A DNA stretch of 64,000 bases from Bacillota bacterium. Its GTDB lineage: Bacteria > Bacillota > Negativicutes > Sporomusales > CTSoil-080. A program made the position numbers and the translations under genes. The stretch is taken from the NCBI GenBank assembly GCA_017889635.1, contig JAGGAC010000001.1:62001-126000 (forward strand), in the 5' to 3' direction. Shown here one piece after another: positions 1 through 64,000 of the stretch; position 1 is the first letter of the stretch; every line of letters starts with the position of its first letter. The notes beneath the pieces are model-generated. The model ran no database searches and was not told where the DNA came from. It saw only the letters and a program-made list of their open reading frames with translations.

Positions 1-136
1 GTAAGTAGGTATCGGATTATAAAGTGCTTAATTCAGACGAGCTATAAAGTATGCGCAGGGTTTAAAATGGGTGAATGTATGTAAAAGCTGGCTGGACTAG
101 AGTGGGAACAGGTTTGATAATAAACCCTTTATAACG

Positions 137-165
137 AAAAAATCCCTAGCTACGAAGCTAGAGAT
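137..165 (-). terminator. Rho-independent terminator of the 32-aa gene
   Basis: Read on the minus strand, ATCTCTAGCT, a TCGT loop and AGCTAGGGAT form a 10-bp stem (one G-U pair) followed by a run of T. It lies 14 nt after the stop codon of the small gene at 179-277, which supports that gene being a real transcription unit. Confidence 0.75.
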
Positions 166-178
166 CAGTTACGCCATA

Positions 179-277
179 TTATTTGCAAGTGTTAATTTTG
201 CGTTGAAGTTCTGCATATGGGTAGAAGTATAACGGAGCGGGCGAATATTTTGCAATAAGCTCAAATAACTTAATCAT
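179..277 (-). CDS. Small 32-aa hypothetical protein
   Basis: An ATG at 277 (minus strand) is preceded by a near-perfect ribosome site, AAGGAGG, 7 nt upstream. The frame runs 32 codons to TAA, with a terminator immediately after. The peptide begins MIKLFELIAKYSPAP and ends QRKINTCK. It is basic, has an aromatic/Pro-rich middle (Tyr-Phe-Tyr-Pro-Tyr) and no signal peptide or membrane segment. No family is recognised. The function is unknown; the case for a gene rests on the ribosome site and terminator. Confidence 0.55.
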   Translation of the reverse strand: MIKLFELIAKYSPAPLYFYPYAELQRKINTCK

Positions 278-521
278 TTGTGAATCCTCCTTGCCTGTTG
301 ATGGTTTAATAATAACAACCTATCCAACCTATGTCAATAATTATTTTCCGTTAATATAAATAATCATTTATTCGAACTATTGTAAATAATTAATAAAAGT
401 TTACTGTTTTAAAAATTATTGGAAAGATTTAAATAATTGAGTGAATGATAGTGTGAAAGTAAAGGATTGCCTCAATGTACTTTTTGGGGCCGAAATGTTA
501 AAATATCGCCAGGATATTCCG

Positions 522-578
522 GATAAGACACGCCCAAGCAAGACTTTATAAGAAAGATTTGTTTGGGCGTGTCTTATC
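522..578 (+). promoter_or_regulatory. Porin leader stem-loop, copy 1
   Basis: A 20-bp stem (arms 522-541 and 559-578, one G-U pair) encloses a 17-nt AT-rich loop. A TAAAAT hexamer lies upstream at 499-504 and could be a -10 box, although no good -35 box is visible. The hairpin has no T-run after it, so it is not a terminator. The same element sits before the second porin at 2006-2060. It probably lies in the 5' untranslated region of the porin mRNA, and its role (stability or regulation) is inferred. The rest of 278-693 is AT-rich and shows nothing else. Confidence 0.6.
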
Positions 579-693
579 TTTAAATACTTTAAGTACTAGA
601 GGCACGAATGAATCAAACAGTAAATTAAGGAGGGGTTTGCGTATTATCAAAATATTTCCATTTGCACAAAGATTAAAAAAAGGGGAGGGTACA

Positions 694-1812
694 ATGAAAA
701 GCCGTACTGTATTATTAATGCTTATGCTATCATTAGCACTCAACACTACAGCATTCGCCCAAAGTCCTGATCCTTCAGCTGAAGAGAAAGATGAGCGTTT
801 GACCATTGGCGGTGACGTTCGTTTTCGCTTTGACAGTCAAACAAACTATAATGAACCAAATTTCGACGCCCAGAAATACAAGGTAAGACTGAATGTCGGT
901 TATAAATTCAGCCCGGAATGGAGCTTCAACAGCCGGTTTGTTGTCGGTGAATCATTGTTTAGCGCCAATCCTCAGGGGGTTGATACCCTGCAATGTGACG
1001 TCGCTAATGTTACATATAAAAAACCAAATTGGAATATCGCCCTTGGCCGTCAAACTTTCGGCATCTTTGAAGGGCTTGCCGTCAACCTAGATAGCGGCCA
1101 TTCAACCGGCGATATCGGTTATCCCAGCAGTCTTTCCCGTTCAGATGGCGCTAGTGCAAAAAACTATGCGTCACTTGATGGAGCGAAAATGCAAAACAAG
1201 ATCGGCGCAGTGGACGTTACTTCCTTTTTCGGCAAATTAAACGCCAGAGTCAGCGGCGGAGCAGATTACAGTGTCGGCGGCATAGCGGCAATTGTTCCTG
1301 CCGGGAAAGCAAATTTTGGCGCAATGTGTTATGGATCTGACGCCTATATTTCCGATTCAAACGCTTCAACTTACGGCCTTAAAACCGGTAGAAAAACCGG
1401 TTATTCTGTTACTGCCAATACAAAATTGCTGAACGACTACTTATATACCGGTGCAGAATATATCTGGGGCCTAGCCGATAGTCATGACAAAGCATGGAAA
1501 CTAATTGTTAAAACTCCTAATACCGAAAAAGCCGGCGATATGCAATACGCTGTTGAATATAGGAACATTCAACAAAACGCCTTAGACTATGCCGGCAGTT
1601 ACGGCTCAACCGCAGCCGGCTTAACCAGCACCTATAAAAGTATCGCCTACGGCGATTATGATTACTGGGCCGTATCCGCTAAACGCCAGCTTACCAAAGC
1701 TATGTATGCTACTTTGTTTTTCGAAAAATATAATCCGCAAAACCTGGGGTCAAGCGGTGGCAGTCAGGTGGAAGAGCATGTAACCCGCCTTGAACTCGGT
1801 TATACCTTCTAA
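694..1812 (+). CDS. Putative outer-membrane porin (paralog 1)
   Basis: 372-aa protein with a typical signal peptide (MKSRTVLLMLMLSLALNTTAFA) and a mature domain rich in alternating aromatic/polar beta-strand segments, ending in ELGYTF. A terminal Phe is the usual recognition mark for outer-membrane barrel assembly. The family resembles the putative porins of Negativicutes. No SLH domain is present, unlike OmpM-type proteins. Start: an upstream in-frame ATG at 559 exists, but the AGGGGAGGG ribosome site at 681-689 and the signal peptide fix the start at 694. The downstream gene is a close paralog with the same barrel core, so this is a tandem duplication. Its expression probably depends on the leader stem-loop at 522-578. 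Substrate is unknown. Confidence 0.85.
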   Translation: MKSRTVLLMLMLSLALNTTAFAQSPDPSAEEKDERLTIGGDVRFRFDSQTNYNEPNFDAQKYKVRLNVGYKFSPEWSFNSRFVVGESLFSANPQGVDTLQCDVANVTYKKPNWNIALGRQTFGIFEGLAVNLDSGHSTGDIGYPSSLSRSDGASAKNYASLDGAKMQNKIGAVDVTSFFGKLNARVSGGADYSVGGIAAIVPAGKANFGAMCYGSDAYISDSNASTYGLKTGRKTGYSVTANTKLLNDYLYTGAEYIWGLADSHDKAWKLIVKTPNTEKAGDMQYAVEYRNIQQNALDYAGSYGSTAAGLTSTYKSIAYGDYDYWAVSAKRQLTKAMYATLFFEKYNPQNLGSSGGSQVEEHVTRLELGYTF

Positions 1813-1855
1813 CTAACTTATGGAGACTAAGGCATAAGCCAAAACAAGAACTACA

Positions 1856-1909
1856 AAACTACAGGTTCGCTCATTAAACGCGGACCTGTAGTTTTGTTTT
1901 GTTAAGTTT
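1856..1909 (+). terminator. Terminator after porin 1
   Basis: A 15-bp stem (AAACTACAGGTTCGC with its complement at 1880-1894, one G-U) is followed by a T-rich tail. Porin 1 is therefore a single-gene transcript separate from porin 2. Confidence 0.85.
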
Positions 1910-1955
1910 TGAAGGTATGATTATGGTTTATTTATTTTGTATTAAAGAATGTCAC

Positions 1956-1984
1956 TTGACTTTTGTTTGATAAGATATTAAAAT
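1956..1984 (+). promoter_or_regulatory. Sigma-A-type promoter of porin 2
   Basis: TTGACT (1956-1961), a 17-nt spacer and TAAAAT (1979-1984) make a good vegetative promoter. Transcription would begin near 1991, just upstream of the leader stem-loop at 2006, so the hairpin would be at the extreme 5' end of the mRNA. Confidence 0.75.
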
Positions 1985-2005
1985 GTTGGCAAGATATGCC
2001 AAATA

Positions 2006-2060
2006 GGATACGCCCAAGCAACGTTGCTTTAAAGAAAAAAAGGTTGTTTGGGCGTGTCTT
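2006..2060 (+). promoter_or_regulatory. Porin leader stem-loop, copy 2
   Basis: Arms at 2006-2021 and 2044-2059 pair over about 15 bp with two G-U pairs. The GCCCAAGCAA / TTGTTTGGGC core is shared with copy 1 (522-578), but the loop sequence differs. A second short palindrome, CTAGC-ATT-GCTAG, follows at 2064-2076. Differences that leave the stem paired suggest selection on RNA structure. Confidence 0.6.
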
Positions 2061-2169
2061 ATTTCTAGCATTGCTAGAGACATGTGTGAATTAGACAGTA
2101 ACTTAGGGGAAAATTTGTATGCCTAAGAAAGTTTAATTTGCACAACAATCAAAATAAGGAGAGGGTATA

Positions 2170-3387
2170 ATGAAAAATCTTGCAGTATTATTAATGTTTA
2201 TTCTAACTCTAGCCGTTAACATCACAGCATTTGCCGAAAGCACTGATTCTACTACAACTAAAAGTTCTGATGCTGTAACCACCAAGAGTACTGATGCTTC
2301 AACTACCAAAAGTGCTGATGCTACAACAACCAAAAAATCAGAACCTGCAACAACTAAAAGTTCTGACCGGTTGACGATAGGCGGCGATATCCGCATTCGT
2401 CTTGATTCTCAAACAAACTATAACGAGCCTAATTTTGATGCCCAGAAATATAGGGTTAGATTTAATATCGGCTATAAATTCAGTCCGGAATGGAGCTTCA
2501 ATGGTCGGCTGGTTGTCGGCGAATCATATTTTAGCGCCGATCCTGAAGTAGTTGACACCCTGCAATGCGATGTCGCTAATGTTACCTACAAAAAACCGGA
2601 TTGGAATATCGCTCTCGGCCGTCAAGCCTTCAGCATTTTTGAAGGTCTTGCCGTCAATATGGACAGTGGCCACGGCGCTGGTAATGTAGGTTATCCTTCT
2701 AGCGTTGCCAACAAAGCTGATGGCTCAGGAGCCAAGAATTACCCGTCAATGGACGGAGCGAAAGTGCAAAATAAGCTGGGCACCGTGAATTTAACATCGT
2801 TCCTTGGCAAATTAAACTCCAGGATCGATGGCGGTTCAGATAATAGAGTCGGCGGCATCGCAGCAATCGTTCCTGCCGGAAAAGCTAATCTCGGCGCAAT
2901 GTGGTATACCACCGATGCTTATGTTTCCGATTCAGCCGCTACTAAATACGGCCTCAAAACCGGCAATAAAACTGGCTATTCTGTTACAGCCAATACCAAG
3001 CTGCTGAACAACTTCTTATACACCGGGGCTGAATATATCTGGGGCTTGGCAGATACTCGCGACAAAGCCTGGAAACTAACTGTCAAAACACCTGATACCA
3101 AAAAAGCCGGTGATATGCAATACGCGGTTGAATACAGAAACGTTCAACAAAACGCCTTAGACTACTGCGGTAGTTACAACTACACCAACTACGGCTTAAC
3201 CAGTCTCTATAAAAGCATCGACTATGGCGACTATGATTACTGGTCCGTATCGGCCAAACGCCAGCTGACCAAGGCTATGTATGCTACTTTGTTTTTCGAA
3301 AAATATACTCCTGAAAAGCATGGCTCAAGCGGCGGCAGCCAAGTGGAAGAACACGTAACCCGTGTTGAACTCGGCTATACCTTCTAA
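2170..3387 (+). CDS. Putative outer-membrane porin (paralog 2, Thr/Lys-rich N-terminal insert)
   Basis: 405-aa paralog of the preceding porin. It has a signal peptide ending near ITAFA, the same core opening with RLTIGGDIRIR and the same ELGYTF-type C-terminus. The main difference is a roughly 40-residue insert right after the signal peptide, built from five 8-residue units of the type TTKSxDAx. This insert would lie in the periplasm or in an N-terminal linker. Start at 2170 follows a GGAGAGG ribosome site. The substrate is unknown. The high similarity of the two cores suggests recent duplication or gene conversion. Confidence 0.85.
   Translation: MKNLAVLLMFILTLAVNITAFAESTDSTTTKSSDAVTTKSTDASTTKSADATTTKKSEPATTKSSDRLTIGGDIRIRLDSQTNYNEPNFDAQKYRVRFNIGYKFSPEWSFNGRLVVGESYFSADPEVVDTLQCDVANVTYKKPDWNIALGRQAFSIFEGLAVNMDSGHGAGNVGYPSSVANKADGSGAKNYPSMDGAKVQNKLGTVNLTSFLGKLNSRIDGGSDNRVGGIAAIVPAGKANLGAMWYTTDAYVSDSAATKYGLKTGNKTGYSVTANTKLLNNFLYTGAEYIWGLADTRDKAWKLTVKTPDTKKAGDMQYAVEYRNVQQNALDYCGSYNYTNYGLTSLYKSIDYGDYDYWSVSAKRQLTKAMYATLFFEKYTPEKHGSSGGSQVEEHVTRVELGYTF
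2251..2370 (+). repeat. Five tandem 24-nt repeats coding the Thr/Lys-rich insert
   Basis: Units start at 2251, 2275, 2299, 2323 and 2347, each encoding a variant of T-T-K-S-S-D-A-x. Codons differ between copies, so the array is diverged. It is absent from porin 1, where a short acidic segment takes its place. Confidence 0.8.
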
Positions 3388-3424
3388 CAACTGTATAATT
3401 CATTAAGGCATAAGTCCAAATAAG

Positions 3425-3467
3425 AACTACAGGCTCGTTTATTAAGCGGGCCTGTAGTTTTTATTTT
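3425..3467 (+). terminator. Terminator after porin 2
   Basis: AACTACAGGC pairs with GCCTGTAGTT and a T-rich tail follows. It closely resembles the terminator after porin 1, so the duplication included the 3' end. Confidence 0.85.
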
Positions 3468-3616
3468 TGGGAGGAAGTTAGTTGTGATGCAGTGACAGGA
3501 TAAAATTGGATATTAAAGAATATATTCGTAAAGGACTATGTAAAGAGAACTATTACCTTAACTTATCGCCATATTTTTCGTTTTTTAGAGTTGAATAAGA
3601 AATGGAGATGATTAGA

Positions 3617-4510
3617 ATGCCAAGCAAAGAATTTCTTAATCGTCCGGGGAGTATTTGGGAAAGGTACAAATTTGAAGGTAAGTCACAGGATGTGATACGG
3701 CGGGAGATGGAGGAGCAGCTGCTTGAAGCCTATTTAGCGCCAACGGGTGTAAGCTGGGAAACAGGAGAATGCGGCGGGATTAGCGGGAAATGGATTGTTC
3801 CTTCGCAAGAAAATAGTAGTGTTTTTCTGTATATTCATGGCGGGGGTTTTACGCTTGGTTCGTCAGGTATTCCTCTGCCGTTTTTGTGTCAGCTAGCGGC
3901 TAGGCTGAAGCTGCGGTGCTTTTCTGTTGACTATAGATTGGCTCCGGAAAATCCTTTCCCTGCCGGATTAGAAGACTGCCTGGCCGCCTATGAAGGTCTG
4001 TTAGCTCGGGGATATTCACCAGAACAAATCGCTGTAGGCGGAGAATCGGCAGGGGCAACATTAAGTCTGGCGCTGGTTCATCAACTTAAGGCAACCGGCC
4101 GGCCTATTCCAAAAGCGGTGATAGCAATTTCGCCGGTAGTTGATGCGACGCCCAAACAATCTGAGGCAAGCCAATTCGGCAAGGTTCTTGATTCGCTGCC
4201 TGGTATCGAAGAAATCATGGCAGTTTATGCTCCGGGCGCTGATTTGTCTGATCCGCGTATTTCGCCGATTAAAGGCGATTTTACCGATTTCCCTGCCCTG
4301 TTTGTTATTGCCGGTGGTGCGGAAGCTCTTTGCTCTGAGAGCCTGGAATTGGCTGATGTCTGTTCAAGAGCTGGAGGAGATGTAAAATTACTGGTGGGGA
4401 GGGACATGATTCATACCTACCCGTTGGATTTTGCAGATTATCCGGAAGCGGCAGAAGCTTTTGAAGAGATTGTTCTTTTCCTCCGTAATAAATTAAAACA
4501 GAAATTATAA
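3617..4510 (+). CDS. Alpha/beta hydrolase, acetyl-esterase/HSL family
   Basis: 297-aa cytoplasmic hydrolase of the hormone-sensitive-lipase/Aes type. It has the oxyanion-hole motif HGGG (in YIHGGGFTLGSS), the nucleophile elbow GESAGA, and a C-terminal Asp/His region around DMIHTYPLDF that would supply the His of the triad. There is no signal peptide. An upstream in-frame ATG exists at 3602, but GGAG at 3604-3607 is correctly spaced for the ATG at 3617. The natural ester is unknown; short-chain acyl esters are typical of the family. The gene ends 10 bp from a convergent gene, with no room for a separate terminator. Confidence 0.85.
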   Translation: MPSKEFLNRPGSIWERYKFEGKSQDVIRREMEEQLLEAYLAPTGVSWETGECGGISGKWIVPSQENSSVFLYIHGGGFTLGSSGIPLPFLCQLAARLKLRCFSVDYRLAPENPFPAGLEDCLAAYEGLLARGYSPEQIAVGGESAGATLSLALVHQLKATGRPIPKAVIAISPVVDATPKQSEASQFGKVLDSLPGIEEIMAVYAPGADLSDPRISPIKGDFTDFPALFVIAGGAEALCSESLELADVCSRAGGDVKLLVGRDMIHTYPLDFADYPEAAEAFEEIVLFLRNKLKQKL

Positions 4511-4520
4511 ACTTGATAGT

Positions 4521-5330
4521 TTACTTAGTTTGCTCTTTTTCAGCTTTGACTACAAAACCATTTTTGTTAAATTCAACAGTAGTACCTGCCTCATACGTTT
4601 TTAAAACACCTTCAGAAAGAAGTCCATCATCGGAAAGCAATTTAGATTCTTTATTTAATGTACCTTTGATAACTTCGCCTCTATCGTTTAATTCGATATT
4701 CTTCTTTTCTTTGAACTCGATAAATCCAGGAGAGTTATAATTTTTTGTATAATTTTCAATTAATATTTGTTGCCAACCGACAGGACGCATATATGTATTT
4801 TGAGATAAACAAAAGGTAGCTGGCATACCATTGGGATGAAAACTTATTTCACCTTCGGATACAAATATATGATTTGAAGTATTTAATGAAATACTATCTC
4901 CAGCTGCCAAAGTACCTCGAATAACCTCGCCTCGTTCATTAAAAGTAACTTTTGTACCTCCTTTAAAAGTAAGCACCCTATATAGAGGTTTTGCCTCGGT
5001 AGTAGTATTAATAAAAATGGGGAGAGGCGGTGGGGGATTCGAAATTTTATTAAAGGAAGATTGAGTTTTACCTGTTTCATAGGGGAGTGAAGCATTTTCA
5101 GCTAATACACCCTCAAGAACCTCGCCGCTCTGATTAAGAATAACTACTGATCCCTTCTTAAACTTTGGGATTGAATCCCACCAAGTAACAATAACCCCAG
5201 GAGGCGTTATTCTTGTATTTTCCGTCAGGGTTTTAGTATATACTGCCGCATTTGCATTCAAAGGATTACAGAATATTATAATTGTTGAAAAAATAATACC
5301 GACTGAAACTTTTAATAAAAACTTTTTCAA
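4521..5330 (-). CDS. Secreted protein with repeated N-x-x-G-E-V-x-x-G-x-L units
   Basis: 269 aa with a clear signal peptide (cleavage after NANAA). The mature part is made of diverged repeats centred on motifs such as LNQSGEVLEGVL, FNERGEVIRGTL and LNDRGEVIKGTL, ending in FNKNGFVVKAEK. Each unit pairs a short V-x-F/L-N strand with a turn and a G-x-L strand, which suggests a beta-solenoid or hairpin stack. It superficially recalls MORN/YwqK repeats, but the spacing differs and no family is claimed. Its location would be the periplasm or outer surface. The gene is monocistronic, with an AT-rich upstream region shared divergently with the MFS gene at 5579. Confidence 0.7.
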   Translation of the reverse strand: MKKFLLKVSVGIIFSTIIIFCNPLNANAAVYTKTLTENTRITPPGVIVTWWDSIPKFKKGSVVILNQSGEVLEGVLAENASLPYETGKTQSSFNKISNPPPPLPIFINTTTEAKPLYRVLTFKGGTKVTFNERGEVIRGTLAAGDSISLNTSNHIFVSEGEISFHPNGMPATFCLSQNTYMRPVGWQQILIENYTKNYNSPGFIEFKEKKNIELNDRGEVIKGTLNKESKLLSDDGLLSEGVLKTYEAGTTVEFNKNGFVVKAEKEQTK

Positions 5331-5578
5331 TTGAATCCCACCTTTTTATACTTTTACTTAATTTGGTTCTATCATAATTTTCTATTTCCTTCCATAAGTA
5401 AAATATAGCGGTGGGTTTACGCTGGGGATTGAGGAGAGGCGATTGTGAAATGCGGCGGTAATACTTTGAGGGGCAATGGCTTTAAATTTATTGCAATTTG
5501 GGGATAGTAGTGCTGAATGGCAGCGATGACAGGCAGATATTTTCTTGCTTCTTAAATTTAAGGAGGGGAGATAAAAAA

Positions 5579-6874
5579 ATGAATACGAAGAATACATCTC
5601 AACAAGTAGAAGCAAAAGCAAAGACAAGTATGAACTTTGGTGCTTGGGGCTGGGGAATGATTATATATTCGATGCTGCTTTACTTTAGCTATGCCGGTTG
5701 GGGGGTTGACGGGCTTAACATTTTTACTACTGCATTTGGGAAGGAACATGGGTGGGACCCTGCTGCGCTGCTTGCTCTGGTTGCTCCTGGCCAATTGATG
5801 GGCGTTGTGGGGACAGGCGTTTTTGGACAGTTGACTTTGAAAAAAGGGCCTAAGGTGACGATAATAGTTTGTCTGGTTATGACGGCAGTTTCGATTGGTT
5901 GGTTTGGACGGATCAGTTCGCTTACCGAATTCGGAATTTCATTAGCACTAATTAATTTTTTTGGTGCCGGATTCGGGTTTGTAGCTCCGGGAACGTTGAT
6001 TAACAATTGGTTTCCTAATAAAAAAGGTCTTGCTTTGGCATGGGCAACTATGGGGTTTCCACTGTCCACAGCTATTTTTGTTCCAATTATCGCGGTTATG
6101 TTTTCCGAACTTGGTATAGCTAATTCTACGTCGATATGGGCTATAATACTTGTTCTGTTAGCGGTAATTGCGCATTTCGTTGTGAAAAATAATCCGGAAG
6201 AACGTGGCTGCAGTCCGGACAATGAACAACTGTCCCGCGAGGAAATAGAAGCGAACTTAAAAGAATTGGAAGGCTATTCTAGTTCGTTTACTCTGAAAAG
6301 ATTACTAAAAGACAAGGACATGTGGTTGATCAGCCTGGGCTTTGGGTGCCTTTGGATGGTTACCGTTGGTATTGTTGCTCAATTGGTTCCGCGTTTAGAA
6401 AGTATCGGCTACAGTCAGAGTGTTGCTGTTCTTTTATTGTCTGCCGCAGCAGTTTGTGCTTTACCGGGAAGTCTTTTATGGGGGTGGCTTGACCAAAAAT
6501 ATAGTACCAGATTGGCTGGAATCGTTTATGCTGCCATGTACATCATTACGCTTATCATTATGATTGTGCAGACAAATAATATATTCGTTACGTTTATCGC
6601 AATAGTTATGGTAGGGCTGGGACTTGGTGGCATTAAGAATCTTGTTACTTCAATTATTGCATCTGTTTATGGGCGCTACGACTTTGCTGCTGCTTTCCGT
6701 ATTGTTTTGCCGATCACAGTTGTTGTGCGTACTCTAGCCTTTGCAGTACTGGCAATTGCCTTGCAGCTGGGGACTGGTTTTTCCGGTGCTTATACAGCTT
6801 TTATCGGAATCGATATTATCGGCTTGATTTTGGTTTATTTTATTACTAGCCAATGTAAGGGAAAAGTCGGCTAG
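5579..6874 (+). CDS. MFS transporter, oxalate/formate-antiporter-like
   Basis: 431 aa, about 12 hydrophobic segments in two halves joined by a charged loop containing NNPEERGCSPDN, a motif common in the OFA/monocarboxylate branch of the major facilitator family. The loop between helices 2 and 3 carries LKKGPK. It probably moves a small organic anion across the inner membrane; the substrate cannot be read from sequence. An upstream ATG at 5498 has no ribosome site, whereas AAGGAGGGGAG lies just before the ATG at 5579. It stands alone and is followed by its own terminator. Confidence 0.8.
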   Translation: MNTKNTSQQVEAKAKTSMNFGAWGWGMIIYSMLLYFSYAGWGVDGLNIFTTAFGKEHGWDPAALLALVAPGQLMGVVGTGVFGQLTLKKGPKVTIIVCLVMTAVSIGWFGRISSLTEFGISLALINFFGAGFGFVAPGTLINNWFPNKKGLALAWATMGFPLSTAIFVPIIAVMFSELGIANSTSIWAIILVLLAVIAHFVVKNNPEERGCSPDNEQLSREEIEANLKELEGYSSSFTLKRLLKDKDMWLISLGFGCLWMVTVGIVAQLVPRLESIGYSQSVAVLLLSAAAVCALPGSLLWGWLDQKYSTRLAGIVYAAMYIITLIIMIVQTNNIFVTFIAIVMVGLGLGGIKNLVTSIIASVYGRYDFAAAFRIVLPITVVVRTLAFAVLAIALQLGTGFSGAYTAFIGIDIIGLILVYFITSQCKGKVG

Positions 6875-6889
6875 GGAATTCTATAAATT

Positions 6890-6926
6890 AAAAGACACCA
6901 TTTTACTGTTATGTAAATGGTGCTTT
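6890..6926 (+). terminator. Terminator after the MFS gene
   Basis: AAAAGACACCATTT... pairs with ...AAATGGTGCTTTT around a short loop and ends in T residues, 16 nt after the stop codon at 6874. Confidence 0.75.
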
Positions 6927-6940
6927 TACAGAGCGTCGAC

Positions 6941-6977
6941 AACAATGCACTTTACGCAAAGCGTAAGGTGCATTGTT
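6941..6977. terminator. Bidirectional terminator between convergent genes
   Basis: AACAATGCACTTTACGC pairs with GCGTAAGGTGCATTGTT across a 3-nt AAA loop (one G-U). It lies 6 bp past the end of the minus-strand amidase gene and can end transcripts from both sides. Confidence 0.7.
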
Positions 6978-6983
6978 TATTGA

Positions 6984-7622
6984 TTAATGGCACAGAAAGT
7001 AACTAATGATACCTTTTAAAATGCCGTCAGCTATTAGATTTTGATAGGCGTTATCCATAAGACATAATGCTTCTTCCAAATTGGAGAGATACCCCATTTC
7101 AATTAATGCTGCCGGCACGTCATTATGAATGAGTACATAAAAATCGGCGGGGCTAACACCATTATCAACTGTGCAGATTTCGTTTATTAAAGAAGTTTGA
7201 ATTGCACAGGCAAGGTCAGAAGAACGGTCTTTCGGGAAGTAACTGGCAGGACCTACAAGATTGATATTCGGAACAGAGTCAGAATGCAGGCTTACGAAAA
7301 TATCAGCACCAGAGTTTTTAGCAACATCTACTCTGGCTTGGAGATCGGCGTCCAGCGTGGAGTCTGCTGGTGCTAGGTTAACGTCACGTGTTCGCGTCAT
7401 AATCACTGTAGCACCGAACCTAGCTAGTTTTTTGGATAGTTTAAGAGCGACCGCCAGATTAATATCAGTTTCCCGAATCCTATAGTTTATGGTTCCCGGA
7501 TAAATACCGCCATGACCAGGGTCGAGGACAACAATTTTATTTAATAATGGCTTTAATAATCCAGCACAGCCACAGTAGCATCCGCTGACGTCTTTTTGAT
7601 GACAGGGATCACAATGCAACAT
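6984..7622 (-). CDS. N-acetylmuramoyl-L-alanine amidase (Amidase_3, CwlD-like) with Cys-rich N-terminus
   Basis: 212-aa zinc amidase that would cut the bond between MurNAc and L-Ala in peptidoglycan. The Amidase_3 signature is complete: DPGHGG (first His), RETDINLA (Glu), LHSD (second His) and IEMGYLSN (catalytic Glu). Unlike most family members it has no signal peptide. The first 25 residues instead contain six Cys (CDPC, GCYCGC), which suggests metal binding or disulfide cross-linking as in spore coat proteins. Start: a TTG at 7637 would be possible, but it overlaps the GGAGGA ribosome site that serves the ATG at 7622. A sporulation or germination role is inferred only. Confidence 0.82.
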   Translation of the reverse strand: MLHCDPCHQKDVSGCYCGCAGLLKPLLNKIVVLDPGHGGIYPGTINYRIRETDINLAVALKLSKKLARFGATVIMTRTRDVNLAPADSTLDADLQARVDVAKNSGADIFVSLHSDSVPNINLVGPASYFPKDRSSDLACAIQTSLINEICTVDNGVSPADFYVLIHNDVPAALIEMGYLSNLEEALCLMDNAYQNLIADGILKGIISYFLCH

Positions 7623-7675
7623 TTTTATTTCCTCCAATATGCGCCTTGCTATATATTATGTTAAGGAGAATAAAA

Positions 7676-7762
7676 ATGTTCCGGCAGTTGACTACGCCCA
7701 GTAAGGTCCCAAAAGACGGGAATAGCTTGCCGCCGTCCCTTTGGCACGTCTCCTTGGGTTAG
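7676..7762 (+). CDS. Possible 28-aa ORF with good ribosome site
   Basis: ATG at 7676 follows TTAAGGAGAATAAAA, a strong ribosome site, and the frame runs 28 codons (MFRQLTTPSKVPKDG...). However, the coding stretch overlaps an imperfect palindrome typical of dispersed intergenic repeats, so it may be accidental translation of repeat debris. No family recognised. Confidence 0.25.
   Translation: MFRQLTTPSKVPKDGNSLPPSLWHVSLG
7706..7747. repeat. REP-like imperfect palindrome
   Basis: GTCCCAAAAGACGG (7706-7719) is an imperfect inverted copy of CCGTCCCTTTGGCAC (7733-7747). Palindromes of this composition are common dispersed elements in Firmicutes and are often tied to Y1/RAYT transposases. Remnants of such a transposase occur at 9513-9620 and 9960-10063. 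Confidence 0.4.
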
Positions 7763-7831
7763 TTTCTTTGAATTTGGCTGCAAGGACGGACTTATTGGAG
7801 GATTTCGGGTAGGGGTATGGAAGTTTAAAAT

Positions 7832-8098
7832 ATGTCTTCATGCAGATATTATTGTTGCGAAAGAGGTGCAAATTTTTGCGGCTTTTCTGATGAATCGGGT
7901 GTTAAGCTTGTTTCGCCGGTGCTTAAAGAAGCGGTGGCAAAAGGCGCAAAAGTGCGATTGTTTATGGGGCGGTACCTTGGGATTACCGAGCCGGCAGCGC
8001 TGTATTTGCTTAAAAAGGAATTCGAAGAATTAAGATTTCATATCAGGTTTTTAAAATTGAAAGGTAAAATTAAATGTATAAATACAAAAAAATTCTAG
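7832..8098 (+). pseudogene. N-terminal fragment of a PLD-like-domain protein
   Basis: The frame encodes FSDESGVKLVSPVLKEAV..KGAKVRLFMGRYLGITEPAALYLL, which matches the start of the phospholipase-D-like nuclease domain found at the N-terminus of many DEAD/DEAH helicase-type proteins. The catalytic HKD motifs and everything downstream are missing. The frame runs into the start of the next gene (overlap 8074-8098) and has no ribosome site. The first residues (SSCRYYCCERG) do not fit the family either. It is read as a decayed fragment, possibly of a former defence or restriction gene. Confidence 0.5.
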
Positions 8099-9498
8099 CT
8101 GTATTCGGTTTATTATTATTTCTTTTATCCAGAACGGTATTTGCTTCTTCAATACCTGTATCATCACTACAAAAACTGCGGTTTAGTCAAACGAGTGACC
8201 ATGTACGTATAGTTTTTGATGTATCAGAAATCCCAGATTATATTATTGATAGAACCCAAGATGGTCAAATCATAATTAATCTGTCAGTTGCGGCGGATCC
8301 AGCCGCCATGACAACAGTGCAGATAAATAATGATATCGTAAATTCATTCCGCTTAATCTCTGTTGATGAATTGCATCAACAACTTGTTATCTCCTTAAAA
8401 GGAACTACAGTATCAGAAGTTTTTTCTTTAAAAGATCCTAATCGGCTTGTTGTAGATTTAATAAAGAATACTCCAATACACAATATTCCACCGGTAGGTC
8501 AGATAGATACCCCGATTGCTCCGGGATTGATTTACACCACTATCGTGCAACAGTTATCTTCAGGTCCTATTGCGGCTTATGTTTTAGACGCTGATTTGAG
8601 CAAATTTAAATTGGTACCGGTTCTTGGAAATAATCCCAATATTGGTCTGGATAAGGTTAAAGATATGGAAGTGAATGACTCGGGAATTGCTGCAGTAAAT
8701 GGTTCCTATTTTGCTCCCAACGGTGAAATCTTAGGGTTACTCAAGATAAACAACGATATCGTAAGTATTCCTGAATTTAAGCGGACTGCTGTTGGTATTA
8801 CTGAAGACAACAAGTATATTTTTGGACAAGTTTGTTATCAAGGTACTGTACGATTGCCGGATGGTAGTGTTTTGCCTATTTCCGGTATTAACTGCGAACG
8901 GGCTGAAAATACGGTCACGTTATATAACTCTTATTATGGGAAATCGACTAAAACCAATGAATACGGCAAAGATTATGTTATGACAAATGGAAAGGTTAGA
9001 GCTATTTTGGCACAGGATGCACCCATAAACTTTGGAAGTGTAGTTTTGTCCGCTCATGGTACGGCAGCGGCAGCAATGTCAAGTTTGAAAGTCGGCGATA
9101 GTATTGACATTAAACAATCGCTGGGATCAGAGTTTGACAAGGTTTCTTATGCTATGGGGGCAGGGCCGATGCTGGTTAAAGATGGCGAACCATTTTTAAC
9201 AACACAAGCTGAACAATTTCCTGATGATATAGCAGTGGGACGGGCACCGCGGACAGCACTTGGAATTACTAAATCAGGCCACATATTGCTTGTTGTTGTC
9301 GATGGGCGTCAGACAACAAGTATAGGCATGACCCTTGTTGAACTAGCTGACTTTATGCAAAAACTGGGGGCAGTTGAAGCCATGAATTTTGATGGTGGCG
9401 GGTCTAGCGAAATGGTCGTGAGAGATAGCGTCATGAATAATCCATCCGATGGGCAGGAACGGTCTGTTGGCGAGGCGCTGGTTCTTATTAATAGATAA
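8074..9498 (+). CDS. Secreted AMIN-domain / phosphodiester-glycosidase (NAGPA) family protein
   Basis: 474 aa. A signal peptide (residues 1-25, ending VFASS) is followed by an AMIN-like domain (about 30-125, LRFSQTSDHVRIVFDVSE) and a NAGPA/exopolysaccharide-biosynthesis domain (about 155-474). The latter includes GIAAVNGSYFAPNGEILG, GRAPRTALGIT and NFDGGGSSEMVV, the usual family signatures. AMIN domains bind peptidoglycan or septal wall; NAGPA domains act on phosphodiester-linked sugars. It probably works in the periplasm on cell-wall or surface polymers. The start overlaps the degraded PLD fragment, and only a weak AAAGG ribosome site is present. Confidence 0.82.
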   Translation: MYKYKKILAVFGLLLFLLSRTVFASSIPVSSLQKLRFSQTSDHVRIVFDVSEIPDYIIDRTQDGQIIINLSVAADPAAMTTVQINNDIVNSFRLISVDELHQQLVISLKGTTVSEVFSLKDPNRLVVDLIKNTPIHNIPPVGQIDTPIAPGLIYTTIVQQLSSGPIAAYVLDADLSKFKLVPVLGNNPNIGLDKVKDMEVNDSGIAAVNGSYFAPNGEILGLLKINNDIVSIPEFKRTAVGITEDNKYIFGQVCYQGTVRLPDGSVLPISGINCERAENTVTLYNSYYGKSTKTNEYGKDYVMTNGKVRAILAQDAPINFGSVVLSAHGTAAAAMSSLKVGDSIDIKQSLGSEFDKVSYAMGAGPMLVKDGEPFLTTQAEQFPDDIAVGRAPRTALGITKSGHILLVVVDGRQTTSIGMTLVELADFMQKLGAVEAMNFDGGGSSEMVVRDSVMNNPSDGQERSVGEALVLINR

Positions 9499-9512
9499 AG
9501 AGTTGTCTAGAG

Positions 9513-9620
9513 TTAATTGTTTTTGACAAGCTCATGTTCTACTATTAACTGCTTATTTATAACCCTAACCATTATATGATATATATTACTTGCGCTTTTT
9601 ACTCGAGCACTTCTTGGCAT
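9513..9620 (-). pseudogene. N-terminal remnant of a RAYT/Y1 (IS200-like) transposase
   Basis: The minus-strand frame reads MPRSARVKSASNIYHIMVRVINKQ, the conserved N-terminus of REP-associated tyrosine transposases (usual form ARxKSxxGIYHIMLRGINRQ). It breaks off after about 35 residues; the HUH motif and catalytic Tyr are absent. A second piece, from the C-terminus, lies in the opposite orientation at 9960-10063. Confidence 0.65.
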
Positions 9621-9688
9621 TTTACTTACCTCTAGCGAATCGTACCATTTTTTTGTAGGACACAACCACCATTCCATTGTCATGAGAG

Positions 9689-9739
9689 AACCAAAAACCA
9701 CGGCTTAGTCAATTTACGACTTCTCCGTGGTTTTTGGTT
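9689..9739. repeat. 15-bp perfect hairpin, left border of the defence cassette
   Basis: AACCAAAAACCACGG (9689-9703) and its exact complement (9725-9739) form a 15-bp stem with T-rich ends in both directions, so it can serve as a terminator. Bases 9692-9712 match 14492-14512 at 20 of 21 positions, i.e. beside the right end of the Gabija-like genes. Confidence 0.6.
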
Positions 9740-9959
9740 TAGGCTGGTTTGCCCTGGATTAGACTAATCGCGAGTTTTCAGTAGTTATATTATTTTATTG
9801 GAAGGTTATTGGAAAAATGGTGACGAATAAAGTAAAATAATGGATAAAAATTATACTGTTTCATAACGCTGGGAGCGTTAGAGAACTGTTGCTAATAGTG
9901 TTGCTAGGGAAACAAGTGGCGAGATTACAGGGCTAAGTTAGAAGAAGTAAGGAATTATT

Positions 9960-10063
9960 ATGTTGGTAGAATCAGTTTCACGACACCAAGAAAAAAAGGA
10001 TTTCTATTTACCCAAATTGAGCGATCAACTGGGATAACGCGCGGCGGCGTAGCAAAATATTGA
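9960..10063 (+). pseudogene. C-terminal remnant of a RAYT/Y1 transposase
   Basis: The plus-strand frame ends KKGFLFTQIERSTGITRG followed by GVAKY and a stop, matching the C-terminal tail typical of RAYTs (xKGLSIRQIERLTGISRGxVAK). No start or catalytic part precedes it. Together with the opposite-strand N-terminal piece it shows that a transposase was broken and rearranged here. The remainder of 9740-10149 holds no other recognisable gene. Confidence 0.5.
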
Positions 10064-10149
10064 CAGATTAGGAACGGCCCAAGCTGTCACAATTAGGCAT
10101 GACAATATATGCTTTATTGTAAAGCGATTTGATAAAGGGGTAAGGACTT

Positions 10150-12102
10150 ATGCATATATCAAAACTTAATATTACTGGGTATAAGAATTGCCAATTTAAC
10201 TCAGAGATAGAATTTAATAAAGGATTGAATATTTTAGTTGGTGAAAATGGAGCAGGTAAAACTACTATTATTAATTCTTTAAGATTAATTTTAAAAGAAA
10301 ATGAGTCTTCATATATGAATATTAATGAAGATGATTTCTATAGATCTTTAGATAACGAAAAAGTTGCCGAGAATATTAAAATCGATGTATTATTTGATGG
10401 ATTAAAGCCAGCTGAAGAAATAACGTTTTTAACGTGGTGTGATAATGAATTAAGAGCACAACTTCATTTAGAGGTGTGTTCAATACCAAATGTAAAAGGA
10501 TATTATAAAAAAGAAATCTGGGGTGGTAAATCTAAATCAAGTATATTTGAAGAAGAAACTTTTGAATGCATAGATTGTATATACTTACCACCACTTAGAA
10601 ATGCTGAAGATAAATTAACTAATGGAAGAAGTTCAAGATTGGCATTGCTTTTAAAAAAGCAATACGGAGATAATAGGGAGAAAATAGTAGAAACTGTCCA
10701 TGAGTTTAATAATAAAATAACTAATAACGTTGATGAAAAATATAATGAAATCGCATTAGCTAAAAAAAACATAAATGATAAATTACTTGAATCTTTGGGG
10801 GAAAAATTTGGACAAAGCATAAACTTACAGTTTGCAGATATAACTTTTAATAAAATAGTAGAAAGTATTAAAATGGTTTTTTTCCCAAACTGTTTTGAAA
10901 CAGATATAAAAAAATTTCGGGATATAGCCATTAATAGCTTAGGCTATAATAATTTATTGTACATTGCAACAGTATTTGCAGAACTTGAACTTTTAAAAGA
11001 AAATAATTTATTGACAATATTACTTATTGAGGAACCTGAAGCCCATCTACATCCACAGCTTCAAGTAAAATTTATCCAATATATTGAACAATTATCCAAA
11101 TCAATTGAGAATATTCAAGTTATAATAACGACTCATTCACCTGTGCTTGCTTCATCTGTAAGTGTAGATAACTTGATACATATTAAAGAGTCAAACGGTC
11201 AAATACAAGCAACACCATTGAGAAGTGTTAATTTAGCTAGCAGTAAAAATTATGTTAATAGGTGGCTAGATGTGACAAAATCAACGTTGGTGTTTTCTAG
11301 GGGAATAATTCTAGTAGAAGGGATAAGTGAAACGATGCTTATACCTGAACTAGCAAAAATATGTTTAGCTAAATATTGTGCGACTCAATCGGATTTACCT
11401 GGTTCACTTGAAGAAGCAGGAATCTCTGTTATTAATATTAACGGTATAAACTTCAAACATTTTATGAAATTTTTCGCTAGTATTGATGATAGTAATAGTG
11501 AAGTGAAACTTCCGATAAGATGTTCTGGAATTACTGATAATGATCCTGAAAAGGCTACAGAATATGTAGAGGATAAAGACGGAAAAAAAGTCGAAAAAAA
11601 GATCGAATATTATCCTATTTCAAGTGATAACCCTAGTGGTGCTAATAGTGCTCTAAAATTGATCAAGGATATAAATCAAAGTAAATGTGGGCGAATGTTT
11701 AATTCACCGTTAAAAACGTTTGAATATGATTTATGTATGAACAGAAATACTAAAATAATGGCACAAGTTTTACAGGATATATGGCCAGCCAAAACTGGCA
11801 CAATAAATAAAAAATGCGGAAAGATCATTGAATTAGATAACAAATATATATATGATGAACAACTGCGAGAAGATTCGAAATTTATATATGAACATATTGA
11901 TAGAGATGAAGTTGGAAAAGGGATATTTGCACAAGTTTTAGCGGATACAATTAAAACCCTTTATGATGAAAAAAAATTGCAAATTGCAAATGATCAATCT
12001 AATCTAGAGGAAGTAAACAAGAGTATTCCAGATATATTTAATGTTCCTGAGTATATAGAAAATGCTATTATATGGGCTTGTGGTGGTGAAATTAGTGAAT
12101 AG
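10150..12102 (+). CDS. gajA: OLD-family ATPase/TOPRIM nuclease, Gabija GajA-like
   Basis: 650 aa. The N-terminal half is an ABC-type ATPase with Walker A GENGAGKTT (31-39) and Walker B LLIEEPEAHLHPQ (Glu294), followed by TTHSP (H-loop). The C-terminal half is a TOPRIM nuclease with ILVEGISET (Glu390) and ITDND (Asp463, Asp465), so the metal-binding residues are intact. OLD-family proteins paired with a UvrD-like helicase form the Gabija anti-phage system, in which GajA nicks DNA when nucleotide levels fall. The next gene overlaps its end. The coding sequence is visibly AT-rich (many AAA, ATA, AAT codons) compared with flanking genes, pointing to horizontal acquisition. The remote possibility is a non-Gabija OLD/helicase pair. 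Confidence 0.88.
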   Translation: MHISKLNITGYKNCQFNSEIEFNKGLNILVGENGAGKTTIINSLRLILKENESSYMNINEDDFYRSLDNEKVAENIKIDVLFDGLKPAEEITFLTWCDNELRAQLHLEVCSIPNVKGYYKKEIWGGKSKSSIFEEETFECIDCIYLPPLRNAEDKLTNGRSSRLALLLKKQYGDNREKIVETVHEFNNKITNNVDEKYNEIALAKKNINDKLLESLGEKFGQSINLQFADITFNKIVESIKMVFFPNCFETDIKKFRDIAINSLGYNNLLYIATVFAELELLKENNLLTILLIEEPEAHLHPQLQVKFIQYIEQLSKSIENIQVIITTHSPVLASSVSVDNLIHIKESNGQIQATPLRSVNLASSKNYVNRWLDVTKSTLVFSRGIILVEGISETMLIPELAKICLAKYCATQSDLPGSLEEAGISVININGINFKHFMKFFASIDDSNSEVKLPIRCSGITDNDPEKATEYVEDKDGKKVEKKIEYYPISSDNPSGANSALKLIKDINQSKCGRMFNSPLKTFEYDLCMNRNTKIMAQVLQDIWPAKTGTINKKCGKIIELDNKYIYDEQLREDSKFIYEHIDRDEVGKGIFAQVLADTIKTLYDEKKLQIANDQSNLEEVNKSIPDIFNVPEYIENAIIWACGGEISE

Positions 12103-14134
12103 GGAGGAATGTTGCAATTTGGTTGCCAAAATTTTGTGTGGCAAGCAGAAAGGAATTGATTATAAAAGATGCTATGAGAATTCGAAAACAACCAATGGTA
12201 TTTGTTCTCTTAGCCAACAATGTAGAATTGATGAAAAAACCAAAGAACAACTTCTTTATATATTAGCACCAATTGATCAGGATGCATTTCTTGAAGCCTG
12301 TGCAGGCAGTGGAAAAACTGAAGTTGTGGGTATGAAAGCCGCATATGAGATGATAAAATGGAATAACGTATCAAGAAAAGGAATTGCAATATTATCTTTT
12401 ACTAATGAAGCGACAAATGTCATAAAAAAAAGAGTAGGTGAATTTTTAAAAAAAGGAGGATCAGTGTATCCACATTATGTTGGGACATTGAGTAGCTTTA
12501 TACATGGTTATATAACACAGCCATATGGTTATAAATGTATAGATAACAGTTCTAATAACCTCTCGTTCAGAATAGTTGATAAAGAGGAAAGACCATATAA
12601 GAATCATTGGTTAATTAAATATTGTTGCGAAATTAAATACATAGATAAAGACGGTAATAAGACAGATATTTATGCCAACCAAATATATTTTGATTATCAA
12701 CATCAAGATTATTTAATTTATTTAGGTAATAATGTAGAAGTCTACTTTAAAGAATATTATAGGTCTAAACAATTTCAAGATTTTGTTAATAATCTAAGGG
12801 AAATGAAGCAAAACAATTGGATGTTTGGTATGGATTATTGTTACAAATTAATAAAAAAATGTAAAGATGAATTTTTAAATGATAGATTTGCAAATTTTGA
12901 AGATATGAATAATATTGCATATGAAGTCATGCTAAATAATAGTAAGCTTCAAACTGTAATTTCAAAAAGGTTTCAGCTAATTATTATTGATGAGTGTCAG
13001 GACTTATCTTGGATAGAAATACAAATTCTTAGTAAATTAAAAGAAAAAGGTACAATTTTACATCTTGTTGGTGATATTAACCAAGCTATATATGAATTCA
13101 AAAAAGTAGATTCAAAATTTGTTAAAGAATATGTAAAGTATTTCAGCTATTTTAAGTTGACAAATAATTTTAGAAGTTGTCAACCTATAGTTGACATATC
13201 CAATAAATTAATAAACATACAAAATGTTATTACAGGAAACAATCAGAATAAATATGATGCTAATAGTGTTCTTTATATTGAATATAATACTGCTATAGAA
13301 GCTATAGAAAAATATTTAGGTTTACTAAAACAATTAGGGGTTAATTCAAGGAACTCAGCTATTATAGTAAAACAAAATAAATTAAAAAATGAACTGTTAT
13401 ATACACTTAATAATAATGAGGATATACATTTGCTGATTTCGGCATTTCAGTTATGGAATTCTCTACTGCCTTTAAATAAATATAAAGCTTTACAGTTGGC
13501 AGGAAAACAAATTTCTAAATGGTTTGGAGGTGCAAATAGCAAAAAAAATTATTATTGTCCGCTTGACATAGAGTCTGCTTTTGCTTGGAGAATATTTATT
13601 AAGGATGTTTTAGAGGAGTGCACATTAAATGCTCGATTAATGGACTTTACTTTGCAGTATAGTGACTGGTATAAAAATGCACGAAGTAATCTGCCAGTTA
13701 TATTTAAGCAAACTTACCAAGATTTAGAGAAATACGATAAAAATGCTGGAAATAGAAATTTTGATAATTTTACATACAGGACACCTAGTAAAATCGGAAA
13801 TCTAAAAATTGAAATGATTGATTTAAATATTAAAATAAAAGAAAATATAGATGTAACAACAATACATGGTAGTAAAGGTTGTTCTTTTGATAGTGTTATG
13901 GTCATATCGAGTATAAATAATAGAAGTGATGGTGGCCATTGGAAAAATCATTGGATTGATGGAAATGAGCCAGAAAAAAGAATTGGGTATGTTGCAAGTA
14001 CGAGACCTAGATATCTTTTGGTTTGGGCAGTTCCAATATTAAAAGACGATGACAGAATTTTACTGGAGAGTTATGGATTTAATTCTGCAGACAAGGTATT
14101 GAATGTACAAGCTAATGTAGACGGTATACTCTAA
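12095..14134 (+). CDS. gajB: UvrD/PcrA-like superfamily 1 helicase, Gabija GajB-like
   Basis: About 679 aa. All SF1 helicase motifs are visible: Walker A ACAGSGKTEV, Ia SFTNEAT, II IIIDECQDLSW, III GDINQAIYEF, IV LTNNFRSCQP, V TTIHGSKGCSFDS and VI YVASTRPRYLL. In Gabija, GajB assists the GajA nuclease. It is longer than typical GajB and has a Cys-rich N-terminal segment before Walker A (Cys at 6, 7, 15, 26, 37 and 43 from the chosen start) that might bind zinc. Start is uncertain. GTG 12095 overlaps the gajA stop by 8 nt and suggests translational coupling; ATG 12062 lacks a ribosome site; TTG 12119 follows AGGGAGG but would remove two of the Cys. Confidence 0.85.
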   Translation: MNREECCNLVAKILCGKQKGIDYKRCYENSKTTNGICSLSQQCRIDEKTKEQLLYILAPIDQDAFLEACAGSGKTEVVGMKAAYEMIKWNNVSRKGIAILSFTNEATNVIKKRVGEFLKKGGSVYPHYVGTLSSFIHGYITQPYGYKCIDNSSNNLSFRIVDKEERPYKNHWLIKYCCEIKYIDKDGNKTDIYANQIYFDYQHQDYLIYLGNNVEVYFKEYYRSKQFQDFVNNLREMKQNNWMFGMDYCYKLIKKCKDEFLNDRFANFEDMNNIAYEVMLNNSKLQTVISKRFQLIIIDECQDLSWIEIQILSKLKEKGTILHLVGDINQAIYEFKKVDSKFVKEYVKYFSYFKLTNNFRSCQPIVDISNKLINIQNVITGNNQNKYDANSVLYIEYNTAIEAIEKYLGLLKQLGVNSRNSAIIVKQNKLKNELLYTLNNNEDIHLLISAFQLWNSLLPLNKYKALQLAGKQISKWFGGANSKKNYYCPLDIESAFAWRIFIKDVLEECTLNARLMDFTLQYSDWYKNARSNLPVIFKQTYQDLEKYDKNAGNRNFDNFTYRTPSKIGNLKIEMIDLNIKIKENIDVTTIHGSKGCSFDSVMVISSINNRSDGGHWKNHWIDGNEPEKRIGYVASTRPRYLLVWAVPILKDDDRILLESYGFNSADKVLNVQANVDGIL

Positions 14135-14491
14135 GAAAGTGAAAGTTTAACTTCAATCTCTATTCGGCTCAAAAAATTGCTTTTATAAATCCTATTAAAC
14201 GTTATATTACGCTATGAATAGTTACAAGTAGTGGTAATATCAGCTTAGTTATAGCCAAGTACCAATTTTTAGGATAATAATTAGCTTGGCTAGATACTAG
14301 TGTTTTATATAATTATTACATGGAAAAGAATTTGTAATGACCGCTTGGCTTATGTACAGGCTGGCAGACTAAATTAGCATATAAAAATCTTAGTTTCTGA
14401 AAATGCATTTTAAGCTGGAGTTTGAGGCACTGTCAATACAACGATTCAATGTACCAATCTCCAGTTGTCTAACAATAAAATAAATGTCAAA
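14135..14491. other. AT-rich non-coding stretch after the defence cassette
   Basis: No gene, strong promoter or terminator is visible here. An inverted pair TAGCCAAG / CTTGGCTA (about 14252-14292) is short and widely spaced. This stretch separates the helicase gene from the convergent XRE regulator. Confidence 0.4.
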
Positions 14492-14531
14492 CAAAAACCA
14501 CGGCTTAATCAACAGTGATTTCGCCGTGGTT
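14492..14531 (-). terminator. Terminator of the XRE gene; right-border repeat
   Basis: On the minus strand AACCACGGC and GCCGTGGTT form a 9-bp stem followed by a T-rich tail. One arm overlaps the stop codon of the XRE gene. Its sequence repeats the left hairpin at 9689-9739 (20 of 21 bases over 14492-14512), so the two copies bracket the defence genes and transposase debris. Confidence 0.65.
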
Positions 14532-14913
14532 AATCTTTTTTATTTTGTTTTGTGCGGTTATAGATAAATTCTAAGGTATTGAGGATATATTGTTTGTCTT
14601 CTTCCTTCAGAAGTAAATCGCGGTAGTAGACTTCATCTTGTTTTAGGATTTTTTCGAGGTCTTTAGGACCTTTTTCAGTTTGTTCGGGTATAGGACTTGA
14701 ATTATTAGTGAGACCTAAGAGATAGTCGGTGGATGTAGCTAAGGCCTTAGCCAAATTTATAATATCATCATGGCCTATTTCTGGGGTATATTCGCGTTCC
14801 CAATTAGAAACTACTTGTGGAGAAACGTGAACCAAGGTGGCTAATTGCTGTTGAGTTAGTTTTTGATCTTGGCGCTTTTGGCGAATCCTTTGGGCCGTTG
14901 TCGGCTTTTCCAT
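14530..14913 (-). CDS. XRE-family transcriptional regulator
   Basis: 127 aa with an N-terminal Cro/CI-type helix-turn-helix at about residues 8-65 (RIRQKRQDQKLTQQQLATLV..VSPQVVSNWERE) and LAKALATSTDYLLGLT, the usual end of the HTH_3 fold. The acidic C-terminal tail (about 75-127) has no known domain. It is transcribed away from a region packed with TAACG half-sites (14947-15118), so it probably represses itself and the divergent small gene at 15229, like a phage-type switch. Its location next to the Gabija-like genes might mean it belongs to the island, but the genes converge and share no promoter. Confidence 0.85.
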   Translation of the reverse strand: MEKPTTAQRIRQKRQDQKLTQQQLATLVHVSPQVVSNWEREYTPEIGHDDIINLAKALATSTDYLLGLTNNSSPIPEQTEKGPKDLEKILKQDEVYYRDLLLKEEDKQYILNTLEFIYNRTKQNKKD

Positions 14914-14946
14914 ATAACCAACTCCGCTAATTTGTTAGCTATATTT

Positions 14947-15118
14947 TAACGTACAATAACGAATATTGATATTTAAGTAACGAGTTTTGAGAAATAACAC
15001 GAATTTTTACTTGACACTAACGAAAAACGTTATTAAAATAAAGGCGGAACCACTCAATTAGTAATGAAAAGTAAAGCAACAAAATATTTTTTTAATCGTT
15101 AGATAACGAATTGCGTTA
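14947..15118. promoter_or_regulatory. Operator cluster of TAACG half-sites
   Basis: Eight copies of TAACG or its complement lie within 172 bp. Two form perfect palindromes of the same architecture: TAACG-N5-CGTTA at 15018-15032 and at 15104-15118. Single half-sites are at 14947, 14957, 14978 and 15097. The first palindrome sits inside the spacer of the promoter at 15011-15039, so binding would block RNA polymerase. The adjacent XRE protein is the obvious ligand (inference). Confidence 0.7.
15011..15039 (+). promoter_or_regulatory. Promoter with operator in the spacer
   Basis: TTGACA (15011-15016), a 17-nt spacer and TAAAAT (15034-15039) form a near-consensus vegetative promoter reading rightwards toward the small gene at 15229. 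The TAACG palindrome at 15018-15032 fills the spacer. Confidence 0.8.
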
Positions 15119-15228
15119 TATGGATAAGGGCAATAGTTTGTAGGTTTCGCCCAACTCCAATATCCTGGCATGGCTAAAGCCTTGTCGCAGTCTCACAACA
15201 TTTAGATGGGAGGTAATAATCTAGATGA

Positions 15229-15420
15229 GTGGAGTCGACTCGGCTACATTCTCCAAGATGCATTGGTTTGCGGTGGGGGGAGCGGGTTCTAAAAGACAAG
15301 GATGACGGGATATATTATAACGCTAGGGTACTTGGCCTAGCGTATAGAGCGCTAAAACAGCGTAATTTCACGGTAAATTGGGCAAAAATGCTCGAAGCGG
15401 GGGTGTTTAAAGAAACATAA
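15229..15420 (+). CDS. Small hypothetical protein under the XRE-controlled promoter
   Basis: A 63-codon frame opening with GTG 15229. Its C-terminal half (GIYYNARVLGLAYRALKQRN..VNWAKMLEAGVFKET) looks like a genuine helical protein, whereas the first 20 residues do not. A good ribosome site (GGGAGG, 15208-15213) serves ATG 15225 in another frame instead, which stops after 26 codons. A frameshift near 15290-15305 may therefore have split one gene. A terminator at 15430-15463 follows. No family is recognised; a repressor partner or toxin/antitoxin-like role cannot be decided. Confidence 0.4.
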   Translation: MESTRLHSPRCIGLRWGERVLKDKDDGIYYNARVLGLAYRALKQRNFTVNWAKMLEAGVFKET

Positions 15421-15429
15421 ATGAGACTT

Positions 15430-15463
15430 AATTCAGGTGGGGTTTTAACCCCAGCTGAATTTT
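15430..15463 (+). terminator. Terminator after the small gene
   Basis: AATTCAGGTGGGGTT and its near-complement ACCCCAGCTGAATT close on a 3-nt TTA loop, followed by TTT. It ends the XRE-controlled transcript before the flavoprotein gene. Confidence 0.75.
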
Positions 15464-15562
15464 AGTCGAATTATCCAGGGAATTAGCCGTTCTTTACTCC
15501 AGCCTGTAGAGGATGAAGCACGCGAACGGGTTATTCATCGGATAAAATTGGGAGCGGGGATT

Positions 15563-17002
15563 ATGGTGAAGTATGTAGAGACTGAGGTTGCGGTTATTGG
15601 GAGCGGGGCGGCTGGGATGGCGGCGGCTTGTGCGGCTGCGGAGCGGGGGGCTAAGGCTACGATATTTGAAAAGAATAGCCGGATTGGCGGCAGCATTCGG
15701 GGTGGGATGGGGCCGCTGGGGATTGAGAGCCATTTGCAGAAGGAAAAGCACTTGCATTTTACTGCCGAGGAGGCATTTAAGTTTCATATGGATTTCACGC
15801 ATTGGAAGGTGGATGCCAGGCTGGTCGGAGAGTATATCCGTAAATCGGCGGACACTATTTCCTGGCTGGAAGGGATGGGGGTAAAATTTACTGATGTTGC
15901 CGCCTATTATCCGGGGGCGTATTTTACCTGGCACACGGTGGACTATGAGGCTGAGAAAATTACCGATGTTTTGTTTGTCCAAGCCAAGAAATTCGGCGCG
16001 GAGATTTATTATGAAACAACGGTGAAGAAGATTCTAAACGATAATGGCCGGATACTTGGTTTAAGTGGCCGAGATAACTACGGCAAGGATATTATGGTTC
16101 AGGCGAAAGCGGTTGTTGTTGCTACCGGGGGAGGCAGTGGCAATGCTGCATGGATAAAGGAGCAGACAGGATATAATCAGGGCCAGGATTTATTTATAAT
16201 ATCTTATCCTGAAATACAGGGGGAAGGCGTACGTATGGCCTGGGAAGCGGGGGCGGCAGCGTCGCCGGTTACGGTTGACGCTTTTATTTGTCTGCCTGAT
16301 CCGTATGGCGGCCCGGGCGGGACTTTGGAGGAGCTGGGAGCGTTTCGCCAGCCCAATTTGATGGTTAACCTGGACGGCGAGCGGTTTATGAATGAGGAGA
16401 TAATAAAAAATCCGGGGTTGGGAGGAAATGCGGTGCATCGCCAGAAAAATGGCTGCGGGATTATGATCTTTGATGCGCCTATTAAAGACGACTATGCTGA
16501 ATACGGCCTGGACTATGGCTTGGTTAACCGACCATTTAGAAAAGGCGCACCAATTGACGGGATAATTGAGAAGGCCCGATGCGAAGGCTATGAGCATTTA
16601 TTTATGGCGGACTCAATTGAAGAGCTAAGTGCTGCAGCTGGTATTGACGCTAGAAATTTGGCGCGCACTATTGCAGAGTACAACGCGGCTTGTGATAGCG
16701 GGCGGGATGAGATTTTCTATAAACCGCCTAAGTATCTTCGGCCAATTACTAAGCCCAAATTCTATGCTGCCCGGTTTTTCCTCAGTGGGTACGGGGTACT
16801 GGGGGGAATAAAGATCAATCATCATGCCGAGGTTTTGAGCAAGGAGCATGAGGTTATTTTGGGCTTGTATGCGGCGGGAAATGATGCAAATGACGTTTTT
16901 GGGGATACATACCCCTTTGCTCTTGCGGGCAGCAGTTCAGGTTTTTGTTATAATATCGGCCGTATTGCCAGAGAAAATGCCGCAAAATATGTACAGAGCT
17001 AA
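15563..17002 (+). CDS. FAD-dependent oxidoreductase (fumarate-reductase flavoprotein family)
   Basis: 479 aa. It opens with the Rossmann FAD motif VIGSGAAGMAAACAAAERG (about residues 10-28) and FEKNSRIGGS. Later come the FAD-domain segment VVVATGGGSGN and the C-terminal GLYAAGNDANDVFGDTYPFALAGSSSGF, which is the FAD_binding_2 / flavocytochrome c pattern. There is no signal peptide, heme or Fe-S motif, so it is probably a cytoplasmic flavoprotein acting on an organic acid or enoate; the substrate is unknown. Start: TTG 15548 would include the ribosome site, so ATG 15563 after GGGAG is chosen. It is not obviously co-transcribed with neighbours. Confidence 0.8.
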   Translation: MVKYVETEVAVIGSGAAGMAAACAAAERGAKATIFEKNSRIGGSIRGGMGPLGIESHLQKEKHLHFTAEEAFKFHMDFTHWKVDARLVGEYIRKSADTISWLEGMGVKFTDVAAYYPGAYFTWHTVDYEAEKITDVLFVQAKKFGAEIYYETTVKKILNDNGRILGLSGRDNYGKDIMVQAKAVVVATGGGSGNAAWIKEQTGYNQGQDLFIISYPEIQGEGVRMAWEAGAAASPVTVDAFICLPDPYGGPGGTLEELGAFRQPNLMVNLDGERFMNEEIIKNPGLGGNAVHRQKNGCGIMIFDAPIKDDYAEYGLDYGLVNRPFRKGAPIDGIIEKARCEGYEHLFMADSIEELSAAAGIDARNLARTIAEYNAACDSGRDEIFYKPPKYLRPITKPKFYAARFFLSGYGVLGGIKINHHAEVLSKEHEVILGLYAAGNDANDVFGDTYPFALAGSSSGFCYNIGRIARENAAKYVQS

Positions 17003-17136
17003 AAAGATAGTAACATAATGTGGATTAAATTGTGGATAAAGTGGGGATTTCTTGTAATAATCTAAGACGGAGTTGCTTGAAATACAAGAAATAAAGGCCG
17101 GATTCAGAGAATAAAAAAACTTTACAAAATACGGTA

Positions 17137-17163
17137 ACAACTTTATAATTGATATAAAGTTGT
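17137..17163. promoter_or_regulatory. 11-bp perfect inverted repeat upstream of ablA
   Basis: ACAACTTTATA and TATAAAGTTGT are separated by 5 nt, about 95 bp before the ablA start. The form suits a dimeric repressor or activator site. Salt-dependent control is expected for N-acetyl-beta-lysine genes, but nothing here proves it. No clear promoter boxes are visible nearby. Confidence 0.45.
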
Positions 17164-17258
17164 CAATCTTGATGGATATACTTAACTAGTCAATTGTGGT
17201 AGATAATGCGGTTTATTTTATCAAAATTATGCAATAACTTATTAAGGAGAATAAGATT

Positions 17259-18578
17259 ATGGCGGCTAATATCAGTCAAAAGCGAAAACCAACTGTAAAA
17301 TTAGGTACTGATGTTGTAGGGCACGAATGGACTGATTGGAAATGGCAGGTTGATCATTCAATACGAGATATTGATACTTTTGAAAAGCTGCTGGCCGTGC
17401 GGTTTGCTAAAGCTGAACGAGCAGAACTGGAAAAGACAATCGCTAAATTTCCGTTGTCAATAACGCCATATTATCTGTCGCTGATAGATGCTGACGATTT
17501 TAGGAATGATCCGGTTTTCAAGCAGGCTTTTCCTTCGGTTGAGGAACTAGAGGTCGATGAATGCGAGTTGGCAGACCCGCTGGCTGAAGATACTGACAGC
17601 CCTGTTCCTGGAATTACCCATCGATATCCAGACCGGGTGCTGTTTTATATCAGCCATGTTTGTTCGATGTACTGCCGGCATTGCACAAGGAAGCGTAAAG
17701 TCGGAGATCATGATGCTATCCCCAGCAAAGCGGAAGTTATAAAAGGAATCAAATATATTGCCAATAACCCTCAAATACGCGATTGCCTTTTATCTGGCGG
17801 CGATCCTTTAATGCTGCCTGATAAGTATCTTGATTGGATTCTCACTGAACTGAGAAAGATACCGCATTTGGAAGTAATCAGAATTGGCACAAGAATGCCT
17901 GTTGTGCTGCCATACCGGATAACTGATGAATTGGTAGCAATTTTGAAAAAGCACCATCCAATCTGGATTAATACTCATTTTAATCATCCTAAGGAATTAT
18001 CACAGGCATCCAAGGCGGCACTCCAAAAGTTAGCTGATGCAGGAATTCCTTTGGGTAATCAGTCGGTGCTGCTGGCGGGGGTTAATGATTGCCCGCTGAT
18101 AATGAAGAAGTTGGTACATAAGTTAGTTAAAAATAGGGTGCGGCCATATTATTTGTATCAATGCGATTTATCTGAGGGGCTGTCGCACTTCCGGACATCG
18201 GTTGGCAGGGGGATTGAGATTATCGAAAGCTTGATTGGGCATACCAGTGGGTTTGCGGTGCCAACTTATGTGGTTGACGCTCCAGGGGGCGGGGGGAAAA
18301 TTCCTGCTATGCCGAATTATCTGATTTCCTGGTCGGCGAACAAGGTGATTTTGCGCAATTATGAAGGGGTAATTACTACCTATAAAGAGCCGGACAATTA
18401 TGTGCCGGCAGTCTGCAATAAGAAATGCGACGATTGTCATTTGCAGCATCAGGTTGCGGACGGAGAAGCCGAGAATCCCGGGCTGGTAGGAATTGCAAAG
18501 CTTTTGGCGGATTCTAATAAGGTGATATCTCTGACCCCGGAAAATACTGAACGAATAGCGAGGCGAGTAAATGAGTGA
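17259..18578 (+). CDS. ablA: L-lysine 2,3-aminomutase
   Basis: 439-aa radical-SAM, PLP-dependent enzyme that converts L-lysine to L-beta-lysine. The Fe-S cluster motif CSMYCRHC is at Cys135, Cys139 and Cys142. The downstream [10 protein letters not shown] is typical, and PGGGGKIP carries the PLP lysine. A C-terminal CNKKCDDC cluster corresponds to the zinc ligands of the clostridial enzyme. The length fits the family (about 416 in clostridia). It is followed with an 8-nt overlap by ablB, so the product is acetylated to the compatible solute N-epsilon-acetyl-beta-lysine rather than used for lysine fermentation. Start at 17259 follows AAGGAGAA. Confidence 0.95.
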
Positions 18579-19404
18579 TACTGTTGAAATGATAGGTACT
18601 TCGTTAGTCCAGCACGGGAATTTCAATGACCGTGTTTATTTGATGAAGTTAGCTGAGGATGATTTACCAAGCATTATCGGGGACCTGAATACGCTGGCCT
18701 CAGACAATGGGTACAGCAAGATTATCGCTAAAGTCCCTTGTACTGCGATAAAGACGTTTGCTAAAGATGAGTATATTATTGAAGCCGTTATTCCCCAGCT
18801 TTATAGTGGCCTAGATGCCGCTTTTGTGGCTAAATACCTATCTGACAGCAGGCGGGACCCGGCTAATTCCAATGCTGCCAGCAGTATTGCGGGGGATTGT
18901 ACAGATCCTAGTGCTTTGGGAAGGAAACGGGAACTGCCGCAGGATTTTGCTTTCAGAATATGCGAGTCTCAAGATAGTGCAGCGATGGCGGCGGAATATA
19001 GGAAGATATTTTGCACTTATCCTTTTCCGATTCATGATCATCGCTATATCGAGAAGACAATGGCGGATAATGTGATATATTTTGGGGTGTGGCATAAGGA
19101 TAGATTAGTCGCTTTATCTTCTGCAGAGATGGATGTCGCGCAGCAAAATGCCGAGATGACGGATTTTGCTACATTGCAGGAGTATCGCGGGATGGGGCTG
19201 GCTACTTATTTGCTGCAGCAGATGGAGAGTGAGATGAAGCAGCGGAATATTAAGACGCTGTATACTATTGCCAGAACCGGCTCCCGGGCCATGAACCTCG
19301 TTTTTGCCAGCGCGCACTATGAATATGGCGGTACGCTGGGTAAGAACACCAATATTTGCGGCCAGCTTGAAAGTATGAATGTATGGTATAAAGCTCTCGG
19401 ATGA
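18571..19404 (+). CDS. ablB: Beta-lysine N6-acetyltransferase
   Basis: 277 aa. The C-terminal half is a GNAT acetyltransferase with an acetyl-CoA loop in [17 protein letters not shown] and a following [12 protein letters not shown] segment. The N-terminal half is specific to the AblB/YodP family. It would acetylate beta-lysine with acetyl-CoA in the cytoplasm to give N-epsilon-acetyl-beta-lysine, an osmolyte known from methanogens and some Firmicutes. The start codon overlaps the end of ablA by 8 nt, indicating translational coupling. Confidence 0.92.
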
Positions 19405-19446
19405 AGTATGGGCAGAACTTTTAGATAAGCGGTTGATAAAATGGGG

Positions 19447-19485
19447 GCCAGCTCTTGGATAAAGAGGCTGGTTTTTTCTTTTTAC
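19447..19485 (+). terminator. Terminator after ablAB
   Basis: CCAGCTCTT and AAGAGGCTGG pair with one bulge, followed by TTTTTTCTTTTT. Confidence 0.75.
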
Positions 19486-19583
19486 AAGACGGTTCCGGAT
19501 TATCCTGAGTGATGAAGTTGACAAAAGCCGGTCTTCGCTTGTATGGTATGGTTATAATTGGTTCGTTAAAGGGAGGTAAGCCG

Positions 19584-21491
19584 GTGGACGCGCGTATTCT
19601 GGTTGTAGCGCCATTTGATAATCTCGCGAAGGTGGCACAGGAAGTTGTTCAGGAAAGATTTGCAAAATCTCCGGGGATGATTAAGATCGTTAAAGGCGAT
19701 CTTAAGGAAGGAATCGCGCTGGCGAAACAAGGAGCCCAAGAAGGGATTGAGGTTATTGTCAGCCGCGGCGGCACGGCCTCGATGATTGAGAAGAATGTAA
19801 ATGTGCCGGTTGTAAGTGTCCAGGTAACGGTTATTGATGTTTTACGTGCGCTTAGTCCTAAAGGCAGACATCCGGCAAAAATCGGCGTGGCAGGATTTAA
19901 GAATGTTATTTACGGGTGTGAGGATCTAGAAACGCTGCTGGGGATAACTTTTCGGGAGATTGCCCTGGAAAATGAGGCTGAGGCATCGGAGAAAATTGCC
20001 GCTGCCGCCAGGGAAGGGATTGAGTTGATTGTCGGGGATGCAATATCCACGCGATTAGCGACTAAGTTTGGTGTGCCGGGGGTATTGATTCAGTCGGGTA
20101 AAGAGGCGATATATAAAGCTCTTAATGAGGCGCAGTTCATTGCCCGGATACGCCGCGAAGAACAGGAAAAATCGGAGCTTTTACGAACGGTGATCGATAC
20201 TTCGGCTGACGGTATTATTGCCACTGATGTAGATTCTAATATTACGATTTTTAACCCAATGGCGGAGAAAATTTTTCGGGTGCCGCAGTTGGAGGCTGTC
20301 GGGCGGCCGCTCAATGCGGTTATTCCTGATTTTTATTTGGCTGATTTGAGTGATGACGAGAATGCAAGGATTGCAGATATTCAGCGTGTCGGGGATAAGA
20401 CGGTTACGGTTAAGAGCAGCACGATTAAAATAAAGGGTGAGGTTATTGGGGTTGTCGCTAATCTGCAGAATGTTTCCCAATTACAGCAGATGGAGCAAAT
20501 TGTTCGTAAAAAACTCTATGCTAAGGGGTTAGTTGCAAGGATAAAGATTGGCGATATGGTTGGTTCATCACCGGCGCTCAAGGCTGTGAAATGGAAAGCA
20601 ACTCAGTATGCTCTGACGCAGTCAACGATTTTAATTACCGGCGAATCAGGTACCGGGAAGGAGATGCTGGCGCAGAGCATTCATAATATTAGTTCGCGGA
20701 TGAATGGCCCATTTGTGGCGGTTAATTGTGCCGCACTGCCGGAAAACCTGCTGGAGAGTGAATTGTTTGGTTATGCCGAAGGAGCGTTTACCGGTGCCAA
20801 AAAGGGAGGGCGTCAGGGGTTGTTTGAGCTGGCGCACGGCGGTACGATTTTTCTGGATGAGATTGGTGAAATGACGCTGCCGCTCCAATCACGGCTTTTG
20901 CGGGTATTGCAGGAAAAGGAGGTTATGCGGCTTGGCGGTGATAGCGTTATTCCGGTTGATGTCCGCATAATTGCTGCTACAAACCAAAATTTGAAGGAAC
21001 TACTTAAAGAGAAAAAGTTTCGCCATGACTTGTATTACAGGCTGGATATACTAAGGATACATATGCCTCCGCTTCGCGACCGTACTGAGGACATAGGTCT
21101 CTTGGCCTGGGAGATGCAACAAAAGATGAAGAATCTTAATTCCCGGATAATTGGCATTAGCGACGAGGCGATAGAGTTCCTCACTTCTTGCCAGTGGCCG
21201 GGCAATGTCCGGCAATTGGCCAATACTATGGAACGGGGAATTTTGTTAAGCTCGGGGCCGGTTATTACTAGAGCAGATATAGAAGTGGCATGTGATGAAA
21301 CGGGGGAAGATACCGCAGACCATGTTGGTGCGCTGCCTGGGGATGGTGATTGCCTGGCAGCAGTTGAGCAGCAGACGCTGATGCGTGTTTTGGCTGAGGA
21401 AGAGTATAATTATGCGCGGGCTGCTATAAGGCTGGGGATTCACCGAACGACTCTCTGGCGAAAAATGAATGGTAAACTGTCTAAAAAGTAA
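19584..21491 (+). CDS. PrpR-N / PAS / sigma-54 activator (enhancer-binding protein)
   Basis: 635 aa. Domains in order: PrpR-N sensor (about 1-170), PAS (about 195-310, SADGIIATDVDSNITIFNP), AAA+ sigma-54 activation domain (about 335-570) with Walker A GESGTGKE, the sigma-54-contacting GAFTGA loop and Walker B GGTIFLDEIGE, then a Fis-type helix-turn-helix (about 605-635, ARAAIRLGIHRTTLWRKM). PrpR-N domains sense small metabolites. The GTG at 19584 is chosen because GGGAGG lies 7 nt before it; the upstream ATG 19509 has no ribosome site. A terminator and then a perfect -24/-12 promoter follow, so this protein very probably activates the four-carbon acid operon from 21647. Confidence 0.92.
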   Translation: MDARILVVAPFDNLAKVAQEVVQERFAKSPGMIKIVKGDLKEGIALAKQGAQEGIEVIVSRGGTASMIEKNVNVPVVSVQVTVIDVLRALSPKGRHPAKIGVAGFKNVIYGCEDLETLLGITFREIALENEAEASEKIAAAAREGIELIVGDAISTRLATKFGVPGVLIQSGKEAIYKALNEAQFIARIRREEQEKSELLRTVIDTSADGIIATDVDSNITIFNPMAEKIFRVPQLEAVGRPLNAVIPDFYLADLSDDENARIADIQRVGDKTVTVKSSTIKIKGEVIGVVANLQNVSQLQQMEQIVRKKLYAKGLVARIKIGDMVGSSPALKAVKWKATQYALTQSTILITGESGTGKEMLAQSIHNISSRMNGPFVAVNCAALPENLLESELFGYAEGAFTGAKKGGRQGLFELAHGGTIFLDEIGEMTLPLQSRLLRVLQEKEVMRLGGDSVIPVDVRIIAATNQNLKELLKEKKFRHDLYYRLDILRIHMPPLRDRTEDIGLLAWEMQQKMKNLNSRIIGISDEAIEFLTSCQWPGNVRQLANTMERGILLSSGPVITRADIEVACDETGEDTADHVGALPGDGDCLAAVEQQTLMRVLAEEEYNYARAAIRLGIHRTTLWRKMNGKLSKK

Positions 21492-21510
21492 AGATGATGA
21501 TGCATAATGC

Positions 21511-21545
21511 ACAAAAATGCGTTGCAAAAAGCAACGCATTTTTGT
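21511..21545 (+). terminator. Terminator after the activator gene
   Basis: A perfect 15-bp stem, ACAAAAATGCGTTGC with its complement, closes on an AAAAA loop and ends in T residues. Its palindromic TTGCAAAAAGCAA core could also act as an activator site about 60 bp upstream of the sigma-54 promoter (inference). Confidence 0.8.
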
Positions 21546-21587
21546 TTGATGGTGCGAAAAGGGCGAGTGTTTTATGGAAAAGATGGT

Positions 21588-21603
21588 TGGCACGAATTTT
21601 GCA
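21588..21603 (+). promoter_or_regulatory. Sigma-54 (-24/-12) promoter of the four-carbon acid operon
   Basis: TGGCAC-GAATT-TTGCA matches the sigma-54 consensus TGGCAC-N5-TTGCW at every fixed position with correct GG/GC spacing. It lies about 45 bp before the kinase gene and right after a gene for a sigma-54 activator. Confidence 0.9.
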
Positions 21604-21646
21604 ACTATTCAAATGCAGATAGATATTTTGAAAAACAGGTGATGAG

Positions 21647-22960
21647 ATGCTAAGACTCGCGGTGATTGCTGATGATTTAACCGGGGCTAATGATACAGCT
21701 GTCCAATTTGCTAAACGAGGGATAAATAGTTATGTGTGGCTTAATTCCAATGACCAGGATTTACTGCCACCGAAGGCTGAGGTTCTGGTTTTGGATACGG
21801 ATAGCCGGGATGTTTCGCCGTCATCAGCTTACGCAATAGTAGAAAAAGCTTCCCGGGCCTTGTACAGTGCCGGAGTCCGCACTGTCTATAAAAAAATCGA
21901 TTCGACGCTAAGGGGAAATCTGGGCGCGGAAATTGAGGCGGCAGCGGCAGTTTTTGAGCCGGAGGTTATAGTAATTGCCCCGGCGTTTCCCAGTAATAAC
22001 CGGGTTACGGTTGGGGGGTATCATCTGTTAAATCAGCTACCGATCGCTTTAACGGAGATCGCGCGCGACCCGAAGACTCCGGTTAACGAATCGCGGGTGC
22101 CTGAGCTCTTGCGGCAGCAAACCGAGTGTAAAATTGGCTATATTCCCTTGGATGTTGTGATGGCTGGAATACCGGCAATTCAGAAGGCTGTGGCAGAAAG
22201 GTTAGTGCAGGGAGAAAAATGGTTAGTTTTTGACGCGGCGGTGGATGAGCATTTGCGATTAATTGCGCAAGTGGGAAGAGAATACCGGAATGTTTTATGG
22301 GTTGGTTCGGCTGGTCTGGCAGAGGTGTTGCCCGAGTTTTATGAATGGTCGACTGGTGATAAATATGTTCCGACGGCGGCGTTGGGGCCGGTACTCTTGG
22401 TTGCCGGCAGTGTAAGTGAAATTACACGCGGTCAGATGGTTTCTTTTTTGAAAACGCCTGGGGCGAGACTTGTACAGATGAATGTAGCTGGTCTGTTTAG
22501 GGATAAAGATGCGGAAATAAAGCGGTGTATTCAGGCGGCACGTGCCTTACTGATGGCTGGAAGCGATGTGCTTGTTACAAGTGCTGTAGATAAAACTGAT
22601 GTTGATAATGCGGTGGCGGCGGGAGAAGGCTGTGGATTAAGCAAAGCTGAAGTCAGCTGTCAAACCGCGGCGGCGCTGGGGGCTGTTGCTGCTGCTCTGG
22701 CGGAGCTGGAGTTGGCGGGCATGATACTTACCGGCGGCGATACGGCAGCCTGTGTCTGCGAGAAGCTCGGAGCTGAGGCGATAGAGGTAGTGGCGGAGGT
22801 GGCTGTTGGTATACCGCTGGGCCTTTTGGTTGGGGGGCGCTGTGACGGTTTAAAGGTTGTGACAAAGGCCGGGGCGTTCGGTGAGGAAGCGGCTTTTAGT
22901 TGCGCGAGGGATGCGCTAAAGGGTGGGGAAATATACGGCGGCAATACGCGGAAGCTGTAA
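21647..22960 (+). CDS. Four-carbon acid sugar kinase (DUF1537 family)
   Basis: 437 aa. The N-terminal signature LAVIADDLTGANDTAVQFAKRG and the C-terminal nucleotide-binding LTGGDTAACVCEKLGA define the DUF1537 (DtnK/OtnK/DenK) kinases, which phosphorylate D-threonate, D-erythronate or related C4 acids at the 4-hydroxyl. It is the first gene after the sigma-54 promoter and is followed by a PdxA-type dehydrogenase, the same pairing that turns D-threonate into dihydroxyacetone phosphate in characterised bacteria. The substrate stereochemistry cannot be read from the sequence. Confidence 0.87.
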   Translation: MLRLAVIADDLTGANDTAVQFAKRGINSYVWLNSNDQDLLPPKAEVLVLDTDSRDVSPSSAYAIVEKASRALYSAGVRTVYKKIDSTLRGNLGAEIEAAAAVFEPEVIVIAPAFPSNNRVTVGGYHLLNQLPIALTEIARDPKTPVNESRVPELLRQQTECKIGYIPLDVVMAGIPAIQKAVAERLVQGEKWLVFDAAVDEHLRLIAQVGREYRNVLWVGSAGLAEVLPEFYEWSTGDKYVPTAALGPVLLVAGSVSEITRGQMVSFLKTPGARLVQMNVAGLFRDKDAEIKRCIQAARALLMAGSDVLVTSAVDKTDVDNAVAAGEGCGLSKAEVSCQTAAALGAVAAALAELELAGMILTGGDTAACVCEKLGAEAIEVVAEVAVGIPLGLLVGGRCDGLKVVTKAGAFGEEAAFSCARDALKGGEIYGGNTRKL

Positions 22961-23065
22961 AGGCGGTGATGGATTAACGCTAAGTGGATGGTAGTAGATT
23001 ATGGTTAGCCGATTGGTGCGGTTATTGAGAGATAGTAAGGAAAATAAGCGTGGGGAGCGAAAGGC

Positions 23066-24076
23066 ATGAAACCGATACTAGGGATTACGATGGGTGATGC
23101 ATGCGGCGTCGGGCCGGAGATTATTGTTAAATCGCTGATGGATCGAAAGCTATATGATATTGCCAGACCGGTAGTTTTTGGTGATAAAAAGATTATGGAC
23201 CGGGCGCTGAAGATAGTGGGAGCCGATTTAAGGTGCCGGGTAATCAGGCATCCGTCTGAAGGCGGCAATGATTATGGCCTGATTGATGTGATTGATCTTA
23301 ATAATTTGCCAGCTGATTTGCCTTTTGCTGTTGTCGACGCCAGGGCCGGAAACGCGGCGTATGAATATGTGGAAAAGGCGGTCCAGTATGCTTTAAAACA
23401 AGAAATTCATGCCGTAGTTACTGCGCCATTGAATAAAGAAGCACTGAATCTCGGTGGACATCATTTTCCTGGTCATACTGAGATATTGGCGCATTTGGCT
23501 GGCGCAAAGGATTATTCGATGATGTTGGTAGGCGGACCGCTACGCGTCATTCATGTTTCTACCCATGCGGCGCTGAGGGAAGCCTGTGATCTGGTGAAAA
23601 AGGAACGGGTGCTCAGGGTGATCGAGCTGGCCGATCAGGCGCTGAAAATGTTAGGTATTGCCGCTCCGCGAATTGCTGTGGCGGGACTCAATCCCCATTC
23701 CGGGGAAGGCGGACTTTTCGGCACTGAGGATGCAAGAGAAATTCTGCCGGCAGTTGAAGCTGCTAAGGCAGCAGGATTAAATGTTAGCGGGCCTATTCCT
23801 CCGGATACGGTATTTTACCGGGCAGCGATAAAGCTGGATTTCGACATGGTAGTGGTTATGTACCATGACCAAGGGCATATACCCATAAAGGTGCTAGGGT
23901 TCGAGACTGGTGTGAATGTTACGGTAGGATTGCCATATATCCGGACCTCAGTCGATCATGGGACGGCGTTTGATAAAGCCGGTAAAGGTACAGCTGACAG
24001 TCGGAGTATGACAGAGTCGCTGCTTTTGGGGAGGCAGATGGCCCAAGTGAAATTTGGCAATATTGCGATAGGTTAG
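23066..24076 (+). CDS. pdxA2: 4-phosphoerythronate/threonate-type dehydrogenase, PdxA family (PdxA2)
   Basis: 336 aa with PdxA signatures: GITMGDACGVGPEII at the N-terminus and metal-ligand segments HHFPGHTEIL and YHDQGHIP. PdxA proper oxidises 4-hydroxythreonine phosphate in vitamin B6 synthesis. Next to a DUF1537 kinase the PdxA2 branch oxidises and decarboxylates 4-phospho-D-threonate or -erythronate to dihydroxyacetone phosphate. That role is favoured by context, with B6 synthesis the alternative. No other B6 gene is nearby. Confidence 0.85.
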   Translation: MKPILGITMGDACGVGPEIIVKSLMDRKLYDIARPVVFGDKKIMDRALKIVGADLRCRVIRHPSEGGNDYGLIDVIDLNNLPADLPFAVVDARAGNAAYEYVEKAVQYALKQEIHAVVTAPLNKEALNLGGHHFPGHTEILAHLAGAKDYSMMLVGGPLRVIHVSTHAALREACDLVKKERVLRVIELADQALKMLGIAAPRIAVAGLNPHSGEGGLFGTEDAREILPAVEAAKAAGLNVSGPIPPDTVFYRAAIKLDFDMVVVMYHDQGHIPIKVLGFETGVNVTVGLPYIRTSVDHGTAFDKAGKGTADSRSMTESLLLGRQMAQVKFGNIAIG

Positions 24077-24120
24077 TTAGCTAAATCAGTTAATTTGATG
24101 ATAGAAAAGGATGATAAAAA

Positions 24121-24996
24121 ATGTTTAAACCACAAGGGATAATTACACCAATTGTTACGGCGATGACCGAGGATGAAAAGTTTAATGAGAAAGAGATGCG
24201 AAATCAGGTTAATCGCCTGATTAATAGTGGGGTTAGCGGACTGTTTACCCTTGGTACTAATGGTGAAGTGTATGCTTTGACTAATGAAGAAAAGGTTGAA
24301 GTTATTAAGGTTGTTGTTGACGAGACAAAGGGGCGGGTTCCGGTATACGCTGGGACAGGCTGTATTAGTACGAAAGAAACTATTGCTATGTCGCTTAAGG
24401 CCAAAGAGCTGGGGGTAGATGCTTTATCTATTGTATCGCCATATTTTGTCGCTGTTTCCCAGGATGATTTATACCGTCATTTCAGCCAGATTGCGGAAGC
24501 GGTTGATCTGCCGATTCTTCTCTACAATATGCCAGCAAGAACCGGCAACAATATCGATTACACGACTGTCAAAAAACTCGCAAAGTATAAGAATATCGTG
24601 GGAGTTAAGGACAGCAGCGGCAATTTCGATAATACACTCCGCTATATTGAAGATACCGACCCTAGATTGGCAGTTTTGGCGGGGAATGATTCTTTGATTC
24701 TGTGGACGCTTATGGCTGGCGGCTGTGGCGCGATTGCTGGTTGCTCGAATGTGTTTCCTGAATTAATTGTTAGTATTTATAAATTATGGGAGCAGGGCAA
24801 GATCGAAGAGGCCAATGAGCAGCAAAAGAAAATTCGGCCATTTAGAGATGTAATGAAACTGGGCAATCCAAACTCGGTTGTTAAACGGGCGATGAATTTA
24901 CTGGGATACCCTGTAGGACCGGCCCGGGAACCGGCAAGCTGCAATAATCCGAAGGTTGATGAGGCACTAACCAAAGTTTTTGAGTTTTATAAATAA
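24121..24996 (+). CDS. DapA/N-acetylneuraminate-lyase-family aldolase
   Basis: 291-aa TIM-barrel class I aldolase or dehydratase. It shows LGTNGEVYALTNEEK (the DapA family has GTTGE; here Thr to Asn), YNMPART with the proton-relay Tyr, and GVKDSSG with the Schiff-base Lys. The family includes dihydrodipicolinate synthase, 2-keto-3-deoxy-sugar-acid aldolases and dehydratases. Position in a sugar-acid operon and the GTNGE variant argue against a housekeeping DapA and for a pyruvate-dependent aldolase or dehydratase of acid sugars. The exact substrate is unknown. Confidence 0.82.
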   Translation: MFKPQGIITPIVTAMTEDEKFNEKEMRNQVNRLINSGVSGLFTLGTNGEVYALTNEEKVEVIKVVVDETKGRVPVYAGTGCISTKETIAMSLKAKELGVDALSIVSPYFVAVSQDDLYRHFSQIAEAVDLPILLYNMPARTGNNIDYTTVKKLAKYKNIVGVKDSSGNFDNTLRYIEDTDPRLAVLAGNDSLILWTLMAGGCGAIAGCSNVFPELIVSIYKLWEQGKIEEANEQQKKIRPFRDVMKLGNPNSVVKRAMNLLGYPVGPAREPASCNNPKVDEALTKVFEFYK

Positions 24997-25019
24997 TAGC
25001 AAGCAAAGGAGATCAAGTC

Positions 25020-26000
25020 GTGAAGAAGTTAGTGTTAACGCATAGGCTGCATGAAGCTGGGATGCAGCTCCTGGAAGGTAAAGTCGATGTTACTATTACT
25101 AATACCGGTAAGCCGCAGGAGATGCTGCCGGAATTAGTTGATGCTGATGCTTTGATTATTCGTATCGGCTCGATCGATCGGGAAACAATGCTGGCGGCGA
25201 AGAATTTGAAAGTTATTGGTCGGCCCGGGGTTGGGGTGGATGATGTTGATGTTGCTGCCGCCACTGAACTGGGCATTCCGGTGGTGATTGCTCCTGGTGC
25301 CAATACCCGCTCGGTAGCGGAGCATGCCTTCGCCTTTATGTTCGCGGCTGCTAAAGACATGCTGCATAGTGATTTTGAGACTCGCAGCGGCAATTTTGCG
25401 GTCAGAAATACATATAAGGCTATTGAATTGTTTGGGAAAACCCTTGGCTTGGTTGGATATGGCAATATCGGCCGTGAGCTGGCGAAGTTATCGGCGGCTA
25501 TCGGCATGAAGGTTATTGTTTACGATCCGTTTGTAAAGCCGGAAAGTATTGAACAGCAAGGCTATCAATATGAGAAAAATCTTGACCAGGTATTAAAGAG
25601 TGCCGATGTGATTTCCTTACATGTACCGCTAACCGATAAAACCCGCAACCTGATCGGAAAGCGGGAATTAGATCTGATGAAATCAAGCGCGATTGTTATC
25701 AACTGCGCACGGGGCGGGATTATTGACGAACAAGCTCTGGCTGACGCTTTAAGAGATAATAAGCTGCATAGTGCGGCCACAGATGTCTTTGCAAAAGAGC
25801 CGGTTGATGAAACCCATCCGTTGCTCAAATATAAAAATATGATTGTTACGCCCCATATGGCTGGTTTAACACAAGAAGCAGCGTCCGGAGTGGCGACGAT
25901 GGCAGCGGCTGGTGTATTGGCTGTTTTAAATGGTGAGAAATGGGAAAAGGTGGCCAATCCGCGCGTTTATGAGCATCCCAGGTGGCAGAACGGTAAATAA
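25020..26000 (+). CDS. D-2-hydroxyacid dehydrogenase (SerA-like)
   Basis: 326 aa, NAD-dependent. It has the Rossmann motif GLVGYGNIGRELAK and catalytic elements NCARGGIIDE (Arg), the Glu about 28 residues later and TPHMAGLT (His). The length equals the catalytic part of phosphoglycerate dehydrogenase without ACT domain. It probably interconverts a 2-hydroxy acid and 2-oxo acid in the operon pathway. GTG start, with AAGGAG about 9 nt upstream; 23 nt separate it from the aldolase gene. Confidence 0.85.
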   Translation: MKKLVLTHRLHEAGMQLLEGKVDVTITNTGKPQEMLPELVDADALIIRIGSIDRETMLAAKNLKVIGRPGVGVDDVDVAAATELGIPVVIAPGANTRSVAEHAFAFMFAAAKDMLHSDFETRSGNFAVRNTYKAIELFGKTLGLVGYGNIGRELAKLSAAIGMKVIVYDPFVKPESIEQQGYQYEKNLDQVLKSADVISLHVPLTDKTRNLIGKRELDLMKSSAIVINCARGGIIDEQALADALRDNKLHSAATDVFAKEPVDETHPLLKYKNMIVTPHMAGLTQEAASGVATMAAAGVLAVLNGEKWEKVANPRVYEHPRWQNGK

Positions 26001-26147
26001 GCCTAAGCTTAAAAATAAAGCAAAATGATTGCAATATTCGCACTAGTGCTGCGGCTGAGTGAGATGTATTAAGCTCTGTCGCAGCCGAGGTGGAACTTGA
26101 TTTGTTTGGCAATTTAGATAAATCAGAAAAATGGGAGAGGATAAATC

Positions 26148-27435
26148 ATGAACGAAAACCAGCAGGTGCTTGAGCATAAGAGAACCAATTTTCGCTGGAA
26201 GGTTGCTTTGCTTATGTTTGGCGCTATTGCGATCAATTATATTGATCGGAGCAACTTGTCGGCGGCGGCGCCCATGATTATGAAAGAGTTTAATTTTAGT
26301 GCGACTCAGATGGGTTTTATTATGTCGGCATTCTTTTTCAGCTATACTATTTTTCAGATTCCCTCAGGATGGTTAGGGGATAAATTTGGGCAGAGGCTTG
26401 TGCTTGGGGGTGCAGTTACCTGGTGGTCGGCGGCTACTATGTTGATTGCATTGTGCAGCAGTTTGGTATCGTTTATTGGTTCAAGAATTTTACTGGGCAT
26501 TGGTGAGGCGGCAGCTTCCGTCTAATGCTGGAATAACGGCAAAGTGGTTCCCTGACAAGGAACGGGCGCGGGCAACGGTTATTTTTGACTGCGGCAATAA
26601 GTTCGGAACCGCGTTTGCAATGCCGTTGATTGTTTGGCTAATGGTTAATTACGGTTGGAAGACTCCTTTTATTGTTTCCGGCTTGTTTGGGTTTGTGTGG
26701 GTAGCTTTGTGGCTAGCGTACTATACCGATCCAGAGAAAAGTAAGTACGCGAATAAGGCTGAAGTAGAGTATATTCGTAATGGGCAGGAAATTAAAGAAG
26801 GAACCGGCGGCGAAGCTCCTTTGAAATGGTATCAACTGCTACGGTACCGGAACATACAGGCGATGTGCATTGGATTCTTTATGTCAAATTATGCAATCTA
26901 TTTCTATATTACTTGGTTTCCGACTTATCTGGTTCAAGCCCGGGGCATGAGTTTGGTAAAAATGGGCTATGTGGCGATGATTCCACCTTTATCTGCATTA
27001 TGCGTTGGACTAATTAGCGCAACTATTTCTGACTGGTTATATGGTAAAGGTGTTCCGAAGACGAAAGTAAGAAAAGTTAACTTGGTCGGCGGTATGCTGG
27101 TTGCTTCGTCGGTTGCACTTGCCGGATTTATTCAGACTGATGTTGGCGCAGTTGCGCTGTTAACTCTTTCTTATTGCGGCCTTGCGTGCAGCGGATCGGC
27201 GCTTTGGACTCTTCCCGGAGATGTAGCGCCGCGGAATATGACTTCAACTGTAGGGGCACTGCAGAATTGTATATCCAATATCGGGGGAATTCTGGGGCCG
27301 ATTGTAACTGGTTATATTGTGTCAACAACTAATTCGTTTGTGCCGGCGTTAATGATTACCGGGACTGCGACAGTGATAGGTGCTTTAACTTATGCATTTT
27401 ATTTGGGAGAAGTTAAGCATATTGAAGTGGATTGA
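26148..27435 (+). pseudogene. MFS transporter of the anion:cation symporter (GudP-like) family, frameshifted
   Basis: The first frame (26148-26525) encodes helices 1-4, with INYIDRSNLSAAAP and GWLGDKFGQR, and stops after GIGEAAASV. The second frame, shifted +1 and continuing to 27435, carries PSNAGITAKWFPDKERARAT and the remaining eight or so helices. The joint falls in the conserved GEAxxFPxN motif, so about 2 nt are missing (or 1 nt extra) near 26510-26522. Everything else is intact. Either the carrier is recently inactivated or this is a sequencing error. ACS carriers import hexuronates, glucarate, tartrate and similar sugar acids, matching the operon. Confidence 0.82.
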
Positions 27436-27482
27436 AGTAGAGGTTGTTTCAACAGGTGAATAATAGAATAGGAGCTGTTAAT

Positions 27483-28646
27483 ATGGGATTCGATTCAGTA
27501 TATTCTCTTTTAAATATTGGTAAAATTATGGCCGGACCAAATAGTATCGAGTCAATTAAAGATTTGGTTGCTGGTTATTCGGCGCAATCAGTGGTTATTA
27601 TTACTGATCAAGGCGTCTGGAACGCCGGACTTATTGATAGGCCCAAGGCTATTCTTGAAGCGGCAGGCGTTAATGTAAAGGTGATTAATAATACACCGCC
27701 GGAGCCTACTGTTGCCGAGGTAACAGAGATATTTGACGCTGCCAAAAAGTATGAATGCCAGATGATTATTGGTATTGGCGGCGGTAGTTCGATGGATGTA
27801 GCGAAGATTGTGGCGATTATGCTAAATAACATTTTATCGCTAAAGGACTTATTGAATAAGGCTTCGGTGGAGCGGCGGGGAGTACCTACGCTAATGATCC
27901 CGACTACTGCCGGAACCGGAGCCGAAGCAACGCCAAACGCGATTGTGCTTGTGCCGGAAGATGAATTAAAGGTCGGTATCGTAAGTGAGAAGATGGTACC
28001 GGACTGTGTTATTTTAGATCCAACGCTAACGGTCAATCTCCCTAAATCTATTACCGCATTTACTGGAATGGATGCGTTATGTCATGCTATCGAGTGTTAT
28101 ATATCCAAAAAAGCAAATCCATTAAGTGATACGTTTGCCTTAAAAGCGGTGGGGCTGATTGCCCGCAGCATTCGCCGGGCATATAATGAGGGCGGCGATT
28201 TAGACGCCCGCCATGACATGCTCCTTGGCGCGATGTTTGGGGGAATTTCGATTGCAACGTCAAGTACAACCGCGGTTCACGCTTTAGCTTATCCTCTTGG
28301 CGGTAAGTACCGGATACCACATGGCTTATCAAATGCAATTTTGCTGCCGCATGTTATGAATTTTAATTTGGATGTTGCTCAGGATAAATTTAAGGATCTT
28401 GCTGTTGCTATGGGGATTGAAGTTGATGGGCTTTCGAATTTACAAGCCGCTGAAAAAATGATTGAAAACCTATATTCTTTAATTGTGGATTTGGATATTA
28501 CTTTCAGTTTAAAAGAAAAAGGCATAAGTGAGTCTGATCTGGATGGAATGGTCGAGGCAGCCGCTAAAGTAACAAGACTGCTGGACAATAACCCCAAGCC
28601 AATGACTAAGAATGATATGCGGGCGATATATCAAAAATTACTGTAA
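27483..28646 (+). CDS. Iron-containing alcohol dehydrogenase
   Basis: 387 aa, type III Fe-dependent ADH. The NAD-binding segment GIGGGSSMDVAK and the metal site H-A-I-E-C-Y together with HALAYPLGGKYRIPHG are present, including the iron-ligand His residues. It reduces an aldehyde or oxidises an alcohol at the end of the pathway. An upstream frame start at 27444 lacks a ribosome site, while AGGAG at 27470-27474 serves ATG 27483. It is the last gene of the sigma-54 operon; no strong terminator follows. Confidence 0.87.
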   Translation: MGFDSVYSLLNIGKIMAGPNSIESIKDLVAGYSAQSVVIITDQGVWNAGLIDRPKAILEAAGVNVKVINNTPPEPTVAEVTEIFDAAKKYECQMIIGIGGGSSMDVAKIVAIMLNNILSLKDLLNKASVERRGVPTLMIPTTAGTGAEATPNAIVLVPEDELKVGIVSEKMVPDCVILDPTLTVNLPKSITAFTGMDALCHAIECYISKKANPLSDTFALKAVGLIARSIRRAYNEGGDLDARHDMLLGAMFGGISIATSSTTAVHALAYPLGGKYRIPHGLSNAILLPHVMNFNLDVAQDKFKDLAVAMGIEVDGLSNLQAAEKMIENLYSLIVDLDITFSLKEKGISESDLDGMVEAAAKVTRLLDNNPKPMTKNDMRAIYQKLL

Positions 28647-28689
28647 ACTTAAGATAAAGACTTATGTAATAAGCCTTTGAAGGCAGTGC

Positions 28690-28718
28690 TTGACAGAGAA
28701 AAAATATTTTGCTAAAAT
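28690..28718 (+). promoter_or_regulatory. Promoter of the riboswitch-htpX transcript
   Basis: TTGACA (28690-28695), 17-nt spacer, TAAAAT (28713-28718): near-consensus. It starts a transcript about 20 nt before the riboswitch. Confidence 0.85.
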
Positions 28719-28740
28719 GGATTCAAAATACATGTTAAAC

Positions 28741-28865
28741 CCTTGGGGGAGTAGCTTTGAAAAGGTCAGTGTCAACAACCGGTGTAATACGCCTGGCACT
28801 GCCATTGGGTAACCAATAAGCGAGACCTGTGGTAGCGAATGTCGTTACTGCGGTCTCGTTTTTTT
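28741..28865 (+). promoter_or_regulatory. yybP-ykoY (manganese) riboswitch with intrinsic terminator
   Basis: The aptamer opens with GGGGAGTAGC (28746-28755), has the internal CAGTG...CACTG stem and an ATTGG-GTAA-CCAAT hairpin, and closes with GCGAGACC (28820-28827), a variant of the conserved GCAAGACC. The last motif pairs with GGTCTCG (28852-28858), forming a terminator followed by seven T residues. Metal binding to the aptamer would free the transcript to continue, the ON-switch logic known for this class. The only gene in range is htpX. Confidence 0.8.
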
Positions 28866-28907
28866 ATAGATAAATGCAAATATAATTAAAATTTGGAGGC
28901 TTTACAA

Positions 28908-29762
28908 ATGAATTCGTTAAAAACGACTGTCTTACTGGCTGCTCTTACGGGTTTACTGGTAACCGTCGGTTATTTATTTGGTGGCAAGGGCGGCATGACT
29001 ATCATGTTTATCATCTCTTTGGGGATGAATTTCTTCAGTTATTGGTTTTCAGACAGTATTGTGCTGAAAATGTATAACGCGCGGCAGGTTTCTCCTGAAC
29101 AGGCACCTGATTTAATAAGAATGGTGTCAAAACTGGCACAGCAAGGCAAGATGCCAATGCCTAAGGTCTATATTGTTGACAGCGATGTTCCGAACGCCTT
29201 TGCTACCGGGCGTGATCCTGAGCATGGTGTAGTTGCCGTAACAACCGGGATTATGCGGACGCTGAATTATGATGAGCTGGAAGGGGTCGTTGCTCACGAG
29301 TTATCGCATATCAGAAACCGCGATACTTTAATTAGTACTGTGGTGGCATCTCTGGCCGGTGTGATTACGATGATTGCTAATATTGCTCAGTGGGCGGCAA
29401 TTTTCGGCATAGGCCGCAGTGATGACGAAGAGGGCGGCGGAATACTGGAATTTCTTATTTTAGTTATTGTCGCGCCGCTTGCGGCAACGTTGATTCAACT
29501 TGGCGTGTCACGGTCGCGGGAGTATATTGCCGATGAGACCGGGGGCAGGCTGTCCGGCAATCCGCTGGCGCTTGCGAGCGCTCTGAAGAAGATTGAGTAT
29601 TATGCTCAACATCAGGTTTTACCTGATGCAACTCCGGCTACAGCACATCTCTTTATTGTCAATCCGTTTAAAGGAGCCGGCAGCTGGATGACCAACCTGT
29701 TCAGCACTCATCCTTCGACTGCTGAGCGCGTTGCTCGCCTGGAAGCTCAGGCAAGAAGATAA
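28908..29762 (+). CDS. htpX: HtpX-like membrane zinc metalloprotease
   Basis: 284 aa, peptidase family M48. It has two N-terminal membrane helices, the zinc motif HELSH (in [15 protein letters not shown]), two further helices, then [11 protein letters not shown] with the third zinc ligand. The active site faces the cytoplasm and degrades misfolded membrane proteins. Start: a TTG 15 nt upstream overlaps the ribosome site GGAGG, so ATG 28908 is chosen. It is preceded directly by a manganese-type riboswitch, an unusual control for this protease. Confidence 0.92.
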
Positions 29763-29781
29763 AACTTTTTTTGAATAAGTA

Positions 29782-29826
29782 AAGATAAAGCCTTCCGGCA
29801 ATTTTTGCCGGAAGGCTTTATCTTTG
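29782..29826. terminator. Bidirectional terminator after htpX
   Basis: Perfect 20-bp stem (29782-29801 with 29807-29826) rich in GCCTTCCGGC, flanked by A-run and T-run, serving htpX and the convergent minus-strand ORF. Confidence 0.9.
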
Positions 29827-29827
29827 T

Positions 29828-30136
29828 CTAACACCAGTCATGGCCTAGTTTGCGGCTGAATTCTTTGAGGATTGACTCGGCGGTGATTCGTTCCGGTTTA
29901 GGTGCTTTCTTGATGATTTCGGAGTTAAGTACCACCGATTTACCGGTCTGGACATCGGTAATGGTTAAAACAGCGTTGGTGACCTGGTCGTCAAAGGCAA
30001 ACTGAATGGTCTCGGTTTGGACAGTTAGTATAGGTATATTAAACCCTCCTGTTCTGGTTATAAATGATGTTAACAATGGTTCTAAGGCTAAATTATTTCC
30101 ATAATAGCAAATGATAATACCAGCCAGAAAAAGCAA
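29828..30136 (-). CDS. Hypothetical protein, start uncertain
   Basis: The frame gives up to 102 aa from a TTG with no ribosome site. The convincing part starts at IPILTVQTETIQFAFDD and ends KEFSRKLGHDWC. It is a mixed beta/alpha protein with no known family. A strong AGGAGGG on the minus strand sits just before that part, yet the codon at the right distance is ATA, not ATG. The gene may use a rare start or may have lost its start codon by point mutation. The C-terminal region abuts the terminator shared with htpX. Confidence 0.5.
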   Translation of the reverse strand: MLFLAGIIICYYGNNLALEPLLTSFITRTGGFNIPILTVQTETIQFAFDDQVTNAVLTITDVQTGKSVVLNSEIIKKAPKPERITAESILKEFSRKLGHDWC

Positions 30137-30300
30137 TACTAACTTTAGTTATGAATCAATTTCCAGGGTTTTAGGCAGCGGAATAATCAGTTGTTTACAA
30201 GGCAATAATATTTCTGACTAGGCTGCAATAATTAACAAAGAGACAATGGTAAGGGCCAAAGGCGGCCTTTAGGCGTTAGAAATTTGGAGGGGGGTAAAGT

Positions 30301-31530
30301 ATGTCGCTTGAAGGTAAAGTTTTAGTAGCTCAAGGCGGAGGGCCAACAGCGGTTATTAATCAATCGCTGGCTGGGATAGTGCTGGAAGCCAGGAAGTTTC
30401 CTCAGGTTTCTAAGGTCTATGGCGCTGAAAAAGGCGTAGACGGCATTGTTGGGGAAAATTTCCTTGATCTTACGCAGGAAACTACTCATAATTTGGAACA
30501 GGTCGCGCTTACGCCATCTTCAGCTCTCTTATCCACACGGTCTAAGCCTGACAGCAAGTTCTGTCATGAAATTTTTAAAGTGCTTAAGGCTCATGATATA
30601 AGGTATTTCTTTTATATTGGCGGCAACGATTCCGCCGATACTGTCCGGATTGTTAATGAGGAAGCTGAGAGGGAGCATTATGATTTAAGGTCGGTACATG
30701 TTCCTAAGACTATTGATAACGATTTGATGATCAATGATCATACTCCGGGCTTTGGTTCGGCGGCGCGGTTTGTTGCACAGAGCTTTATGGGCCTTAATCT
30801 GGACGTGAAGTCGTTGCCTGGAGTATATATCGGGGTGGTAATGGGACGCCATGCCGGATTTCTAACAGCTTCGTCGGCTATCGCGCAGAAATATCCGGAC
30901 GATGGACCGCATCTTATTTATTTACCGGAACGGGAGTTTAATATTGAGCGGTTTCTTGCGGATGTGAAACAAATCTATGACCGCTATAAGATGTGCATTG
31001 TCGCTATATCTGAGGGCCTGACAGATGCTTCCGGGACGCCGCTTACCATTTCCTTGCGCAAGGGTAAGGCGGTTGAGGTGGATGCTCATGGCAATGTATC
31101 GCTGTCAGGTTCATGTGCTTTGGGTGATCTTTTAACTGAAGCGGTTAAGGAGCGTTTGGGAATTTCCCGGGTGAGGAGTGATACTTTCGGGTATTTGCAG
31201 CGCTCATTTTTGGGCTGCGTCTCAGACGTCGACCAGCATGAAGCACGGGAAGTGGGCGAAAGAGCTGTTCAAATGGCTATCTGGCATGATGTCAATGGCT
31301 CGATTACTATTCATCGTACCGGCTACTATTCGGTTGACTACCGTTTGACTGATCTTAGCGAGGTAGCGGGTAGAACCAAGTTGATGTCGGATGAATTTAT
31401 TAATGCCGAAGGAAATTATGTTACTGATGCTTTTAAATATTATGTACGGCCTCTCCTGGGATCAGGGCTTCAGTCACCAGCTCAGCTTAGAGCTCCGCGG
31501 GTGCCAAAACGTTGTGTGACGTGTGACTAG
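30301..31530 (+). CDS. pfp: PPi-type 6-phosphofructokinase
   Basis: 409 aa. It has AQGGGPTAVINQSL at the N-terminus and GGNDSADT at 107-114, where the Asp after Asn replaces the Gly that allows ATP binding and marks PPi-using enzymes. PKTIDND carries the catalytic Asp139, and VVMGRHAG is intact. It would reversibly phosphorylate fructose-6-phosphate with pyrophosphate. It is the first gene of a four-gene unit with an isomerase, a second PFK-like protein and FBP aldolase. The GGAGGGGGG ribosome site is very strong. Confidence 0.9.
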   Translation: MSLEGKVLVAQGGGPTAVINQSLAGIVLEARKFPQVSKVYGAEKGVDGIVGENFLDLTQETTHNLEQVALTPSSALLSTRSKPDSKFCHEIFKVLKAHDIRYFFYIGGNDSADTVRIVNEEAEREHYDLRSVHVPKTIDNDLMINDHTPGFGSAARFVAQSFMGLNLDVKSLPGVYIGVVMGRHAGFLTASSAIAQKYPDDGPHLIYLPEREFNIERFLADVKQIYDRYKMCIVAISEGLTDASGTPLTISLRKGKAVEVDAHGNVSLSGSCALGDLLTEAVKERLGISRVRSDTFGYLQRSFLGCVSDVDQHEAREVGERAVQMAIWHDVNGSITIHRTGYYSVDYRLTDLSEVAGRTKLMSDEFINAEGNYVTDAFKYYVRPLLGSGLQSPAQLRAPRVPKRCVTCD

Positions 31531-31553
31531 AGGACGGAAGGGGAGATGATTCT

Positions 31554-32336
31554 ATGCTGCGGTTTTCGGCAAATCTGAATATGATGTTCAGGGAATTCGC
31601 GTTTATTGATCGTTTCTCCGCTGCCGCCAAGGCTGGATTTAAAGCCGTTGAGTTTGCGTTTCCTTACGGACGCTTTGCCGAAAAACTAAAAAAGGAACTT
31701 GCTGCAAATCATTTAGAGTTAGTGCATATTTATTTGCCGGCAGGCAATTGGCCGGCAGGTGACAGGGGAATGGCTGTAGATCCTGCGCGAACAGAAGAAT
31801 TTAAAAAGGGTGTGGAGCAGGCTATTGCTTATGCTGCTATTCTAGGCGCTAAAAAGATTAATTGTTTGGTGGGTAAAGCGGTGGATGCGCCACGTATTGC
31901 CCAGCATTATTCGATGATAAAAAATCTTCAGTATGCTGCTGACCGGTTAGCTGAGAGTGGCAGCAGTCTTCTGGTAGATCATGTCGATGCCAGAGATATG
32001 CCTAGTTATTTTTTGAATACTGCTTATCAGGTACTGCAAATAATAAAAGAGGTAAACCGGCCAAACGTCTATTTACAGTATAATCTCTACCATGCTGAAC
32101 AGTTGGATAGTGAGTTATACCATATTCTCAGGGATCATTTGCCGCGAATCGGTCATATCCAAATAGCTGATAATCCAGGGTGGCATGAACCCGGCACAGG
32201 GAAGATTGATTATCGGGCGGCACTTGAGGCTCTTGATAGGTATGGCTATAATTTCTATGTAGGACTGGATTATGTTCCAAGTGCGGATACTTGGTCTTCA
32301 CTGGAGTGGGTACGTTCTTATGGTTATGCGCTGTGA
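31554..32336 (+). CDS. Hydroxypyruvate-isomerase-like TIM-barrel protein
   Basis: 260 aa, xylose-isomerase-like TIM barrel of the Hyi/OtnI type: LRFSANLNMMFREF at the start, VEFAFPYG, LVDHVDARDMP, and HIQIADNPGWHEPGTGKIDY near the C-terminus with metal-binding Glu/Asp/His. Members isomerise hydroxypyruvate to tartronate semialdehyde or 2-oxo-tetronates. It sits 23 nt after pfp and 20 nt before the next gene. OtnI-type enzymes act in C4 acid breakdown, which would link it to the 21647 operon, but this is inference. Confidence 0.8.
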   Translation: MLRFSANLNMMFREFAFIDRFSAAAKAGFKAVEFAFPYGRFAEKLKKELAANHLELVHIYLPAGNWPAGDRGMAVDPARTEEFKKGVEQAIAYAAILGAKKINCLVGKAVDAPRIAQHYSMIKNLQYAADRLAESGSSLLVDHVDARDMPSYFLNTAYQVLQIIKEVNRPNVYLQYNLYHAEQLDSELYHILRDHLPRIGHIQIADNPGWHEPGTGKIDYRAALEALDRYGYNFYVGLDYVPSADTWSSLEWVRSYGYAL

Positions 32337-32356
32337 TATGAGAAAGGATTAGTGAA

Positions 32357-33400
32357 ATGAGCAAGGGGGACAAATGTGTGAGGAAAAAGCGGATTGCGGT
32401 GTTGACAAGCGGCGGCGGCGCTCCGGGAATGAATACCGCAATTCGTTCTCTGACCCGCAAAGGTCTTTATAATAATCTTGAAGTATTTGGGGTTTTTCAT
32501 GGTTATGAAGGAATGATTGATGGTGAATTTGTGCCGTTTGATGAGCGATCAGTGGCTGGGATTATTAAAGAAGGCGGGTCAATACTTAAGATTGCCAGAA
32601 GTGATCGCTTTGATAGTTTGGCGGGGTTTACCAAGGCGTTGGGGAACCTTAAGGAACTGCGAATCGATGCTGTAGTAAGTATCGGCGATAATAAGGCGCT
32701 GGCGAATGCCGAAAAATTGTCGGCAGCGGGGGTTGCGACGATTGCTATTCCGGCAACCGCCAGTAATGATATACCGGGAACCGAATATACGCTTGGGTTT
32801 GATACGGCGCTTAATACTATTCTACAGGCTGTTAACAAGATTCGGGATACGGTTAGCAGTTGTGACCGGGTAGCTATTGTTGAGATTGTCGGCGGTTTCT
32901 CGGGTCAGCTTACTTTTATGGCCGCTTTGGCAAGCGGGGCGGAAGCGGTGCTGATACCGGAAAGAAAGATCGATGTTGAGGCCCTTTGCGACAATCTTCT
33001 AAAGAGCAGCCAGCGGGGAAAGCTTTATAGTATTGTATTGGTTACTGAAGGTGCAGCTGACTCATATGCTATTGCTGACGAGATTGCAGCTCGTACTCCG
33101 TTTACGGCACGGGTTACGGTTTTGGGACATACGCCACGGGGCGGAGCTCCTTCAGCAATGGACAGCATTACAGGCAGTCATATGGGGGCTTTGGCGATAG
33201 ACTGTATTCTTGCCGACAAGGTAAATGTGATGATTGCGATGCGCAAGCAGGAGCTTACTGCTGTTCCTTATGGAGAATTAGGTAGTCGCCCGGGGATTGA
33301 TCCATCACTGGAGGAATTGATATCTATTTTGGCTCTGAATGAAGTACCATCCCAATTAGAAGCAGGGGACTATAGTCATGGGATTTATCATACAATCTAG
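32357..33400 (+). CDS. PfkA-like protein lacking the catalytic aspartate
   Basis: 347 aa, clearly PfkA fold (RIAVLTSGGGAPGMNTAIRSL, GTEYTLGFDTALNTILQAVNKIRDT, GHTPRGGAPSAMD). Key positions have changed. TIDND, whose first Asp is the catalytic base, reads TASND (Ser136). GGDGS of the nucleotide loop reads IGDNK (Lys113). MGRxxG reads VGGFSG. Residues that bind the sugar phosphate (His/Arg in GHTPRGG, Glu in LVTEG) are kept. It probably is not a normal ATP-phosphofructokinase. A regulatory subunit, a binder, or an enzyme with another sugar phosphate are possible. It directly follows the isomerase and precedes fba. Confidence 0.8.
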   Translation: MSKGDKCVRKKRIAVLTSGGGAPGMNTAIRSLTRKGLYNNLEVFGVFHGYEGMIDGEFVPFDERSVAGIIKEGGSILKIARSDRFDSLAGFTKALGNLKELRIDAVVSIGDNKALANAEKLSAAGVATIAIPATASNDIPGTEYTLGFDTALNTILQAVNKIRDTVSSCDRVAIVEIVGGFSGQLTFMAALASGAEAVLIPERKIDVEALCDNLLKSSQRGKLYSIVLVTEGAADSYAIADEIAARTPFTARVTVLGHTPRGGAPSAMDSITGSHMGALAIDCILADKVNVMIAMRKQELTAVPYGELGSRPGIDPSLEELISILALNEVPSQLEAGDYSHGIYHTI

Positions 33401-33441
33401 TTGAGTAGGGGAATATATCCAAGTATTAGGAGGAATCAGGA

Positions 33442-34368
33442 ATGCCATTAGTTTCTTCAGCCGCAATGTTTAAAAAAGCGTACGGCAAGTACGCTGTTGG
33501 TGCGTTTAATGTTAACAACATGGAGATTATCCAGGGAATTGTCGATGCTGCCAAAGAAGAGCAGGCACCACTTATCCTGCAGGTGTCGGCAGGGGCTAGA
33601 AAATATGCTAAGCATATTTATCTGATAAAGCTTATTGAGGCGGCGATGGAAGATACCGGCCTTTCAATTTGTCTGCATCTTGATCATGGTGAAGATTTCG
33701 AGATTTGTAAGGCTTGCGTGGATGGGGGATTTACTTCGGTTATGATTGACGGGTCCAAATTCCCGCTGGAGGAGAATATTGCTCTGACGAAAAAAGTCGT
33801 AGATTATGCCCATGAGCGGGGCGTAACTGTGGAAGGTGAACTGGGACGGTTGGCGGGTGTCGAAGACGCCGTAAAGGTTAGTGCTAAAGACGCTACATAT
33901 ACCGATCCCAACGAAGCGGTGGATTTTGTCAAACGTACCGGGGTTGATTCTTTGGCAATTGCTATCGGAACTAGTCATGGTGCATATAAATTTAAGGGCG
34001 AACCGGAACTAGATTTTGCCAGATTAGCCAAAATCGCTGAACTTCTGCCCGGATTTCCTATTGTATTGCACGGGGCGTCTACCGTCTTGCCGGAGTTTGT
34101 TGCCAAATGTAATAAGTATGGCGGTCAACTGAGTGATGCCAAGGGTGTGCCGGAGGATATGCTGAAAAAGGCAGGGACAATGGGAGTATGCAAGATCAAT
34201 ATTGATACCGATTTGCGGCTGGCAATGACGGCCAGCATCCGCGAACATTTTGCCAATAATCCTGCCGACTTCGATCCGCGCCAGTATCTTAAGCCAGCAA
34301 GAGAAGCTGTCAAAAATATGGTTAAACATAAATTACGCAATGTCTTAAATTGCAGCAATCAGGCATAG
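33442..34368 (+). CDS. fba: Class II fructose-1,6-bisphosphate aldolase
   Basis: 308 aa, zinc aldolase: GAFNVNNMEIIQGIVDAA, LHLDHGE (zinc His and catalytic Asp region), SVMIDGSKFPLEENI, VEGELGRLAG, IGTSHGAYKF and LHGASTVL with the second zinc His. It cleaves FBP (or tagatose-type bisphosphates) to DHAP and an aldehyde. As last gene of the pfp unit it joins a C3 pool to fructose phosphates. It is followed by a strong terminator. Confidence 0.92.
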   Translation: MPLVSSAAMFKKAYGKYAVGAFNVNNMEIIQGIVDAAKEEQAPLILQVSAGARKYAKHIYLIKLIEAAMEDTGLSICLHLDHGEDFEICKACVDGGFTSVMIDGSKFPLEENIALTKKVVDYAHERGVTVEGELGRLAGVEDAVKVSAKDATYTDPNEAVDFVKRTGVDSLAIAIGTSHGAYKFKGEPELDFARLAKIAELLPGFPIVLHGASTVLPEFVAKCNKYGGQLSDAKGVPEDMLKKAGTMGVCKINIDTDLRLAMTASIREHFANNPADFDPRQYLKPAREAVKNMVKHKLRNVLNCSNQA

Positions 34369-34371
34369 TGA

Positions 34372-34412
34372 AACCCGCCTTTCCGGACAAAGCCGGAAGG
34401 CGGGTTTTGTTT
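34372..34412 (+). terminator. Terminator after fba
   Basis: AACCCGCCTTTCCGG pairs with CCGGAAGGCGGGTT (one mismatch, short ACAAAG loop) and is followed by TTTGTTT. Confidence 0.85.
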
Positions 34413-34430
34413 AAAAGCGGCGGGGTTGTT

Positions 34431-34862
34431 CTATTTGTCAATGTCTGATGCGCAAAAGGCACATTTTGTGGCCATAATATTTATTTTTGAGAAGCAGAAG
34501 GGGCAAATTTTTTCTGTAGGCGCTGTAGGCTGGGTTCGCTTCAATTTGTTGATGCTTTTAACCAGGAAAAATATTGCAATAGCTACTAACAGAAAGTCAA
34601 CAATGCTGTTAATGAATAAGCCATAGTTCAAGGTTGGAGCACCGGCGTTCTTTGCCATTGCAATTGTAGTATATTTTATTTCGGATAAGTTAATAAAAAG
34701 ATTTGAGAAGTCGATTCTGCCTAACAACAGGCCGACTAACGGCAACAGAATGTCATTTACTAATGATGACACTATTTTACTAAAAGCGGCACCGATAATT
34801 ATACCAACAGCAAGATCAAGAACGTTTCCCCGCATAGCAAATTCTTTAAACTCTTTTAACAT
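34431..34862 (-). CDS. mscL: Large-conductance mechanosensitive channel with C-terminal zinc ribbon
   Basis: 143 aa. Residues 1-100 are MscL: FKEFAMRGNVLDLAVGIIIGAAFSKIVSSLVNDI (TM1) and the second helix near FINSIVDFLLVAIAIFFLVK. The channel releases solutes on hypo-osmotic shock. The C-terminus departs from the usual short helix and carries CPFCFSKI..MATKCAFC, a CxxC-x10-CxxC zinc ribbon in the cytoplasm. Start follows AGGAGG. It converges with fba. Confidence 0.93.
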   Translation of the reverse strand: MLKEFKEFAMRGNVLDLAVGIIIGAAFSKIVSSLVNDILLPLVGLLLGRIDFSNLFINLSEIKYTTIAMAKNAGAPTLNYGLFINSIVDFLLVAIAIFFLVKSINKLKRTQPTAPTEKICPFCFSKINIMATKCAFCASDIDK

Positions 34863-35196
34863 AAATTCCTCCTAAATAAATAATTTTTGCGTAAGTGATT
34901 ACGAATGCTTTAATATACTATGGGTTCAGAAAGGTAGTCTTACTTTATATAATAAACGGCTATCTATATTTTTTATTATAATTTTTCGGCATTTGTACTA
35001 TGTAAATGATAGCTGGATTTTTACTAATTTTCAATGTTTTTGGCTGGAAAGGGAAGATAAGGGGAAAGCGTCTTAAACATAGAACATAAGAAGCGTTAAA
35101 ACTTGTCATTCCTGGGTTAATTTATGGTAGCGGATGTTGAAAATGTTGGGATAAAGTGGTAATGTGTTAATAAAAGCAATAGAAAGGACACTAAAA
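34863..35196. other. Intergenic region between mscL and the beta-lactamase gene
   Basis: Divergent, AT-rich spacer. It holds the mscL ribosome site near 34865-34870 and presumably both promoters. No BlaI-type operator, small gene or structured RNA could be recognised. Confidence 0.4.
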
Positions 35197-36000
35197 ATGA
35201 GAAAAATCTTTTTGCTGTTATTAAGTGCTGTCGTAATTAATTTCAGTTTAATAACCGGTGCGAGTGCGGCTGGATCTTTGGTTAAGAGTGACTTTGATAA
35301 GTATTTTGCGGGATATAATGGAACTTTTGTTTTATATGATGAGAATAATGACAGATATATAGTATTCAATGATTCTCAAAGTAAGAAACGTTTATCACCG
35401 TGTTCAACTTTTAAAATCTATAATTCACTTATTGGGTTAGAAACTGGCGTGTTGAATCAAAAAGATGCAGACACTTTAGTCAGATGGGACGGAACGCAAT
35501 ATTCTTTTCCGGCATGGAATCATGACCAAACATTAGCCTCTGCCACACGGGATTCGGTTGTCTGGTATTTTCAAAAACTTGCAACTAAAATTGGTCCTGA
35601 AAGAATGCAGGAATATCTCAATAAATTTGGCTACGGCAACAGGGATATATCGGGGGGATTGACATCGTTTTGGCTGAGATCATCATTGCAGATTTCGGCG
35701 CGGGAGCAAGTTGATCTGTTGCATAGAGTCTACAATGGAAAACTGCCTGTTTCTCCAGATAATGTAGAAATAGTAAAAAGAAATATTACTTTGTCGGAAA
35801 ATAATGGAATAAGATTTATGGGCAAAACCGGGTCGGGAAGCCAAAATGACAAAGGGGTATTGGGATGGTTTGTTGGCTGCGTCGAGAAAGAAGGAAACCG
35901 ATATTTCTTTGCTACTAACATTCAAGCCGCAGATGGTGCAAATGGCGGGAAGGCTAAAGAGATTACAAAATTAATATTAAAAGACCTGCAAATATTATAA
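35197..36000 (+). CDS. Class D (OXA-type) serine beta-lactamase
   Basis: 267 aa with signal peptide (to about residue 25, GASAAG). Active-site motifs: STFK (nucleophilic Ser and Lys), SVV (SxV), YGN (in FGYGNRD) and KTG (GKTGSGS). The WxxG region reads WLRS. It would hydrolyse beta-lactams in the periplasm. The upstream in-frame start 35164 lacks a ribosome site; AAAGGA precedes ATG 35197. No sensor/repressor pair (BlaR/BlaI) is adjacent, and no mobile element flanks it, so it looks like an intrinsic chromosomal gene. Confidence 0.9.
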   Translation: MRKIFLLLLSAVVINFSLITGASAAGSLVKSDFDKYFAGYNGTFVLYDENNDRYIVFNDSQSKKRLSPCSTFKIYNSLIGLETGVLNQKDADTLVRWDGTQYSFPAWNHDQTLASATRDSVVWYFQKLATKIGPERMQEYLNKFGYGNRDISGGLTSFWLRSSLQISAREQVDLLHRVYNGKLPVSPDNVEIVKRNITLSENNGIRFMGKTGSGSQNDKGVLGWFVGCVEKEGNRYFFATNIQAADGANGGKAKEITKLILKDLQIL

Positions 36001-36019
36001 GTTTTTTAACAGGATCATC

Positions 36020-36068
36020 AAAGCCTGCTATTACAGCACAAAGTGCTGGCATAGCAGGCTTTGATTTT
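36020..36068. terminator. Bidirectional terminator after the beta-lactamase gene
   Basis: AAAGCCTGCTAT pairs with ATAGCAGGCTTT, with an inner ACAGCAC/GTGCTG stem, then T-rich sequence. It also lies 25 bp past the convergent PaaX-like gene. Confidence 0.85.
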
Positions 36069-36092
36069 GCCATAAAGGCAGTGGGAATATAT

Positions 36093-36938
36093 TCAATCAC
36101 CTAATATGTTATTAATATACTCATAAGCTTTTGGCAGCAGTTTTGATCTCAGTTCAGTAAATTTTTTAACTGCTTCGATGCCTAGCCAATCAGATGGTAG
36201 AACTTGTATAGGAAGTCTTGGATCGTCTTGAACGATTTCGAAAAGCTTCAATCCATAGCTGTATAACAATGGCAGTTCATCGCCATTTAGGCGAACTTTA
36301 GTGTCTGAATAATAAACCACTGTAGAAAGTGAATCTAAATACTGATTATATCTCGTCCCCAGTTTTTTTATCGGCCAAATTTTTTTAGCAAGATCGGTCG
36401 GAGTATTAGCAGTATTTAAGCAGCTTTCGAAAAGAAAGAGGTTTTTATCCAATTGATATTTTTTTTGCAGAAATTCAATTTGACTGGGAATATGATATGG
36501 TGAAATCCAGATGTTTTTGTCCAAATTACCAAATTTTAATCGCGATAAAGTTTGAATTAACTCATCCCAATAATCTTTTTCAGCGTTAGAGTTATGTAAC
36601 ATCAGGATATTCCAAGTTCCATTCCAATCTGATAACTGATATTTCATCATTTGTTGATTGTAATCCATAGTTTTAATCCAGTGTTTAAAGCTATTAATCG
36701 CTTTATCAGTTAGGTGATAATATGTTTCATTATTGTGTTTCTTGTTGATGAGCATACCATTACGGATTTCTCTTGATAACCCCATTCTAATAGCCGATTC
36801 ATTTTTTTGAAAAGGTACCAATACCTGAAAAATCTTTTTCAGAGGTATTTGGGTTATTCCTCGGTCTAACAAAAAAACATTAAATATGAATAATAAGATA
36901 CTTATAACGCTATCTTCTTTTTTAACAGTAATATACAT
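36093..36938 (-). CDS. PaaX-family-like transcriptional regulator
   Basis: 281 aa. The N-terminal part is a winged-helix-like segment (IPLKKIFQVLVPFQKNESAIRMGLSREIRNGMLIN..NNETYYHLTDKA). It is followed by the WNGTWNILMLHN and GNLDKNIWISPYHIP stretches characteristic of PaaX. PaaX proteins repress aromatic-acid catabolic genes, but none are nearby. The gene overlaps the upstream membrane-protein gene by 17 nt, so the two are co-transcribed and functionally linked. AGGGGAAG precedes its ATG. Confidence 0.72.
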   Translation of the reverse strand: MYITVKKEDSVISILLFIFNVFLLDRGITQIPLKKIFQVLVPFQKNESAIRMGLSREIRNGMLINKKHNNETYYHLTDKAINSFKHWIKTMDYNQQMMKYQLSDWNGTWNILMLHNSNAEKDYWDELIQTLSRLKFGNLDKNIWISPYHIPSQIEFLQKKYQLDKNLFLFESCLNTANTPTDLAKKIWPIKKLGTRYNQYLDSLSTVVYYSDTKVRLNGDELPLLYSYGLKLFEIVQDDPRLPIQVLPSDWLGIEAVKKFTELRSKLLPKAYEYINNILGD

Positions 36939-37563
36939 TTTTCTTCCCCTTTAAGCGTCTGAGCCAAGATTGACCAATACAATAGAGCGCGTAGCCTGCA
37001 AGTAGTATTAATGCGACGTCAATTGATACATTTAATTTAAATACTCCGATTAAACCATAACAAAACCCAAGCAAAGCGGTTATAGTATATTGGGTCATGT
37101 TTACCTTCGGATAGGCTAGTGTAAGCATGCCAAGGGTAATTAGCAAGGTAGGACAGGGAATGATACCCGCTGGAGAAAATAATATTAGAGCAGCAGGAGT
37201 TGTCTTTACGAATTCAGGATACCAAAAACCTATAATTACAAAAGTTATAGCTACTATACATCTGACGTTGAGATTTAAGACATAAAATTCATTTTTGCTT
37301 TTATATAATTCCAAAATAGCAAAAATAGCCAAGAATGCAAAGGTTATAAAATGAAACGGGTTTCCATAGACTACCGCGTTTACAGCTACCGAAGTAAAAA
37401 GCAATAAAATTACTCCATCAACTATCCTGTGCTGACAATTTCGTTTTCCGCTAAATAAGATAACCGAAACAGCGATAATTACCAGGAGGTGGATTGAAAA
37501 ATTGAGCCACAAATTTTGATTGGATACAGTCTCTAAATAATTGAGTATGTTTACTTCAGACAT
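36922..37563 (-). CDS. Integral membrane protein, DUF6064-like
   Basis: 213 aa with six or seven hydrophobic segments. It has NPFHFITFAFLAIFAILELYK and FSPAGIIPCPTLLITLGMLTL, resembling the DUF6064 family often found beside small regulators. Function unknown. The end of the gene overlaps the start of the PaaX-like regulator. A palindrome 90 bp upstream (37654-37683) may be an autoregulatory site for that regulator (inference). Confidence 0.65.
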   Translation of the reverse strand: MSEVNILNYLETVSNQNLWLNFSIHLLVIIAVSVILFSGKRNCQHRIVDGVILLLFTSVAVNAVVYGNPFHFITFAFLAIFAILELYKSKNEFYVLNLNVRCIVAITFVIIGFWYPEFVKTTPAALILFSPAGIIPCPTLLITLGMLTLAYPKVNMTQYTITALLGFCYGLIGVFKLNVSIDVALILLAGYALYCIGQSWLRRLKGKKNVYYC

Positions 37564-37653
37564 TATTACTCAGCCTCTTTCATGAGTTTAAAAATATTTA
37601 TAGCTACATTATAACATTAAAAATAGAAAAGTTTAAATAAGGTTATAACATAA

Positions 37654-37683
37654 AAATAACATTATTAATATTATGTTATTTTA
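37654..37683. promoter_or_regulatory. AT-rich inverted repeat upstream of the PaaX-like operon
   Basis: AAAATAACAT and ATGTTATTTT are perfect arms separated by 10 nt. Another GTTATAACAT palindrome lies just left (about 37643-37652). Both suit a dimeric regulator binding between the divergent operons. Confidence 0.45.
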
Positions 37684-37770
37684 TTTTATATATAAGCGGT
37701 GTGGCGTGAAAGCTATGTCGCTATTTTAAATCTCGGAAATAGCGCCTGATAATTTGGCATAAAATAAATC

Positions 37771-37802
37771 TTGACTCTCCTGTTGCGGGAAACATTTATA
37801 AT
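37771..37802 (+). promoter_or_regulatory. MerR-type promoter with elongated spacer
   Basis: TTGACT (37771-37776) and TATAAT (37797-37802) are 20 nt apart, too long for unaided polymerase. The spacer carries a CTCC-N6-GGGA type dyad, as in BmrR/BltR promoters. It precedes the MerR gene, suggesting autoactivation. Confidence 0.65.
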
Positions 37803-37842
37803 ATAGTCATAAATCAAATATGCGCATAGGAGATTTATGGTT

Positions 37843-38667
37843 ATGTTTAAAATTGGTATTTTCTCGAAGATGAATAGAGTAACGGTGAAGGCGCTTAGGC
37901 ATTATGATGAGATTGGTCTTCTTAAACCTTGTCATGTTGATGAAACAACAGGTTATAGGTATTATTTATCTGACCAGCTGCCTCGGCTGCATCGAATATT
38001 AGCACTTAAGCAAGTAGGGTTTTCTCTCAACGAAATTATAGACATGATGGAAAGGGAGATGTCGGCTGAAAAGATGATTGCTTATCTTGAAGGCAAGCAA
38101 TCGGCAATAGCCAAGACTATTGAAGATGAAAGGGTAAAGCTTAATCAAGTTGAAGCTTATTTAAAAATTCTTAGGCAGGAGGAAATGAATGTGAGTTACG
38201 ATGTTTTATTAAAAGAACTTCCGGAAGTTATTGTAGCGTCTATGAGAAGAAGAATACCAAACTACGATGCTTTTAATGCAATATATCCCGAAATGGGATC
38301 ATACATGAAAGAACAGAATGTTAAGTGCGCGGTACCGGAATATTGCTTTACAATTTACCATGATGGCGAATATAAAGAAACTGATATTGATGTTGAGATT
38401 TGTGAGGCGGTTACGGATTTCGGCCGGGATTCAGACACGATAAAGTTCAAAAAGATTGATAATGTTAAAACGGCTGCTTGTATTATGCATAAAGGTCCAT
38501 ACAATAGGATTGGAATGGCGTATGGGGCGGTGATGAAGTGGATTGAGGGAAATGGATACCGGATTAGCGGTTTTCCTAGAGAATCTTATATTGATGGCAT
38601 TTGGAACAAGGAGAATTCAGAGGAATGGCTAACTGAAATTCAGATACCAGTGGAAGTTAATGGGTGA
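37843..38667 (+). CDS. MerR-family regulator with GyrI-like effector domain
   Basis: 274 aa. N-terminal MerR helix-turn-helix (FKIGIFSKMNRVTVKALRHYDEIGLLKP..TGYRYY), a coiled coil around residues 75-120, and a C-terminal effector-binding domain of the BmrR/Rob/GyrI type (from about 125, including CIMHKGPYNRIG and a final EIQIPV strand). Such proteins sense lipophilic cations or drugs and twist a long-spacer promoter. AGGAG at 37828-37832 favours ATG 37843 over ATG 37837. Targets besides its own promoter are not evident; the ABC-F gene downstream has a terminator in between. Confidence 0.85.
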   Translation: MFKIGIFSKMNRVTVKALRHYDEIGLLKPCHVDETTGYRYYLSDQLPRLHRILALKQVGFSLNEIIDMMEREMSAEKMIAYLEGKQSAIAKTIEDERVKLNQVEAYLKILRQEEMNVSYDVLLKELPEVIVASMRRRIPNYDAFNAIYPEMGSYMKEQNVKCAVPEYCFTIYHDGEYKETDIDVEICEAVTDFGRDSDTIKFKKIDNVKTAACIMHKGPYNRIGMAYGAVMKWIEGNGYRISGFPRESYIDGIWNKENSEEWLTEIQIPVEVNG

Positions 38668-38707
38668 TTTTATGAAGTTTGATTAGGTGAACTGCACTAA
38701 GTAGAAG

Positions 38708-38752
38708 AAGAGCGCATGTTGTAGAGAGCATTCTATAACATGCGCTCTTTGC
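38708..38752 (+). terminator. Terminator after the MerR gene
   Basis: AAGAGCGCATGTT and AACATGCGCTCTT form a 13-bp stem with an additional TAGA/TCTA pairing, then TT. Its T-tail is short. Confidence 0.65.
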
Positions 38753-38871
38753 CGTATATGGCAAAAAAGCTATTCTGGGTGAGCAGAGAAACTTCTGATA
38801 GGATATTGCCTATGGAGAAGCGAACATTTACTATAGGTGAGATATTGTAATTATAAAGAAGGATTATAATA

Positions 38872-40782
38872 ATGAATTTAATGTCAGTTGAAAATTTGGC
38901 TAAGAGCTATGGCGACCGGGTGTTGTTTGAAAATGTGACTTTGGGGCTTGACGAAGGGGATAAAGTCGGGCTGATTGGAGTTAATGGCACCGGCAAATCT
39001 ACTTTTTTAAAGGTGATTGCCGGTGTGGAGACTGCCGATAGTGGGAAGGTTGCTTTTGGCAGCCGGGTGCGAATTGAGTATTTGCCCCAGAATCCTGAAT
39101 TTGATCCTGAGGCTACGGTGCTGGAGCAGGTTTTTAAGGGTGATTCGCCGGTTATGCGGGTACTCAGAGACTATGAGCAGGCGTTGGAGCATGTTCAGGC
39201 TAATCCTGACGCGGTGGAGTGGCAAAAAAAACTTATTGGGTTAAGTCAGCAAATGGATGCAGGCAACATATGGCAGATGGAGAGCGAAGCTAAGATCATT
39301 CTTACTAAGCTGGGGATTACTGATTTTTCGGCTCGGGTCGGAACCCTTTCCGGGGGGCAGAGAAAACGAATTGCTTTAGCGGCTGCTTTAATCAGCCCGG
39401 CTGATTTACTTATCATGGATGAGCCGACCAATCATATTGATAATGATATGGTAGCCTGGCTGGAACAGTATTTGGGTAAATATAAGGGCGCGCTCTTGAT
39501 GATTACTCATGATCGATATTTTCTTGATCGGGTAGTGGGCCGCATTATTGAAATCGATAAAGGCAAGCTGTATAGCTATAGTGGTAATTATATCCAGTTC
39601 CTTGAACTGAAGGCCGAGAGAGAGGAACAGGCTGAGAGCAGCGAGCGGAAACGGCAAAATATTTTGAGAAATGAACTGGCGTGGATAAGACGGGGAGCTC
39701 AGGCGCGCAGTACAAAACAAAAGGCGCGGATTGACCGGTTTACGGAACTTAGTGCTCAGACCGGAAAACTAAGTGATGAAAAGCTCGAGATATCGGCGGC
39801 TACGACTCGGTTGGGACGAAAGATTGTTGAGCTGGAAGCGATTAGCAAGACGTTTGACAAAGGCACGGTAATTAGGAATTTTAGTTATGTTGTTCTTAGA
39901 GATGACCGGGTCGGCATTGTTGGGCCAAATGGCAGTGGTAAATCGACGCTGCTCAATATAATTGCCGGAAGGATTGAGCCAGATAGAGGTACGATAGAGC
40001 GTGGGCAAACAGTCAAACTGGGCTATTTTTCCCAAGAAAGCAGCGAAATGGACGAGTCGCAAAGGGTAATTGATTATATTAAAGAAGAGGCTAATTTTAT
40101 TACGACTGCCGATGGCAGCACTATTAGTGCGTCGCAGATGCTGGAGCGGTTTTTATTTCCTCCTGCTCTCCAATGGATGCCTATTGCCAAGTTATCGGGA
40201 GGAGAAAGACGCCGCCTGTTTTTACTGCGGATTTTGATGGGTTCGCCGAACATCCTGCTTTTGGATGAGCCGACTAATGATCTCGATATAGCAACTTTGT
40301 CTATTCTCGAAGACTATCTTCAGGATTTTGTGGGGGCAGTTATTACCGTATCTCATGACCGATACTTTCTTGACCGGGTTGTTGATAAGATATTTGCTTT
40401 TGAAGGCAACGGGGTTATAAACCAATATGTTGGCGGTTATTCAGAGTACCAGGAAAAACGGCGGCCGGACGAAATTGAGTCAGTTCCCAAGGTTAAACCA
40501 GCGGAGGAAAAGAACCGGGGCGGTGCGGATGAGGATAAGCGTCCCCGTAAGTTTACCTTTAAGGAGCAGCGCGAGTATGAACAGATTGATGACGTTATTG
40601 CTAGTGTGGAGCGGGAGCTGGGGGATTTGACTAAACGCATAAATACTGCCGGCAGCGATTTTGAGCTGTTGCAGCAGCTTACAGAAGCGCAGCAACAGCT
40701 TGAAATAAAACTGGACGGTCTTCTGGAACGCTGGACATACCTTAACGAGTTGGCCGAGGAAATAAACGCGGGAGATAAGTGA
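38872..40782 (+). CDS. ABC-F family ATPase (Uup-like)
   Basis: 636 aa with two ABC ATPase domains and no membrane part. Domain 1: GVNGTGKST, LSGGQRKR, LLIMDEPTNHID. Domain 2: GPNGSGKST, LSGGERRR, LLLDEPTNDLD. A charged linker lies between them, and a C-terminal coiled coil (about 560-636, QREYEQIDDVIASVERELGDLTKR) is typical of Uup. ABC-F proteins act on the ribosome or, for Uup, on branched DNA and translation. Some give antibiotic resistance by ribosome protection, which cannot be decided here. Confidence 0.9.
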   Translation: MNLMSVENLAKSYGDRVLFENVTLGLDEGDKVGLIGVNGTGKSTFLKVIAGVETADSGKVAFGSRVRIEYLPQNPEFDPEATVLEQVFKGDSPVMRVLRDYEQALEHVQANPDAVEWQKKLIGLSQQMDAGNIWQMESEAKIILTKLGITDFSARVGTLSGGQRKRIALAAALISPADLLIMDEPTNHIDNDMVAWLEQYLGKYKGALLMITHDRYFLDRVVGRIIEIDKGKLYSYSGNYIQFLELKAEREEQAESSERKRQNILRNELAWIRRGAQARSTKQKARIDRFTELSAQTGKLSDEKLEISAATTRLGRKIVELEAISKTFDKGTVIRNFSYVVLRDDRVGIVGPNGSGKSTLLNIIAGRIEPDRGTIERGQTVKLGYFSQESSEMDESQRVIDYIKEEANFITTADGSTISASQMLERFLFPPALQWMPIAKLSGGERRRLFLLRILMGSPNILLLDEPTNDLDIATLSILEDYLQDFVGAVITVSHDRYFLDRVVDKIFAFEGNGVINQYVGGYSEYQEKRRPDEIESVPKVKPAEEKNRGGADEDKRPRKFTFKEQREYEQIDDVIASVERELGDLTKRINTAGSDFELLQQLTEAQQQLEIKLDGLLERWTYLNELAEEINAGDK

Positions 40783-40791
40783 GGTAAAAAT

Positions 40792-40843
40792 AAATATACA
40801 GGGACTTCCCCGGCTGCTATGCTGGGAAGTCCCTGTATATTTT
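40792..40843. terminator. Bidirectional terminator between ABC-F and prfC
   Basis: A 17-bp or longer stem, ATATACAGGGACTTCCC with its complement, has a 13-nt loop and T/A runs on both sides. Confidence 0.9.
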
Positions 40844-40849
40844 AAAATA

Positions 40850-42451
40850 TCATTCTGGTGTCATGCCTGGCGGTGTTGCCAGAAACTCGACGCCTGGATT
40901 GCGCTCTCGGACCCAGTTGAGTTGCCATTCGGTGGCAATGAGTATCAGAGGTCGTCCGTTGGTATCTTCAAGCAGCATACAATTGTCCATGCTTTTTAAA
41001 GCTTTGGGATTAAGATTCTCGCCTGTTACCCAACGGGCGACACCGTAAGATAATTGGTGCATGAGAATGTCTACGCCGTATTCTTGCTTGAGGCGGTACT
41101 CAAGTACTTCGAATTGAAGACTGCCGACGACGCCGATGACGAAGGATTCAATAACATCAGGCTGCCGAAAGACTTGGACCGCGCCTTCCTGGGTGAGCTG
41201 GGTCATGCCTTTGATAAACTGCTTGCGTTTCATAGTGTCTTTAGCCTGTACTCTGGCAAACTGCTCCGGCGGAAAAACCGGGAAGTCTTTGAAGCGGAAT
41301 TGATGGCCAAGCTGGCACAAGGTATCGCCGATGCCGAAGACGCCTGGGTCAAAGAGGCCAATAATATCGCCGGGATAAGCATCTTCGACAATGGTGCGGT
41401 CTTGGGCCAGAAACTGCTGGGGTTGGCTAAGCTTAAGCTGTTTGCCGGATTGGATGTGAAGAACGTTCATACCACGTTCGAATTTACCTGAGCAGATACG
41501 TATGAAGGCAATACGGTCGCGGTGGGCCGGGTTCATATTGGCCTGAATTTTAAAGACAAAGGCTGAGAAGAAGTCGCTGTCAAGACCAACAGTTCCTTCT
41601 GATGTCTGACGGGGTGTTGGCGCTGGTGCCAGACGCAAAAATTCTTCAAGAAATGGTTGGACGCCGAAATTAGTCATGGCGCTGCCAAAGAACATCGGGG
41701 TAAGTTCGCCACGGGCGACTTTATCATAATCAAATTGGTCACCAGCCATGTCAAGCAGGGCGATGTCATCCGTCAGTGTTTGATAAGCTGCTTCGCCAAG
41801 TAATTGTTGAAAGGCCGGATCGTTTACACTACCAACGGTTGAGGCCAGCGCTTTTTGGCCGTGAGTTCCGTCTTTATCAAATAGTTCAACTTGGGCTTTC
41901 TGACGGTTGTAGACGCCGGTGTAGTTTCCGTCTACGCCAATTGGCCAGTTCATAGGATACGCCCGAATGCCAAGTACCTTTTCCAGCTCTTCCATTAAGT
42001 CGAAGGGATTCTTTCCAAAGCGGTCAAGTTTATTGACAAACGTAAAAATCGGAATGCCTCGTTCTTTACATACTCGGAAAAGCTTTTTGGTTTGTTCTTC
42101 GACGCCTTTGGCCACATCGATAAGCATGACGGCGCTGTCGGCAGCCATTAATGTACGGTAGGTATCCTCACTGAAATCCTGATGGCCGGGGGTGTCTAGA
42201 ATGTTGACCCGAAACCCCTGGTAGTCGAACTGGAGAACGCTGGAGGTTACCGATATGCCACGCTGCTTCTCGATTTCCATCCAATCGGAGGTAGCGTGTT
42301 TAGTGGTTTTACGTGCTTTAACTGAACCTGCTAGGTGGATGGCTCCGCCGTAGAGCAGCAGTTTCTCGGTCAGTGTTGTTTTACCGGCGTCAGGGTGGGA
42401 TATAATCGCGAAAGTACGCCTTGTATTAGCCTGGGTAATAATATCTTCCAT
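40850..42451 (-). CDS. prfC: Peptide chain release factor 3
   Basis: 533 aa translational GTPase. G1 SHPDAGKTTLTE, switch I around KQRGISVTSS, G3 DTPGHQDFSEDT and G4 NKLDR, then domains II and III with the RF3-specific GVVGSLQFEVLEYRLKQEYGV. It removes RF1/RF2 from the ribosome after peptide release. Start follows GGAGG. It is divergent from the DUF188 gene. Confidence 0.95.
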   Translation of the reverse strand: MEDIITQANTRRTFAIISHPDAGKTTLTEKLLLYGGAIHLAGSVKARKTTKHATSDWMEIEKQRGISVTSSVLQFDYQGFRVNILDTPGHQDFSEDTYRTLMAADSAVMLIDVAKGVEEQTKKLFRVCKERGIPIFTFVNKLDRFGKNPFDLMEELEKVLGIRAYPMNWPIGVDGNYTGVYNRQKAQVELFDKDGTHGQKALASTVGSVNDPAFQQLLGEAAYQTLTDDIALLDMAGDQFDYDKVARGELTPMFFGSAMTNFGVQPFLEEFLRLAPAPTPRQTSEGTVGLDSDFFSAFVFKIQANMNPAHRDRIAFIRICSGKFERGMNVLHIQSGKQLKLSQPQQFLAQDRTIVEDAYPGDIIGLFDPGVFGIGDTLCQLGHQFRFKDFPVFPPEQFARVQAKDTMKRKQFIKGMTQLTQEGAVQVFRQPDVIESFVIGVVGSLQFEVLEYRLKQEYGVDILMHQLSYGVARWVTGENLNPKALKSMDNCMLLEDTNGRPLILIATEWQLNWVRERNPGVEFLATPPGMTPE

Positions 42452-42587
42452 TTTTCCTCCGCTTATTTTGCTGGCTATGTTTATTTCGTTAATGCTATAT
42501 TATATATACTTGACAAATTATACCCAATTTTACGCTGAACAGCAAGGTGCAGGCGTGTAAAGGGGATAAATGGCAGAGGAGGACGCG

Positions 42588-43031
42588 GTGAAAATTTTAG
42601 TGGATGCCGACGCTTGCCCTAAGGCAGCGCTGGGAATATGTATGGAACTGGGGCGAAAATACGGGGTAGAAGTATGGACAGTAGCCAGTTTTAATCATAA
42701 TATAGTTTCTGATCATCATGTCACGGTTGGCGGTGATTCCCAGGAGGCGGATATGAAGGTAATTAATTTGACGGAACCTGGGGATATTGTGATAACTCAG
42801 GATTGGGGGCTGGCGGCGCTGGTTTTGGGTAAGCGTTCGCGATGTCTCAGTCCGGTAGGCCGTGAATACAGTTCTGAGAAGATGGATTTTTTATTGGAAG
42901 AGCGGGAAATCAAAGCCAAGCTGCGCCGCGCCGGCGGCAGAACTAAGGGGCCTAAAAAGCGGATGGCGGAAGATGACAGGAATTTTGCGGCTGGTCTGGA
43001 AAGGATTCTAAGGAGCTTGATTACGAATTAG
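42588..43031 (+). CDS. YaiI/YqxD family protein (DUF188, UPF0178)
   Basis: 147 aa with the family signature [13 protein letters not shown] near the N-terminus, then [26 protein letters not shown], the conserved Asp-rich PIN-like core. Predicted nuclease fold; function not established. GTG 42588 after GAGGAGGA gives the usual short N-terminus; ATG 42570 (six residues longer) is the alternative. It is followed by topB. Confidence 0.85.
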
Positions 43032-43089
43032 ATAGTATAATGGTTTCATTATTAACAGAATGAGTTTTTGAATTTTAGAGGGGTGCCAA

Positions 43090-45228
43090 GTGAGATTATA
43101 TATTGCCGAGAAACCAAGTATGGGGGCGGAAATAGCAAAATATTTACCAGGGCCGGTCAGCCGTAAGGATGGCTATATAGTTACCGGTGCCGGAGTGGTT
43201 ACCTGGGGTTATGGGCACATTCTCCGGCAGGCTGAACCTGGTGAATATGATGAGAAATATATAAGGTGGCGGATGGAAGATTTGCCGATAATCCCGGAAG
43301 AGTGGAAACTTCTTGTGACAGAGTCTTCAAAGAAGCAATTTGCTGTTGTTGCAAAGCTTATCGGCGAAGCGGCTGAGATTGTTCATGCGGGTGACCCTGA
43401 TCGTGAGGGGCAGCTATTGATTGATGAAGTGCTGGACTATCTTAATAATGAGAAACCTGTTCGGCGCATTCTATTAAATGCCCTTGATGAGAAAAGCATA
43501 AAAAAGGCTATTGCAAATCTGCGGGATAATAAAGACTTTTTTAATCTTAAACAATCGGCGCTGGCTAGGGCGCGTGCCGATTGGCTGATCGGCATGAATT
43601 TGTCGCGGGCTTATACGCTTGCTGCACGACGGGCTGGTCATAAGACAACTTTTCCGGTTGGGAGAGTAAAGACTCCGACGCTGGCGCTTGTGGTGCGCCG
43701 GGAACGCGAGATTGAAGGTTTTAAATCGGCCGACTATTTTACCCTTAAAGCTGATTTTCAGCATGTGAATGGCCAGTTTACAGCTTACTGGAAACCTAAA
43801 GAGGACCAGGCCGGTTTAGATACTGAGGGCCGTTTGGCTGATAGTTCGATTGCTAAGGAGTTAATTAATAAGCTAAGTGTACCGCCGCTTGTTTCCGAGA
43901 TTGTTAATTGTGAAACAGCAGAAAAAAGGGAAGTTCATCGTTTGCCGGTGTCGTTATCGGCGCTGCAGGTCATGGCTGGCAAGAAATTTGGCTATGATCC
44001 GCAAACTGTATTGGATACGGCACAGAGGCTTTACGAAAAAAAGCTAACCAGCTATCCGCGGTCGGATTGTGATTTTCTGCCCGAATCTCAGCAGTCTGAT
44101 GCTAGTGTTATTCTTGGTAATCTAGTTGGAATAAAACAAGATGAACTGGCGGCCTGGGCGCTAAAGGCAGATCCAGAGATGAAAAGCCGGGCCTGGAATG
44201 ATAAAAAGATTACTGCCCATCATGCTATAATTCCTACGGTGGAGAAGTGCAATATTGCTACTTTGACGGAGAATGAAAGAAATATATATTATCTTATAGC
44301 TCAGGCTTATATTGCGCAGTTTTATCCTGTGCATGTTTACAGTCAAACCCGTATAGAAGTCTGCCGGACAGGTGAGCATTTTACAGCTAGCGGCCGGATT
44401 ATCAGGGAATTAGGCTGGAAAGAGCTTTATGGTGCTGATGCTGAGGATAAAAAAGAGGACGATGAAGGAATGCTTCCGGCCATGGAAAAAGGCGATAATG
44501 TCGATTTTGTCCAGGCTTCAGCCGAAAAGAAATCTACCCGTCCGCCGTCGAGGTTTACGGCTGCGACGTTATTGGCAGCTATGAAAGAAATCCATAAATA
44601 TGTGAAGAATGCTGAGCTGAAAAAGCAGTTGAAAGATGTGAGCGGCATTGGCACAGAGGCTACTCGTGCCACCATTATCAAGGAACTGGTTCAGCGCGGC
44701 TTTCTCCGGGAAGAGAAGAAGAAAAAGTATCTTGTTCCAACTGAGTCGGCGTATACCCTTATTGATGCTTTGCCTGATGAACTGACATACCCGGATTCTA
44801 CGGCGATATGGGAAAGTGTTCTTGGTGAGATGGCTGGCGGCGGAAAAAGTTTGGAGGGGTTTCTTAAAGCCCAGGCTGAGTTTACGGCCAATATCTGCGC
44901 AAGTGCTGTTGGGGTTAAAATTTCTTTGCAGGGCGATCATCCCTGTCCCCAATGCGGACAAGGCGTTCTTGAGCCCAGGAATGGCCGGAATGGGCCTTTT
45001 TGGGGTTGCTCGCGTTATCCGGCATGTAAGGCAGCGTATGATGATGACGCCGGGAAGCCGCTGAAGCCTAAGCATACCTGTCCTCGTTGCAAAACCGGTG
45101 CGCTGCAGCTTATCAAGGGGAAAAACGGAGCGTTTTGGGGTTGTACGAAATATCCAGCTTGCAGAGCTACTTATAACGATAAGAATGGCAGTCCGGATAT
45201 TTCGGTGCGACCAGTTCAAAATGAATAG
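43090..45228 (+). CDS. topB: DNA topoisomerase III
   Basis: 712-aa type IA topoisomerase. TOPRIM: AEKPSMGAEIAKYL and HAGDPDREGQLLIDE. Active-site Tyr in LTSYPRSDCDFLPE. Two C-terminal zinc ribbons follow (CPQCGQGVLEP..WGCSRYPAC and CPRCKTGALQL..WGCTKYPAC), which extend the Bacillus-type TopB. It decatenates and relaxes negatively supercoiled single-stranded regions. GTG start after GAGGGG. Length is normal for the Firmicute branch. Confidence 0.93.
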   Translation: MRLYIAEKPSMGAEIAKYLPGPVSRKDGYIVTGAGVVTWGYGHILRQAEPGEYDEKYIRWRMEDLPIIPEEWKLLVTESSKKQFAVVAKLIGEAAEIVHAGDPDREGQLLIDEVLDYLNNEKPVRRILLNALDEKSIKKAIANLRDNKDFFNLKQSALARARADWLIGMNLSRAYTLAARRAGHKTTFPVGRVKTPTLALVVRREREIEGFKSADYFTLKADFQHVNGQFTAYWKPKEDQAGLDTEGRLADSSIAKELINKLSVPPLVSEIVNCETAEKREVHRLPVSLSALQVMAGKKFGYDPQTVLDTAQRLYEKKLTSYPRSDCDFLPESQQSDASVILGNLVGIKQDELAAWALKADPEMKSRAWNDKKITAHHAIIPTVEKCNIATLTENERNIYYLIAQAYIAQFYPVHVYSQTRIEVCRTGEHFTASGRIIRELGWKELYGADAEDKKEDDEGMLPAMEKGDNVDFVQASAEKKSTRPPSRFTAATLLAAMKEIHKYVKNAELKKQLKDVSGIGTEATRATIIKELVQRGFLREEKKKKYLVPTESAYTLIDALPDELTYPDSTAIWESVLGEMAGGGKSLEGFLKAQAEFTANICASAVGVKISLQGDHPCPQCGQGVLEPRNGRNGPFWGCSRYPACKAAYDDDAGKPLKPKHTCPRCKTGALQLIKGKNGAFWGCTKYPACRATYNDKNGSPDISVRPVQNE

Positions 45229-45235
45229 AAAGAGA

Positions 45236-45271
45236 GCCGGGGAATTTTTAAGTGACCCCGGCCCTTTTTTT
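45236..45271. terminator. Terminator between topB and spoVR
   Basis: GCCGGGG and CCCCGGC pair around a 13-nt loop, followed by a seven-T run for topB. It overlaps the end of the minus-strand spoVR gene by 2 nt. Confidence 0.8.
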
Positions 45272-46571
45272 ACGCATCTTTTATTATAATTACCTTATCC
45301 TCATTGCAGCTTATTATTTGACGGTAGTTGGCGATGTCGGTTGTTAGCTCGACCTTCGCGCCCCAAAGATCGACAACGTGTTTGAGGGTTTCTTTGGCAT
45401 AACCTAGCTCTAGCTCCCGTCCATCAAAGACGTGTTCAAGTTGAAGCGTTCCTTTTTCAACTGCCACGGGGTTGATAATAGGGACGTTTCCCAGGCCAAC
45501 CGAATCGGCGAATTTGTCCCGGACTTTTTTCCAGCCATCTTCGTCAGAGATGTCTTTGATGATGACGTTATCATCTTGGACGCCGTAGGTAAATAAATGC
45601 AGTTCCTCACAAAGTTCTCGGGTAAGGTAGCGTCTTAGGAAGGATTGGTCGCGTTCGTTTACTCGAATATCCATGATGCCCAGCCGCCCGCCTGGGCTCT
45701 TGGCCAGGCTCTCAAACATTTTGAAACCTATATAGTAGGGGTTTATACTGCGTTCGTGAGGTCGCACTACCAGATTGTGGCGCTGTAGAAATTCCAGGTG
45801 CATTCCTTGCGGTAGGTCGAGCTCTTCCAGGAGTTTGTAGTGCCAGTAGCTCGCCCAGCCTTCGTTCATAATTTTTGTTTCGATCTGGGGAATAAAGTAG
45901 AGGGATTCAACTCGGACGATATTGACAAGATCTTGTTCCCAACTGGTCAGGCCGCCCTTTTCCGCTAGGAAGCCTAAAAGGTCTTCCTTAAGCCGTGGCG
46001 GTACCGGCTGAGTTGTTTCCTGGGTTAACTCTGTTGGGGTGGGGAGTGGCAGTTCGCCGTGGCGAGATACCTGAAACCTGAGAGCATGGGCAGCGTCAAG
46101 GATTCGTTCTACTTTTGCGGGGCCAATGCTGGGATCATGAATATATTCGCGGACTCTGTCGGCATGTGCCTTGAACATTTCCACTACTAGTTCAGCGCGG
46201 GTGTCGCGTTTAAAAAGGCGGTTATTTTTGAAGAAATCATTATGTCCATAGACGTGGGCCATGGTCAGCACTTGCAGCAGTATGCTGTTCTCACGCATGA
46301 GGTAGGCTAAGCACGGATTGGAGTTTATTACCATTTCGTAAGGCAGGCCTACCAGGTTGTAATGGTAAAAAGTTTTCTGGCGTTCATACGCTTTGCCGAA
46401 ACTCCAGTGGGGATAGTGGGAAGGCATGCCGACATAGGCCTCGTAGCATAGCATATCTTCGTAGTCGACAATTTCAAATTCCTGGGGGTAGCAATTAAGT
46501 CTTGAGTTTTTAACTAACTCTTCGATTCGCCTATTCCAATATTCTAGATTTGTGAGTGAGTAGTTAGACAT
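45270..46571 (-). CDS. spoVR: SpoVR family protein
   Basis: 433 aa. The N-terminus has LEYWNRRIEELVKN and CYPQEFEIVDYEDMLCYEAYVGMPSHYPHWSFGK; INEGWASYWHYK-type motif (MNEGWASYWHYK) and QRHNLVVRPHERSINPYYIGFKM are hallmark SpoVR segments. In Bacillus it is needed for proper cortex formation; in Proteobacteria the same trio acts in stress response. The ATG immediately follows the yhbH stop (TAAATG), so translation is coupled. Confidence 0.93.
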   Translation of the reverse strand: MSNYSLTNLEYWNRRIEELVKNSRLNCYPQEFEIVDYEDMLCYEAYVGMPSHYPHWSFGKAYERQKTFYHYNLVGLPYEMVINSNPCLAYLMRENSILLQVLTMAHVYGHNDFFKNNRLFKRDTRAELVVEMFKAHADRVREYIHDPSIGPAKVERILDAAHALRFQVSRHGELPLPTPTELTQETTQPVPPRLKEDLLGFLAEKGGLTSWEQDLVNIVRVESLYFIPQIETKIMNEGWASYWHYKLLEELDLPQGMHLEFLQRHNLVVRPHERSINPYYIGFKMFESLAKSPGGRLGIMDIRVNERDQSFLRRYLTRELCEELHLFTYGVQDDNVIIKDISDEDGWKKVRDKFADSVGLGNVPIINPVAVEKGTLQLEHVFDGRELELGYAKETLKHVVDLWGAKVELTTDIANYRQIISCNEDKVIIIKDA

Positions 46572-47747
46572 TTAGTTATCGCCTCCGGCGGAGGAGTCTT
46601 TTTCTAGAATGCGTTTGAAGGCTGGCCAGATGTCTTCTTTTCGTTCGAGGGTGACAATGATAAATTTTTCGTTGGTGATATGTTCCTGGTATTCACGGCG
46701 AATAGTACTATTCCAGATGCGGCCGGTGGTTATTTCGCCGTATCCGAATAGATTACTGATATCGCAAAGCTCTTTAGCCAGAGTAATAGCAGTAGCATTA
46801 TCACCGGGCCAGTTATCACCATCCGAACAATGAAAGGCATAAATATTCCAAATGGCAGGATTGTAGCGCTGCTCGATAATCTCTAAGGCTTTGGCATAGC
46901 CGCTCGAGATGTTGGTACCACCAGATTCGCCGCGGTGAAAAAAGTCGCGTTCATTGACTTCAGTAGCTTCGGTGGAATGAGAAATGAAAACTACTTCGAC
47001 ATTTTCATATTTGTAACGGACAAACTGATATAAAAGAAAGTAAAAACTGCGCGCGAGATATTTTTTTGTCTGATCCATCGAACCTGAAGTATCCATTATG
47101 CAGATTACAACGGCGTTTGAGTTTGGTCGAAGCTCTTCTTTGATTCGAAAATACCGTAGATCCTCTTCTCTGAATGGGATTCGCTCTGAGATAGGGGGCA
47201 TAATAGCGTTTTCTTGACGTTTTGCTGATTGTTTGCGTTTCAGCTTTTCTACTACCGATTGCTTTTTGTCAAGGCGTGGCGGAATGCCTTTAAGTTGATG
47301 CCCAGATCGTTTGAACTTTCGCTCAGTCTCGATAGCGGCAAATTTTTTGCGGTCTAGATCAGGTAACTGTAGATCATCAAATAAATAATTAATTAGTTCT
47401 TCCAGGGTAATATCAGTTTCGTAGATGTCCTCGCCTGGTGCATTGCCAGCTTGACCGGTATCTTGGGTATCGCGGTCGCCCGCTTTTCCGATTACCTGAC
47501 CGCGCTGTTCCTGGCCGTTGCCTGATGCTGTACCGCCAGTGTTTTTTCCATAAAGAAACTGATATTCTTTAAGGCCTTTGATAGGTATTTTGATTTTTTT
47601 GTCTTTGCTTTGCCCGATTATGCTTTCTTCAGCAATAATGTCACCAAGATTTTTTTTTATAGCTTCTTCTACTAATTGGCGGTGGCGTTTGCGATCCCAG
47701 GCGGAACGATCAGAATGGCTGGCGCTGTTGTCTTTGAAAATAGCCAT
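46572..47747 (-). CDS. yhbH: DUF444 / YhbH von Willebrand-A-like protein
   Basis: 391 aa. A basic, low-complexity N-terminus is followed by a Gly/Gln-rich linker (about 75-105) and a C-terminal vWA-like domain containing CIMDTSGSMDQTKKY (MIDAS DxSxS) and FFHRGESGGTNISSGY. Always found with PrkA and SpoVR. It probably acts as an adaptor in a metal-dependent protein interaction. Located 19 bp after prkA. Confidence 0.92.
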   Translation of the reverse strand: MAIFKDNSASHSDRSAWDRKRHRQLVEEAIKKNLGDIIAEESIIGQSKDKKIKIPIKGLKEYQFLYGKNTGGTASGNGQEQRGQVIGKAGDRDTQDTGQAGNAPGEDIYETDITLEELINYLFDDLQLPDLDRKKFAAIETERKFKRSGHQLKGIPPRLDKKQSVVEKLKRKQSAKRQENAIMPPISERIPFREEDLRYFRIKEELRPNSNAVVICIMDTSGSMDQTKKYLARSFYFLLYQFVRYKYENVEVVFISHSTEATEVNERDFFHRGESGGTNISSGYAKALEIIEQRYNPAIWNIYAFHCSDGDNWPGDNATAITLAKELCDISNLFGYGEITTGRIWNSTIRREYQEHITNEKFIIVTLERKEDIWPAFKRILEKDSSAGGDN

Positions 47748-47766
47748 ATTTTATCTCCTTTTCCAT

Positions 47767-49692
47767 CTAGTCCTTCCAGAGGTTATTGGCAGCATATTTT
47801 AGAATGACGTTGCAACAATGATCGCAATAGCCGTTTTGCTTCATTTCTTCCACCATTACGTTGTATTTCGAGTCTTGGTCTTTATCGCGAACTCGTGCTT
47901 TTGTTACAATGCGGGATAATTCTTTTACCGATGTTGTCAGCTTTTTTTCGATTGCTTCTTTTAATGGTTCATATGCGCGATAATCGACAACACCGCCGGT
48001 TCTGAGCACAGAGAACATATAGGAGGTGACGTCCTGGCGGAAGCCACGGGCAGTAGTGCCGAAGATGCCAATTTGTTCTTCGATGGATTGCAGAAATTTG
48101 AGATCCGGCTCCAACTCTTCACCAGTGTTGGTATCCTTGATTTTACGGGCATTTATGAAGGCTTCAGCATGATCGAGGTAATTGTTGAATAAGCTTTCGG
48201 CCTGTTCCTGGTAGCCGTGGATAAACGCCCGGGTAACTTCTTTTTCAAGAATTGTGGTGTACTCTTTTTTGATAGTATCTTGAAGAAAGCCTAAGTAACG
48301 TTTTTTCTCATCATCAGCAATAGTCAGTTCTTTGGTGGCTTTAATCAGTACATCAAGCATCGTAATAGGGTTGATACAATTGTTGTCAGACTCGGATAAA
48401 GTAGTATCCAGCGCCTTCATTATAAAACGGGTGGAGATACCAGTCATCCCTTCACGCTGGGCCTCTTCCCGAAGCTCAAAGATGTCCACTTTTTTTGTGG
48501 AGCCTTTTTCGACGATTTCCTCGCCGTTATAAATTTTAAGCTTGGTCAAGGGATCAACCTTGGCAGACGGAGCCAGTCTGGTCAAAATTGCAAACATTGA
48601 TGCTAATTCAATGGTATGAGGAGCAATGTGAGCATTGAAATTGCTGCTTTTTAAAATTTTGTGATAGATCTTTACTTCCTCGTCCAGTTCCAGGCAGTAA
48701 GGCACTTCGATTTTGACAATACGGTCAAGAATAGCCTCATTGGTATGGTCGGACTTGAATTTATTCCATTCTGCTTCATTAGAGTGGGCAAGAATGATGC
48801 CATCAAAATAGATCATTGAGCCTTTGCCTGGTGAAGGGATGGATTTTTCTTGGGTAGCGGTAATCATAGTATGCAGATACTCTACGTCATTTTTAAAGAC
48901 TTCGATGAACTCTACGACTCCACGGTTGCCAACATTGAAAGCGCCATTTAGGGACAGGACCCGAGGATCATCTTCGGAATAAAGATCCATTTTTGAAATA
49001 TCAACCGAGCCAGAAAGTACTGAAGTATCCTGGTTGTTGGGGTCGACCGGGGGCACGACACCAATTCCTTTTCGGGAGCGGATGGAAAATTCGCTCATAG
49101 TAATTGGATAATGTTCAAATTCACCATTGTATTCATTCTTCAAGCGGTAGCGGCAGACGGGGCAGAGATCGCCCTCGATTTTTACGCCAAGTAAAGTTTC
49201 GAACTGCGGGCGAAGGTGCTTGGGAATAAGGTGGAGCGGTTCTTCGCGCATAGGGCAGTCATTAATAACATAAATTGGCGGACTCATTTCTAGGGCCCGT
49301 TTTAGAGCTTCCATCAAAGAGGACTTTCCTGCGCCAACTGGGCCAACCAGGTAGAGCACTTGACGGGATTCTTCTCCTTTCATTGCTGCGGCGTGAAAAT
49401 AGCGAACGATTTTCATGATACTTTTGTCAATGCCATAAAAGTCTTTAAAAAAGGAATAGCGCTTCAGCGTTTCGTTACCAAAAATGCGTTTGAGGCGGGG
49501 GGATTCCTCGGTATTCACAAGTTCCATGCCGCGTTCTGACAGTAGTTCATACATCCTCTGGTGGGAGAATGCGGCAACACTAGGATTTTCTTTAACGATC
49601 TCCAGGTAGTCAAGGAGTGTTCCCGAAAAGTGTTGGTGCTTACGTTCGCCCCGGTCCCTCTTAATTAAGGTTTCAAAATCAATTTTGGCCAC
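47767..49692 (-). CDS. prkA: PrkA serine protein kinase / AAA-type protein
   Basis: 641 aa. N-terminal AAA-like ATPase with Walker A VGPVGAGKSSLMEAL (about 115-130), a Cys-containing insert (CPVCRYRL, CPMRE) and a C-terminal kinase-like domain. In Bacillus PrkA supports sporulation through ScoC/sigma-K control and may be an AAA protease. In enterics (YeaG) it works in starvation. First gene of the prkA-yhbH-spoVR operon. GTG start after GAAGGAGGG. The 49693-49961 region upstream is non-coding and shows no strong promoter. Confidence 0.94.
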   Translation of the reverse strand: MAKIDFETLIKRDRGERKHQHFSGTLLDYLEIVKENPSVAAFSHQRMYELLSERGMELVNTEESPRLKRIFGNETLKRYSFFKDFYGIDKSIMKIVRYFHAAAMKGEESRQVLYLVGPVGAGKSSLMEALKRALEMSPPIYVINDCPMREEPLHLIPKHLRPQFETLLGVKIEGDLCPVCRYRLKNEYNGEFEHYPITMSEFSIRSRKGIGVVPPVDPNNQDTSVLSGSVDISKMDLYSEDDPRVLSLNGAFNVGNRGVVEFIEVFKNDVEYLHTMITATQEKSIPSPGKGSMIYFDGIILAHSNEAEWNKFKSDHTNEAILDRIVKIEVPYCLELDEEVKIYHKILKSSNFNAHIAPHTIELASMFAILTRLAPSAKVDPLTKLKIYNGEEIVEKGSTKKVDIFELREEAQREGMTGISTRFIMKALDTTLSESDNNCINPITMLDVLIKATKELTIADDEKKRYLGFLQDTIKKEYTTILEKEVTRAFIHGYQEQAESLFNNYLDHAEAFINARKIKDTNTGEELEPDLKFLQSIEEQIGIFGTTARGFRQDVTSYMFSVLRTGGVVDYRAYEPLKEAIEKKLTTSVKELSRIVTKARVRDKDQDSKYNVMVEEMKQNGYCDHCCNVILKYAANNLWKD

Positions 49693-49961
49693 CGAAAACC
49701 CTCCTTCGAAATACTCTTAATCATGCATTCACTACCGTTTATTATTGATACGCAATTTTAAGAGAAAGAGTGATAGTTTTTCGGTACCATTAGATAAATT
49801 TTTCAAAACACCGCGGTAGTTAATTAAACTTTAACAAATAAAGGGAATGCTGTCTAAAGGAAAATAGTGGGATAAATTAGAGGGGGCAAAGTAACCGTCC
49901 GAATTGACGATATGAACGCTAATATGGTAAACTAAGCAACAAATATTAGGAGCGTATAAAA

Positions 49962-50165
49962 ATGAAGCTTGGGCGATACAGGCATTATAAAGGTAATTAC
50001 TATGAGGTATTGGGAGTAGCTAGGCATAGTGAGACGATGGAAGAAATGGTTGTCTATCGACAATTATACGGAGATTATGGTCTCTGGATTCGGCCGCTTG
50101 CTATGTTTAATGAGACTATCTTGGTAGATGGCAAGGATATAAATCGGTTTAAGTATATTGGGTAA
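49962..50165 (+). CDS. DUF1653 small protein
   Basis: 67 aa: LGRYRHYKGNYYEVLGVARHSETMEEMVVYRQLYGDYGLWIRPLAMF..., the complete DUF1653 pattern (Y-x-H-x-K-G-x-x-Y-x-V, ETxxxxVVY, WxRP). An SH3-like beta barrel is likely; function unknown. AGGAGCG precedes the ATG. Confidence 0.88.
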   Translation: MKLGRYRHYKGNYYEVLGVARHSETMEEMVVYRQLYGDYGLWIRPLAMFNETILVDGKDINRFKYIG

Positions 50166-50310
50166 CTAGAGCTGGTATTTTTATAAACATATTTATGATG
50201 TTTGCAGGATTATTCCATAAAACGACAAAGTAATATATGAAAAGTCAAAATGGAACAGGGGAATTAGGAGCTGAATGGCTGATACTAAAAAGATACTAGG
50301 AGGCTTAGTT

Positions 50311-50730
50311 ATGAGAAAGGTATTATTGGTAACTTTTGTTTTGTTGATGTCACTTACAACTCTTGCGTTTGCGAATGGTATTTATGACGAGGCGGTTGTT
50401 TGGACTGCTGTACCTAGTGAATCACTTGCCGGTATATCGTATGCATATGCTCCCGAATTTACCCGTATTAGCCCACAGGGAAGGCTGGAAACGGTGATAA
50501 AGTCAACTCAGCCGTCTACACACTACTTGTCTAACTATTTGATAGAAAAAACTTATGTAACCCCGGCTTTTGACAGATACATAATTGTAGCCTGTGGCAA
50601 ATTTAAGCAAGACGGTTCAACCATAAAAATATCGCCTGAGTGTGATAAAGACTGGAGACCACTTTTGCCTGGAACACAATATGAGCAATGTTTGCAGGCT
50701 GCATATCAATACGCAAAATCAAAAAAATAA
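50311..50730 (+). CDS. Secreted hypothetical protein
   Basis: 139 aa with a signal peptide (MRKVLLVTFVLLMSLTTLAFA) and a mature domain of about 118 residues with two Cys (ACGKFK, PECDKDW) that could form a disulfide. No family recognised. An earlier ATG at 50275 also has a ribosome-like sequence (TTAGGAG), but AGGAGG before ATG 50311 and the signal peptide favour the later start. Followed by a terminator at 50794. Confidence 0.7.
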   Translation: MRKVLLVTFVLLMSLTTLAFANGIYDEAVVWTAVPSESLAGISYAYAPEFTRISPQGRLETVIKSTQPSTHYLSNYLIEKTYVTPAFDRYIIVACGKFKQDGSTIKISPECDKDWRPLLPGTQYEQCLQAAYQYAKSKK

Positions 50731-50793
50731 AGTAATTATTAGAGGCAGATGTTCAAAATTAAGTCTGGTTGATGAATGTTTTTGGCATTAAAA

Positions 50794-50842
50794 AGCGCAA
50801 GCTTACACCATTTCTAGGTGAAAAAGCTTGCGCTCTTATTTT
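50794..50842 (+). terminator. Terminator
   Basis: AGCGCAAGCTT and AAGCTTGCGCT form an 11-bp stem, with an inner CACC/GGTG pair, then TTATTTT. Confidence 0.8.
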
Positions 50843-51122
50843 GGCAGCGCCAATAACTGAAACCGAATATTCCAGGTTTAGGGGCTGGCAACTTACTGAC
50901 AGCAAAACAATTTTAAAAAAATAAAGAAATGTTTACTTTATCTTGGTTTTGGTGATAAAATTTAATTGTGAAGGGAGGATGGTTACAATACTGTCGTAAT
51001 TTTTTAAATGTATCAGGCGAAGAAAAAAAGTTAGGCTAATGCACATTATATCATGTTTTTTCCTAATATTCGTATAATTCGGTGTGGCAGCTCTGATAGT
51101 ATTACTTTCATAGGAGGTTTTG

Positions 51123-52490
51123 ATGGATAAGGCTAAGGTGTTAGGTGAGAATAAAATACCATCGTTGCTATGGCAGTTTTCTTTACCGGCCATTGGCGGC
51201 AATCTGGTTAATGTACTGTATAATATTGTGGATAGTATTTTTGTCGGGCATGGTGTAGGAGAGATTGGGCTTACTGCCGTAACTATCGCGTTTCCTTTGA
51301 TGAGCCTTTTAATGGCTATTGGTTTATTGGTTGGGGTTGGAGCATCGACACTGGTTTCGATACGTTTAGGGGAACAAAACAAGGATGCTGCTGACCTTAT
51401 TTTAGGTAACGCAGTAACTATGCTTCTGGTGTTTGTGATAATTTCTACCGGTGCGGCGCTACTCTTTCTTGACCCTTTGCTAATTAAACTGGGGGCCACC
51501 CCTGAGGTATTGCCGTATACGCATGATTTTGTGGTTGTTATTCTGTGGGGTAGCGTTTTTCTACATCTAGGGGGAGGTTTGGGCGGGGTTGTTCAGGCCC
51601 AAGGCGATCCTAAGATGGCACTTATCGCCATGTTGATTTCGGGAGTGCTTAATACCATTCTTAATCCTATCCTAATTGTAGGATTAAACTTAGGTATCAA
51701 GGGGTCGGCTTGGGCGACTGTTATAGCGCAGGCCGCATCCGCAATCTGCATATTAGTTTATTTCATACGGGGAATGGGTACTTTGAAGCTAAAACTTAGA
51801 AATCTTGTATTACAATACCGGATCGTAATTGATATCATAAAAATCGGATTGTCGCTGTTTCTGATGCAAGTTAGCAACAGTGTGGTAATGTTTTTGTTTA
51901 ATAACAGTCTTATTGTCTATGGCGGTGAGTTGGCAGTGGCGTCATTCGGCATTATCAACAGAATGATGATGTTGGTGATGATGCCGGTTATGGGATTAAC
52001 TCAGGCTGCTCAACCGATTATCGGGTATAATTTTGGAGCCAAACAGTTTGACCGCGTTCTTGAAACGTTGAAAATAGTTTTAACGTTGGCAGTATGCGCG
52101 GGCGCTGTCGGGGTTGTTATTATCTATATGTTGGCTACACCAATTATTCACTTGTTTAACGGCGGAGAAGAAATGGTTGCGATTGGCTCGGTCGGACTAA
52201 AGGTATTTTTAGTAATGATGCCGCTTATTGGATTTCAGGTAATTGGTGCCAGCTATTTTCAGGCGGTGGGAAAAGCAGGTTATACTATAGTGCTGAATCT
52301 TCTTCGGCAGGTCATTCTTTTAATACCGTTAGTTATTATTCTTCCTATGACGTTCGGGTTAATGGGAATTTGGGCGGCGGGGCCGATTTCGGATTTTGTA
52401 TCCGCTCTTTTGACCAGTGTGTTTTTATATCGCGAGATGCGAAAGCTAAGCAGCGAAAACCGGGTGGTATGTCAGGAAAATATTACTTAA
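51123..52490 (+). CDS. MATE family efflux transporter
   Basis: 455 aa with about 12 membrane segments. The N-terminal PSLLWQFSLPAIGGNLVNVLYNIVDSIFVGH and GLTAVTIAFPLM, and the repeat-related QAAQPIIGYNFGAKQFDRV in the second half, are typical of the MATE (DinF/NorM-like) family. It exports drugs or metabolites in exchange for Na+ or H+. AGGAGG lies 5 nt before ATG 51123. Its last 4 bases overlap the convergent cyclase gene. Confidence 0.9.
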   Translation: MDKAKVLGENKIPSLLWQFSLPAIGGNLVNVLYNIVDSIFVGHGVGEIGLTAVTIAFPLMSLLMAIGLLVGVGASTLVSIRLGEQNKDAADLILGNAVTMLLVFVIISTGAALLFLDPLLIKLGATPEVLPYTHDFVVVILWGSVFLHLGGGLGGVVQAQGDPKMALIAMLISGVLNTILNPILIVGLNLGIKGSAWATVIAQAASAICILVYFIRGMGTLKLKLRNLVLQYRIVIDIIKIGLSLFLMQVSNSVVMFLFNNSLIVYGGELAVASFGIINRMMMLVMMPVMGLTQAAQPIIGYNFGAKQFDRVLETLKIVLTLAVCAGAVGVVIIYMLATPIIHLFNGGEEMVAIGSVGLKVFLVMMPLIGFQVIGASYFQAVGKAGYTIVLNLLRQVILLIPLVIILPMTFGLMGIWAAGPISDFVSALLTSVFLYREMRKLSSENRVVCQENIT

Positions 52491-54559
52491 TCGGAATCAG
52501 CAATTACCGTTTGGTTGCGTCCTTGCTGTTTGGCTCGGTAAAGCGCCTTATCGGCTGCGGCAATTAGCGACTGAGGCTCCTTGTCCAGGCTGGGGATTAT
52601 AGCGGCACCGCCTACACTAATGGTTACGAAATCACTAACCAACGATTCTTCATGTTTAATAGCTAAATTTTCGACATTAAGGCGCAAGCGTTCAGCAACG
52701 GAAAAGACGCCTTGTTCATTAGTGCATGGTAAGATGATGGCAAATTCTTCGCCACCAAAACGAGCCGCTAAGTCATAGGGACGTTTGGTCAGAGGTTTTA
52801 ACACCGCAGCAACAAGTTTCAGGCATTCGTCACCAGATAGATGTCCGTAAGTGTCGTTGTATATCTTAAAATAATCAATATCCAGCATAATTAAGCCCAA
52901 CTTTAGATGCTGGCGATTTGCGCGCTGCCATTCCAGTGCAAGGATGTCATCAAAATATCGGCGATTGGCAATGCCGGTTAACCCATCAGATAGACTGAGT
53001 TTTTCCAGTTCTTTATTCAGCAGAACCAATTCGTGGGTTCGTTCTTCAACGCGTTTTTCCAGCTCTTCGTGCGAATGGCGAAGAGCTTTTTCAGCATGTT
53101 TCCGTTCGGTAATATCTTCGACAACCCCATCAAACCATTTTACTTCGCCGTTTTCATCATATTGGCCAGTATCAGTAATCGAGCACCAAATCGGCGTGCC
53201 ATCTTTCTTTTTAAGCGCTATTTCGATACTCTTTATTGCTCCGTTAATTTCTTTTTGTTTGACAGAAATTTCATGCTGCTGGCGTAGCTTACTAAGTGAA
53301 GTTGATGCAATCTCATCAGCCGATTCATACCCTAAAATCTTAGCGAGAGCCGGGTTGATTTGTAGAAGCGGCTCGTCTGAGTTGTTTCCACGCCGGTAGA
53401 TGCCGATGCTGACATTGTTGACCAGGGAACGATATTGTTGCTCGCTCTCGCGAAGCTCAGCGTCTCTTTTCCGAATCTGGGCTGCCATGTTGTTAAAGTT
53501 AGCGGCAAGTCGTCCAATCTCGCTCAGGGCAAAAATATCCAACGTTATTCTCATGTCTCCTTGGGCTAGGCGGTTTGTTGCCGCAGATATCTTCATAAGC
53601 GGTTTGGACATTGCGTCAGCTAAGGCAATGCCTAAAAGTACGGCCACTACGCCGGCAAGGAGCATTGCGACAAAGCCAGTTGTGCGAGTTTTGGTTATGT
53701 CAAACATTGTATCAATTACAGGTTGTTGGACAATTACGCGCCATTTAGTTGTCGGCACATAGCTGTAGCCGGCCACGTTTTTTTGGTTATTGTACTCGTA
53801 TTCCATTGTTCCGAATTCGCTCTTGGCAGACGCTTTCACCGGAGTCTGGTGCGAAGCATCAGTTGCGGTGGTAACTAAGCTGGGGTCAAGATGAATAAGT
53901 ATCGTGCCTTCTTGGTTAACGACATAAACATAGCCGGCGTCGCCGATTTTAGCTTGGTTAAGTTTAGCGGTTAAGGTATCAAGATTTATGTTGATTAGCA
54001 ATACGCCGCGCAAAATTCCGTCGCCGGTTTTAATCGGTTCGGCAATGACGACTCCAAGTTTTCCGGTGCTTTTAGTTGTGAGAACATCCGAAATAGCATA
54101 TGTGCCGGTATTCAGCGTGCTGCGATAATACTGGCTACTAGTATAGTTGATGCTGGTATCAAGCGGTTGACCATCAGATCGGGAAACCTGGTTGCCTGCG
54201 GTATCCGCTACAACGGCTAGTTGCACTTCGGGATATTGGGTTACCAAGTCTTCAAGCAACGGGGTTAATCTTTTTTTATCCATAGATTTAATGTCTTGGG
54301 ATGCAGCAAGGTGTTCTAAAGTTTTAATTTTATTTGCGAAGACCTGGTCAATGTTAGCGGCAAGATGTTCAGCCCAATACATGTTTCTTTCAAATACAAC
54401 CTTTATCATGACTTGCTCGTACCACTGCGAGGTTATGAAGGTCATAAGGGCCATGGGCAGTACCATCATAACAACAAATGCGATACCTAGTATTTTGCGA
54501 AAACTACATGGTGCTAAACGTCTGAGAATGAATATTATGATCTTTCTTGTTAATGGCAC
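52487..54559 (-). CDS. Membrane diguanylate cyclase (Cache-HAMP-PAS-GGDEF)
   Basis: 690 aa. TM helix near 25-45, a periplasmic dCache sensor (about 50-275), second helix (about 288-312, GFVAMLLAGVVAVLLGIAL), HAMP, PAS (about 370-490), a short coiled coil and GGDEF. The active motif is GGEEF, and the inhibitory I-site RPYD lies exactly five residues before it, so the cyclase should make c-di-GMP and be product-inhibited. The ligand of the Cache domain is unknown. GTG start after AGGAGG. Confidence 0.92.
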   Translation of the reverse strand: MPLTRKIIIFILRRLAPCSFRKILGIAFVVMMVLPMALMTFITSQWYEQVMIKVVFERNMYWAEHLAANIDQVFANKIKTLEHLAASQDIKSMDKKRLTPLLEDLVTQYPEVQLAVVADTAGNQVSRSDGQPLDTSINYTSSQYYRSTLNTGTYAISDVLTTKSTGKLGVVIAEPIKTGDGILRGVLLININLDTLTAKLNQAKIGDAGYVYVVNQEGTILIHLDPSLVTTATDASHQTPVKASAKSEFGTMEYEYNNQKNVAGYSYVPTTKWRVIVQQPVIDTMFDITKTRTTGFVAMLLAGVVAVLLGIALADAMSKPLMKISAATNRLAQGDMRITLDIFALSEIGRLAANFNNMAAQIRKRDAELRESEQQYRSLVNNVSIGIYRRGNNSDEPLLQINPALAKILGYESADEIASTSLSKLRQQHEISVKQKEINGAIKSIEIALKKKDGTPIWCSITDTGQYDENGEVKWFDGVVEDITERKHAEKALRHSHEELEKRVEERTHELVLLNKELEKLSLSDGLTGIANRRYFDDILALEWQRANRQHLKLGLIMLDIDYFKIYNDTYGHLSGDECLKLVAAVLKPLTKRPYDLAARFGGEEFAIILPCTNEQGVFSVAERLRLNVENLAIKHEESLVSDFVTISVGGAAIIPSLDKEPQSLIAAADKALYRAKQQGRNQTVIADSD

Positions 54560-54781
54560 GAAAATACCTCCTGGCGGAAGCTGGTTAATTATTAAATTTT
54601 CGGTATAAGTTGGTACATATCCTGCTAAGCTGCTTATTACAGCTTTAAATCAAGTTAGCGTTTGTAGAGCTAGGGAATCCTTGTGCATAGTATATTGATA
54701 GGACAAATGAAATGAAATATAATAGTTTAATAATGTTTCCCATCAATGGGATGAAAGTTTGTTACAGGAGATGGAGAAGCC

Positions 54782-55024
54782 ATGAAATATGTTACTAAGG
54801 GTGTTTGTGCTAAAGAAATCAGATTTGAAGTAATGGACGGCAGGGTTAGAAATGTCAAATTTGTCGGTGGGTGCGCTGGTAATCTTAAGGCTATTGGCAT
54901 TTTAGTAGAAGGTATGTCTGTACAAGATGTAATAGGGAAACTGAGGGGGAATATTTGTCAGAATGGTACTTCTTGCGCTGACCAACTTGCCAGAGCATTG
55001 CAAAGTTTAGCGGAAAAAGCATAG
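54782..55024 (+). CDS. TSCPD domain protein (TIGR03905 type)
   Basis: 80 aa: GVCAKEIRFEV..GRVRNVKFVGGCAGNLKAIGILVEGM and C-terminal TSCADQLARAL, the TSCPD signature shared with the C-terminus of vitamin-B12-dependent ribonucleotide reductases. It is a free-standing domain with four Cys, probably metal binding; function unknown. GGAGATGGAG precedes the ATG. Confidence 0.85.
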   Translation: MKYVTKGVCAKEIRFEVMDGRVRNVKFVGGCAGNLKAIGILVEGMSVQDVIGKLRGNICQNGTSCADQLARALQSLAEKA

Positions 55025-55071
55025 GTTATAAACCCAATGTTTTTTACCAGTCTTGAAGGATTGGTTCCAAT

Positions 55072-55121
55072 AAAAGGCGATGTTCCCTGGTATCTTAGGT
55101 ACTCAGGGGACATCGCCTTTT
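55072..55121. terminator. Bidirectional terminator
   Basis: AAAAGGCGATGTTCCCTG and its near-complement CAGGGGACATCGCCTTTT form a long stem around a TATCTTAGGTACT loop. It ends the TSCPD transcript and the minus-strand coat-like gene. Confidence 0.85.
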
Positions 55122-55141
55122 ATAATGCCATTTTTGGCTTA

Positions 55142-55288
55142 TTACCAATAATAATGATGCGGACGGAACCAGCAGCCAAGTCCAAAGCAGGAATGATGGT
55201 AGTGGTAATGGGGGTAGGGATAGGGGGCGGGATAGGGAAGAGGATAATAGTATGGAGTCGGATATTGACGCCAGTATCTTTGATTCAT
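55142..55288 (-). CDS. Tyr/Pro/His-rich small protein, spore-coat-like
   Basis: A 48-aa ORF on the minus strand beginning MNQRYWRQYPTPYYYP and ending RPHHYYW, with a central PYPAPYPYPHYHYHH and SCFGLGCW. A perfect AAGGAGGTG ribosome site lies 8 nt before ATG (55288), and a terminator follows the stop. Tyr, Pro and His account for most residues, a composition typical of cross-linked coat or exosporium peptides of endospore formers. CATAATATA upstream (minus strand, near 55310) resembles a sigma-E/K -10 box, CATAnnnTA. Function is inferred from composition only. Confidence 0.72.
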   Translation of the reverse strand: MNQRYWRQYPTPYYYPLPYPAPYPYPHYHYHHSCFGLGCWFRPHHYYW

Positions 55289-55466
55289 TAAGGACACCTC
55301 CTTATGTAATATATTATGTAAAATATTATGGTATAGTGCTTCTTTTTACTAGCTGAATTTTGGTGTCAAAGGTCGGCTTAAAGGTGAGCGACAAAATAAG
55401 ACAAGAAACGATAAAATATACTGAAATTATTGAACAATAATGTTAAAATAAATAAGGATGTGGCTC

Positions 55467-55904
55467 ATGGCTAATTTGGAATATCGCCTATTTGACGAAG
55501 CTGGTGACTACCCGGCGTTGTACAGCTATCAAAATATTGATAAAGGAGAAATTGCAGCGCGATTTCTTTGCGATAAGTTCATCAAGAACGGGATAGTGTA
55601 TGAAAAAACATCTTGTGCTATTGAAGACTCTTTGTATGTCATCTATGTAAAGGACATCTCTAAAGATGAACCTTTACCGCTGGAGGCGTCTTCAGGCAAG
55701 ACTAGAGTGGAATTACGCCAGGATGGGAGTAGTCCTGTGCCTGGATTGCTGATTGAGGCCTTTGAGTTTATGGATGCTATGGAAGTGGTTATTCAGTTGG
55801 CGAGTGATTATTTTTATTGTATGGATAGAGAATGGCTTAAAACGATGATTGTTATTGATGAAGACCGGAAGGTTTATGTGTGTTATGCAAAACCCTGCAT
55901 GTAG
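55467..55904 (+). CDS. Hypothetical protein
   Basis: 145 aa, acidic, soluble, alpha/beta. It has no signal peptide, membrane segment or recognised domain. Features: LYSYQNIDKGEIAARFLCDKF and an acidic central part ending in a helical MDAMEVVIQLASDYFYCMD. ATG 55458 has little room for a ribosome site; AAGGATG before ATG 55467 is better. It lies 12 nt before the lipoprotein gene and may head the lipoprotein-amidoligase-DUF350 operon. Confidence 0.6.
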   Translation: MANLEYRLFDEAGDYPALYSYQNIDKGEIAARFLCDKFIKNGIVYEKTSCAIEDSLYVIYVKDISKDEPLPLEASSGKTRVELRQDGSSPVPGLLIEAFEFMDAMEVVIQLASDYFYCMDREWLKTMIVIDEDRKVYVCYAKPCM

Positions 55905-55916
55905 GAGGATGAAAGG

Positions 55917-56237
55917 ATGTCTGCTCGCTCAGAGAAGTCCGGAGTAACTAGTGATAAAACAACAAGAGTTGTCAGCCTGTTTATGGCAATTACGCTTTTG
56001 GTTGCACCCGGCTGTGCCACAAATACGAGGCCGGGTCATGTTCATGTAGATAAAAATGGTGACGGGTATTGCGATGAAGATGGACAATCTATGCATTCGA
56101 GTAGTGGTAGTAGTGGCTACTATAGGTCCTCCTATTATGGCGGGTCCTCGAGCGAATCATCTAGTGGGCGTTCTACAGGCATTTCTACAGGCAGTCATGG
56201 CGGCATCGGTGGAAGCAGCGTCAGTGGAGGTGGTTAG
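55917..56237 (+). CDS. Ser/Gly-rich lipoprotein with EF-hand-like loop
   Basis: 106 aa. A basic N-terminus and hydrophobic stretch end in a lipobox, LLVAPGC, giving a mature lipoprotein. After the Cys comes HVHVDKNGDGYCDEDGQ, with the D-x-N-x-D-G spacing of a calcium-binding loop. The rest is Ser/Gly/Tyr-rich low complexity ending in SSVSGGG. It sits directly before an ATP-grasp amidoligase (stop and start adjacent) and a DUF350 membrane protein. In enterics the YgiB/YjfM (DUF1190) lipoproteins occupy this position. The flexible Gly-rich tail could be the substrate of the ligase (inference). Confidence 0.75.
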   Translation: MSARSEKSGVTSDKTTRVVSLFMAITLLVAPGCATNTRPGHVHVDKNGDGYCDEDGQSMHSSSGSSGYYRSSYYGGSSSESSSGRSTGISTGSHGGIGGSSVSGGG

Positions 56238-57479
56238 ATGATGGGGTATCGCGATTTGCGTGAGCAAATATATAATACTATCCGCAAGGAAGAAATTTTC
56301 ACGTGGGATTGTTTGTATAATGAAGAATATGCATTGGCGATGGTGCATTCTATTACTTCGGCGGAGCGAAGGGAGATTCGTGAAGCTACGGAAAATCTGG
56401 GCAAAATTTTTGGGGCTACAGTAAAAATGATCCAGAGCAGCTCTGGAAATGAGCTGCTTGATGAGCTGGGTATTCATCCTGCTGCCGCCGAAGCGGTGCG
56501 ACTTGAGATATTGCCGGATGCTGTGACCTTGATAGGTCGTTTCGACTTTGTACGCAGTCCTATGGGCTGGAAAATGATTGAATTCAATAGTGATACACCG
56601 GGCGGTATAGTAGAAGCCTATTATCTTAATGGCAAGGTGTGTGATTTTTTTGGTGTTGCTAATCCGAATGCTAATATGGAAAAAGATTTAACGGATGCTT
56701 TTCATGATATTGTCGCAAGATACGCGGCACTTGGCTTTAATACCAGCAAAATTGTCTTTAGTGCTCTAGACTGGCATACGGAAGACGCTGGTACCGCTAA
56801 ATATCTACTCCAGCAGTCTAAACTGAAGGCGCGTTTTGTAGCGTTGAAAGAGTTGTCTGTTTCAGATGATAGTTTTTTTGCAGTAGCTGATGGTATGAAG
56901 CAAGATATTGATATTTGGTATAGGCTTCATCCGCTAGGTCTTTTGGCGGAAGATAGAGATGTCGATGGTTATCCGACAGGAGAACATGTTCTTAGTCTGG
57001 TAGCTAGAAGAAAATTGGCACTAATTAATCCGCCTGGAGCATTGGTGGCACAGACAAAGGCATTGCAAGCACTAATCTGGGGCCTGTATGAGGGCGGGAA
57101 TTTTTATACAGAAGAAGAACGAGAAATTATTGGCACCTATATGCTGCCGACTTATTTTGAAAATAGGTTTCTTGGCGAATCTGACTATGTGATAAAACCA
57201 GTGTTGGGGCGGGAAGGGGGCGGCGTGACTATTTGTGACAAGCATGGTGCAATTGTGGATAGAGATCGCGAGCCAGAATATTGGGAACAGACCATGGTGT
57301 ACCAGAAGTATCAGGAATTAGAACATGCTAAGCTTGAAACGTTGGCGGGGCCTTGCGAAAGAAGGTTACTGTGGGGCTCTTTCTTGATTAATGGTAAAGG
57401 ATCGGCTCTTCTTGCCAGAGCTGGCGGTCTTATTACCGATGATTTGGCCTATTTTGTTCCGGTTGCGCTTAAAGAATAA
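56238..57479 (+). CDS. Glutathionylspermidine-synthase-family ATP-grasp ligase (YgiC/YjfC-like)
   Basis: 413 aa. It has GRFDFVRSPMGWKMIEFNSDTPGGIVEAYYLN, DIWYRLHPLG, VIKPVLGREGGGVT (ATP-binding Lys and Gly-rich loop) and the C-terminal GSFLINGKGSALLARAGGLITDDLAYFVPV. This is the synthetase domain of glutathionylspermidine synthase without the amidase half, as in E. coli YgiC and YjfC. Such stand-alone forms have been proposed to ligate amines or amino acids to peptides or proteins. The ATG immediately follows the lipoprotein stop codon; GGAGG lies within the end of that gene. Confidence 0.87.
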   Translation: MMGYRDLREQIYNTIRKEEIFTWDCLYNEEYALAMVHSITSAERREIREATENLGKIFGATVKMIQSSSGNELLDELGIHPAAAEAVRLEILPDAVTLIGRFDFVRSPMGWKMIEFNSDTPGGIVEAYYLNGKVCDFFGVANPNANMEKDLTDAFHDIVARYAALGFNTSKIVFSALDWHTEDAGTAKYLLQQSKLKARFVALKELSVSDDSFFAVADGMKQDIDIWYRLHPLGLLAEDRDVDGYPTGEHVLSLVARRKLALINPPGALVAQTKALQALIWGLYEGGNFYTEEEREIIGTYMLPTYFENRFLGESDYVIKPVLGREGGGVTICDKHGAIVDRDREPEYWEQTMVYQKYQELEHAKLETLAGPCERRLLWGSFLINGKGSALLARAGGLITDDLAYFVPVALKE

Positions 57480-57519
57480 TTTGGTGGGGTTGAACCAAGA
57501 TGGAGGAGGTAGTGTGGAG

Positions 57520-57951
57520 ATGCAATGGATTAATGTCGGTAATTTTTTGATTTATCTGGGTATTTCTTTTCCGTTGTTGGGTTTGGGGTTATATGTCTTT
57601 ATGCGAACAACGCCATATAAGGAATTTGACCTTATAGCCAAAGGGACGGATCTTAGCGATATGCATAAAAGTCTGGCGGCGCAAGCGGCTGCTTTGGACC
57701 TAGGGGGGAAGTTGCTTGGGTTAGCGCTTGTAATGGCCTCCGCCATTTACCATTCCGTAAACCTGGTGGATTTAGCCATTTGGGGAGTTATTGGGATGGT
57801 ATTTCAGGTGATTGTTTTTTATATCTTTGAATGGATTACACCGTTTAAGGTTATTGATGAGATTCCCAAAGGTAATGTCGGGGTCGGTATTTTCTCAGCT
57901 TTCATTAGTCTAGCGACCGGCTTATTGTTAGCAGCTCTTATCAGTTATTAG
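57520..57951 (+). CDS. DUF350 integral membrane protein (YjfL-like)
   Basis: 143 aa with four membrane helices in two repeats (NVGNFLIYLGISFPLLGLGLYVFM..., LGGKLLGLALVMASAIYHSVNLVDLAIWGVIG). It is the DUF350 family seen next to YjfC/YjfM in enterics. Start: ATG 57520, 10 nt after GGAGGAGG, is preferred over GTG 57514. Co-transcribed with the ligase and lipoprotein. Function unknown; it may be the membrane partner of the modification system. Confidence 0.82.
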   Translation: MQWINVGNFLIYLGISFPLLGLGLYVFMRTTPYKEFDLIAKGTDLSDMHKSLAAQAAALDLGGKLLGLALVMASAIYHSVNLVDLAIWGVIGMVFQVIVFYIFEWITPFKVIDEIPKGNVGVGIFSAFISLATGLLLAALISY

Positions 57952-57993
57952 GGCTAATCAATCCGCAGCAATAATAATATGAAAGGTGGGGCC

Positions 57994-60636
57994 ATGGCCA
58001 ATAAGAATTATGCAGGGAAAATTGCCGTAACCTATCTTTTCTTTGGAGTAATCTGGATTCTATTTTCTGATTCGTTGGTGGCCTTTTTTATCCAGAACAA
58101 GGATAGTCTTATTATTGTTTCGGTTGTAAAAGGTTGGATATATGTCCTGCTGACAGCACTGCTTATTTACCTAATGAGCTCATTTTATATGGCTAAGCTT
58201 GATCATGCTGCCGAAAAACTGCAAACTAATTTGGACGAACTTATTACTACCCATGAAGAACTGATGGCCGCAGAGGAAGAGCTTAAGCAGCAGCTTATTG
58301 ATTTAATGCAGGCCAATGAGACAATTTTGAATCAGAATGCTGTATTGTTAATTTTACAGGAGACAGCAACCACCCTGCTTAATCAACTTGACGTGAGAAT
58401 TTTGTTAGAAAAGATTGTTCGTAATGCTGCGGCACTTATTGGAGCTAACGATGGGTTTATATGTTTACTTAACGAAAGAAATAATAACTTTGTTGAGTTT
58501 AACTTAGGAATTGGCGTCTATAAGCATCTAAATGAGATTGACAAGATTAAACCGTACAATGGACTAGCCGGTTTGGTTTTTCAAACAGGTAAAACTCAAG
58601 TTGTTAATAATTATCAAAGCTGGGAGCACAGTCTGACTTTCGATTTTTTAGATACTGTAACTGCTGGCATTGCGTCACCAATTAAATCCGGGCCTAATGT
58701 TATCGGGGTCATTGCTTTTGCCTATACTAAGGCCGGGCAGGTCTTTACCAACGGCGACGTTGAAATTTTAGAGCAGTTTGCTTCATTAGCTTCGATTGCA
58801 ATTGATAATGCGTTCTTAAACAAGCAGATTCAACAAGAATTAGTTGAGCGTAGGAAAAAAGAAGAAATACTAAAAGCAATTTTTGATGCTGCAAATGATG
58901 CAATTGTTATTTTCGATGCTCATTCGTTGGAGATCTTAAACATTAATCCCCGGGCTGTTGAGACGTTTGGTTATAGTCTGGAAGAAGTTCAAAAGATGGG
59001 GATAGCGAAACTTGATAGATTGCACAATAATGGCCAGTTAGTGGAGTCTCTCAAAGAGACGCTTAAGCTTGACGCCCGCTTATTTGAGTCGGTTATGACC
59101 GATAGAGCGGGAAACCGCTTGCATTTAGAATCAAGTATTAAGCAGGCTGTAATTGGTAGTGTTGAGTGTGTTATTGCCGTTATAAGAGATGTTTCTGAAC
59201 GCAGGAAAATGGAAGTTCAACTTGCTCATGCACAAAACCAAAAACTAGCAGTTCTAAAAGCATCGCCGGACTTATTAATCTTGATAAACCGGGAGGGAGT
59301 ATTTCTAGAATGCTATGTTCCAGCAGACTCAAAGCAGTTTGCTGAGCCGGATAAGATAATAGGCAAAAATATTAGGGATGTTTTCTCGGGCCCGATTCTT
59401 AGTAGTACATTAGAGCATCTTCAGCAAGGTGTTGAAAGTAGCGCGGTTCAAATACTGGAATATCAGCTGACACTAAATAGTCAAGTCCATGATTTTGAAG
59501 CACGGTTTGTAAAAAGTGGCGGCGATGAAATGCTGGTAGTTATTAGAGATATTACTACAAGGAAACGAGCGGTACGCCGGTTGGAGTATCTTAGTTTGCA
59601 TGACGCAATGACCAAGGTTTATAATCGGGCATATTTTGAGTCTCAAATTCAGCGACTTCAGAGCAGAAATGAAAAAAGTGTTGGTATTATTGTCTGCGAT
59701 GTAGATGGATTGAAATTAATAAACGACACACTGGGACATCGCTCAGGTGATGAACTATTAAAAATAGTAGCCGATCTACTAATTCGGGCTTGTACTTCAG
59801 TAGATGATGTTATTGCAAGAATAGGCGGAGATGAATTTGCCATTATAGTATTTGAGCCAAACCAGCAAAGGGTGGATATGGTTACAACCGCTATAAAAGC
59901 AGCCGTTAAGGAATATAATGATAATAATGCTCTGTTTCCGCTAAGTTTATCTATAGGCTTTGCTGTTGGCTCCAGTCAAAACTTGGAGAGGATTTTTAAA
60001 GAAGCGGATAATAATATGTATCGGGAAAAAATGCACCAGAGCCTGAGTATGCGAAATGCTTTAGTAGAAGCAATGATGCGTGCTTTAGAAGCTCGTGACT
60101 ATATTACTGAAGGTCATGCGGATCGCCTGCAATATTTGGTGGTAGAACTGGCAAAGAAAACCGGTGTGCCTAGTCAACGGCTAGCTGATTTGCGCCTCTT
60201 GGCAAAATTCCATGATATTGGCAAGGTTGGAATTCCTGATAGTATTCTCTTTAAATCTTCCGCCTTAACGGCGGAAGAGGCCGCTATTATGCGAAGTCAT
60301 TGTGAAATTGGTTTCAGGATAGCTAAATCAGCGCCTGATTTAGCGCCGATCGCTGACTGGGTGCTTAAGCATCAGGAATGGTGGAATGGTATGGGGTATC
60401 CTCTTGGTCTCGCCGGTGAGGCAATTCCTTTAGAATGTCGCATTCTTGCAATCGCTGATGCTTATGATGCGATGACAAGCGACCGACCTTACCGTAAAGC
60501 AATGGATGAAACGATGGCGATTGAGGAGCTAAAGAGGTGCATTGGAACGCAGTTTGATCCGGAATTGACTGAACCGTTTATTCAGATGATTCTTGAAAAA
60601 TCTGGTGGGAAGTCGATAGCATATGGCAATCAATAA
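57994..60636 (+). CDS. GAF-PAS-PAS-GGDEF-HD-GYP c-di-GMP signalling protein
   Basis: 880 aa. Two N-terminal membrane helices (about 10-32 and 45-63) with a very short outside loop, coiled coil (about 70-120), GAF (about 125-280), two PAS domains (about 290-410 and 415-525), GGDEF (about 530-685) with intact GGDEF motif, and HD-GYP (about 690-870) with HDIGKVGIP, SHCEIGF and HQEWWNGMGYP. It can potentially both make and degrade c-di-GMP. The position of the I-site reads SVDD instead of RxxD, so product inhibition is not expected. ATG 57994 after AAAGGTGG is preferred to ATG 57979. Confidence 0.9.
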   Translation: MANKNYAGKIAVTYLFFGVIWILFSDSLVAFFIQNKDSLIIVSVVKGWIYVLLTALLIYLMSSFYMAKLDHAAEKLQTNLDELITTHEELMAAEEELKQQLIDLMQANETILNQNAVLLILQETATTLLNQLDVRILLEKIVRNAAALIGANDGFICLLNERNNNFVEFNLGIGVYKHLNEIDKIKPYNGLAGLVFQTGKTQVVNNYQSWEHSLTFDFLDTVTAGIASPIKSGPNVIGVIAFAYTKAGQVFTNGDVEILEQFASLASIAIDNAFLNKQIQQELVERRKKEEILKAIFDAANDAIVIFDAHSLEILNINPRAVETFGYSLEEVQKMGIAKLDRLHNNGQLVESLKETLKLDARLFESVMTDRAGNRLHLESSIKQAVIGSVECVIAVIRDVSERRKMEVQLAHAQNQKLAVLKASPDLLILINREGVFLECYVPADSKQFAEPDKIIGKNIRDVFSGPILSSTLEHLQQGVESSAVQILEYQLTLNSQVHDFEARFVKSGGDEMLVVIRDITTRKRAVRRLEYLSLHDAMTKVYNRAYFESQIQRLQSRNEKSVGIIVCDVDGLKLINDTLGHRSGDELLKIVADLLIRACTSVDDVIARIGGDEFAIIVFEPNQQRVDMVTTAIKAAVKEYNDNNALFPLSLSIGFAVGSSQNLERIFKEADNNMYREKMHQSLSMRNALVEAMMRALEARDYITEGHADRLQYLVVELAKKTGVPSQRLADLRLLAKFHDIGKVGIPDSILFKSSALTAEEAAIMRSHCEIGFRIAKSAPDLAPIADWVLKHQEWWNGMGYPLGLAGEAIPLECRILAIADAYDAMTSDRPYRKAMDETMAIEELKRCIGTQFDPELTEPFIQMILEKSGGKSIAYGNQ

Positions 60637-60733
60637 CCAGCTTTTGATAGACATAACAAAAACTTATGTATATAATTAAATACAATTACCAAAATTAGCA
60701 CATCAAATTTGCTGAATAAATGGAGTTATTTTT

Positions 60734-61909
60734 ATGTTAAAACAGCCTTTATGGACAAAAAAATTCGTATTAATTTCGATAAGCAATTTTTTTCAGTTTA
60801 TGACCTTTTATGCTTTAATATCAACTCTTCCGGCATTTGTACTGAATAGTTTAGGTGATAGTCAGCAAGCCGCAGGAATGGCTGTATCCGCTTTTATGAT
60901 CAGCGCGCTCCTCATCCGCCCGCTAGCAGGGCAATGGGTGGACAAGCTCGAAAGAAAGAAACTGCTTCTTTTATCACTTGGCTTTTTCTTTCTTGTAAGT
61001 TTTGGTTATCTTGGCGCAACAACCATCAGTATTATTCTGGTGATACGTTTTCTTCAAGGTATTGCGTTTGGAATAGCAAATACTGTAACTGCAACATTAG
61101 CTGCCGAATTTATTCCCGAGGAGCGAAAGGGCGAAGGGATCGGTTATTTTGCCACATGTATGAGCTTAGCAGTGGCGCTTGGACCATTTTTGGGTCTTAC
61201 AATTATCGCTCATTATAGTTTTGATGTTTTATTTATTATTATAGTCGGTTTATCTTTTTTGGCGCTTGTTGCCGCAGCTCTGATTAAGATTCCTGAAGTT
61301 AGGATACATGATGCCGTTAACCATAAGACATCATGGAGTCTGAAACAATATTTTGAACCTAGTGCTGTGCCTGGTGGAATAGCCAGCTTGTGCATTCTCT
61401 TTTCTTTTAGCGGAATTGCAACATTTGTATCGTTGTACGCTGCTGACCTTGGAATGAGTGAATATGCCCGGTACTTTTTTATTTTGTATGCAGTAATGGT
61501 AGTCTTAGCACGCCCAGTGGCTGGAAGGATGCTAGATAAGTTTGGGCCGGACATTGTTGTTTATCCGGCGATTATTTTATTTACAGTAGCGTTGGTTATA
61601 TTGAGCAGGTTAATGTCACCAAGTAGTTTCCTGGTTGTCGGAGGGCTTATCGGGGTCGGTTTTGGATCACTTTTTTCAAGCTTTCAAACAATCGCTGTAA
61701 GTAGCGCTCCCAGTAATCGCAAAGGCCTAGCTACATCAACCTTTTTGTTACTAACCGATCTTGGGATGGGGCTTGGACCGTTTATACTTGGTTTTATTGT
61801 TGCTTGGACCAATTATAGCAGTATGTATATGGTTACTGCCTCGGTTGTTGGTCTGGCTGCTCTTGCTTACTACGCTTTAGGACGAGTAGCCTGTCTAAAA
61901 GGCGCATAA
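60734..61909 (+). CDS. MFS transporter (drug-efflux type)
   Basis: 391 aa, 12 membrane segments. The motif-A-like loop RPLAGQWVDKLERKK lies between helices 2 and 3, and motif C-like GYFATCMSLAVALGPFLGL in helix 5 is typical of proton-driven exporters. The second-half counterpart, ARPVAGRMLDKFGPD, is also present. Substrate unknown. Monocistronic, ending in a large hairpin terminator. Confidence 0.85.
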   Translation: MLKQPLWTKKFVLISISNFFQFMTFYALISTLPAFVLNSLGDSQQAAGMAVSAFMISALLIRPLAGQWVDKLERKKLLLLSLGFFFLVSFGYLGATTISIILVIRFLQGIAFGIANTVTATLAAEFIPEERKGEGIGYFATCMSLAVALGPFLGLTIIAHYSFDVLFIIIVGLSFLALVAAALIKIPEVRIHDAVNHKTSWSLKQYFEPSAVPGGIASLCILFSFSGIATFVSLYAADLGMSEYARYFFILYAVMVVLARPVAGRMLDKFGPDIVVYPAIILFTVALVILSRLMSPSSFLVVGGLIGVGFGSLFSSFQTIAVSSAPSNRKGLATSTFLLLTDLGMGLGPFILGFIVAWTNYSSMYMVTASVVGLAALAYYALGRVACLKGA

Positions 61910-61915
61910 GGATAA

Positions 61916-61979
61916 AAGCTTATAAAATAAAGCTCTAGGCTTTCTGTAATGAAGGCCTAGAGCTTTATTTTGTAAGCTT
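61916..61979. terminator. Long bidirectional terminator
   Basis: A stem of about 25 bp (61916-61940 with 61955-61979, two mismatches) closes on a 14-nt loop. It abuts the stop codon of the minus-strand LPP20-like gene. Confidence 0.9.
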
Positions 61980-62885
61980 TTATTGCTCGAAAACTACGGC
62001 GGTTTTAAGCAGGAAGCCGCTTGCAGCATTGGCTGCAAGAAGCATATCAGCATCATGTTGGCTGATGACCACATTAGAGTTGAAGTCTTTGAGGCCAATG
62101 GCCTTTATGATAAGGGGATAAGCGCCGGTGCGAGAATGTCCGGTGGTTGCGTCTTCAACTTGTTCTGGTGTCGCAGCGTAGTCTACCATACCTTTGCGTA
62201 CTACTATATCAGGGTCAAGATAAGAGTTGCCATACACTACACGGCCAGCTTCATCATAAATACGCGGCGACATCACCCTATCGAGTCCTAGTCCTCTGGC
62301 GTCGATTATTACCCCGGTGTATACTGGAGCTAACCGAGCCGGAGAGGCGTAGGCTGGTGAAGGAGAGGGAAACGGCAATATTTCAGAAGGCTGCTTGTCC
62401 TGTAGTGCTGCAGCTAGTCCATTATCACCGTAAAGATGTAGTTCCATAATTACCTGGTAAGATCCATCCGGCATTTGATGTTCTTTAATTATTCGCGCTC
62501 CTTTTACCAGGCCGGAGACTTTCGTCTGGACGACATCGTTTTCAACTGCAAAATTGCGAACTGTGGTTTTGGCTGTGACTTTTACCCCATTAACAACTTC
62601 AGCTAGATTACGGTAGGCATCAATAGTAGCAGCTTTTCGAGCCATTATGCCAGCTTGAGTCGACCTGGTCGCATTTTCGGGAGGTACGCCTATCCCAATA
62701 GCATAGATGACTCCGTTCGCCCAGTCGACCGTTCCGATAGTCTGATTGTCTTTGCTAAATTGGTCGATTGGACCAAATGAAATCAGATTAATGTTTGTAG
62801 TAGCAGTTTCGGCATAGATTGGCTTTGGTAAAAATGCAAGGCTAAAAGCCATGATTATTAGGGCAAGGAGAAATCTTTTCGGCAT
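61980..62885 (-). CDS. Secreted LPP20-domain-like envelope protein
   Basis: 301 aa with signal peptide (to about residue 25, PIYAE). An LPP20-like fold (about 45-170) includes GTVDWANGVIYAIGIGVPP, ARKAATIDAYRNLAEVVNGVKVTAKTTV and IIKEHQMPDGSYQVIMELHLY. A C-terminal domain of about 100 residues contains YTGVIIDARGLGLDRVMSPRIYDEAGRVVYG. There is no lipobox, so it is a soluble periplasmic or secreted protein. The family often sits with flagellar or envelope genes, as here with the FlgT-like neighbour upstream. GAGGAGG ribosome site. Confidence 0.78.
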   Translation of the reverse strand: MPKRFLLALIIMAFSLAFLPKPIYAETATTNINLISFGPIDQFSKDNQTIGTVDWANGVIYAIGIGVPPENATRSTQAGIMARKAATIDAYRNLAEVVNGVKVTAKTTVRNFAVENDVVQTKVSGLVKGARIIKEHQMPDGSYQVIMELHLYGDNGLAAALQDKQPSEILPFPSPSPAYASPARLAPVYTGVIIDARGLGLDRVMSPRIYDEAGRVVYGNSYLDPDIVVRKGMVDYAATPEQVEDATTGHSRTGAYPLIIKAIGLKDFNSNVVISQHDADMLLAANAASGFLLKTAVVFEQ

Positions 62886-62933
62886 GGTTGTTGACCTCCT
62901 CTGCTTAAGTGTTAGTCGTCCCTAATTTACCAG

Positions 62934-64000
62934 TTAATTCAACACTGCTGTTACAGTACTGTTGGTGATTCCTGTAATAAGAATAGAGATGCCTTCAGCA
63001 TTTTCCATTGTCTCAGCCAGTATTTTAGGGGCACCGGGATAAGTTACATCTATCTCGGCAATGCCTCCGTTGTAGGAGCGGAGAAATACCGCCTTAACTC
63101 CTGGAATTTGTTTTAAGACGCTTTCTAGCGCAGTAAGTTTTTGAAAGCTAATCTGTTTAATAGTGATAGTTACAGGCTTATCAGGGACGCTGGCATATTG
63201 TACTAGTAGTTCTGCTATAGCATTGGCAAGTTGACTGCTTGCAAGGACGCGCGCTTTTTGAGCGCTGCTTTGTGGTGTAATGTCTACGCCACTAGCATCA
63301 AAGCCTTGAGCGGCTATAATTTCGCCTGTATCTACTTTCAGAACCCTCGCGTCTACATGAGCCCGACTGGATTTGACTCCGCTGTCATAAAGATCCCCAA
63401 CATATTGGCTGGTAGCTTCGCCAATGATAACAAAGTCTAACTGCTGTGTAGTTGCCATAACCTTGGCTTCTTGATAGTTTCCGTCTAAAATAGCCCGAAT
63501 GAGGTTAGTTTTTTGATTGTCTGATACTTGGTGAGTATCTAGAACATGTTTAAATCCCGCAGAACGCAAGCTTTGAATAACAACTGTTTCACAACCTGAG
63601 ACAGGCGTCGGTGAACCGTGGAAGTATTCAGGAATAACAACGGCGATACGGGGGTCCCGAAGCATTACTTCAATAAGGCGCAGTTGCTGCAGGCGAGTAT
63701 AAAGGGCGGAAGTAGGATCGGTGTTCACAGTAACAGTTGCAGTTACTGTGTATGTTTTGTTTGGGTATTCGCTTAAAATGCGGTAGTCCTGGACAAAACC
63801 AAGAGATTTTGTATATACTTCGTCGCTGATTAACTGGTAGTTACGGGTACGGCTTTCGCTACTGATTAATACTCCGACAGCTTGCTCCACCGCTAAACGG
63901 AGTGCATCGCGGATGGCATCGTCTCGAGAAGCGCCGCTACCGCTCACTGTTACTTCTTGCGCCCAGGCAACAGGACAAAATAAGAGAACTGAAACAAGTA
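62934..64000 (-). CDS. FlgT-like envelope protein (partial; start beyond the right edge)
   Basis: The frame is open to the window edge. Upstream of an internal GTG (63947) it continues through LVSVLLFCPVAWAQEV, the end of a signal peptide, so the true start lies past 64000. The FlgT-N-like domain reads VTVSGSGASRDDAIRDALRLAVEQAVGVLISSESR. Then comes a middle domain that opens with RDPRIAVVIPEY, and a C-terminal domain (VTITIKQISFQKLTALESVLKQIPGV). FlgT proteins stabilise the flagellar basal body in the outer membrane of Vibrio. Here it pairs with the LPP20-like gene 48 bp downstream, suggesting an outer-envelope structure. Confidence 0.75.
   Translation of the reverse strand, partial: LVSVLLFCPVAWAQEVTVSGSGASRDDAIRDALRLAVEQAVGVLISSESRTRNYQLISDEVYTKSLGFVQDYRILSEYPNKTYTVTATVTVNTDPTSALYTRLQQLRLIEVMLRDPRIAVVIPEYFHGSPTPVSGCETVVIQSLRSAGFKHVLDTHQVSDNQKTNLIRAILDGNYQEAKVMATTQQLDFVIIGEATSQYVGDLYDSGVKSSRAHVDARVLKVDTGEIIAAQGFDASGVDITPQSSAQKARVLASSQLANAIAELLVQYASVPDKPVTITIKQISFQKLTALESVLKQIPGVKAVFLRSYNGGIAEIDVTYPGAPKILAETMENAEGISILITGITNSTVTAVLN

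Follow-up and report, generated by a model that had tools for sequence, protein, structure and literature searches.

Gabija is an anti-phage system defined by the association of an OLD nuclease with a UvrD-like helicase (PMC10568477). The nuclease, GajA, is a nucleotide-sensing, site-specific nicking enzyme (PMC8136825) that forms with GajB a 4:4 complex required for defence (PMC10781630, PMC10822852), and in the VD045 system, domains 1A and 1B of GajB touch the ATPase domain of GajA (PMC10822852). There is still debate over target sensing by Gabija, and RecBCD-blocking end-binding proteins of phages have been described to sensitize DNA to the system (PMC12407980). The solved GajB structures that were found represent one small protein, VD045 GajB, in which the Q motif is reported lacking (PMC10822852) and an N-terminal adenine-contacting element is missing, and for which zinc is not mentioned (PMC10822852, PMC10681800).

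The gene pair described here lies in a window of 64,000 nt, the whole stretch of DNA that was analysed, and is very probably a horizontally acquired Gabija anti-phage operon whose GajB carries an N-terminal module of ~49 residues, with a metal and a role predicted for it. The defence system itself is known and ordinary, and the GajB variant is a modest one.

The gajAB gene pair and its assignment to Gabija

The genes and the main catalytic motifs of their products are as follows.

10150 to 12102, + strand: gajA, encoding GajA, an OLD-family ABC ATPase and TOPRIM nuclease, 650 aa (intact ORF)
10240 to 10263, + strand: GajA Walker A GENGAGKT, residues 31-38 (G31, E32, N33, G36 and K37 invariant in the GajA alignment)
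11317 to 11319, + strand: GajA TOPRIM catalytic Glu390 (invariant in the GajA alignment)
11536 to 11544, + strand: GajA TOPRIM DxD, Asp463 and Asp465 (invariant in the GajA alignment)
12095 to 14134, + strand: gajB, encoding GajB, a UvrD/Rep-type SF1 helicase, 679 aa from GTG 12095 (intact ORF)
12305 to 12319, + strand: GajB Walker A GSGKT, residues 71-75 (invariant in the GajB alignment)
12989 to 13000, + strand: GajB Walker B / motif II DECQ, residues 299-302 (invariant in the GajB alignment)

Both reading frames and their overlap are seen in the sequence, in agreement with an earlier note that had described an intact OLD/TOPRIM nuclease overlapping an intact helicase by 8 nt. This overlap applies when GajB starts at GTG 12095; an alternative in-frame ATG at 12062 would give 690 aa. 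GTG 12095 is preferred because the 8-nt overlap, at the homologous residue, and the aligned helicase start recur in nine homologous loci (L005, L006, L007, L010, L011, L013, L015, L016 and L017), the overlap being 4 nt in L014 and 14 nt in L018. The GajB N-termini of the homologues can be aligned with that of the window GajB from this codon. The homologous loci were retrieved with an alignment query of genome contigs, a single-protein query having given none. Neighbouring genes differ from locus to locus among L011-L018, and a third component of the operon is therefore not conserved; an RNA family search found no RNA families.

Searches with GajA and GajB profile models gave 756 and 562 bits, namely 755.8 bits for GajA against PADLOC PDLC00091 (residues 1-647 of 650) and 561.8 bits for GajB against PDLC00129 (residues 40-665), and all 12 GajA and 13 GajB homologues match the same two models, while NCBIfam matches for the pair are sub-threshold only. 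With this near-full-length coverage, and with solved GajA ranked first by Foldseek, the earlier identification of the pair as Gabija holds, and it follows from the definition of the system as an OLD nuclease with a UvrD-like helicase. The branch appears distant from the studied prototype: with E values up to 10 allowed, the 60 best PDB sequence matches to the GajA profile do not include VD045 GajA, which suggests that the pair is far from VD045.

GajA, a class 2 OLD nuclease, matches the Pfam families AAA_15 and OLD-like_TOPRIM. The residues singled out beforehand, Glu390, Asp463 and Asp465, are all present and invariant across the 12 aligned GajA sequences, as are E394, D527 and K590, and, judged from this alignment, a complete TOPRIM active site (E, DxD) is present. 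By motif order, Glu390 would be the counterpart of E379 in VD045 GajA (PMC10781630). The AlphaFold model of GajA, built from the 12 sequences (mean pLDDT 70.9), has 8sm3_A and 8u7i_A as its best Foldseek matches (ranks 1-2, E 2.9e-15), with low TM-scores of 0.34-0.39 and a domain placement that may differ in a model of this pLDDT. With VIA-align, it superposes on GajA 8x5i_D at Z 17.2 over 459 residues, a score tied with those of SMC heads, which span the ATPase part only, and on the C-terminal region of a class 2 OLD protein (6nk8_B) at Z 16.2, with an rmsd of 2.8 Å over 182 residues.

In GajB, all seven SF1 motifs (AGSGKT, SFTNEA, IDECQD, VGDINQ, NNFRS, TIHGSKG and VASTR) were located, as previously claimed, and aligned with those of the homologues. 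As a whole, the GajB model (AlphaFold, 13 sequences, pLDDT 83.4) is fitted better by UvrD/PcrA than by VD045 GajB, with Z 23-25 over about 420 residues for UvrD/PcrA-type helicases, and over domains 1A/1B its superposition on VD045 GajB reaches Z 21.0 (rmsd 2.3 Å, 210 residues). The GajB profile retrieves VD045 GajB from the PDB at 2.8e-27, no better than PcrA. The description of the helicase as enlarged is accurate mainly relative to the small VD045 GajB (494 aa); the listed PADLOC GajB models mostly have 540-660 positions, so that only about 45 residues of the window GajB are truly extra.

The Cys-rich N-terminal extension of GajB

The additional residues lie at the N-terminus, where the following features were delimited.

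12095 to 12241, + strand: Cys-rich extension of GajB, residues 1-49 (from the VD045 alignment; conserved in homologues)
12137 to 12139, + strand: Cys15 codon, C1 (invariant in the Cys-type clade)
12170 to 12172, + strand: Cys26 codon, C3 (from the GajB alignment)
12203 to 12205, + strand: Cys37 codon, C4 (from the GajB alignment)
12221 to 12223, + strand: Cys43 codon, C5, followed by R-[IV] (invariant in the Cys-type clade)

Residues 1-2 of VD045 GajB align to residues 50-51 of the window GajB model, which makes residues 1-49 extra, and the PADLOC GajB model is without a counterpart for about residues 1-36. The extension is composed of an N-terminal helix and a Cys loop with the consensus C-x7-C-x2-C-x8-C-x5-C-R, situated directly before the Q motif; since Q52 is invariant in the 13 aligned GajB sequences and marks the probable Q motif, the extension appears to run straight into it. 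The first 48 residues of the window GajB contain six Cys (12.5% vs 1.7% in the remainder; Fisher p = 6e-4), and in eight Cys-bearing GajB proteins, Cys makes up 40/366 residues of the extension vs 85/4945 elsewhere (p = 2e-17, kinship uncorrected). The earlier figure of up to six Cys before Walker A is thus correct as a count, but only C15, C26, C37 and C43 occupy conserved positions. No Pfam match was found for GajB residues 1-61 at E up to 1, this segment being very short.

VD045 GajB has its first residue opposite residue 50 of the window protein, and the alignment to the PADLOC GajB model opens at residue 40, as would be seen if GajB started further in, near residue 45-50, like VD045 GajB, and the Cys-rich stretch were untranslated. 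This is extremely unlikely. Between GTG 12095 and Walker A, the reading frame offers just two further ATG, GTG or TTG codons, TTG at residue 9 and TTG at residue 14, which both precede Cys15; the four conserved Cys are therefore inside GajB at any usual start. Moreover, homologues from several Bacillota classes can be aligned over the extension, in which the helix is conserved and C15, C43 and R44 do not vary, and homologous loci repeat the 8-nt overlap, their start codons falling at the same residue.

At least seven distinct relatives from across the Bacillota share the Cys-type extension, with 4/5 or more of the aligned Cys in each, the loci being L005/L019 (Fusibacter), L006, L013 (Clostridiaceae), L015/L063 (Syntrophomonas), L007/L010/L011 (Cohnella, Paenibacillus), L016 (Paenibacillus) and L018 (Pseudoflavonifractor). 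None of them deviates at C15 or at C43-R44. Among the eight distinct Cys-type sequences, with L007, L010 and L011 counted as one, four keep all five aligned Cys and the other four miss exactly one, which is C2 in the window and in L016, C3 in L006 and C4 in L007/L010/L011. A clade formed by L012, L014 and L017 (support 99/97) is nested among the Cys-type proteins and keeps the helix and the EKT end, with about 13 residues dropped and at most one Cys; by alignment and tree, the Cys motif is lost in this clade, and the Cys site is accordingly not essential to the family if these systems work. Among more distant GajB proteins (L009, L027, L028, L068, L071, L073 and L075), the start is close to the core or a Cys cluster is absent at this place. 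L008, a deep contig labelled as phage, has a Cys-rich N-terminus of its own that could reflect either ancestry or convergence. On this alignment, the extension is conserved as a feature of a GajB subclade.

Because the single missing Cys varies by sequence and the motif is lost jointly in the nested clade, a four-ligand metal site is predicted, and the Cys pattern probably fits zinc: a structural Zn2+ in the module is the most likely occupant, a [4Fe-4S] cluster being less likely. At residues 31-41, inside the Cys loop, the AlphaFold confidence is lower than 50, and the geometry of a metal site is thus unreadable from the GajB model. The Cys cluster might instead represent redox-active disulfides or an Fe-S cluster that would make GajB redox-responsive, a reading favoured by the four to five Cys of the module without a conserved His, by the Fe-S clusters carried by AddB and XPD-type helicases, and by the many relatives belonging to anaerobic lineages, where such clusters are stable. 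This reading is unlikely, as the Cys spacing was matched to no known Fe-S helicase signature and the Paenibacillaceae, with Cys-type members, are not strict anaerobes. Beyond the predicted structural zinc, it is quite unlikely that the extension is a zinc or iron-sulphur regulatory module of a distinct Gabija subtype that gates the helicase and nuclease in response to DNA ends, nucleotide or redox state. No description of zinc or of an N-terminal Cys module in GajB was found in the searchable literature, in which few subscription journals are covered, and the Cys module is apparently a subtype feature undescribed so far.

Composition, transfer and genomic neighbourhood

The GC content of gajAB is 0.288 vs 0.422 in 12 kb of flanks, bearing out the proposal that the pair is richer in A+T than its surroundings, and its GC3 is 0.19-0.20 vs 0.31-0.51 in the flanking genes between 5.5 and 19.4 kb; an ORF at 4521-5330 has a GC3 of 0.23. 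The profile of GC and codon usage proposed as a check gave a divided answer: GC and GC3 are below those of the neighbours, but the codon usage distance of gajA and gajB (0.18-0.19; typical 0.10-0.14) is equalled by several ordinary window genes, which makes codon usage alone weak evidence of transfer. A+T also prevails in the homologous cassettes (GC 0.31-0.40), whose GC is below that of their flanks, sometimes only slightly.

The window GajB has a match in 0/149 related genomes at E <= 1e-30. Among the 20 nearest genomes, none has a strong match to the FAD gene beside the pair, hence they offered no syntenic empty site for comparison. A Cohnella herbarum plasmid locus is identical to a Paenibacillus mellifer contig over 9,977 nt (100% identity), which indicates that related cassettes move. 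Horizontal transfer of the pair, already considered likely in the earlier note, is well supported by the composition, the absence from relatives and the identical related cassette in two genera.

The transposase debris said to lie beside the cassette was not confirmed, the fragments from 9.9-10.1 and 15.3-15.4 kb matching no Pfam family and the translated fragments beside the cassette having neither a Pfam nor a PHROG match. Similar inverted repeats flank the pair at 9689-9739 and 14477-14550. They were considered as element ends and dropped when a third copy was located 20 kb upstream; as this copy adjoins unrelated genes, the flanking hairpins are read as related terminators. The 370 nt upstream of the cassette have no second copy in the genome.

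Relatives of the pair are housed in defence islands, L016 adjoining another Gabija pair, L018 a type III R-M system and L015 a SIR2 gene. Some OLD-family ATPases, such as archaeal Cran1, have cellular roles (PMC12796447), and the resemblance of the GajB model to UvrD/PcrA above all would also suit a class 2 OLD/helicase module for DNA repair or plasmid maintenance. Against such a role in place of immunity, which is very improbable, stand the very high scores of both proteins to the PADLOC Gabija models, the patchy and mobile distribution of the pair and these defence-island settings.

Proposed mechanism and comparison with known systems

For an immune function, the mechanism is proposed by analogy with the family, as are defence, DNA cleavage and complex assembly by this particular pair. 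The GajA tetramer would be an ATP-inhibited DNA nuclease on which GajB, the putative DNA-stimulated ATPase of the complex, would dock to give a 4:4 assembly, and invading DNA would be cut once ATP inhibition is relieved, or at unprotected or phage-bound DNA ends. A metal in the Cys module could support helicase domain 1A at its front, close to the ATP site and to the face turned towards GajA in the solved complex. The locus would represent a rare GajB subtype that is nonetheless spread over the phylogeny and that combines a probable Q motif and a Cys module with a more complete UvrD-like architecture, and its close relatives with natural loss of the module offer a clean comparison for the role of the GajB N-terminus; were the regulatory-module reading true, the loss in the nested clade would be a natural test of that role.

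The VD045 Gabija (8SM3, 8U7I, 8X5I) shares with the present system an OLD ATPase-TOPRIM protein with a complete E/DxD set, followed by an SF1 UvrD-like helicase. It differs by an identity of about 16-23% in structure alignments and by a GajB of 494 aa, whereas the window GajB has 679 aa with the added ~49-residue Cys-rich module. The PADLOC PDLC00091 and PDLC00129 subfamilies cover nearly the whole of GajA and residues 40-665 of GajB, but not about residues 1-36. The class 2 OLD proteins of B. pseudomallei and Xanthomonas (6NK8, 6NJV) have a TOPRIM C-terminal region like that of the window GajA, and the ATPase part is not comparable since only their C-terminal region is solved. UvrD, PcrA and Rep have the helicase architecture of the window GajB and are not known to pair with an OLD nuclease or to carry a Cys module before the Q motif. 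Finally, the retron Eco8 OLD protein, Septu PtuA and PARIS AriA have the ABC ATPase domain in common with GajA, and Eco8 also the TOPRIM fold, but the window operon is without a reverse transcriptase or an HNH partner and encodes ATPase and TOPRIM in one gene.

Hairpins and a repressor gene beside the cassette

Three related terminator-like hairpins, which share the pattern AACCACGGCTTA[AG]TCAA...CCGTGG, lie on one contig, and two of the three flank the gajAB cassette:

9689-9739, hairpin, in the window
14477-14550, hairpin, in the window
G000:C68:51447-51480, third copy, 20 kb upstream of the cassette

Downstream of the cassette, two further features together resemble a phage or mobile-element immunity region:

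14530-14913 (-), DicA/RstR-like HTH repressor gene
14914-15130, AACG...CGTT operator-like repeats in the region upstream of that gene

At the homologous locus of Fusibacter (L005), an HTH gene and an ImmA/IrrE-like gene also adjoin gajAB.

A dispersed repeat and a small orphan ORF

Two additional features are found in the surrounding sequence:

15417-15547, dispersed repeat of ~130 nt, immediately preceding the gene for the FAD-dependent oxidoreductase
7832-8098, small orphan ORF of 88 aa, with the amidase gene on one side and the phosphodiester glycosidase gene on the other

The repeat, which contains a hairpin, is present genome-wide in about 18 near-full copies (82-97% identity) as well as in numerous fragments, and it matched no family in an Rfam search. 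The orphan ORF had no match in a Pfam search; judged by eye, it resembles an N-terminal piece of a PLD-like helicase.

Homologous gajAB loci in other Bacillota

In Paenibacillus sp. Soil750, a second Gabija pair, belonging to another subfamily, immediately adjoins the first:

L016:7850-11536, strand opposite to the first pair, PDLC00067 GajA and PDLC00132 GajB

A Cohnella herbarum plasmid and a Paenibacillus mellifer contig (L007 and L010) have 9,977 identical nt in common, a stretch that includes gajAB and the RES-domain gene directly upstream. This identity reflects either a recent transfer of an element across genera or contamination of one of the assemblies.

Follow-up and report, generated by a model that had tools for sequence, protein, structure and literature searches.

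A yybP-ykoY manganese riboswitch with an intrinsic terminator directly precedes the protease gene htpX in a Negativicutes genome

Our analysis confirmed that a yybP-ykoY manganese riboswitch lies with its terminator directly before htpX in the window (the whole 64-kb stretch of DNA analysed), as the earlier note had proposed; by its likeness to known members, the leader should bind Mn2+. Manganese riboswitches are known from transporter and TerC genes, and the members of the Rfam family RF00080 include L. lactis yoaB, B. subtilis ykoY (meeY) and E. coli mntP and alx. We consider it highly probable that Mn2+ switches on the transcription of htpX through this leader and that HtpX is made together with GDT1 and TerC, most likely clearing misfolded, mis-metalated or jammed proteins. 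The features of the locus are the following:

28690-28718, + strand: promoter-like site of sigma-70 type (TTGACA and TAAAAT 17 bases apart, the latter preceded by TG), assigned by pattern with 11 of 12 matches
28738-28834, + strand: yybP-ykoY manganese riboswitch aptamer (model R1, 51.1 bits, E=2e-12; RF00080, 10.6 bits)
28741-28747, + strand: P1.1 5' strand, pairing with 28826-28832 at 6 of 7 positions
28748-28753, + strand: L1 loop GGAGUA, part of the conserved GGGGAGUAGC (sequence, R1 alignment)
28754-28757, + strand: P1.2 5' strand, pairing with 28818-28821
28764-28803, + strand: P3 hairpin with L3 (GUCAACA loop), loop at 28775-28780 (folding, R1 alignment)
28804-28817, + strand: P4 hairpin, AUUGG/CCAAU (folding)
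28820-28859, + strand: intrinsic terminator, U-run to 28865, its 5' strand sharing bases with the P1.2 and P1.1 3' strands
28895-28899, + strand: ribosome binding site GGAGG (sequence reading)
28908-29762, + strand: htpX, ATG at 28908, 284-aa zinc metalloprotease of family M48 (NCBIfam PRK03001, Pfam PF01435)

The upstream neighbour is an iron-type alcohol dehydrogenase-like gene that ends at 28646, and no gene lies between the riboswitch and terminator and htpX in the window. The promoter-like site is one of six in 2 kb, against 3.9 expected, and the other five have 9 of 12 matches each. The translated HtpX scored 379.1 bits with PRK03001 (cut-off 369) and 123.9 bits with PF01435, and its HELSH agrees with the HEXXH motif.

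The assignment to the riboswitch class relied on a model of our own, R1, since Rfam gave no match in the window at the gathering score. When the search was made permissive, the window matches listed held no metal riboswitch other than RF00080, with E=0.71 for the leader against a cut-off of 45 bits, which is a threshold of the model and not a biological feature. Across 13 htpX loci, this model gave one match (L135, 23.6 bits), and the GDT1 leader of the window's own genome, a clear class member, reached 25 bits, also below the cut-off. Furthermore, among the RF00080 matches listed for 150 genomes of the class, one of 37 was over the cut-off and 36 failed it; many of the 37 precede GDT1/UPF0016 or TerC genes, identified with Pfam for GDT1 and TerC of the own genome and by eye for the others. 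By these counts, most Mn riboswitches of this class go undetected with RF00080 at the cut-off now in use. Because the own-genome GDT1 leader and 36 of the 37 listed matches fail the same cut-off while R1 gives 51 bits, we attribute the low Rfam score to a weakness of the model. The Rfam covariance check named in the earlier note was thus negative with RF00080 itself, but the class assignment held with the independent model. At E<=0.001, RF00080 had matches in 29 of the 150 genomes, and R1 had matches in 56 of 60 relatives.

R1 was made from 27 riboswitches outside htpX leaders, from genomes of the class and the own genome, and contains no htpX member. Its candidates were 33 loci, seven of which were dropped: L154, L166 and L171 as near-copies, L156 and L174 as odd, and L165 and L175 as lacking the strict motif. 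The training set has 24 pairs with 96.9% of cells paired and 18 pairs changed on both sides. The R1 match listed above was the sole one in the 64-kb window and had an identical score with filters off; against the R1 structure, the window member has four non-standard marks, that is, two of the 24 pairs. In addition, the window has a single copy of the motif pair GGGGAGTAG...GC[ACG]AGACC, against none in 200 simulated windows, and the leader folds with z=-5.3, a value that none of 200 shuffles equalled. In 15 direct htpX riboswitches 93.9% of cells were paired and 16 of the 24 pairs were changed on both sides. Shuffling gave 10.6 such pairs, with none of 500 shuffles as high as 16, and sliding gave no more than 11; the alignment, having been fitted to the structure, is biased in its favour. 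A MAFFT alignment of window-type leaders was left out of these counts because the window was present twice.

Like known yybP-ykoY members (RF00080), the leader contains the conserved L1 GGGGAGUAGC (28746-28755), the P1.1 switch helix, P3 with L3, P4 and a terminator sharing the P1.1 3' strand. P1.2 and the conserved 3' AGCGAGACC (28819-28827) were also found, so the earlier claim that all conserved parts of the aptamer are present was correct except for L3, which lacks one base relative to the consensus GUCAACAUACUG; with this shorter loop, metal affinity could differ. The short L3 is common to the window and four other htpX leaders (L108, L111, L112 and L113). The window loop, one base short, keeps the CA at 28776-28777, and adenine 28777 probably corresponds to A41 in the L. 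lactis member, on a tentative match of the numbering. The window member is unlike known ones in this loop, in falling below the Rfam cut-off and in its target, a protease gene and not a transporter or TerC gene.

The expression platform competes with P1.1, and the overlap of the terminator with the P1.1 and P1.2 3' strands bears out the shared strand claimed in the earlier note. In predicted folding of growing transcripts, P1.2 was largely formed (0.45-0.90) until the terminator 3' strand was complete; once 28860 was transcribed, terminator pairing rose to 0.98, with P1.1 and P1.2 then near 0. Ligand-free folding favours the terminator, as expected, and the modelled layout is that of an ON switch. 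In the relevant sections of PMC9190785, known members bind Mn2+ between L1 and L3, which stabilises P1.1 against the terminator. Since the window has the same parts as the known Mn2+-binding members, Mn2+ should switch htpX on, a direction that we infer from homology to characterised members. Without Mn2+, the nascent leader would form the terminator at 28820-28859 and transcription would stop, while Mn2+ held between L1 and L3 would stabilise P1.2 and P1.1 and retain the strand needed by the terminator. With the terminator blocked, polymerase would continue into htpX, and at high Mn HtpX would be made along with the GDT1 exporter and TerC of the same regulon.

Pairing with htpX was also found among relatives. 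HtpX was located at 62 loci in 54 of 60 Negativicutes genomes, and a search with R1 of about 1500 bases or less upstream of each gave matches at 18 of the 62, 13 of them direct and five with a TerC gene between. In the direct loci, 147-380 bases separate the GGGGAGTAG motif and the htpX start codon, and no ORF of at least 40 aa lies between riboswitch and htpX in 12 of the 13, in a check that left out L113 (spacing the same as L112) and included also L066 and L081. In the five others the riboswitch is 843-990 bases from htpX. The remaining 44 HtpX loci are without an R1 riboswitch, including that of G001, of the same family, and those of most genomes of the same order, and the riboswitch-htpX link is therefore dispensable. 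Among the best 80 HtpX loci of a wider collection of genome contigs, R1 matched in eight: two are direct (Geobacter sp. UBA4057 and Geomonas oryzae) and six have a gene between (Megamonas, two Pectinatus and three Selenomonas ruminantium records), TerC-like in the five that were translated. The intervening gene is thus TerC in all ten cases translated (five of the 62-locus set and five of the six in the best 80), identified with Pfam for one ORF (L120) and by eye for the other nine; L061 was untranslated. The earlier note had asked whether related genomes keep the pairing and took a different gene between riboswitch and htpX as evidence against it. The pairing is kept in part of them, and a gene does intervene in some, but because TerC is itself a classic Mn-riboswitch gene, its presence strengthens the riboswitch-htpX link.

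The pairing recurs in a second phylum. In 38 genomes of the Geobacterales, the order of Geomonas, R1 gave 57 matches in 32 genomes and HtpX was found at 57 places in 37 genomes. Thirty-four of the 57 riboswitches, in 25 genomes, end 64-95 bases before an htpX match, which makes htpX the commonest partner of the Mn riboswitch in this order, and nine of the 25 genomes carry two riboswitch-htpX units (two HtpX paralogues). Under a fixed rule, a terminator reusing the AGACC strand was present in 36 of 38 direct htpX leaders of both groups; the two misses were L119, with a weak T-run, and L236, with GGTTTTTTTT in place of GGTCT. Recurrence in relatives and in the second phylum suggests a protease made when manganese is plentiful. 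In one Geomonas locus (L207; G150:C12:142740-142853) the riboswitch is followed by htpX and then by a TerC/Alx-like ORF (by eye), the reverse of the gene order in the Selenomonas operons.

Several other explanations of the leader were considered. That the hairpin is a mere terminator of the upstream dehydrogenase gene, with an aptamer likeness due to chance, was excluded by the recurrence across genomes and has a negligible probability. No other terminator-like site is listed on the + strand between 28646 and htpX, as this explanation would have it, but the R1 score, the covariation, the recurrence in Geobacterales, a motif pair absent from simulated windows and the promoter-like site between the dehydrogenase gene and the leader all speak against it. 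It is also very improbable that the RNA is yybP-ykoY-like but no longer selective for Mn2+ and reads another divalent ion through its shortened L3. The missing L3 base, absent also from the same four other leaders, would fit such a change, and in the portion of PMC9495176 consulted, a response to Ca2+ too is reported for a pneumococcal member. However, the likely metal-binding adenine and its CA dinucleotide are kept, and the missing base falls between the contacts listed in the consulted part of PMC9190785, on the same tentative numbering. Another improbable explanation is that HtpX itself is Mn-dependent or Mn-metalated, so that the switch would tie enzyme supply to cofactor supply and not to damage. 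All 124 HtpX examined have a HEXXH metal site, and exported enzymes are metalated with Mn by TerC proteins according to the accessible text of PMC10550928, yet HtpX enzymes are annotated as zinc proteases, and those without a riboswitch carry the same HEXXH motif.

The history of the pairing bears on a further, unlikely explanation, namely that htpX inherited the riboswitch of a riboswitch-terC-htpX operon upon terC loss, so that regulation works but is of little use. In its favour, a gene lies between in five of the 62 loci and six of the best 80, TerC wherever translated, and direct and TerC-between leaders occur within one HtpX clade (L191 and L193 among L187, L188, L189 and L195). On the other hand, leaders of relatives differ in their loop and form at least two types, UCAACA (in the window, L089, L107, L108 and L111-L113) and CGUCA (the others; CGACA in L121). 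All five TerC-between leaders have the second type (CGUCA/CGACA), from which the window loop differs, and Geobacterales show the direct layout again, nine genomes having it on two HtpX paralogues each. On a quick tree of 124 of 127 HtpX proteins (three identical ones dropped), the direct layout needs at least seven changes, four of them forced by well-supported branches, and its labels cluster on the tree, as none of 500 shuffles gave so low a value. Left out of the tree were L007, L017 and L057 of the best 80 and 12 of the 32 loci of relatives with upstream sequence only, none with a riboswitch match. We read this as repeated gain or loss of the riboswitch-htpX pairing, with TerC loss in some lines; the tree fits gains as well as losses.

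We therefore favour the Mn2+-activated ON switch as the explanation of the leader. Under it, HtpX is probably in the service of the machinery for Mn/TerC export and metalation, and would most likely remove membrane- or translocon-bound proteins that become misfolded, mis-metalated or jammed at high Mn or when TerC-dependent metalation is overloaded. The earlier note had guessed that metal stress damages membrane proteins or that HtpX needs or responds to Mn; its class, gene and terminator logic are supported, and as to function, the linkage with TerC speaks more for a part in the quality control of Mn export and of metalation at the translocon. We give about even weight to the wider proposal that htpX belongs to the core of the bacterial Mn-riboswitch regulon, having been acquired repeatedly, and that HtpX is a proteolytic partner of TerC and GDT1 in Mn export and translocon metalation and not a general heat-shock protease.

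Related links between proteases and manganese have been described in B. subtilis. In YqgP-FtsH, as presented in the part of PMC7231995 used here, Mn activates membrane proteolysis, which likewise ties a membrane quality-control protease to Mn excess; YqgP is a rhomboid protease activated by Mn/Zn at the protein level, whereas in the window the protease is of family M48 and the link is an RNA switch on its gene. Similarly, HtpX is among the membrane proteins tabulated as co-immunoprecipitating with TerC proteins (MeeF/MeeY and the secretosome), and meeY has a Mn riboswitch, in the sections seen of PMC10550928; that case is a physical association, and those sections mention no riboswitch on htpX. 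Within the open-access literature, no paper linking htpX to a Mn-riboswitch regulon was found, and only PMC10550928 (with its preprint) was found to contain both yybP-ykoY and HtpX, unconnected in the text available. A survey of yybP-ykoY targets has no HtpX in the main text consulted, and the lineage of Geobacter was not analysed there (PMC3766115). Through a protease target that recurs in two phyla, the quality control of membrane proteins is tied to manganese. HtpX thereby gains a physiological setting that can be tested, and its involvement in TerC-dependent metalation would be worth seeking.

The own genome carries six Mn riboswitches, which lie before GDT1, TerC, HtpX and a gene of no assigned function, with two convergent with NRAMP (L179, G000:C61:9928-10035; L180, G000:C82:14788-14895). 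The one before the gene of no assigned function (L183, G000:C78:9146-9243; 58.7 bits) precedes two ORFs, one of 92 aa that matched nothing in Pfam and one of 156 aa, of membrane type, that matched DUF2076 weakly; they are possibly a Mn-related gene pair. A riboswitch and terminator tail to tail with an opposite-strand NRAMP gene (mntH-like) occur as 13 pairs in 12 genomes, picked by eye among 33 of the riboswitches listed; besides the own genome these are G001, G004, G005, G009, G011, G016, G020, G022, G023, G038 and G046. The spacing is 194-240 bases from the Pfam match, and a 14th case, in G007, has an NRAMP fragment. Read-through at high Mn could possibly yield antisense RNA against this Mn importer. 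In four places (G004:C39, G011:C14, G016:C41 and G020:C34) a Mn riboswitch stands on either side of the same NRAMP gene, the first about 1.1 kb upstream on the NRAMP strand and the second convergent at the NRAMP end. Tandem Mn riboswitches about 60 bases apart were also observed at G018:C11:16070-16167 and 16228-16325, and at G006:C6:40678-40775 and 40842-40937.
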